Shown here: positions 1 through 22,991 of the stretch, piece after piece | Layout of the letters: each line of letters starts with the position of its first letter | Position numbering within the stretch: the stretch's first letter is position 1 | Notes under the pieces: model-generated | Told to the model about the DNA's origin: nothing | Databases searched by the model: none | What the model saw: the letters and a program-made list of their open reading frames with translations, nothing else | Made by a program: the position numbers and the translations under genes | IMG/VR virus record: IMGVR_UViG_3300033999_000364 | Span: 1 to 22,991 of that record | DNA length: 22,991 nt | Source: a virus | Strand: one strand, 5' to 3'

Positions 1-1401
1 ATGGTTAAGCTTAATTTAGTTGAAATTAAAAAAGCATTGGCAAGAAAAAGCTTCTTTGATTATTGTAATTTGAAAGCCCCTGATTTTTATAAACCAGACC
101 GTCAATATCTGGTCAGATTATGTAATGAACTTCAAGAATTTTATGAAAGTGATGATGAAGTTTTAATCGTCAACTTGCCCCCAAGACATGGGAAGTCAAG
201 AACAGCGGGTAATTTTGTTGAATGGGTTCTTGGTAATAACAAACATGAAAAAATCATGACTGGTTCATACAATGAAACCCTTTCAACTATGTTTTCAAAG
301 AATGTGAGAAATACAATTCAAGAAGTCAAAGTTGATAAAGACAAGATTGTTTATTCTGATATATTTCCAGGTATCAAAATTAAGTATGGTGATGGTGCAA
401 TGAACCTTTGGAGTTTGGAAGGTTCCTATAATAACTATCTTGCAACTTCACCAACTGGAACTGCAACAGGTTTTGGTTGCACTCTTATGATTATTGATGA
501 CCTTATTAAAAATGCCCAGGAAGCTTATAATGAAGAAGTGCTTCAAAAACATTGGGATTGGTTTACTAATACAATGCTTTCCAGGCTTGAAGAAGGCGGT
601 AAAATCATCATCATTATGACCAGGTGGGCAACTGGTGATTTGGCTGGAAGGGCTTTAGAACATTATAAGGAACAAGGTGCAAAAGTAAGGCATATAAGCA
701 TGAAAGCTTTACAAGAAGATGGAACAATGCTTTGCCCTGAAATACTTTCAAGAAAATCTTATGAAGCAAAGTGTAAAGCTATGGGTATTGAAATTGCTTC
801 AGCTAATTATCAACAAGAACCTATTGATATTAAGGGTAGGTTATACACCAACTTTAAGACTTACACCAAATTACCTATGGATGATAAGGGTAATCTTTTA
901 TTTACATCAATTAGAAATTACACTGATACTGCTGACCAAGGTAATGATTATCTTTGCAGTATTAATTATGGTGTTTATAATGGTGAAGCTTATGTTCTTA
1001 ATGTGTTATATACAAAACAACCAATGGAAGTTACAGAACCAGCAGTTGCAAAGATGCTATATGAAGATAAAGTAAACATTGCAGATATTGAATCCAATAA
1101 TGGTGGTAGAGGATTTGCAAGGCAGGTTGAAAGAATACTACATGAAAAATATAGGACTAATAGAGTTCAGATTAACTGGTTCCATCAATCCAAGAATAAG
1201 AAAGCAAGAATACTTTCAAATTCAACTTGGGTTATGAACCATGTTTACTTTCCAGTGAATTGGAAAGATAGATTTCCTGAATACTATGAAGCAATGACCA
1301 AGTATCAAAAAGAAGGTAAAAATCTTCATGATGATGCACCTGATGCTACAACGGGAATTGCTGAAAAAATTAATGCAGGTCAAACATTTAGCTTTGATTA
1401 G
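1..1401 (+). CDS. terL: Terminase large subunit (packaging ATPase-nuclease)
   Basis: This 466-aa protein is the motor that pumps phage DNA into the prohead and cuts the concatemer. The N-terminal ATPase shows a Walker A motif, LPPRHGKS, at residues 59-66. A Walker B motif, LMIIDDL, lies near 162-168, followed by a coupling segment MTRWATGD near 206-213. The C-terminal RNase H-like nuclease is supported by spaced acidic residues: D309 in YTDTADQG, E364 in DIESNNGG, and the HDDAPD motif near 444-448. Length is normal for the family. The ATG is the first base of the window, so an upstream extension and the ribosome binding site cannot be seen, although residue 1 fits a normal N-terminus. No small terminase is in the window; it would be expected just upstream. 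A terminator hairpin follows the stop codon directly. Function is very secure; the exact subfamily is not. Confidence 0.96.
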   Translation: MVKLNLVEIKKALARKSFFDYCNLKAPDFYKPDRQYLVRLCNELQEFYESDDEVLIVNLPPRHGKSRTAGNFVEWVLGNNKHEKIMTGSYNETLSTMFSKNVRNTIQEVKVDKDKIVYSDIFPGIKIKYGDGAMNLWSLEGSYNNYLATSPTGTATGFGCTLMIIDDLIKNAQEAYNEEVLQKHWDWFTNTMLSRLEEGGKIIIIMTRWATGDLAGRALEHYKEQGAKVRHISMKALQEDGTMLCPEILSRKSYEAKCKAMGIEIASANYQQEPIDIKGRLYTNFKTYTKLPMDDKGNLLFTSIRNYTDTADQGNDYLCSINYGVYNGEAYVLNVLYTKQPMEVTEPAVAKMLYEDKVNIADIESNNGGRGFARQVERILHEKYRTNRVQINWFHQSKNKKARILSNSTWVMNHVYFPVNWKDRFPEYYEAMTKYQKEGKNLHDDAPDATTGIAEKINAGQTFSFD

Positions 1402-1434
1402 AACCTTTGATTTATTTCAAAGGTTTATTTTTAT
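1402..1434 (+). terminator. Rho-independent terminator after terminase
   Basis: A perfect 9-bp stem, AACCTTTGA (1402-1410) with TCAAAGGTT (1417-1425), encloses a 6-nt loop and runs into a T-rich tail (TTTATTTTTATT). It starts on the base after the terminase stop codon. The portal gene begins about 25 nt later with no obvious promoter between, so it probably attenuates transcription rather than ending it. Confidence 0.85.
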
Positions 1435-1458
1435 TAGTTCATGAAAAGGGGTGAAAAT

Positions 1459-2952
1459 GTGTTTAATCTTGGAAATGTGATGAAGAAAATTAACCATATA
1501 ATTTCTGAAGGTGCTAAAACCATTATGACTGATACACAGTTCCTTGAAAAAGAAATTAAGAAGTTTAAGAATTCACCAAAACGGATGGCAATGATTACTG
1601 GGGAAAAATACTATCTTGGTGAACATGACATTTTACAACGGAAAAGAACTGTTATTGGTGAAAATGGTGAACTTCAGGAAGTTGATAATCTTCCCAATAA
1701 TAAAATCATTGATAATCAGTATGCAAAATTAGTTGACCAAAAGGTTAATTATTTACTTGGGCAGCCATTAACTTTTGATACTGATAATAAAAAGTATGAA
1801 GAAGAATTAAAGAAAATCTTCAATAAGCGGTTCCACAGAACATTGAAAAACCTTGGGGAAGATACATTAAATGCTGGTATAGGTTGGTTACACCCCTATT
1901 ATAATGAACATGGTGAATTCTGTTTTAAGAAGTTTGCACCTTATGAAATACTTCCATTTTGGGCTGATGCTGAACATACCATTTTGGATATGGCGGTTAG
2001 GATTTATGAAGTGGAAGGTTATGAAGGTGATAGGGAAGTAATCATTGAAAAGGTTGAAGTTTATGACACCAATGGTATTCATAGATATGAATTAAAGGAT
2101 GGTGTTCTAATTCCTGATGTTGAAAATCCATCTTCAAGTTATATGGTTGTAATTGATGAAGAAGGAAAAGAAACACATTGGAATTGGTCAAAGGTTCCAC
2201 TGATACCATTCAAATATAACAATAAGGAAATCCCACTTATCAACAGGGTAAAAACCTTACAGGATGGTATTAACACCATTGTTTCTGATTTTATGAACAA
2301 TATGCAGGAAGATGCAAGGAATACAATTCTGGTCATTAAAAACTATGATGGAACAAACCTTGGTGAATTTAGAAGGAACCTTGCACAATATGGTGCTGTT
2401 AAAGTAAGAACTGTTGATGGTGCAGATGGTGGTATTGATACCCTTGAAGTTACTGTTAATGCTGAAAATTACAGGACTATATTGGAAATATTCAAAGATG
2501 CACTTATTGAAAATGGGCGGGGTTTTGATGCTAAAAATGACAAGATGAATGGTAATCCAAACCAAATGAATATTCAATCAATGTATTCTGATATTGATTT
2601 GGATGCTAATGGTATGGAAACAGAATTTCAGGCTGCTTTTGAAGAACTTCTTTGGTTTGTCAATGTTCATCTTGCTAATACTGGCAAAGGTGATTTTGAA
2701 GATGAAGAAGTTACAGTTATATTTAATCGGGATATTATGATGAATGAATCTGAAATAGTTGAAAACTGTCAAAAATCAATGGGCATCTTGTCACATGAAA
2801 CTATCATTGGTCAGCATCCATGGATTTCTGATGTAAGTAATGAATTAGAAAGGATTAAAGAAGAAAAGAAATCAGCTATGGATGAATATTTGGATTCCTT
2901 CAATCCTGTAAAGCAGCCATATAATGAAGATGGTGACAGTGATGAAGAATAA
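1459..2952 (+). CDS. Portal protein (SPP1 gp6-like)
   Basis: This protein forms the dodecameric ring at the capsid vertex through which DNA enters and on which the neck assembles. The sequence resembles SPP1 gp6-type portals: an N-terminal wing with KRMAMITGEKYYLGEHDI, a central region with YAKLVDQKVNYLLGQP, and a stem/crown region with GNPNQMNIQSMYSDIDLDANGMET-like order, ending in an acidic tail. I chose GTG 1459 (497 aa) over the in-frame ATG at 1441, because the strong ribosome binding site AAAGGGGTG (1444-1452) lies inside the longer ORF and is correctly spaced for 1459. The gene sits between terminase and the MuF protein, the standard portal position. The end overlaps the next gene by 11 bp. 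Function is secure; the start is slightly uncertain. Confidence 0.93.
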   Translation: MFNLGNVMKKINHIISEGAKTIMTDTQFLEKEIKKFKNSPKRMAMITGEKYYLGEHDILQRKRTVIGENGELQEVDNLPNNKIIDNQYAKLVDQKVNYLLGQPLTFDTDNKKYEEELKKIFNKRFHRTLKNLGEDTLNAGIGWLHPYYNEHGEFCFKKFAPYEILPFWADAEHTILDMAVRIYEVEGYEGDREVIIEKVEVYDTNGIHRYELKDGVLIPDVENPSSSYMVVIDEEGKETHWNWSKVPLIPFKYNNKEIPLINRVKTLQDGINTIVSDFMNNMQEDARNTILVIKNYDGTNLGEFRRNLAQYGAVKVRTVDGADGGIDTLEVTVNAENYRTILEIFKDALIENGRGFDAKNDKMNGNPNQMNIQSMYSDIDLDANGMETEFQAAFEELLWFVNVHLANTGKGDFEDEEVTVIFNRDIMMNESEIVENCQKSMGILSHETIIGQHPWISDVSNELERIKEEKKSAMDEYLDSFNPVKQPYNEDGDSDEE

Positions 2953-4972
2953 TGCTTATTGGAAAAGAAGAATGGAAATGCTTGAAACTGCCCAGCTTGA
3001 AAAAGGTCAAAGGTTTTATGCTGACCTTGAAAGGCAATACAGAATTGCTTCAGCTAATATTGAAAAAGAAATCAATAACTGGTATCAAAGATTTGCAGAG
3101 AATAACCAAATTACTATGGCTGAAGCAAAGAAACTTCTTAAAACTGGTGAACTTGCTGAATTTAAGTGGAATGTTCAGGAATACATTAAATATGGTGAAG
3201 AAAATGCACTTAATCAACAGTGGATGAAAGAACTTGAAAATGCTTCAGCAAGGGTTCATATTTCCAGATTGGAAGCATTAAAAATTCAATTGCAGCAACA
3301 GGTTGAAGTGTTGTATGGGAACCAATCAGATGGACTTGATAAATTACTTCGTGATATTTATTCTGAAGGTTATTACCATACAGCTTTTGAAATTCAAAGG
3401 GGTTTCAATATTGGTTGGGATTTACATGATTTAGACAGCAATCAACTTGATAAGATACTTTCAAGACCATGGTCATTAGATGGTAGAACTTTCAGTGATA
3501 GAATATGGGTGAATAAACAACAGCTTATTGGTTCACTTCAAACACAATTAACCCAAGCAGTTATAAGGGGTGAATCACCTGATGTTTTAATTAAGAACCT
3601 TGCCCAGCAAATGAATGTTGATAAGAATAAAGCTGGAAGGTTAATCATGACTGAATCGGCTGCTTTTGCTTCAGCAGCACAAAAGGATTGTTTCAAAGCC
3701 TTGGATGTTGAAAAATATGAAATTGTAGCAACCTTGGATAATAGAACAAGCCAAATATGTCAAGACCTTGATGGTGAAGTATTTGATATGAAGGATTACC
3801 AGGTTGGTGTTACAGCACCCCCCTTTCATCCATGGTGTAGAACAACTACTGTTCCCTACTTTGAAGATAATTATGGTGAACGTGCTGCAAGGGGTGCTGA
3901 TGGAAAGACCTATTATGTACCATCCAACATGAAATATGCTGATTGGAAGAAAACTTTTGTTAATGGTGGTTCAAAAGATGGATTAAAAGAAATTGTTCCT
4001 GGGGATAATATGAAAATTAAGAAAACTTTCAAAGAAAAGATTCAAGAAATAAAAGCTTCAATTGCAAATAAAGGTGGTATAATTGAAGAAAATGATATTA
4101 AACAAGCTGGTAAATTGCTTCAAGATGAATTGCAAATGAAAAGAGCTGATTTAAAAGCTGAAATTGAAACCTTGCAGAAACAGTATAAAGAAACTGGAAT
4201 TGAAGATATTGAAAAACAGCTTTCTAAATTAAGACAAGCAAGAAGGGGCTTGATTGATTTAGATGAAGTTGGATTAAAAGACATGGATTCATTAAATGAA
4301 AAATATAATGAACTAATGACAAAGAAAATTCAATTAAATGAAGTTACTTCAGAAATTGAAACTAAGTTAAGAGAAGCCGAAGCGAAATATAGAGGTACTT
4401 TAAAAGACAATGCAAAAGAATTAAAGGAAAAATTATCAGAAGTAAGGGATATGGGAATTGGTTCAAATGATATTGATGCCCACTTAAACAATAGCAGGTC
4501 ACCAATGCGGAAAGTTGTCAAAGATGCTTATGACTATTATCCAACTGATTGGATTAAAAAATCAGTTGAAAATAGTAATTTATCACCTAAAAAAGTTGAT
4601 AGGGGTTATTATAATCATTATGCACAAGAAATTGCAATTAGTGGTTATAATGATGAATCTTATTTTAATACAGCAATTCATGAATTTGGTCACAGATTCG
4701 AAAGGGTTATTCCTGGCATTCTTGAAACTGAAAAAGTATTTTATGAAAGAAGAACTGTCGGTGAACCTTTAAAATGGTTGGGGGGTAATTATGATTATTC
4801 AGAGAAAGCAAGATTTGATAAATTCTTAAACCCATATATGGGTAAAGATTATGGTGGAACTGCTTATGAACTGGTTTCAATGGGATTTGAATATGCTTAT
4901 ACTAATCCAACAAAATTATGGGAAGATGAAGATTATGCAACCTGGATTTATGGAATTTTATTATTATTATAG
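2942..4972 (+). CDS. MuF minor head protein with C-terminal zincin-like domain
   Basis: A 676-aa composite protein. Residues 1-340 form a phage Mu F-type minor head protein: YWKRRMEMLETAQLEKG at the N-terminus and the diagnostic cysteine/histidine block with CQDLDG (about 273-278) and PPFHPWCRTTT (about 293-303). Residues about 360-505 are highly charged and predicted coiled coil. Residues about 520-676 hold HEFGH at 580-584, an HExxH zinc-protease signature, with E643 and E650 downstream as candidate third ligands. MuF proteins are packaged in the virion, and fusions to toxin or enzyme domains are an established theme in temperate phages; a delivered peptidase is an inference. ATG 2942 was chosen for its GGTGA site and because the resulting N-terminus fits the family. 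The gene ends in four TTA codons. Confidence 0.9.
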   Translation: MKNNAYWKRRMEMLETAQLEKGQRFYADLERQYRIASANIEKEINNWYQRFAENNQITMAEAKKLLKTGELAEFKWNVQEYIKYGEENALNQQWMKELENASARVHISRLEALKIQLQQQVEVLYGNQSDGLDKLLRDIYSEGYYHTAFEIQRGFNIGWDLHDLDSNQLDKILSRPWSLDGRTFSDRIWVNKQQLIGSLQTQLTQAVIRGESPDVLIKNLAQQMNVDKNKAGRLIMTESAAFASAAQKDCFKALDVEKYEIVATLDNRTSQICQDLDGEVFDMKDYQVGVTAPPFHPWCRTTTVPYFEDNYGERAARGADGKTYYVPSNMKYADWKKTFVNGGSKDGLKEIVPGDNMKIKKTFKEKIQEIKASIANKGGIIEENDIKQAGKLLQDELQMKRADLKAEIETLQKQYKETGIEDIEKQLSKLRQARRGLIDLDEVGLKDMDSLNEKYNELMTKKIQLNEVTSEIETKLREAEAKYRGTLKDNAKELKEKLSEVRDMGIGSNDIDAHLNNSRSPMRKVVKDAYDYYPTDWIKKSVENSNLSPKKVDRGYYNHYAQEIAISGYNDESYFNTAIHEFGHRFERVIPGILETEKVFYERRTVGEPLKWLGGNYDYSEKARFDKFLNPYMGKDYGGTAYELVSMGFEYAYTNPTKLWEDEDYATWIYGILLLL

Positions 4973-4983
4973 GGGGTGATGAA

Positions 4984-5289
4984 TTGGCAAAAATTATTGC
5001 AAAAGGTAAATATCTTGGAGTTGAACGACAGGTTGAATGTTTCTTGGAAGATGGTTTTCCAATTATTGAACTTGATGGGGAATATGATGAACAAGTTCAA
5101 AACAGATTTAATGAATTACTTAAAGAAGCACCTGCATTAGGTGGAACATATTATCCACCTGAAAATAGTTTATTAGCAGCTTATAGTGTACTTGAAAATA
5201 CATTCTTTGATGATTCACCAATAGAAATTAAAACTGAAGGTGATATTGGTAAAATTCCAACTTATGATATTGATGATATAGTGTATTGA
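4984..5289 (+). CDS. Small acidic protein paired with the MuF fusion
   Basis: This 101-aa acidic protein starts with TTG, preceded by a strong AGGGGGTGATGAA site that overlaps the stop of the MuF-zincin gene. The two are therefore probably translationally coupled. The protein shows no transmembrane segment or signal peptide. Notable strings are KYLGVERQVECF at the start, GGTYYPPENSLLAAYSVL in the middle and an acidic IPTYDIDDIVY tail. I do not assign it to a named family. Its position directly after a MuF protein with an enzymatic C-terminal domain would suit an immunity or inhibitor partner, but similar small proteins also occur as ordinary phage morphogenesis genes, so this is only an inference. 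A strong terminator follows. Confidence 0.8.
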   Translation: MAKIIAKGKYLGVERQVECFLEDGFPIIELDGEYDEQVQNRFNELLKEAPALGGTYYPPENSLLAAYSVLENTFFDDSPIEIKTEGDIGKIPTYDIDDIVY

Positions 5290-5309
5290 AAATTAACTTT
5301 CAAAAAATT

Positions 5310-5339
5310 AAGCACTTGCAGAAATGCAAGTGCTTTTTT
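5310..5339 (+). terminator. Strong Rho-independent terminator with GAAA loop
   Basis: A perfect 11-bp stem, AAGCACTTGCA (5310-5320) with TGCAAGTGCTT (5325-5335), is closed by a GAAA tetraloop and followed by a six-T run. It is the cleanest terminator in the window and separates the MuF pair from the scaffold/capsid genes. Confidence 0.93.
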
Positions 5340-5391
5340 CTTGGGTTAATTTGAGGGGTGATTGATATGAAAACCTGAAGAAGGTGATTTG

Positions 5392-5628
5392 TTGTTAAAA
5401 GTCAAGAAATCACGATTTGATGATTCTTATATTGTTTACAATCCAAAAAATTTTGAAAAACATACTCATGTTCAAAAATGTGAAATTGCTTATGTGGTAA
5501 AACAGAATGTTGAAAGAAACCTTCTTCCTAAAACTAATAGTATTTGGTTATTAGAAAGCCATATCAGGGTTTCAAGTGATGAAGATTATATTGCTATTAT
5601 TCAAGCAAAGATTGATTCATTAAAATAA
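5392..5628 (+). CDS. Small conserved-looking protein with disrupted start
   Basis: The ORF encodes about 78 aa (LKVKKSRFDDSYIVYNPKNFEK and onward) of unrecognised function, with no membrane segment. A TTG start at 5392 (or 5389) has a weak AAGGTG site. A much better site, GAGGGGTGATTG, precedes ATG 5367, but that ATG reads only three codons (ATG AAA ACC TGA). In the reading frame of the main ORF, the codons just upstream spell KPEEGDLL without a stop until 5368. Deleting a single A from the AAAA run at 5370-5373 would give one continuous protein beginning MKPEEGDLLLKVKK. The true start is therefore uncertain: reinitiation at TTG, ribosomal or polymerase slippage, a recent frameshift, or a sequencing error. 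Confidence 0.65.
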   Translation: MLKVKKSRFDDSYIVYNPKNFEKHTHVQKCEIAYVVKQNVERNLLPKTNSIWLLESHIRVSSDEDYIAIIQAKIDSLK

Positions 5629-5718
5629 TATCGTCTTTTCGGTACTGAAGACGTTAAAGAACAGGACATCACTGGTCACGACCAGGTTAAAAAGTGAAGA
5701 TGAAAGGATGGATTGAAT
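5629..5718 (+). ncRNA. Candidate structured leader before scaffold gene
   Basis: The spacer before the scaffold gene has two compact helices: CGTCTT (5632-5637) with AAGACG (5648-5653), and CTGGTC (5672-5677) with GACCAG (5680-5685). The motif GTTAAA occurs after each helix (from 5653 and from 5686). There is no T-run, so this is not a typical terminator. A cis-acting RNA that tunes scaffold/capsid translation is possible, but it is inferred from helices alone. Confidence 0.4.
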
Positions 5719-6354
5719 ATGAAAAAAGAAGATTTAATTAAACTTGGATTAAGTGAAGAAATGGCACAAAAGGTTGCTGAAGCATCAGCAGAAGAACTTA
5801 AAGGTTTTATTCCAAAAGCAAGGTTTGATGAAGTGAATGAAGCTAAAAAGCAGCTTGAAAAGGATATTAAAACCAGGGATGAACAGCTTGAAGCATTGAA
5901 GAAAATTGATGCTGAAGGATTAAAAGTAGAAATTGAAAAGCTGCAAAAGGAAAATAAAGCTGCAAAAGAAAAATATGAAGCTGAATTGAAGCAAATAAGA
6001 CTTAATAATGCAGTTGAAAAGAAATTGATTGCTTCAGGGGCAAAGAACATCAAAGCAACCAAAGCATTACTTGACCTTGAAAGTGTTGAACTTGATGAAG
6101 ATGGTAATGTGAAAGGATTGGATGAACAGATTAAGCAGTTGCAGGAAAATGAAGATTCCAAGTTCCTTTTTAACATTCAATCTTCAAATAAGCAACAGTT
6201 CAAGGGATTTAAGCCTGGGGAATCCATTGACGGAATTCCTACTGGTAAAAATCCTTGGTCAAAGGAACATTTTAACCTTACTGAACAAGGTAAGATTTTA
6301 AGAGAAAATCCAGAACTGGCAAGACAGCTTCAAGCTGCTGCAAAAAGTAATTAA
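5719..6354 (+). CDS. Capsid scaffolding protein (phage Gp20 family)
   Basis: This 211-aa, strongly charged, largely helical protein is the internal scaffold that guides prohead assembly and is lost before or during packaging. The N-terminal segment MKKEDLIKLGLSEEMAQKV and the next GFIPKARFDEVNEAK are characteristic of Gp20-type scaffolds. Residues about 30-130 form a long coiled coil rich in K and E. The C-terminus, KPGESIDGIPTGKNPW and beyond, is the short capsid-binding tail. ATG 5719 is preferred to the in-frame TTG 5713 because AAAGGATGG lies 8 nt upstream. It is immediately followed by the major capsid gene, as expected. Confidence 0.92.
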   Translation: MKKEDLIKLGLSEEMAQKVAEASAEELKGFIPKARFDEVNEAKKQLEKDIKTRDEQLEALKKIDAEGLKVEIEKLQKENKAAKEKYEAELKQIRLNNAVEKKLIASGAKNIKATKALLDLESVELDEDGNVKGLDEQIKQLQENEDSKFLFNIQSSNKQQFKGFKPGESIDGIPTGKNPWSKEHFNLTEQGKILRENPELARQLQAAAKSN

Positions 6355-6376
6355 TTATTAAGGAGAGTGAAATATA

Positions 6377-7345
6377 ATGAGTGTAACAAAAACTATTATT
6401 GCTGATGTTATAGTTCCAGAAGTATTTAATCCTTATGTTGTTGAGAGAACAGCAGAATTATCTGCATTTTACCAAAGCGGAATAATTGCAAGGAATGAAG
6501 CTTTAGATGCCCTTGCAAGAGCTGGTGGTAAATTAATTAACATGCCATTTTGGGAAGATTTAGATGGTGATGATGAAGTATTATCTGATGTTGAAGCATT
6601 GACTGTTGGAAAAATTACAGCTAATCAGGATGTGGCTGCCCTGTTAGCAAGAGGTAAAGCTTGGAGTGTAAATGATTTGGCAAAAGCTTTATCAGGTGAT
6701 GACCCTATGGGTGCAATAGGTGACTTGGTGGCTGCATACTGGGCAAGAAGGTTCCAGGTTGTTCTTTTGAAAACACTGGAAGGAATATTTGGTAATGAAG
6801 CAACAGGAATGAATACCAACCAACTTGACATTTCAAGCAAAACTGGTGATGCAGCAATTATTGATGCAAAAACCACTGTTGATGCTATTTATAAACTTGG
6901 GGATAGTTCTGAAAAACTTACAGGTTTTGCAATGCACAGTGCAACTGTTGCAAAATTAACTAAAGATGACCTTATTGAAACTATTCCTGGTTCTGAAGGG
7001 AAGCCTACAATTAAAAGGTTCCTTGGTAAGCCTGTAATTGAAGATGATGGATTACCTATTGATAACGGTGTTTATACAACTTATATCTTCGGTCAAGGGG
7101 CTTTTGGTTGGGGTGAAGGTGCAGCACCTGTTCCAACTGAAACTGACAGGGATTCTTTAGCTGGTGATGACATTCTTATCAATAGAAGGCATTTTATCCT
7201 TCATCCAAGAGGGGTGAAATTCAAGAACCTTTATGTTGCAGGTTCAACCCCAAGCAATGCTGAACTTGCTGATTATAGGAACTGGGAAAGAGTATATGAG
7301 CCTAAAAATGTTCGTATTGTGCAATTCAAGCATAAATTAGCATAA
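6377..7345 (+). CDS. Major capsid protein (Gp13-like)
   Basis: At 322 aa this is the shell-forming protein, by position right after the scaffold and by sequence. The N-terminus includes VIVPEVFNPYVVERTAELSA. The middle carries WEDLDGDDEVLSDVEALTV and ARGKAWSVNDLAKALSGDDP, both typical of the Gp13-like major capsid group found in low-GC phages. The later GKPVIEDDGLP and INRRHFILHPRGVKF strings also fit this family. The start has a clear AAGGAGAG site 8 nt upstream. A terminator hairpin follows the gene, in keeping with the need for a very high capsid transcript level relative to downstream tail genes. Confidence 0.93.
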   Translation: MSVTKTIIADVIVPEVFNPYVVERTAELSAFYQSGIIARNEALDALARAGGKLINMPFWEDLDGDDEVLSDVEALTVGKITANQDVAALLARGKAWSVNDLAKALSGDDPMGAIGDLVAAYWARRFQVVLLKTLEGIFGNEATGMNTNQLDISSKTGDAAIIDAKTTVDAIYKLGDSSEKLTGFAMHSATVAKLTKDDLIETIPGSEGKPTIKRFLGKPVIEDDGLPIDNGVYTTYIFGQGAFGWGEGAAPVPTETDRDSLAGDDILINRRHFILHPRGVKFKNLYVAGSTPSNAELADYRNWERVYEPKNVRIVQFKHKLA

Positions 7346-7360
7346 GTTAAAATAATTCAG

Positions 7361-7395
7361 AAAGGGGATAGTTAATTTCTACCCCCTTTTTATTT
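7361..7395 (+). terminator. Terminator after major capsid gene
   Basis: AAAGGGG (7361-7367) pairs with CCCCTTT (7383-7389). An inner TAG/CTA extension lies past one mismatch, and the right arm runs into TTTTTATTT. It is probably partial, because the next gene follows 14 nt later without a visible promoter. Confidence 0.8.
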
Positions 7396-7408
7396 GTGAG
7401 GTGATTAT

Positions 7409-7567
7409 ATGAGTGCTACTGCTTTTCAAAGGAGAAGAAGGGAAGAAGCTAAAAGATTAAAAGAGCAACAAGCAAAACTTGCCAAGAAAGCTGAAGCAAC
7501 TAAATTAATAAAAGAGCCTGAAAAGAGGGAAGCATCAAAGAAGCAAACTACAAAGAAAAAGAAATAA
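7409..7567 (+). CDS. Short lysine-rich protein
   Basis: A 52-aa protein, MSATAFQRRRREEAKRLKEQ at the start, continuing with lysine and alanine repeats and ending TTKKKK. It has a good GAGGTGATT site 5 nt before the ATG and is followed at 9 nt by the ribosome binding site and start of the next gene, so it is very likely translated. It is extremely basic and probably helical or disordered. Genes of this kind occur between capsid and connector in low-GC phages; function is unknown, and nucleic-acid or capsid binding is only a guess. Confidence 0.75.
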   Translation: MSATAFQRRRREEAKRLKEQQAKLAKKAEATKLIKEPEKREASKKQTTKKKK

Positions 7568-7579
7568 GGGGTGGTAATG

Positions 7580-7963
7580 ATGTTGGAAGATGTAACAAAA
7601 AGGCTTGAATCTTTTGGATATGAAGTTACTGAAGCTGATAATTGGATGATTGAATTCCTTATCCAAAAGGTTGAAAATAGCATCAAAGCTGATTGCAACA
7701 TTAATACCATTCCTAAAGAACTTCATGAAATAGCAGTTGATATGGTTGTTGGTGAATTTCTTCTAAATAAAAAATCAAGAGGACAATTGGAAGGGTTTGA
7801 TTTAGAAGCAGCAGTAAAGCAAATTCATGAAGGTGACACAAGTGTAACTTTTGCTATTGGTGATGGTAGTAAAACCCCTGAAGAAAGATTGGATGAATTG
7901 ATTTTATACCTGATGAATTATGGAAAAGGAAAATTTGCTGCTTACAGGTGTATAAAATGGTGA
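7580..7963 (+). CDS. Head-tail connector (adaptor) protein
   Basis: A 127-aa helical protein in the position of the YqbG/SPP1 gp15-type adaptor, which sits on the portal ring after DNA packaging. The pattern of helices with VENSIKADCNINTIPKELH and AVDMVVGEFLL in the middle is typical of these connectors, which contain a conserved helix pair between a short N-terminal segment and a variable tail. Of the possible starts (GTG 7571, ATG 7577, ATG 7580) the last has the best spacing from AAGGGGTGG. The 3' end overlaps the next gene by 7 bp, which suggests translational coupling. Confidence 0.82.
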   Translation: MLEDVTKRLESFGYEVTEADNWMIEFLIQKVENSIKADCNINTIPKELHEIAVDMVVGEFLLNKKSRGQLEGFDLEAAVKQIHEGDTSVTFAIGDGSKTPEERLDELILYLMNYGKGKFAAYRCIKW

Positions 7964-8319
7964 CAGGTCATAAGAAAGCACTTCAAATGTTGTGGAAAGG
8001 AACCTGTTCTGTTTTCATCAGGGAAGAAAGATTAAATCCAATCACCAAAAGAACTGAATTTGAAGAAGTTCCAATTTATACAGACCAGCCCTGTAAACTA
8101 TCTTTTGCAACTGTAAAGCAAACATTGGAAAATCAAAATGTTGCTGAAGTTGTTCAGGTTACAAAACTGTTTATTTCCAATGAAATTGATATTCCAGCAG
8201 GTTCTAAAATAAGGGTTACTCAAAATGGAAAAACAGTGGATTATGAAAAGAGTGGTGAACCTGCTGTTTATACTAATCATCAAGAAATTACCCTGGAATT
8301 ATTTAAAGGGTGGGCTTAA
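7957..8319 (+). CDS. Head closure/neck protein (XkdH/YqbH-like)
   Basis: A 120-aa, mainly beta protein in the position of PBSX XkdH/YqbH, which closes the head and joins it to the tail. The N-terminus has KKALQMLWKGTCSVFIREE, followed by a small beta barrel-like region with CKLSFATVKQ, KLFISNEIDIPAGSKIRV and a final EITLELFKGWA. ATG 7957 is preferred to GTG 7948 because an AGGTG site lies 6-7 nt upstream. The start overlaps the preceding stop, and the stop overlaps the next start (TAATG). Assignment rests on gene order plus fold type, not on a unique motif. Confidence 0.75.
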   Translation: MVTGHKKALQMLWKGTCSVFIREERLNPITKRTEFEEVPIYTDQPCKLSFATVKQTLENQNVAEVVQVTKLFISNEIDIPAGSKIRVTQNGKTVDYEKSGEPAVYTNHQEITLELFKGWA

Positions 8320-8819
8320 TGGCAAGAAAATGGGGCGGTTGTGACTTTAGACAGTTGAAAAATCTTCAAGAAAAGTTGAATAAACTACAAAGGGATGATT
8401 TTCAAGCCTTTTGTGAAGAAGTTGCAAAGGAACTTGCTGCAAGATTATTGGCAAAGGTAATTAAAAGAACACCTGTTGGACAATATGAACCTTCAAGTGG
8501 TAAAACTGGTGGAACATTAAGGCGGGGCTGGACTGCTAAAACTGAAGAAGAAGCAATGAAAGGTGCAGTTCCAGGGGCAAAGGCTTATGTTGATTCCTTA
8601 AATGTTGCAAAGGTGGGTGATGTGTATCAAATTGAAATTATCAACCCTGTTCATTATGCTTCTTATGTGGAATATGGACATAGGACAAGAAATCATAAGG
8701 GTTGGGTTCCAGGAAAGTTTATGCTAACAATTTCAGCAAATGAACTTGAAACACAAGCACCCAAAATATTGGAAAAGAAAATATTGAAATACTTGGGGGA
8801 ATGTTTTGATGGTAAATGA
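8319..8819 (+). CDS. HK97 gp10-like tail completion protein (XkdI-like)
   Basis: This 166-aa protein belongs to the HK97 gp10 family of head-tail joining or tail completion proteins. It carries the usual pattern: an N-terminal helix (MARKWGGCDFRQLKNLQEK), AKVIKRTPVG, then TGGTLRRGW and the diagnostic NPVHYASYVEYGHRTR. ATG 8319 shares its A with the previous stop codon (TAATG). The C-terminal FDGK overlaps the next gene start by 11 bp. The family match is strong; the exact neck role in a contractile-tail phage is inferred from position. Confidence 0.9.
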   Translation: MARKWGGCDFRQLKNLQEKLNKLQRDDFQAFCEEVAKELAARLLAKVIKRTPVGQYEPSSGKTGGTLRRGWTAKTEEEAMKGAVPGAKAYVDSLNVAKVGDVYQIEIINPVHYASYVEYGHRTRNHKGWVPGKFMLTISANELETQAPKILEKKILKYLGECFDGK

Positions 8820-9237
8820 TTTGATTGATGGCATTTCAGTCAAATTGAACCAAGTATTTGGTGATGGGGTAAGAATATATAGTGAATCAGTGAAGCAGGG
8901 ATTAAAAGAACCCTGTTTTTTTATTGCTGTTCTGAATCCAACCCAAAACCCAATGATTGGGGTAAGGTATTTCAGGGAACATCCTTTTGATATACACTAC
9001 TTTCCTTCTAAAGATGGGGGAAATCAAGAAATTCAGGATGTGGCATCTAAATTATTTGATGCCCTTGAATATATAACCCTATTGGATGGTGATTTGGTTC
9101 GTGGAACTGAAATGCACTATGAAAAAGTTGATGGTGTTCTTCATTTCTTCGTGAAATATAACATGTTTGTTTATAAGCAGGTTGAAAAAGCAGACCCAAT
9201 GGAAACATTGACTGTCAATAACAATGTAAAGGGGTGA
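8809..9237 (+). CDS. Tail terminator protein (XkdJ-like)
   Basis: A 142-aa protein that by position and sequence type caps the finished tail and joins it to the neck. It begins MVNDLIDGISVKLNQVFGD and continues with IYSESVKQGLKEPCFFIAVL, a pattern typical of small tail terminator proteins of PBSX-type phages. ATG 8809 is preferred to TTG 8806 because of spacing from GGGGGA. It overlaps the gp10-like gene and is followed by a strong AAGGGGTG site for the next gene. Confidence 0.83.
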   Translation: MVNDLIDGISVKLNQVFGDGVRIYSESVKQGLKEPCFFIAVLNPTQNPMIGVRYFREHPFDIHYFPSKDGGNQEIQDVASKLFDALEYITLLDGDLVRGTEMHYEKVDGVLHFFVKYNMFVYKQVEKADPMETLTVNNNVKG

Positions 9238-9241
9238 TTTA

Positions 9242-9439
9242 ATGTCAGCCAAAAATAAGACAGATAAGACAACTGAAGCTTTATACACAAAGGAACAGAT
9301 ACTTTCATCTAAAAAATACAGTCATAGGAAAGATGCTTTGAATGTAGTGCTTGAAGATGATAAGCAATATACATTGAAGCAAGTTGATGGGTTGATTGAA
9401 AACTTAATGAAAATCAAAGAGAAAGGCAAGGTGAAATAA
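9242..9439 (+). CDS. YqzN/YkzM-like small protein
   Basis: A 65-aa soluble protein, with the central block YTKEQILSSKKYSHRKDALN and the tail YTLKQVDGLIENLMK. This looks like the small YqzN/YkzM-type proteins found just before the sheath gene in skin and PBSX. The function of that family is not established; it may be a capsid/tail assembly factor. The start has AAGGGGTGATTTA immediately upstream. The family call comes from memory of the motif plus the matching position. Confidence 0.8.
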   Translation: MSAKNKTDKTTEALYTKEQILSSKKYSHRKDALNVVLEDDKQYTLKQVDGLIENLMKIKEKGKVK

Positions 9440-9441
9440 TC

Positions 9442-10755
9442 ATGGCACTTGGTGGTGGAACTTTTGTCACTCAAAATAAAGTGTTGCCTGGCACATACAT
9501 TAATTTTGTCAGTGCAGCAAGAGCATCAGCAACCCTTTCTGACAGGGGCATTGCAGCATTAGCCCTGGAATTGGATTGGGGTGTTGATGATGCAGTGTTT
9601 ACAGTGACATCAGAAGAATTTCAGAAGAATTCAATGAAATATTTTGGTTATCCTTATGACCATGAAAAGCTTAAAGGGTTAAGGGATTTGTTCAGAAACA
9701 TTCATACTGGTCATTTCTATAAGCTGATGAATAATGGTGTTGCTGCTGAAAACACTTATTGCACTGCAAAATATAAAGGTGTAAGGGGCAATGATATTAA
9801 AATTGTTGTAGCAACCAATATTGATGATGAAACTAAAGTTGATGTTTCAACCTATGTTGGAACAAGGCTTGTTGACAAGCAAACTGTTCTTCCAAATACT
9901 AATAACCTGATTGATAATGATTGGGTGGTATGGAAGAAGAATGTTGATATAAACCCAACTGCTGGATTACCTCTTACTTCAGGCAGTAATGGTGATGCAA
10001 TAACTGGACTTCAATATCAAGACTTCCTGGATGCAATTGAATCTTATAGCTTCAATACCCTTGGCTGCCTATCAGTAACAGAACCTATTATAAATTTAGT
10101 GGTTCAGTTTACAAAGAGGATGAGGGATGAAGTTGGAATAAAATTTCAAACTGTTGTTTATAAGACCCCTGCTGATTATGAAGGAGTTATTTCAGTTGAA
10201 AACAAAGTTCTTGATGAAGGTGTTCCTGAATCTTCTTTGGTGTATTGGGTAACAGGGGCTGAAGCTGGTTGCCCAGTAAACAGAAGCTTGACCAATAGCT
10301 TATATGATGGGGAATTTACTGTTGATACTGATTACACCCAATCTGAACTGGAAGCTGCCATTCTTGGCGGTAAGTTCATCCTGCATAAGGTGGGTGATAA
10401 TGTAAGAGTGCTTGAAGATATAAATACCTTCATCACTGTTACAGATGAAAAATCCAGTGATTTTAGTAGTAATCAGACAATTAGGGTTCTTGACCAAATT
10501 GCAAATGATATTGCTGCATTGTTTAATTCTAAATACCTGGGCAATGTTCCCAATGATGAATCAGGAAGAATTAGCCTTTGGAATGACATTGTAACCCATC
10601 ATCAGCAACTTCAAAGCATCAGGGCAATTGAAAACTTTGAACCTGACCAGGTAACAGTTGAAAAAGGTGATACTAAAAAGGCTGTTGTTGTAAATGATGT
10701 GGTTACACCAGTAAATGCAATGTCACAATTATACATGACTGTTGTGGTTCAATAA
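9442..10755 (+). CDS. xkdK: Contractile tail sheath protein (XkdK-like)
   Basis: At 437 aa this is the sheath protein whose contraction drives the tail tube through the cell envelope, and it shows that the phage is a myovirus. The N-terminus GGGTFVTQNKVLPGTYINF and the RGIAALALELDWG segment are typical of the PBSX-type sheath family. The C-terminal domain with QIANDIAALFNSKYLGNVPND and the last beta strand AMSQLYMTVVV form the inter-subunit handshake in this family. The start has AAGGTGA upstream. The tube gene follows 18 bp downstream, the classic sheath-tube pair. Confidence 0.95.
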   Translation: MALGGGTFVTQNKVLPGTYINFVSAARASATLSDRGIAALALELDWGVDDAVFTVTSEEFQKNSMKYFGYPYDHEKLKGLRDLFRNIHTGHFYKLMNNGVAAENTYCTAKYKGVRGNDIKIVVATNIDDETKVDVSTYVGTRLVDKQTVLPNTNNLIDNDWVVWKKNVDINPTAGLPLTSGSNGDAITGLQYQDFLDAIESYSFNTLGCLSVTEPIINLVVQFTKRMRDEVGIKFQTVVYKTPADYEGVISVENKVLDEGVPESSLVYWVTGAEAGCPVNRSLTNSLYDGEFTVDTDYTQSELEAAILGGKFILHKVGDNVRVLEDINTFITVTDEKSSDFSSNQTIRVLDQIANDIAALFNSKYLGNVPNDESGRISLWNDIVTHHQQLQSIRAIENFEPDQVTVEKGDTKKAVVVNDVVTPVNAMSQLYMTVVVQ

Positions 10756-10773
10756 GGAAAGGGGTGTTAATAG

Positions 10774-11241
10774 ATGAATACAATGAAGGCAAAAGATGCT
10801 GTCAGTGCTTCTTTAGCTGAATGTTTTGTTACCATTGATGGTAATAGATATAACTTCATGCAAGCAATTGACCTGGAAGCAACCTTTGAAAAGCAAAAAA
10901 CAGAAGTTCCCATTTTGGGTAAAACAGGCAGGGGTAATAAAAGCACTGGTTGGAGAGGAACAGGAACTGCAACCTTCCACTATAACACCAGTATTTTCAG
11001 GGAATTGCTTTACAGGTATAAGAACACTGGTGAAGATATTTACTTTGATATTCAGGTAACCAATGAAGACCCAACCAGTTCAGTTGGCAGACAAACGGTA
11101 ATTTTGAAAGACTGCAACATTGATGGTGGTATTTTAACCAAGTTTGACGCTGATGCAGATTATTTGGATGAAACATTGGACTTCACCTTTGAGGACTTTG
11201 AAATTCCTGAAAAATTTAATATGCTTCCTGGAATGAGATAA
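10774..11241 (+). CDS. xkdM: Tail tube protein (XkdM-like)
   Basis: This 155-aa protein forms the inner tube of the contractile tail. The PBSX XkdM-type pattern is visible: AECFVTIDGNRYNFMQAIDL, then KTEVPILGKTGRGNKSTGW and the C-terminal LDFTFEDFEIPEKF. ATG 10774 has an AAAGGGGTG site 9 nt upstream. Its place directly after the sheath and before the chaperone fits. It is mainly beta, as expected for a tube monomer. No anomalies were noticed. Confidence 0.94.
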   Translation: MNTMKAKDAVSASLAECFVTIDGNRYNFMQAIDLEATFEKQKTEVPILGKTGRGNKSTGWRGTGTATFHYNTSIFRELLYRYKNTGEDIYFDIQVTNEDPTSSVGRQTVILKDCNIDGGILTKFDADADYLDETLDFTFEDFEIPEKFNMLPGMR

Positions 11242-11261
11242 TAAAGAAAGGATGATGTTGG

Positions 11262-11693
11262 ATGAGTAATCTTTCAGCATTTTTGGCACAAAATGCCTTG
11301 AAAGTTGAGAATGTGAAACATGTTGTTTCAAAAAGATTTGTTGATGAAAAAGGGGAACCTATTCCTTGGGAAATTCGTTGTATTACTTCAACAGAAGATG
11401 AAGCTTTAAGAAAATCCTGCACTAAAAGGGTTCCCATTCCTGGTAAAAGAAATCAATATACACAGGAAGTTGACTATAACTTATATCTTGGAAAGTTAGC
11501 GGTAGCTTGCACTGTTTTCCCAAACCTTCATGACAAAGAACTTCAGGATAGTTATGGGGTTATGGGTGCAGATACATTGCTTAAAACCATGTTGACACCT
11601 GGGGAATATGCCGATTACCTGACCAAGATTCAAGAAATCAATGGTTTTGAAGTAAGCTTTGAAGAAGCGGTTGATGAAGCAAAAAACTCATAA
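11262..11693 (+). CDS. xkdN: Tail assembly chaperone, short form (XkdN-like)
   Basis: This 143-aa protein corresponds to XkdN of PBSX and acts like lambda gpG: it binds the tape measure protein and helps the tube polymerise around it. Recognisable pieces are the N-terminal MSNLSAFLAQNALKVENVKH, WEIRCITSTEDEALRKSC, and the later ELQDSYGVMGADTLLKTML. Just before the stop the codons GCA AAA AAC TCA TAA contain a canonical -1 slippery heptamer; the long chaperone form made by frameshifting is listed separately. The start has a GAAAGGATGATG region upstream. Confidence 0.92.
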   Translation: MSNLSAFLAQNALKVENVKHVVSKRFVDEKGEPIPWEIRCITSTEDEALRKSCTKRVPIPGKRNQYTQEVDYNLYLGKLAVACTVFPNLHDKELQDSYGVMGADTLLKTMLTPGEYADYLTKIQEINGFEVSFEEAVDEAKNS

Positions 11694-11735
11694 AAGAAGG
11701 CGATTTTGAAGCAAATATTGCTTACTATTGCCTTC
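11681..11735 (+). promoter_or_regulatory. Programmed -1 frameshift signal
   Basis: The slippery heptamer A AAA AAC (11681-11687) lies in the correct zero-frame phase (GCA AAA AAC). After an 8-nt spacer there is a nested hairpin: outer stem GAAGGC (11696-11701) with GCCTTC (11730-11735), and inner stem AAGCAA (11709-11714) with TTGCTT (11718-11723). Heptamer, spacer and stem-loop match the textbook layout of stimulated frameshifting. Confidence 0.85.
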
Positions 11736-11878
11736 ACAAGTTTAATATGCTTCCTTCTCAATTCTTGGCACTTGATAGACAAGAAAGGGCTTTTATTGTT
11801 GCAGCAATAGAAATCAAAGTTGAAGAAGATAAAAAGCGGGAAAAACAGATTAAGAAGCCCACAAGAAAGAAAAGGTAA
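11681..11878 (+). CDS. Frameshifted extension of the tail chaperone (gpGT-like)
   Basis: A -1 reading frame opens at the end of xkdN and runs to TAA 11876-11878. It has no usable start or ribosome binding site of its own, so it is probably reached by a -1 ribosomal shift at A AAA AAC (11681-11687). The fusion would be about 205 aa: 142 codons in frame 0, then 63 from CTC 11687. The extension reads LIKEGDFEANIAYYCLHKFN, then MLPSQFLALDRQERAFIVAA, with a very basic tail. Strings such as LDRQERAFIVAAIEIKVE are typical of the T segment of phage tail chaperones, which binds tube or tape measure. This explains an otherwise unassigned 240-bp stretch before the tape measure. Confidence 0.85.
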   Translation, partial: KKLIKEGDFEANIAYYCLHKFNMLPSQFLALDRQERAFIVAAIEIKVEEDKKREKQIKKPTRKKR

Positions 11879-11915
11879 CAGGATGGTTGTTTACAATGAC
11901 CATCCTGTTATCTAT
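11876..11915 (+). terminator. Strong hairpin after tail chaperone
   Basis: A perfect 12-bp inverted repeat, TAACAGGATGGT (11876-11887) with ACCATCCTGTTA (11899-11910), has an 11-nt loop. The left arm includes the stop codon of the frameshifted chaperone. The tail TCTATTTG is only weakly T-rich, so it may be a weak terminator or an mRNA-protecting hairpin before the tape measure gene. Confidence 0.6.
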
Positions 11916-11934
11916 TTGAAAGGTAGGTGAGAAC

Positions 11935-14043
11935 ATGGCAACAATCAGAACTGCAATTCAAGTTTATGATGGAATGTCACCAGGGTTGAAAGCCATCACT
12001 AATGCACTAAACATTACTATTTCAAGCTTTGAAGCAATGCAAAGGGCTTCCAGTAATGCAATAGATACAAGTAGTATCCAGGCTGCAAGAGAACAATTAA
12101 ATAAGGCTGAAATTGCCTTTGATGAAGTTGAACGGGAAATTAAGCAAGCCAATGAACAGCAACAAAAATTTAATAATGAAATAAGAAATGGTCAAACTGC
12201 TGCAAGTGGACTTCATAGTAAATTTATGAAGATTGCTGCAACTGTTGGTGCTGTTTTAGGTGCAAAGCAAATTATTGGCTTATCGGATGAAATAACCCAA
12301 ACAACAGCAAGACTTAATATGATAAATGATGGACTTCAAACCACTGAACAACTTCAAAATATGATATTCCAATCTGCCCAAAGGTCAAGGGCTTCTTATG
12401 CTGATACTGCTGATATTGTTGCAAAGCTTGGATTGAGGGCTGGGGATGCTTTTGCTTCTAATGCTGAAACAATTGCATTTGCTGAAAACTTGAATAAAAT
12501 GTTTGTAGTTGCTGGTGCTTCACAACAGGAAATGGCTTCTGCAAGCTTACAATTGACACAGGCTTTAGGTTCAGGTGTTCTTCGTGGGGAAGAACTTAAT
12601 GCAGTGTTTGAAGCAGCACCTAATATTATTCAAACTATTGCTGATTACTTGGATGTTCCCATTGGTCAAATTCGTGATATGGCAGCGGAAGGTCAAATTA
12701 CTGCTGATATTGTAAAAAATGCAGTATTAAGTGCAACAGAAGAAATTAATCAGCAATTTGAAAGTATGCCAATGACCTTTGCCCAAATTTGGACAATGAT
12801 AAAGAATGAAGCTTTAATGGCTTTTCAACCAGTATTGCAAAGAATGAATGAAATCGGAAATAGTGAACGGTTTAATATTTTGATAAATAATCTTATCAAT
12901 GGAATAGTCATTCTTGCAACGGTGGCAGCGGAACTATTTGACATCATAACTTCAATTGCTGGTGTAATTTCTGATAATTGGTCATGGCTTGAACCTATTG
13001 TTTGGGGAATTGTGGGTGCTTTCATAGCTTATAATGCAGTTGCCCTTATTACCAATGCAATACTTGCTATTCAAGGAATACAGGCTAAAATTGCAGCAGC
13101 AAGTCAGATGATGCAGGCAGGTGCAACTTTTACTGCAACGGTAGCCCAGCATGGACTTAATGCAGCTTTATATGCTTGCCCATTGACTTGGATTATACTT
13201 TTAATCATTGCTTTAATAGCTTTGTTTTATGCAGCGGTTGCAGCAGTAAATCATTTTGCGGGAACATCAGTAAGTGCAACTGGAATTATTGTGGGTGCTT
13301 TTATGGTAGCACTTGCTTTTATAGGTAACCTATTTCTTGGATTGTGGAACTTAATTGTTGATGTTGCTGCTTCTATTTGGGATGTTATTGCAACGGTAGC
13401 TGAATTTTTAGCAAATGTATTTAATGACCCAATAGGTTCCATAGTAAGATTATTTGCTGGAATGGCTGATGCTGTTCTTGGTATTTTACAGGGTATTGCT
13501 AAAGCCATTGATGCCATATTTGGTTCCAATCTTGCTGAAGCTGTTAGCGGTTGGAGAAGTGGACTTAAAGGTGCAGTTGATGACCTGGTTGGTGAAGCTA
13601 AAATACAAATTCCAAGGCTGGACACCAGTTCATTATATTTAGACAGGTTTGAATACGGTAAAGCCTGGGAATATGGATATGCTGCTGGTGAAAAGTTTGA
13701 AGAAAGCATAAATCTGAAAAACATCTTGGGTGATGCTTCAAGAACATTGGATGCTTATGAACTTGGAAATCAACTTGATGGTATTTATAGTGGTGTTGAT
13801 AGCACAGCACTTAATACAGCAGCCATGAAAGATTCAATGGATGCAACTGAAGAAGAATTGAAATATTTAAGGGATATAGCCGAACAAGAAGTAATTAATA
13901 GGTTCACCACTGCTGAAATCAGAATTGATGCACCAATAAATGCAAATATTGCTTCCAACATGGATTTAGATGGAGTAGTAAATTACCTTGAAGAAAAACT
14001 TTATGAAACAATGCAAGTTGCAGCGGAAGGAGTGCATGAGTAA
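11935..14043 (+). CDS. Tail tape measure protein
   Basis: A 702-aa protein that sets tail length and is probably threaded through the tube. Residues about 1-100 form a helical, coiled-coil N-terminus. Residues about 100-285 contain the tape measure N-terminal domain with [20 protein letters not shown], then [20 protein letters not shown], a conserved string in many phages. At least four hydrophobic segments follow between about 320 and 490, such as [20 protein letters not shown]. The C-terminal 150 residues are hydrophilic. At this length the tail should be fairly short. The start has AAGGTAGGTGAG 5 nt upstream, and the stop overlaps the LysM gene start (TAATG). Confidence 0.94.
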
Positions 14044-14720
14044 TGGCATATATAATGTATTTGGATGGTGTTGCCTTACCTGTCACACCTTCCAAATTAG
14101 AAATGAAAATAAAAAATCAAAATAAAACCATCAATCTAATAAATGATGGTGAAGTGAATATGTTAAAGGATGCTGGACTTACTGATATAAGCTTTGAAGC
14201 GGTTATTCCACATGTCAAGTATCCTTATGCAATATATCCAAGTGGTTTTAAGGCTGCTGATTTTTATTTGAATAAGTTTGAGCAGCTAAAGACCAGTAAA
14301 AAGCCTTTTCAATTTATTTGTTCAAGGGTTTCCCCTTCCAGGAAGCTTTTATTTGATACTAACATCAAAGTTTCCTTGGAAGATTACAGGATTAAAGAAG
14401 ATGCTTTGGATGGGCAGGAATTAAAGGTTTCTGTTAAATTAAAGCAATATAAGGACTATGGAACCAAGCTTGTAAATATTAAAATACAGCAACAAGCAGC
14501 GGTTCAAGTGGCAAGTGCAACTGTTCAAAAACCAAGACCTGCTGAAACTGCCCCAAAGTTGAAAACTTATACTGTTAAGCGGGGGGATACTCTATGGGCA
14601 ATAGCAAAGAAATATTTGGGGAATGGTAATAGATACACTGAAATTTATAACTTGAATAAGAATAAAATATCAAACCCCAATTTGATTTACCCTGGTCAAG
14701 TTTTGACTTTGCCAAGTTAA
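14043..14720 (+). CDS. xkdP: LysM baseplate hub protein (XkdP-like)
   Basis: This 225-aa protein matches PBSX XkdP, a baseplate protein that contacts the tail tip and carries a peptidoglycan-binding LysM domain. Residues 1-160 form the phage-specific part: MYLDGVALPVTPSKLEMKI, then LTDISFEAVIPHVKYPY and FICSRVSPSRKLLFDTNI. Residues about 174-225 form a LysM domain: TYTVKRGDTLWAIAKKYLG, then NRYTEIYNLNKNKISNPN and LIYPGQVLTLPS. ATG 14043 reuses the last A of the preceding TAA, so translation is probably coupled. LysM would anchor the baseplate to the wall or guide a hydrolase; no catalytic domain is seen. Confidence 0.94.
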   Translation: MAYIMYLDGVALPVTPSKLEMKIKNQNKTINLINDGEVNMLKDAGLTDISFEAVIPHVKYPYAIYPSGFKAADFYLNKFEQLKTSKKPFQFICSRVSPSRKLLFDTNIKVSLEDYRIKEDALDGQELKVSVKLKQYKDYGTKLVNIKIQQQAAVQVASATVQKPRPAETAPKLKTYTVKRGDTLWAIAKKYLGNGNRYTEIYNLNKNKISNPNLIYPGQVLTLPS

Positions 14721-14735
14721 AGGGCAGGTGGTGAT

Positions 14736-15692
14736 ATGATTGAACTTTTAATTCAAAATGGAAATAGAGTGTTTCAACCTGTTCTTCAGGATGAAATAAG
14801 ATGGGAAACAGAAAGGAAAGGTCAACCTGGAAAGTTGACTTTTTCTGTTATAAGAGATTCTATTATTGATTTTCAAGAAGGGAACCCTGTAAGGTTAAGG
14901 GTTAATGGCACAAATATATTTTATGGCTTTGTATTTAAGAAGCAGCGGGATAAAGAAAACATTATCAATGTTACAGCTTATGACCAATTAAGATATTTGA
15001 AGAATAAGGACACTTATATTTATAGCAATAAGACTGCTTCTGAACTAATTGAAATGATTGCAGCAGATTTCAATCTTCGTGTTGGAGTTTTAGAAGATAC
15101 AGGTTTTAAGATTGCTTCCAGGATAGAGGACAACAAAAGTTTATTTGATATTATTCAAAATGCCCTGGATATAACCTTGGAAAACAGAAGAAAAATGTAT
15201 GTTTTATATGATGATTTTGGAAAATTGACCTTAAAAAATGTGGAATCTATGAGGTTAAACCTGTTGATTGATGAAGAAACTGCTGAAAACTACAAATATA
15301 CATCCACAATTGATGGTGAAACATACAACAAAATAAAGCTTTCTTATGAAAATAATGAAACTGGTAAAAGGGAAATTTACATTGCCCAGGATTCAAGAAA
15401 TATAAATAATTGGGGGGTGTTGCAATACTTTGAAAACATTGATGACAAGGTAAACGGTAAAGCAAAAGCTGATGCCCTGCTTCAACTATACAATAGAAAA
15501 ACTCGTAATCTTACCATCAGTAATGCTTTTGGTGATGTCAGGGTTCGTGCTGGCTGTTCCCTTCCTGTCAAGCTTAATTTGGGGGATATAAATGTTCAAA
15601 ATTTCATGCTTGTTGAAAAGGTGCAACATATCTTCAAAAATGATGAACACATGATGAACTTGACATTAAGAGGGGGTGGCTTCAGTGCCTAA
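14736..15692 (+). CDS. xkdQ: Baseplate hub protein, late control D-like (XkdQ-like)
   Basis: A 318-aa protein equivalent to XkdQ/YqbQ, related to gpD/gp27-type hub proteins that form the central baseplate cylinder. Typical strings are the N-terminal MIELLIQNGNRVFQPVL, then EGNPVRLRVNGTNIFYGFVF and NVTAYDQLRYLKNKDTYIY, with the C-terminal hub segment RAGCSLPVKLNLGDINVQ. The start has AGGGCAGGTGGTGAT just upstream. Its 3' end overlaps the next gene by 8 bp. Position between LysM protein and DUF2577 protein is standard for this group. Confidence 0.92.
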   Translation: MIELLIQNGNRVFQPVLQDEIRWETERKGQPGKLTFSVIRDSIIDFQEGNPVRLRVNGTNIFYGFVFKKQRDKENIINVTAYDQLRYLKNKDTYIYSNKTASELIEMIAADFNLRVGVLEDTGFKIASRIEDNKSLFDIIQNALDITLENRRKMYVLYDDFGKLTLKNVESMRLNLLIDEETAENYKYTSTIDGETYNKIKLSYENNETGKREIYIAQDSRNINNWGVLQYFENIDDKVNGKAKADALLQLYNRKTRNLTISNAFGDVRVRAGCSLPVKLNLGDINVQNFMLVEKVQHIFKNDEHMMNLTLRGGGFSA

Positions 15693-16077
15693 TTTAATTG
15701 AGATTATAAAGCAAGCTGCTATTGAAGCGGTTACTACTTCAAACCCTTGTGCAATTATGTTTGGCACAGTCACCAGCATAAACCCATTAAAAATAAATGT
15801 AGAACAAAGATTGACATTGGATGCTTCACACTTAATTTTAACAAGCCTGGTAAGAGATATTGAAGTCGATATGACATTAAACCATTCAACTGAAGAACAT
15901 ACCCATAATCATACTATACCAGGTGATAGTTCAACATCTAATGAAACCCATAAACATGACATCAAAGGAAAAAAGACCATGAAAGTTCATCTGGGGCTTA
16001 AAGTTGGTGAGTCAGTTATATTACTTCGGGTTCAGGGTGGGCAAAAATATATTGTTTTAGATAGGGTGGTGATTTAA
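15685..16077 (+). CDS. xkdR: Baseplate protein, DUF2577 (XkdR-like)
   Basis: This 130-aa protein resembles XkdR/DUF2577, a small baseplate spike-associated beta protein. It contains CAIMFGTVTSINPLKINVEQ at the start of an OB-like fold, a histidine-rich loop (EEHTHNHTIPG, then ETHKHDIKG) that could bind metal, and VGESVILLRVQGGQKYIVLD at the end. GTG 15685 is preferred to GTG 15676: the ribosome binding site AGGGGGTGG occupies 15671-15679, inside the longer version. The stop overlaps the next start (TTTAATG). The histidine cluster is seen; metal binding is an inference. Confidence 0.88.
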   Translation: MPNLIEIIKQAAIEAVTTSNPCAIMFGTVTSINPLKINVEQRLTLDASHLILTSLVRDIEVDMTLNHSTEEHTHNHTIPGDSSTSNETHKHDIKGKKTMKVHLGLKVGESVILLRVQGGQKYIVLDRVVI

Positions 16078-16478
16078 TGCTTCCAGCGGTAAATGATGAT
16101 TTACAAAAGGACTTTGAAATTGAAGAAGAAACTTCGCATACTTACAAATTAGACTTGGATAATTCAACAATTGCTGGGTATGTTGATGACCTTGAAGCCA
16201 TGAAACAAGCAATTTATTTAATTTTGAACATTGAAAGATATGAATATCTAATTTATAGCTGGAATTATGGTATTGAATTAAATGACTTATATGGTCAACC
16301 AATACCCTTCGTTCTTCCTGAACTCAAAAGAAGAATTACTGAAGCATTGGTTCAAGATTCAAGAATACTTGGAGTTGATAACTTTTCTTTTGAAGTAAAC
16401 AAAGGAAAAATTCATGCGACTTTTACAGTACACACAATATATGGTGATGTTGAAGCAGAAAAGGTGGTGAGTATATAA
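16077..16478 (+). CDS. xkdS: Baseplate wedge protein, DUF2634/gp25-like (XkdS-like)
   Basis: A 133-aa protein matching XkdS/DUF2634, a gp25-like wedge component that starts sheath polymerisation. The motif YEYLIYSWNYGIELNDLYGQ and ELKRRITEALVQDSRILGV are typical: the first is the conserved core, the second the following helix. The upstream GGTGGTGATTTA serves as ribosome binding site within the previous gene, and the ATG uses the last A of its stop. The C-terminal VEAEKVVSI strand probably interacts with neighbouring subunits. Confidence 0.92.
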   Translation: MLPAVNDDLQKDFEIEEETSHTYKLDLDNSTIAGYVDDLEAMKQAIYLILNIERYEYLIYSWNYGIELNDLYGQPIPFVLPELKRRITEALVQDSRILGVDNFSFEVNKGKIHATFTVHTIYGDVEAEKVVSI

Positions 16479-16480
16479 CC

Positions 16481-17536
16481 ATGTATGAAAATATTACTTA
16501 TGAAGTAATCCTTCAAAGAATGCTTGACAGAGTTCCAAACAATATTGATAAACGGGAAGGTTCAATAATATATAATGCCCTTGCACCTGCTGCGGTAGAA
16601 CTTCAGAATATGTATATTGAATTTGATGCTATTTTAAATGAAGCTTTTGCTGATACTGCGACAAGGGAATATCTTATCAAGCGGTGTGCTGAAAGAGGTA
16701 TTTATCCTTATGAAGCAACTAATGCAATTTTAAAAGGTGTATTTAATATTGATGTTCCAATTGGTTCAAGGTTTTCATTAGATGATTTGAATTATGAAGT
16801 TATTGAAAAAATTTCAAACGGTGTATTCAAGTTAAAGTGTGAAACTGCTGGAATTGTAGGGAATCAACATTTTGGTTCATTAATTCCAATTGATTATATT
16901 GATGGGCTTACATCAGCAGAACTTGTTGAAATTCTTATCCCTGGGGAAGATGAAGAAGATACAGAGGATTTAAGGACAAGGTATTTTGATACTTTTAATG
17001 TGAAAGCATATGGTGGAAATAAACAGGACTATATACAGAAAACCAATGCCATTGCCGGTGTTGGTGCAACTAAAGTAACACCTGTTTGGAATGGCGGTGG
17101 AACGGTAAAACTTACAATCTTAAATTCAGAATTTAACAAAGCAAGTTCAACATTAATTGAAACTGTTCAGAATGAAATTGACCCTGTTGGTTATTCAGGG
17201 AAAGGTTATGGAATTGCACCAATAGGTCATATCGTAACAGTTGATACAGTAAATGAAGTGACCATAAATATTTCAACTAACTTGACTTTTGATGAAGGTT
17301 ATGCCTGGAATAATGTTCAGGAAGAAGTTATTGCTGCAATAGAAGCATATCTTCTTGAATTAAGAAAAGATTGGGCTAACCAATCACAACTGATAGTGAG
17401 AATATCACAAATTGAAACAAGGATATTAGCCATTGAAGGTATTGTGGATATAGCCAATACCAAAATTAATAATTTAGCACAGAATTTAACCCTTGGTGAA
17501 TATGAAATTCCTGTACTAGGGGTGATTTCAGTATGA
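16481..17536 (+). CDS. xkdT: Baseplate J-like wedge protein (XkdT-like)
   Basis: At 351 aa this is the baseplate J family protein, the main wedge component linking hub to fibres. Characteristic strings are YNALAPAAVELQNMYIEFD, FADTATREYLIKRCAERGI, and the middle segment DEEDTEDLRTRYFDTFNV with AYGGNKQDYIQKTNAIAGVG. The C-terminal helix pair and the final IPVLGVISV are also usual. The ATG follows GGTGGTGAG at about 10 nt. The 3' end overlaps the next gene by 4 bp (TATGA). Confidence 0.94.
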   Translation: MYENITYEVILQRMLDRVPNNIDKREGSIIYNALAPAAVELQNMYIEFDAILNEAFADTATREYLIKRCAERGIYPYEATNAILKGVFNIDVPIGSRFSLDDLNYEVIEKISNGVFKLKCETAGIVGNQHFGSLIPIDYIDGLTSAELVEILIPGEDEEDTEDLRTRYFDTFNVKAYGGNKQDYIQKTNAIAGVGATKVTPVWNGGGTVKLTILNSEFNKASSTLIETVQNEIDPVGYSGKGYGIAPIGHIVTVDTVNEVTINISTNLTFDEGYAWNNVQEEVIAAIEAYLLELRKDWANQSQLIVRISQIETRILAIEGIVDIANTKINNLAQNLTLGEYEIPVLGVISV

Positions 17537-18234
17537 AAAGAACTGCTGACTTAATTTCATATTTACCACCAATTCTTCAAGGATACAAAGAATATAAAAG
17601 CATCATGGATATTGAAAATCCTGAATTTCAACAGATATTTGATACATCTGAACAGGTGTTAAAAAACATTTTTATTCAAGATTGTGACCTTGAAGGAATT
17701 AAAAGATATGAAGCAATCTTAAAAATCAAACCATCTGCAAATGATACCTTGGAAGCAAGAAAATTCAGGGTTCTTTCAAGATGGAATGATAAAATTCCAT
17801 ATACATGGAAAACATTGTTGGTAAAACTTGATTCTATTTGTGGTAAAGATAACTATTCAATCATTCTTATAAATGATGAATATAAAATTCAGCTTGAAAC
17901 CCATATTGGGGTATATGGGGGCATTGATGAACTAAATCATGTATTAACAACAATGCTTCCATGTAACCTGATTATTATTTTACACAATGTTTTGTATGGT
18001 GGAAATGAAACACCTTTATATCTTGGTGTTGCTTTATCTGAAAGCATTCATTATGTTTTATCTTCTGATATAAAAGGTGAATTTTCAATTTCATCAGAAC
18101 TATATGCTGCATCAGTTGCAAGCAATTCATTAAAATATGAAATTTCAAATGATATTGTGACCAATGAAAGCATAAATGGTGAAGCTTATACTGCCAATGT
18201 TTCAATTGTTGGCATGCAATATGAATTATCTTAA
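17533..18234 (+). CDS. xkdU: Baseplate protein, DUF2313 (XkdU/YmfQ-like)
   Basis: This 233-aa protein resembles XkdU, a DUF2313 tail protein that lies between the J-like wedge and the tail fibre and probably connects them. The N-terminal half has DLISYLPPILQGYKEYKSIM, then KNIFIQDCDLEGIKRYEAIL and DTLEARKFRVLSRWNDKIPY, a conserved block in the family. The C-terminal about 75 residues (LYLGVALSESIHYVLSSDI and onward) have weakly repeated strands with SISSELY and KYEISND, perhaps a short beta repeat that binds the fibre. The overlap with the previous stop and the AGGGGTGATT site support the start. Confidence 0.88.
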   Translation: MKRTADLISYLPPILQGYKEYKSIMDIENPEFQQIFDTSEQVLKNIFIQDCDLEGIKRYEAILKIKPSANDTLEARKFRVLSRWNDKIPYTWKTLLVKLDSICGKDNYSIILINDEYKIQLETHIGVYGGIDELNHVLTTMLPCNLIIILHNVLYGGNETPLYLGVALSESIHYVLSSDIKGEFSISSELYAASVASNSLKYEISNDIVTNESINGEAYTANVSIVGMQYELS

Positions 18235-18255
18235 TAAAGAAAGGTGGAAAGTTAA

Positions 18256-20322
18256 ATGGGTAGTTTTAATAGTACAATTATCACTGCAAAAGGTCATGCA
18301 CTAATGGCAAAAGTTGCTTCAGGTGCAAGTATGCAATTCACAAGAATTCGTACTTCAGATTATCAATATCCTGTGGGAACAAATTTTGAAGGATTAACAA
18401 GCTTATCAAGTGTAAAACAAACAACTCTTGTTTCAAGTGTTTCAAGAATTAATGATGTTGCGGTAAAAGTAAGTGGTGCTTTTACCAATGCAGAACTTTC
18501 AACGGGGTACTATTTAAGGGTTATCGGATTATATGCCAATGACCCTGATGAAGGCGAAATCTTATATTCAATAACCACTGCAAACCAAGCTGACTGGATA
18601 CCACCAAACAATGGAATAAGTGCATCCAGCATATTGATTGATTTAATTACTATTGTTTCAAATGCTACAAATGTTACTATTGATGTTGACCCAAATGCAG
18701 TTGCAACAGTTACTGATTTGAATATGGTTAAAGCTGAAATATCTGATATAAAAGGCTTCATTGGTTATACAGATGATGATATTGTTGGTGTTGAAGCTGA
18801 TTTTAAAAATAAAAAATTTACAAGGCTTGCCGGTGCAGTAAATAAAAATCCTGGTGCTGACTTTGATTCAATTAAAGCCTTTGGTGGAAGAAAAAGATGC
18901 ATTGTAACTGATGATGGAAAGGTTCTTGCTTATTATGGTGAACCTGGGTACAGTGAAACCGGTAAGACAACAGTTGAAATTAAAAAGAATTCAGTTACTT
19001 ATCCGGTTGGAACAATAGTTCAGGTTATGGTAGAACAACCAAAATTCTATTATAAGGTTGTTCCTTTGGAACTTGAAAAAATACCTGATTATGTTGAAGT
19101 GAATACTCTTACAGTAACAGCAGGGGCAACAGCAGATGGGAATTTGACCATTACACTTGATGGTGTGGCTTTCACAGTTTCAGTTTTTGCTACAGATAAC
19201 ACACCTGAATTAGTTGCAGCAAAAATTAGAAATGCAACTTATACTGGTTGGACTACCGGTGGAACTGGTGCAAAAGTAACCTTTACTTGCAATACACCTG
19301 GTACAAAAACAACTGCAACATTTAATGGTGGTTCAACTGGTGTTACTGCAACAGTTGAAAAGACGGTTGCTGGTAGTATAAGTATTGGATACCATATGAG
19401 AAAAGCAAGATATTATGTATCTGATACTTATAAACCTGGCTTCAAAGTACATCCTGCTTTCATCAGAAATGGTGTAGTAAAAGATAAAATTTACTTGTCA
19501 GCCTATGAAGGCAGCATCTATGATGTATCAGCAGCAGCTTATTTATTGGCTGATGAACAGGTTGCTGATTTTACTGTTTCCACAGGTGATAAGCTTTCAT
19601 CCATTGCTTATGCTAAACCAGCAAGCGGATTAACACAAAACCTTACAAGGGCAAATACAAGAAAGCTTGCTAATAATAGGGGTGCTGGATGGCAGTTGTC
19701 AGATGTTCTATCTGCATCAGTAACCCAAATGCTTTTTATTATTGAATATGCATCCTTTAATACACAAGATAAGATTGGCTTGGGTATTGTAAATAAAACT
19801 GATGATGGTTCAACTAATATGAGTGAATTAACAGGTGCAACCACAAATTTAGGTAATGCTTCAGGAATAGCAGCCGGAACAAACGGATTGACTTCAGTTT
19901 CATATCGTGGTGAAGAAAATCCTTGGGGTAACATTTGGAAGTGGATGGATGGACTTAATATTGAAGCAAAAGGAATCCATCAAGCTTATTGGGCTGATAG
20001 TGGTTTTGCTGATGATATTAAAACCTCACCTTATAAAAATTGTGGTTTCACACTTGCAAAAGCAAATGGTTATGTATCAGCCTTTGGATACAGTGAAGAT
20101 TGTGATTTCTTATTCTTACCTTCAGAAGTAATTGGTGGATCTAACTTACCGGTAGGTGATTACTTCTATCAAAACCACAATTACAACGGGTTCTTGGTCG
20201 CTCTGTTGGGTGGCAGTTGGAATAGTGGTTCGAATGCTGGTGCTTTCTATTGGTATGTGAATGTTACGTCTTCTAGTCGTAGTCGGGCTATCGGCGGTCG
20301 GCTGCTGTATGTACCACAGTAA
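18256..20322 (+). CDS. Tail fibre / receptor-binding protein, DGR target
   Basis: This 688-aa protein carries the DGR variable repeat and is the likely host-recognition fibre. Residues 1-160 resemble tail-collar fibre N-termini: SFNSTIITAKGHALMAKVASG, a basal attachment domain. Residues about 279-377 look like an inserted Ig-like beta domain (EVNTLTVTAGATADGNLTI, then GGSTGVTATVEKTVAG), placed between a KFYYKVVPLELEKIPDY strand and GYHMRKARYYVSDTYKPGF. The C-terminus, about 420-688, is a C-type lectin/formylglycine-type domain as used by DGR targets: NPWGNIWKWMDGLNIEAKG, then LLGGSWNSGSNAGAFYW and SRAIGGRLLYVPQ. The VR covers residues 644-686, and hypervariable positions sit in this exposed end. 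ATG 18256 has AAAGGTGGAAAG upstream. Confidence 0.94.
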   Translation: MGSFNSTIITAKGHALMAKVASGASMQFTRIRTSDYQYPVGTNFEGLTSLSSVKQTTLVSSVSRINDVAVKVSGAFTNAELSTGYYLRVIGLYANDPDEGEILYSITTANQADWIPPNNGISASSILIDLITIVSNATNVTIDVDPNAVATVTDLNMVKAEISDIKGFIGYTDDDIVGVEADFKNKKFTRLAGAVNKNPGADFDSIKAFGGRKRCIVTDDGKVLAYYGEPGYSETGKTTVEIKKNSVTYPVGTIVQVMVEQPKFYYKVVPLELEKIPDYVEVNTLTVTAGATADGNLTITLDGVAFTVSVFATDNTPELVAAKIRNATYTGWTTGGTGAKVTFTCNTPGTKTTATFNGGSTGVTATVEKTVAGSISIGYHMRKARYYVSDTYKPGFKVHPAFIRNGVVKDKIYLSAYEGSIYDVSAAAYLLADEQVADFTVSTGDKLSSIAYAKPASGLTQNLTRANTRKLANNRGAGWQLSDVLSASVTQMLFIIEYASFNTQDKIGLGIVNKTDDGSTNMSELTGATTNLGNASGIAAGTNGLTSVSYRGEENPWGNIWKWMDGLNIEAKGIHQAYWADSGFADDIKTSPYKNCGFTLAKANGYVSAFGYSEDCDFLFLPSEVIGGSNLPVGDYFYQNHNYNGFLVALLGGSWNSGSNAGAFYWYVNVTSSSRSRAIGGRLLYVPQ
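20187..20311 (+). repeat. DGR variable repeat (VR)
   Basis: This 125-bp repeat at the 3' end of the fibre gene aligns without gaps to the TR at 20368-20492. It differs at 22 positions, every one an A in TR: 18 are G, 3 are T and 1 is C in VR. The changes hit 20 codons; 5 are silent (TTA to TTG, CTA to CTG) and 15 change the residue, including Asn to Ser, Tyr, Val and Ala. Confidence 0.98.
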
Positions 20323-20335
20323 TTAATATTTCTAT

Positions 20336-20347
20336 GGGCAAGTAAAA
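20336..20347 (+). repeat. Left arm of inverted repeat bracketing the TR
   Basis: GGGCAAGTAAAA is the exact reverse complement of TTTTACTTGCCC at 20514-20525. It lies 20 nt before the TR and the partner 21 nt after it, so in RNA the two arms could close a 190-nt stem-loop holding the whole TR. Confidence 0.85.
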
Positions 20348-20367
20348 GATATTCTAATATTAAAAAC

Positions 20368-20492
20368 CAGGTTCTTAGTCACTCTATTAGGTGGCAATTG
20401 GAATAATGGTTCGAATACTGGTACTTTCTATTGGAATGTGAATAATACGTCTTCTAATCGTAATCGGAATATCAGCAGTCAGCTACTAAATG
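20368..20492 (+). repeat. DGR template repeat (TR)
   Basis: This 125-bp repeat is the invariant template. It has 37 adenines, 22 of which differ in VR, and 88 non-A bases, none of which differ. Read in the VR frame it encodes a CLec-type end with 11 Asn codons, all AAT, of which 8 are altered in VR. AAY codons can diversify to many residues but not to stops when only the A positions change. Confidence 0.98.
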
Positions 20493-20513
20493 CACTATAA
20501 ATCATAATGTAAG

Positions 20514-20525
20514 TTTTACTTGCCC
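20514..20525 (+). repeat. Right arm of inverted repeat bracketing the TR
   Basis: TTTTACTTGCCC is the perfect complement of the left arm at 20336-20347. It is followed directly by the small hairpin at 20526-20537, so the two helices could stack. Confidence 0.85.
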
Positions 20526-20626
20526 TGCCTCTTGGCAAAACATAAAAATCAACTACTGCTGTATTGGTAGGCTTCATTTGAAGTTCGACGATTCAGCAAT
20601 AGTGCATACAAAAGAAGGTTGACAAC

Positions 20627-21685
20627 GTGAAGCGATATGGGAATTTATACAAAAAGATTTATGATTTAGATAATTTAAGGCTTGCACATAAGAATGCCAA
20701 GAAGGGAAAAGGATGGTATAAGGAAGTTAAAATGGTTGATGCTGATGAAGAATATTATTTGAAGTTGCTTCAAGAAATGCTTATAAATAAAACCTATAAT
20801 ACTTCCGAATATGAAATCTTTATTAAAAAAGATGGTGAAAAGGAACGTGAAATATATAAATTACCATATTTCCCTGATAGAATATGCCAATGGGCAATTC
20901 TGCAAGTAATTGAACCTATACTAATAAACAATTTTACCAAAGACACCTATTCAGCCATACCAGGAAGGGGAATTCATCAAGCTTTAAAAAGATTAAAAGC
21001 TGCAATTCAAAATGATGTTCCAGGAACACAATATTGCTTGAAGCTTGATGTTAAAAAGTATTATCCATCAATTGACCATAATATTTTGAAAGCAAAATAT
21101 AGAAGAATTTTCAAAGATAAAGATTTATTATGGTTGCTTGATGAAATCATTGATTCAACACCTGGTGATGTAGGAATACCTATTGGAAATTATCTTTCAC
21201 AGTATTCAGGCAACTTTTATTTAAGTTCTTTTGACCATTGGATTAAAGAAGTCAAGAAAGTGAAGTATTACTTCAGATATATGGATGACATTGTAATCCT
21301 GGGAAGCAGTAAGGAAGAACTTCACAAATTAAAAATAGAAGTTGATGAATATTTAAGAAATAAATTAAATCTTACCATCAAAGAAAACTGGCAGGTATTT
21401 CTTACATTTATAAGGGGAATTGATTTTGTTGGATACAGGGTTTTCTTAAACTATACATTACTTCGGAAATCAACTTGTAAAAGCTTTAAGCGAAAAATGC
21501 GAAACATCAACAAGAAAAGGCTAAATGGTCAAGAATTGAATTATTCTGAATGGTGTTCAATTAATTCTTATAAAGGTTGGCTGAAGTGGTGTGATAGTTA
21601 TAGATTAAGTCAAAAGTACATTAAGCCTATTGAACAATTTGCACAGGATTATTATGAAAAATATGTTAAAAGAAAGGTGGATTAA
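20627..21685 (+). CDS. DGR reverse transcriptase
   Basis: A 352-aa reverse transcriptase that copies the template RNA with misincorporation at adenines. Motifs in order: an N-terminal KRYGNLYKKIYDLDNLRLA segment seen in DGR RTs, LKLDVKKYYPSID at 138-150 (catalytic D141), IGNYLSQ at 186-192, the I/LGxxxSQ form that marks DGR RTs in place of the usual QG motif, and the catalytic YMDD at 218-221. A thumb-like region with RGIDFVGYRVF (263-273) follows. Length is typical. The start is GTG with AAGAAGG about 8 nt upstream. It lies right after TR in the usual order VR-TR-RT. No frameshift or missing catalytic residue is seen, so the enzyme looks intact. Confidence 0.97.
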   Translation: MKRYGNLYKKIYDLDNLRLAHKNAKKGKGWYKEVKMVDADEEYYLKLLQEMLINKTYNTSEYEIFIKKDGEKEREIYKLPYFPDRICQWAILQVIEPILINNFTKDTYSAIPGRGIHQALKRLKAAIQNDVPGTQYCLKLDVKKYYPSIDHNILKAKYRRIFKDKDLLWLLDEIIDSTPGDVGIPIGNYLSQYSGNFYLSSFDHWIKEVKKVKYYFRYMDDIVILGSSKEELHKLKIEVDEYLRNKLNLTIKENWQVFLTFIRGIDFVGYRVFLNYTLLRKSTCKSFKRKMRNINKKRLNGQELNYSEWCSINSYKGWLKWCDSYRLSQKYIKPIEQFAQDYYEKYVKRKVD

Positions 21686-21686
21686 A

Positions 21687-21944
21687 ATGAAGGATTATGG
21701 AAGGGTAAGAAGCACAATAAGCCCAAAACCCATGGTTATTGATGAATTCAGTGTATGGATTCATAAAAACATTACTGAAGTCAGTGAAAATGTTGGTGAA
21801 GAAAATGAATTCATTGGCTATGAATATGACATGATTCAGTATGAAAAAGATGAATACATTGAATTACTGTCAGAACAGAATGAAACATTTTTAGAAACCC
21901 TGGACACTCTTATGTCAGAAGTGATTCCATCTTTAATGATGTAG
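21687..21944 (+). CDS. Small conserved tail-region protein
   Basis: An 85-aa acidic protein beginning MKDYGRVRSTISPKPMVID, with EFIGYEYDMIQYEKDEYIEL in the middle and a helical C-terminus. Genes of this type are commonly seen after tail fibre genes of low-GC phages, in the position of PBSX XkdW, and may be fibre assembly factors; the role is not established. ATG 21687 follows AGAAAGGTGG and starts 1 nt after the RT stop; the in-frame ORF extends upstream but lacks a better site. It does not look like Avd: it is shorter and lacks the basic four-helix pattern. Confidence 0.8.
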   Translation: MKDYGRVRSTISPKPMVIDEFSVWIHKNITEVSENVGEENEFIGYEYDMIQYEKDEYIELLSEQNETFLETLDTLMSEVIPSLMM

Positions 21945-21960
21945 AAAGGGGGATGTTCCA

Positions 21961-22134
21961 ATGAGTAGATTTATTGCAACGATAATTGAAAGGGCAGCAG
22001 ATGTTTCACTTGAAAAAGGTCAAGAAAAATATAGGGCTTACTTCATAAAAACTTCATTATACGCACCATATAAAGCGGATGCAGATGCCCTGCTGTCAGC
22101 AGAAGGCTATGCAGATGTGATTGTTTCTGAATAA
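21961..22134 (+). CDS. Small unknown phage protein (57 aa)
   Basis: A 57-aa ORF, MSRFIATIIERAADVSLEKG at the start and YADVIVSE at the end, with AYFIKTSLYAPYKADADALL in the middle. A strong AAAGGGGGATG site lies 8 nt upstream. Similar short proteins occur between tail fibre and lysis genes in low-GC phages; I cannot name a function. It has no clear membrane segment and is probably helical. It occupies the position of XkdX but does not show its tryptophan/tyrosine-rich motif. Confidence 0.75.
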   Translation: MSRFIATIIERAADVSLEKGQEKYRAYFIKTSLYAPYKADADALLSAEGYADVIVSE

Positions 22135-22162
22135 CTAATACATTTATATACCTAAAAGATAA

Positions 22163-22210
22163 AACCCCTTTAGAAGTCAAATTTGGGCTTCTTAAGGGGT
22201 TCATTTTTAT
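22163..22210 (+). terminator. Terminator at the end of the tail module
   Basis: AACCCCTTTAGAAG (22163-22176) pairs with CTTCTTAAGGGGTT (22188-22201), 13 of 14 positions matching, with an 11-nt loop, followed by CATTTTTATT. It marks the end of the structural genes just before the lysis genes. Confidence 0.92.
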
Positions 22211-22230
22211 TATGAAAGGAAGTGGTGTGT

Positions 22231-22542
22231 TTGACAATTGAAGTAGCACTATTAATTTCAGGTGTGTCAGTAGCATTTGGCATTTTTGCTGGTATTTCAA
22301 ATTTAAGAAGAAACCAAAAACTTGATGATAAAAAAGATGCTACTGAAATGACCACAGTCATTGTTAAACTTGAAAACATTGGCATTGGAATCAGTGAAAT
22401 AAAAAATGAAATGACCAATGTTAAAAATGATATGAAGGAATCCAGGGAAAGGCTTATCAAAGTTGAAGAATCGGCAAAGCAAGCCCACAAAAGAATTGAC
22501 ACACTTGAAAAGTATAAACGGGGCGGTGATTTGAGTGAATAA
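22231..22542 (+). CDS. Membrane-anchored coiled-coil lysis-module protein
   Basis: About 103 aa. Residues 3-22 are a hydrophobic segment (EVALLISGVSVAFGIFAGI) followed by basic NLRRNQK. From about 30 to 95 there is a continuous hydrophilic helix with heptad-like spacing (TVIVKLENIGIGISEIKNEM, then RLIKVEESAKQAHKRIDTLE). TTG 22231 is the best spaced start from AAGGAAG; GTG 22222 and 22225 are alternatives. XhlA-type accessory proteins have the reverse order (coiled coil then membrane segment), so I do not call it xhlA. It is probably a holin accessory by location. Confidence 0.75.
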   Translation: MTIEVALLISGVSVAFGIFAGISNLRRNQKLDDKKDATEMTTVIVKLENIGIGISEIKNEMTNVKNDMKESRERLIKVEESAKQAHKRIDTLEKYKRGGDLSE

Positions 22543-22768
22543 AAGAATCAGGAGAAAGAAAAACAGGTTTTCCAAATTCATTGTAACAGTGGTAATTCTC
22601 TTGAACATTCTTTTCACTGCTGCGGTTTTATATGTGTTTTTACAAACTGGAAGTGAACCAATGACATTGATTGGGTGCTGGTTTGCTTTCACAACGGGTG
22701 AATTATGGATGCTTTCAAGTATCAAAAAATCAAAAGTTAAAAAGGAAGGTGAAAACAGTGAAGATTAA
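22535..22768 (+). CDS. Two-helix small membrane protein
   Basis: A 77-aa protein with a highly basic N-terminus (NKRIRRKKNRFSKF), a hydrophobic helix at about 14-36 (FIVTVVILLNILFTAAVLYV), a second helix at about 43-63 (MTLIGCWFAFTTGELWML), and a charged tail. The start is GTG 22535, overlapping the previous gene by 8 bp. Small size, two membrane helices and a lysis-module position suggest a holin or antiholin partner, but no family is recognised. It overlaps the next gene by 11 bp. Confidence 0.75.
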   Translation: MNKRIRRKKNRFSKFIVTVVILLNILFTAAVLYVFLQTGSEPMTLIGCWFAFTTGELWMLSSIKKSKVKKEGENSED

Positions 22769-22991
22769 CTGGAAACAAAAGTTGACAAGTAGAAAGTTTT
22801 GGGCAGCAGTTACAGGCTTTGTTACTGCAATAATGGTTGCTTTTGGGGCTAATGACTTGACCATTGAACAAGTGGCATCAGTTATTTCTGCAAGTGCAGT
22901 TTTAATTGCCTACATCATAGGTGAAGGAATGGTTGATGCTGCAAGGGTTGGTTCACAAACCAAAGGAGAGGATGAACAAAATGAGTATTAA
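22758..22991 (+). CDS. Putative holin
   Basis: A 77-aa protein that starts with GTG 22758 after GGAAGGTG and reads MKINWKQKLTSRKFWAAVTG. Hydrophobic helices lie at about 12-28 (FWAAVTGFVTAIMVAFG) and 37-56 (VASVISASAVLIAYIIGEG), followed by a charged C-terminus. This arrangement is common in small holin-like proteins of low-GC phages. The role would be to open the membrane for the endolysin, whose gene probably follows. The stop is the last base of the window. Confidence 0.82.
   Translation: MKINWKQKLTSRKFWAAVTGFVTAIMVAFGANDLTIEQVASVISASAVLIAYIIGEGMVDAARVGSQTKGEDEQNEY
22981..22991 (+). CDS. Start of next gene (partial)
   Basis: ATG 22981 follows AAAGGAGAGG (22961-22970 region) at about 10 nt and reads ATG AGT ATT AA before the window ends. 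It overlaps the holin end. An endolysin is expected here by gene order, but only three codons are visible. Confidence 0.35.

Follow-up and report, generated by a model that had tools for sequence, protein, structure and literature searches.

Is the xkdN gene of a contractile-tailed phage read as a single tail assembly chaperone, or as a short and a long form made by programmed −1 frameshifting? The question is raised by a virus record of 22,991 bases (the whole stretch analyzed, hereafter the window) that carries a contractile-tail operon. In this operon, xkdN follows the tail tube protein gene and precedes the tape measure protein gene, which is the G/GT gene order. The initial annotation had interpreted the end of xkdN as a G/GT-type programmed frameshift. 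The features concerned are:

10774–11241, plus strand: tail tube protein gene, 5′ of xkdN (PF09393)
11262–11693, plus strand: xkdN, short (G-like) tail assembly chaperone, an open reading frame of 143 amino acids plus stop
11681–11687, plus strand: candidate slippery heptamer A AAA AAC, in phase with xkdN and conserved in relatives
11684–11878, plus strand: −1 frame extension (T-like), open for 64 codons as translated here plus stop
11691–11693, plus strand: zero-frame stop TAA, one codon past the heptamer
11696–11735, plus strand: stem-loop, likely stimulator, 8 nt past the heptamer
11935–14043, plus strand: tape measure protein gene, 3′ of xkdN (PF20155)

XkdN is a Phage_TAC_5 tail assembly chaperone. 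It scored 178 bits against PF08890 (curated cut-off 27, residues 4–141, E 1.1e-52), and its predicted structure (pLDDT 90.8) matched YqbN (PDB 3KLU; Z 17.4, rmsd 1.5, 117 residues) and, more weakly, HK97 gp13 (PDB 2OB9; Z 6.2, rmsd 4.7, 97 residues, 7% identity). The accessible part of PMC9603447 terms both of these proteins tail assembly chaperones; they resemble XkdN in fold, gp13 weakly so, whereas the −1 extension had no counterpart among solved structures. According to the portion of PMC11948020 available, a putative XkdN-like chaperone was undetected in phiCD508 virions, as expected of an assembly chaperone. In the records of phiCDKH02, PVJ1, and MissE2 (L082, L091, L096), XkdN is labelled "portal protein", apparently a propagated misannotation. 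Between 11200 and 12000 we found no promoter-like excess and no terminator-like site. Farther along, the window contains a diversity-generating retroelement (18256–21685), in which 21 of the 22 differences between the repeats fall at template adenines:

18256–20322: tail-fibre gene (PF12571)
20189–20314: variable repeat, at the end of the tail-fibre gene
20370–20495: template repeat, 83% identical to the variable repeat
20521–20611: RT-17 RNA match
20627–21685: reverse transcriptase gene (PF00078)

Conservation of the slippery heptamer

The 3′ end of xkdN reads GCA AAA AAC TCA TAA in codons, so that A AAA AAC is phased for tandem −1 slippage. The phase claimed initially was thus correct, and the distance to the stop needs adjusting from 4 nt to three bases. 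We compared this site across 294 related loci, comprising 199 viral loci and 80 from genome contigs, both located by patterns inside the xkdN body and away from the slip site, and 15 named phage records; many of these hardly differ from one another, most notably the PBSX-like loci, and EJ-1 is counted twice (L093 and L210 are the same sequence). A non-redundant set of 128 loci, differing by >10% over 90 nt, was drawn from the 288 usable among 295 including the window (the other seven lacked the six-A run at the stop or enough downstream sequence). It was divided into 99 close loci (≥45% XkdN identity to the window) and 29 more distant ones. Separately, 398 genomes sampled from one phylum were searched for PF08890, which was detected in 51 of them, at 72 places. 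Of these places 69 were read; two of the three left out were fragments of 31 aa at the ends of contigs, and the third was a match within an unrelated frame of 668 aa.

Of the 294 related loci, 287 had an in-phase A AAA AAC at position −7, −10, or −13 relative to the xkdN stop. The remaining seven comprised A AAA AAT in two (L119, L122), A AAA AAA in L204, a truncated locus (L150), an earlier break of the xkdN frame with the heptamer kept (L075), and the two entries of EJ-1. In EJ-1, XkdN and the extension are read as a single in-frame fusion, explained by one extra base just upstream of the slip site relative to the close relatives Javan336 and MismyG. Among the Phage_TAC_5 places of the sampled genomes, 61/69 had A AAA AAC within 13 nt of the stop (16/16 plus-strand loci, 13/14 minus-strand loci, and 32/39 places fetched by coordinates). 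The other eight had A AAA AAC at 37 nt before the stop (two), A AAA AAA (three), A AAA AAT (one), A AAA AAG further upstream, found by eye (L315), or, in a broken fragment (L361), none of these. At control ORF ends from the related loci, A AAA AAC was in phase at these three positions in 0/424 and any X XXY YYZ heptamer in 9/424. Where a C-to-T change at base 7 of the heptamer would be silent in both proteins, C was retained in 118/121 loci; in the xkdN body, AAC accounts for 384 of 931 Asn codons. These counts support an unusually well conserved signal, retained beyond chance and beyond coding need. An Rfam search of the whole window at gathering score, covering families that include described frameshift elements, returned no family at the slip site, and between 11500 and 12000 there were just sub-threshold matches to unrelated families.

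Downstream stem-loop and stop codon

The RNA from 11688 to 11745 is predicted to fold at −18.2 kcal/mol (z −5.0 against dinucleotide shuffles), with an outer stem of 9 bp (11696–11704/11727–11735) and an inner stem of 6 bp (11709–11714/11718–11723). The 8-nt spacer initially described holds, with GAAGGC beginning at 11696. The nested GAAGGC/GCCTTC and AAGCAA/TTGCTT pairings are both present, the outer one being longer than the 6 bp given. For 67/99 close loci, the native sequence ranks in the top 10 for folding against 200 synonymous recodings (about 5 loci expected), as it does for 11/29 distant loci; the stem is not universal, since 32/99 close and 18/29 distant loci fold no clearly better than their recodings.

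Covariation was assessed by pair counting and class-wise counting, because RNAalifold returned no consensus structure for the 99-row alignment. In alignment A3, the window structure paired 77.6% of cells, against 74.6% (sd 0.5) in shuffles and at most 53.1% in slid versions, and 96 cells were changed on both sides against 43.6 (sd 9.6); two of the five pair-count measures did not exceed shuffles, double-change pairs numbering 7 (shuffles 8.0) and further pair types 25 (shuffles 27.7). Loci were also classed by an encoded residue (Cys, Ala/Val, or Trp). Among the 81 loci of the Cys class, the combination of column 20 with column 63, the Leu wobble position, was A-U in 34 rows, G-C in 25, G-U in 4, and A-C in 0 (63 rows; Fisher p about 1e-13, without correction for common ancestry); column 63 was G, A, or gapped in the other 18. 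Where the Cys codon becomes Ala, the register of the stem switches: in the Ala/Val class (15 loci) the 3′ arm is shifted one base upstream, and at least 8/9 positions pair in this shifted register in 11/15 loci, against 0/81 of the Cys class. The Glu codon tracks class as well (Cys class: GAA 32, GAG 5; Ala/Val class: GAA 1, GAG 10), and the three Trp-class loci pair poorly in either register. An exchange-of-arms control was modestly exceeded (7.82/9 paired; control mean 7.38, maximum 7.51 in 500 runs), the small margin reflecting that coding sequence alone retains much of the pairing. Judging from these patterns, the stem is conserved, covarying, and under selection as RNA.

The zero-frame stop abuts the heptamer in 121/128 loci and lies one codon off in six, including the window, and two codons off in one. 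Of 124 cases with CTN as the first −1 codon, 94 have CTA and 118 have CTA or CTG, whereas elsewhere CTA makes up 13% of CTN codons and the two together 46%; this excess over codon usage indicates a preference for a stop immediately after the heptamer. In bacteria, a slippery site can give more slippage when a stop codon follows it. We tentatively suggest, while considering it rather unlikely, that in the XkdN family the stop forms part of the frameshift signal, giving a second chance to slip while the release factor is awaited, so that termination speed and the register-switching stem would set the ratio of short to long product. If so, the window, with its one-codon spacing, would be a natural variant testing that idea.

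Another hairpin (11873–11914; 12-bp perfect core, −25.9 kcal/mol, no T run) occupies the interval separating the extension from the tape measure gene. Among close relatives, L006, L007, and L009–L013 carry a hairpin of other sequence at this site, and L014 and L025 have none; perfect stems of at least 8 bp between the extension and the tape measure gene occur in 16/128 loci.

The −1 frame extension and competing explanations

The −1 frame here reads LIKEGDFEANIAYYCLHKF and continues to a basic end, its stop ending at 11878, in agreement with the basic T-like extension initially proposed. The model of the extension (pLDDT 84.8) has three predicted helices and a basic tail. In the −1 frame, pN/pS was 0.19 for codons 3–17 and 0.24 for codons 18–48, against values above 1 in both other frames, with 0.30 for the last 50 codons of xkdN (122 non-independent pairs among 60 loci). 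Its pS was 0.46 in the stem part and 0.71 past the stem, as expected if RNA structure adds constraint. By these substitution patterns, the extension evolves as a protein. Its model matched nothing in the PDB below E 5 and gave weak matches in BFVD, the best at E 0.02 to an uncharacterised myovirus protein and two at E 1.2 named tail assembly chaperone. NCBIfam yielded no match; each of five PHROG families of unknown function (20560, 10943, 5646, 33439, and 28231) had matches from between 17 and 41 of the 52 extensions compared. A profile match to a designed helical repeat (E 2.4e-4, helix only) was taken as compositional.

The extension could instead be a separate small gene, initiated at its own start or by re-initiation after the xkdN stop. 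The initial annotation had given it no start of its own; there is an ATG in the −1 frame at 11747, 22 codons past the heptamer start, although no Shine–Dalgarno-like motif precedes it and its use as a start is not conserved in relatives. Annotated records lend this explanation some weight: of 15, none marks a frameshift, nine omit the extension, one shows the fusion (EJ-1), and five list a portion of the extension as a hypothetical protein in its own right. An early −1 start codon with a Shine–Dalgarno-like motif also occurs in 18/128 loci, including a GGAGG-ATG group. Yet the −1 frame lacks a start codon up to codon 22 in 81/128 loci and over the full length of the extension in 10, residue conservation sets in at the heptamer, ahead of any such start, and a separate gene has no need for the doubly silent C at base 7. 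We consider it very improbable. In the GGAGG-ATG group (L051, L056, L110, L124, and L125), GGAGG is followed by a −1 ATG inside the stem, about 24 nt past the heptamer start, which might offer the extension an alternative point of initiation.

Slippage of RNA polymerase on the A run, producing mixed messages without ribosomal slippage, would be consistent with the slip site being such a run and with the longer A runs of the distant L343, L348, L353, and L355. Six As are short for polymerase slippage, however, and the run is exactly six in 127/128 loci and seven in one (a set picked for six As and hence uninformative about their conservation); the conserved C and the downstream RNA stem would moreover be needless. 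This mechanism is extremely improbable, and both it and an independent gene were rejected on the evidence of start codons, the A run, and the base-7 C. Barely credible is a decayed or mis-sequenced single gene, its frame split by a chance indel: indels do occur here, as in the EJ-1 fusion and the frame break of L075, but the arrangement recurs in 287/294 loci with purifying selection on the extension, and conservation rules out a decayed remnant in the window. The reading preferred over all of these is programmed −1 frameshifting by the ribosome, which the conservation of heptamer, extension, and stem, each beyond chance and coding need, supports as initially proposed.

Proposed mechanism and relation to known systems

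We propose that normal reading of xkdN would give a short tail assembly chaperone of 143 aa, and that a fraction of ribosomes would slip back one base on A AAA AAC (11681–11687), helped by the stem-loop beginning 8 nt downstream. Translation continued in the −1 frame as far as 11878 would add a small, basic, helical C-terminal domain, for a long chaperone of about 205 aa. If the two products act as lambda gpG and gpGT do, the tape measure protein may be coated by the short form and the tail tube protein recruited by the long form, the rarer of the two. To this reading as a whole, which includes stem-aided slippage and lambda-like roles, we assign a probability of roughly 93%. The heptamer and its phase, the open extension and its selection as protein, the selection on the stem as RNA, and the chaperone fold come from the sequence, whereas the slippage itself, its efficiency, and the roles of both products are what we infer.

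The lambda slip site is G GGA AAG, whereas the window has A AAA AAC, and in the XkdN family the stop follows immediately or one codon later. XkdN loci further differ from lambda in their conserved, covarying downstream stem, their contractile tail, and their chaperone family. The portion of PMC5009743 available describes the mechanism of the lambda gpG/gpGT −1 frameshift and its wide conservation (Levin 1993; Xu, Hendrix and Duda 2004), in line with the initial statement that such frameshifts before the tape measure gene are conserved in long-tailed phages. As far as that account goes, lambda shares with the window a small gene before the tape measure gene, an in-phase slippery heptamer near its end, a −1 extension without a clear start of its own, and a chaperone role, here by analogy. 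A putative −1 frameshift is also given for SPP1 gp17.5/gp17.5* in the accessible part of PMC6316719; this too concerns a tail chaperone with a putative −1 extension in a phage of Gram-positive bacteria, although gp17.5* has a U UUU UUC site and a longer extension, and SPP1 is a siphovirus. From the sections available, the survey of Xu 2004 covered 28 phages (PMC10885494), and A_AAA_AAC is among the consensus heptamers, with 6% and 7% frameshifting measured for two genes belonging to an HK97-like tail chaperone cluster (PMC3711429). We found no description of a frameshift in the XkdN family in the literature searched, which mostly excludes subscription papers, so one may be in print; the accessible parts of PMC12671070 and PMC9406221 treat xkdN without a frameshift.

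Taken together, gene position, the conserved in-phase heptamer, and a −1 frame selected as protein without a conserved start strongly support a lambda G/GT-type −1 frameshift in the window, known in kind and here placed, on comparative grounds, in the XkdN family. Less expected in such a frameshift are the clear, conserved stem and the site abutting the stop. The XkdN group of contractile phage tails, PBSX-like ones included, would thereby gain a well-supported long chaperone that records have mostly missed, and the five PHROG families could be named as T-like domains. XkdN loci would also offer a natural variant set for A AAA AAC slippage beside a stop codon in bacteria.

Follow-up and report, generated by a model that had tools for sequence, protein, structure and literature searches.

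A probable tail-fibre diversity-generating retroelement with a helix-framed template RNA and context-dependent misreading of adenine in a tailed-phage contig

The window analysed here, the whole 22,991 bp of the IMG/VR virus record IMGVR_UViG_3300033999_000364, carries genes in the order terminase, head, baseplate and fibre, and this run marks it as the late region of a tailed phage. Among genomes, the closest relatives of its reverse transcriptase (RT) are found in Clostridia MAGs and therefore, as far as sequence similarity can tell, a clostridial host is likely. At its fibre end the window contains the following features:

18256-20322, + strand: target gene, a tail fibre of 688 aa with a predicted C-type-lectin-like C-terminal domain (Pfam, PHROG, structure model)
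20187-20311, + strand: variable region (VR), with 22 differences from the template repeat, all at template adenines
20309-20320, + strand: IMH-like 3' continuation of VR, in which non-A mismatches to the template repeat start at 20312
20336-20347, + strand: 5' arm of a putative clamp helix, GGGCAAGTAAAA (12 bp, perfect; covariation)
20368-20492, + strand: template repeat (TR), forming a gap-free pair with VR and constant among near-identical relatives
20490-20498, + strand: TR-side arm of a predicted priming duplex, ATGCACTAT, IMH*-like (7-mer complement at a fixed offset)
20514-20525, + strand: 3' arm of the putative clamp helix, TTTTACTTGCCC, pairing with 20336-20347 (covariation)
20521-20611, + strand: RT-17 RNA within the TR-RT spacer (full-model match to Rfam RF03020 at 61.5 bits, the gathering score being 40.4)
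20599-20607, + strand: partner arm of the predicted priming duplex within the spacer, ATAGTGCAT, lying 19 nt upstream of the RT start (own-versus-swapped arms)
20627-21685, + strand: RT of a diversity-generating retroelement (DGR), 352 aa, GTG start, stop included (RVT_1, phrog_1423, 8ub7, BPP-1 RT)

The RT reading frame is intact and carries the motifs IGNYLSQ and YMDD (SQ in motif 4, YxDD), which the initial annotation had rightly singled out as diagnostic. It matches the profiles RVT_1 (Pfam) and phrog_1423, and among solved structures its closest relative is the BPP-1 bRT, 8ub7 (E 7e-35); the best group II RT scored 3e-16. Over 329 columns the protein is 32% identical to the BPP-1 RT, with the GIPIG..SQ and RYMDDIV motifs aligned. 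Group II, Drt and retron models gave matches below threshold, which could be read as signs that the RT is of a different class (that of a group II intron, a retron or an antiviral DRT) and the repeat beside it incidental, but every NCBIfam match lies far under its cut-off and bRT is the best solved structure by a wide margin. Furthermore, when about 120 relatives encoding the RT (the best 80 of 236 viral loci plus 42 genome loci) were scanned without gaps, most proved to have an A-specific VR/TR pair adjacent to it. We regard this alternative as scarcely credible, and the scores rule out a group II, retron or DRT identity.

Aligned to TR without gaps at an offset of 181, the 125 bp of VR show 22 mismatches, which fall on 22 of the 37 TR adenines and on 0 of the 88 other positions, the latter count resting on the repeat boundary being placed where a non-A mismatch first occurs (VR 20312 / TR 20493). 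The hypergeometric chance that all 22 mismatches fall on the 37 adenines is about 5.5e-15, and a chance origin of the repeat is thereby ruled out. These differences alter 20 codons, 5 of them silently. Both sets of counts reproduce exactly those given in the initial annotation. The substitutions in this VR comprise 18 A>G, 3 A>T and 1 A>C, a skew towards A>G that had gone unmentioned. Past 20311 a weaker likeness between VR (ATGTACCACAG) and TR (ATGCACTATAA) runs to about 20320, and in relatives the first VR/TR mismatch lies mostly at +4 from the last mutated adenine; by sequence, this diverging 3' end resembles the IMH/IMH* pair of DGRs. A search with a floor of 20 nt found no inverted repeat of at least 20 nt just downstream of VR.

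VR sits at the extreme C-terminus of the fibre reading frame, which matches Pfam Phage_tail_fib at its N-terminus and the tail protein family phrog_5302. The last 310 aa were modelled with an alignment of 34 related targets as input (pLDDT 82.6), and the first PDB match of the model was the DGR variable protein TaqVP of Thermus aquaticus (5vf4, E 3e-11), with Mtd variants scoring more weakly. Identity to TaqVP is 15% and the TM-score over the query is 0.55, so the likeness holds at the domain level only. The predicted structure thus supports a C-type-lectin-like fold of the kind seen in DGR variable proteins, as had been proposed from the sequence.

Evidence that such elements are at work comes from the relatives. 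Across 71 non-redundant clostridial loci, 1753 of 2626 TR-A sites were changed in VR compared with 31 of 5658 other sites. Among near-identical loci, L027 and L030 differ in VR at 19 of 38 A sites and 0 of 77 others, with 0 of 115 changes in TR and 0 of 1035 in RT; L110 and L120 differ at 18 of 30 A sites and 1 of 87 others (TR 0/117, RT 1/996), and L050 and L095 at 13 of 37 A sites and 0 of 78 others (TR 0/115). In a further close pair, L014 and L024, VR likewise varies and TR is constant. The initial annotation had forecast that VR in related phages would vary at the adenine-matched sites while TR stayed constant; the variation indeed falls almost only at TR-A sites, with TR and RT constant. 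Its description of the retroelement as acting on the fibre therefore holds for close relatives, in which variation is confined to VR, but is not borne out directly in this phage. The sole other copy, contig L002, is the same phage (7365 bp at 100%) and shows no change in VR, and for that reason we only infer that the DGR is active here.

The identity of the two VR copies would also be expected if the DGR of this phage had once been active and had since fallen silent, leaving its VR/TR differences as a frozen record. We consider this improbable: the RT reading frame with its catalytic YMDD, the TR, the RNA helices and the target reading frame are all intact, there is zero non-A divergence within the 125 bp, close relatives show active VR variation, and linked samples may explain the identity of L002. 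Taken together, RT homology, A-specific repeats in most relatives, the fold of the target and the confinement of variation to VR bear out the original reading of a tail-fibre DGR, which as such is a known kind of element.

An accessory protein was sought with the Avd model NF033474, which gave no match in the 22,991-bp window or in the phage contigs of 14 relatives (37-53 kb); the same search detected the BPP-1 Avd (E 2e-32), and as the window and the relatives' contigs are fragments, absence from them is no proof. For two bacterial MAGs NF033474 matched elsewhere in the assembly. HRDC was likewise not found in the phage contigs, with its positive controls detected, and a PF05635 search was silent even on BPP-1. 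Avd is required in BPP-1 and is not universal among DGRs overall. Since Avd is not universal and the window is a fragment, the DGR identity is not disqualified by its non-detection. It has been reported that Avd occurs in the majority of known DGRs (PMC10053308).

The spacer between TR and RT matches the full RT-17 model in this phage, as it does, at the corresponding position, in 11 of 12 relatives examined. RF03020 covers the spacer only, so that it takes in neither the 5' arm of the clamp nor TR nor the arm of the priming duplex that lies on TR. A full-text literature search returned no paper naming RT-17 together with DGRs, the key papers lying beyond its reach. The clamp helix joins the 5' flank of TR to the start of the spacer through 12 perfect pairs, a score reached by 2 of 1000 dinucleotide shuffles. 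In relatives its arms change together (GGGCAAACA/TGTTTGCCC, GGGTAATAAGT/GCTTATTACCC, GGGTCAGACAAT/ATTGTCTGACCC). A permutation test, in which the 3' arm was anchored by the neighbouring hairpin independently of pairing, gave a score of 1126 for own arms and 696 +/- 24 for arms swapped between loci (0/5000), over the 42 loci with the anchor pattern and excluding 27 others that lack it. In a MAFFT alignment of 26 loci all nine aligned clamp pairs are 100% paired, six of the nine having changed on both sides, and RNAalifold returns the same helix. Single-sequence folding (z -2.9) yielded a predicted fold from which the clamp is absent.

The second predicted helix, the priming duplex, joins the end of the spacer to a TR arm that begins exactly one base past the last mutagenised adenine. 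An exact spacer 7-mer complement occurs at this offset in 22 of 63 relatives and at offsets away from the site in 0.39 on average, and own arms beat swapped arms in 5000 of 5000 permutations; diverged versions of the duplex are present in L093 and L078. The unanchored search was noisy (11/80 above null), and the signal emerged after anchoring at the last mutated adenine. Within the spacer the clamp arm precedes the priming arm, so the two helices cross and would form a pseudoknot. Comparative sequence evidence thus indicates that the template RNA is a conserved pseudoknot of two long-range covarying helices.

Many of these traits are shared with the BPP-1 DGR (bRT, Avd, TR, Sp, Mtd): A-specific transfer from TR to VR, the homologous RT, a tail-protein target with a C-type-lectin fold, a spacer between TR and RT, and an upstream flank complementary to that spacer. 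BPP-1 differs in having Avd, none being found here, and complementarity suggests that its spacer arms follow the reverse order, giving nested helices rather than the pseudoknot seen here with the clamp arm first; the BPP-1 upstream:spacer match had a chance of 1/300, and its 7-bp TR:spacer match was not significant (168/300). The BPP-1 priming site is presumably Sp A56. In BPP-1, cDNA synthesis is reported to start in IMH* from a spacer adenine that serves as primer, and to be terminated by a motif located at the avd 3' end (PMC12875486).

The TR/VR alignment separates two classes of template adenine, those in AAY codons and those before G. Adenines of AAY codons appear in VR in proportions of roughly 0.4 A, 0.25 G, 0.12 C and 0.18 T. 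Across the clade, TR A before G was read as G in 456 of 463 cases (5 A, 1 T, 1 N). The counts for A before C were 193 G, 45 A, 4 C and 2 T, for A before T 501 A, 253 G, 137 C and 88 T, and for A before A 322 A, 274 G, 260 T, 85 C and 1 N. Sites that differ between close phages follow the same division (A before G 3/70, A before A 85/136, A before T 69/140), and in this phage all six A-before-G sites read G in VR. Treating all 37 adenines as equally mutable, as had been done at first, is therefore too simple, given that those before G are read almost only as G. Judging from the relatives, the non-random A>G spectrum of this phage (18/22) follows from neighbour context.

The simplest reading of these data is that the copying process takes a template A for G if the next base is G. 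A rival, that the rule reflects selection on the protein or on VR DNA in place of template copying, is in our view somewhat less probable but deserves serious consideration. Many A-before-G sites encode conserved residues, such as the GGR near the C-terminus, and VRs in databases are those that have already passed selection. At fourfold-degenerate third positions, however, A before G gave G in 69 of 69 cases, so that selection could account for the nonsynonymous sites but hardly for the synonymous ones; these synonymous sites are confined to few columns, the loci share ancestry, and 20307, a synonymous site followed by A, likewise shows G at 94%. Three further observations speak against selection. 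In loci whose TR carries T, C or G at such a position, the base is retained in VR. At several A-before-G columns G is the sole alternative to A in TR (A42/G27 at 20296, A55/G13 at 20212, A11/G58 at 20239), as would follow from A and G being read in the same way, and the TR adenines of AAY columns are mostly near-invariant. In addition, 18 loci from other phyla show the same trend more weakly, with 46 G, 9 A and 0 C/T for A before G.

Two other causes were considered. Slippage that copies the 3' neighbour is ruled out as the general cause of the rule, as A before C gave C in only 4 of 244 cases; the elevated A-to-C before C reported for BPP-1 (PMC12875486) is thus not seen here. That the edges of VR are never overwritten is an unlikely cause of the fixed G, because the non-A positions of this segment change together in TR and VR; in the same segment, L003 and L018 encode IGGGAVYVP and most other loci IGGRLVYVP. 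An earlier survey described substitutions as essentially random with G commonest (PMC3521204), and a 2026 study of BPP-1 identified the 3' neighbour as the main determinant, with C misincorporation (A-to-G) predominant (PMC12875486). The near-deterministic A-before-G form of this neighbour effect appears to be new.

These findings can be assembled into a proposed mechanism. An RNA spanning from upstream of TR through RT would be transcribed, its 5' flank (20336-20347) pairing with the start of the spacer (20514-20525) and so clamping TR, while the end of the spacer (20599-20607) would pair with TR just past the last mutable adenine (20490-20498). If BPP-1 is a guide, the spacer strand at this duplex would prime cDNA synthesis into TR and the clamp would probably halt it. 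Misreading of A by the RT would be set by the next template base, giving G before G and a randomised base before A or T. The cDNA would then replace VR in the fibre gene and alter residues of the C-type-lectin-like tip, with a presumed effect on host binding; as in BPP-1, such replacement may switch host range.

We have high confidence that the element as a whole is a phage DGR mutating a tail fibre, with a helix-framed template RNA and context-dependent misreading of A. The more specific proposal is about evenly balanced between true and false: that A before G is read near-deterministically, that the template RNA, in a system with no detected Avd, is a pseudoknot whose clamp and priming duplex bound mutagenesis, and that only adenines before A or T, mostly in AAY codons, randomise. 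If this proposal is true, a template position before G is free to drift from A to G or back with no change in VR, which keeps its G.

As a DGR the element is one among many thousands, and the comparative result weighs more. The context rule suggests that counting every adenine overstates both the number of mutable positions and the size of repertoires. The comparison also connects the RT-17 family of Rfam with the spacers of DGRs and provides a covariation-supported fold, with predicted start and stop points, for a lineage without detected Avd. With its RNA architecture, undetected Avd and near-deterministic reading of A before G, the clade is a variant worth study. The viral DGR clades of Roux et al. 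2021 (PMC8144416) are likewise phage-borne with tail-protein targets, and gut Firmicutes are among their predicted hosts.

We found that the TR adenine at 20489, which adjoins the predicted priming duplex, is matched by a T in the variable region (VR 20308 in the window) in 56/56 of the relatives having this adenine. At other sites T occurs in about 20%, and here it falls in a conserved Tyr. The constant T at VR 20308 could be the product of selection, or else of a special effect at the first nucleotide.

Among the 71 non-redundant clostridial loci, T>G changes made up 19 of the 31 mismatches at positions other than adenine. These were scattered (for example in L039, L041, L044, L054 and L086), and several hit the same TAT codon, converting Tyr to Asp; a rare error of a second type during copying is a possible source. 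In two loci encoding close relatives of the RT, the best repeat pair recovered by the repeat scan had mismatches about equally at A and at other positions: L007 (4528-4845) carried 7 A and 8 non-A mismatches, and L009 (925-1250) carried 12 and 10, respectively. Possibly these are decayed or re-arranged DGRs, or the scan mispaired their repeats. Six relatives outside the Clostridia (L100, L102, L106, L107, L111 and L117) each displayed a single short TR with matches at two distinct places, which suggests two VRs per TR.

One further reading frame lies at the RT end:

21630-21944, small acidic ORF overlapping the end of the RT gene; phrog_18126, function unknown

A model search revealed no likeness of this ORF to the accessory protein Avd. 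Avd homologues were seen on contig 163 of G021 and contig 72 of G022, the MAGs behind L092 and L094, respectively, and both assemblies bear a window-type DGR elsewhere.
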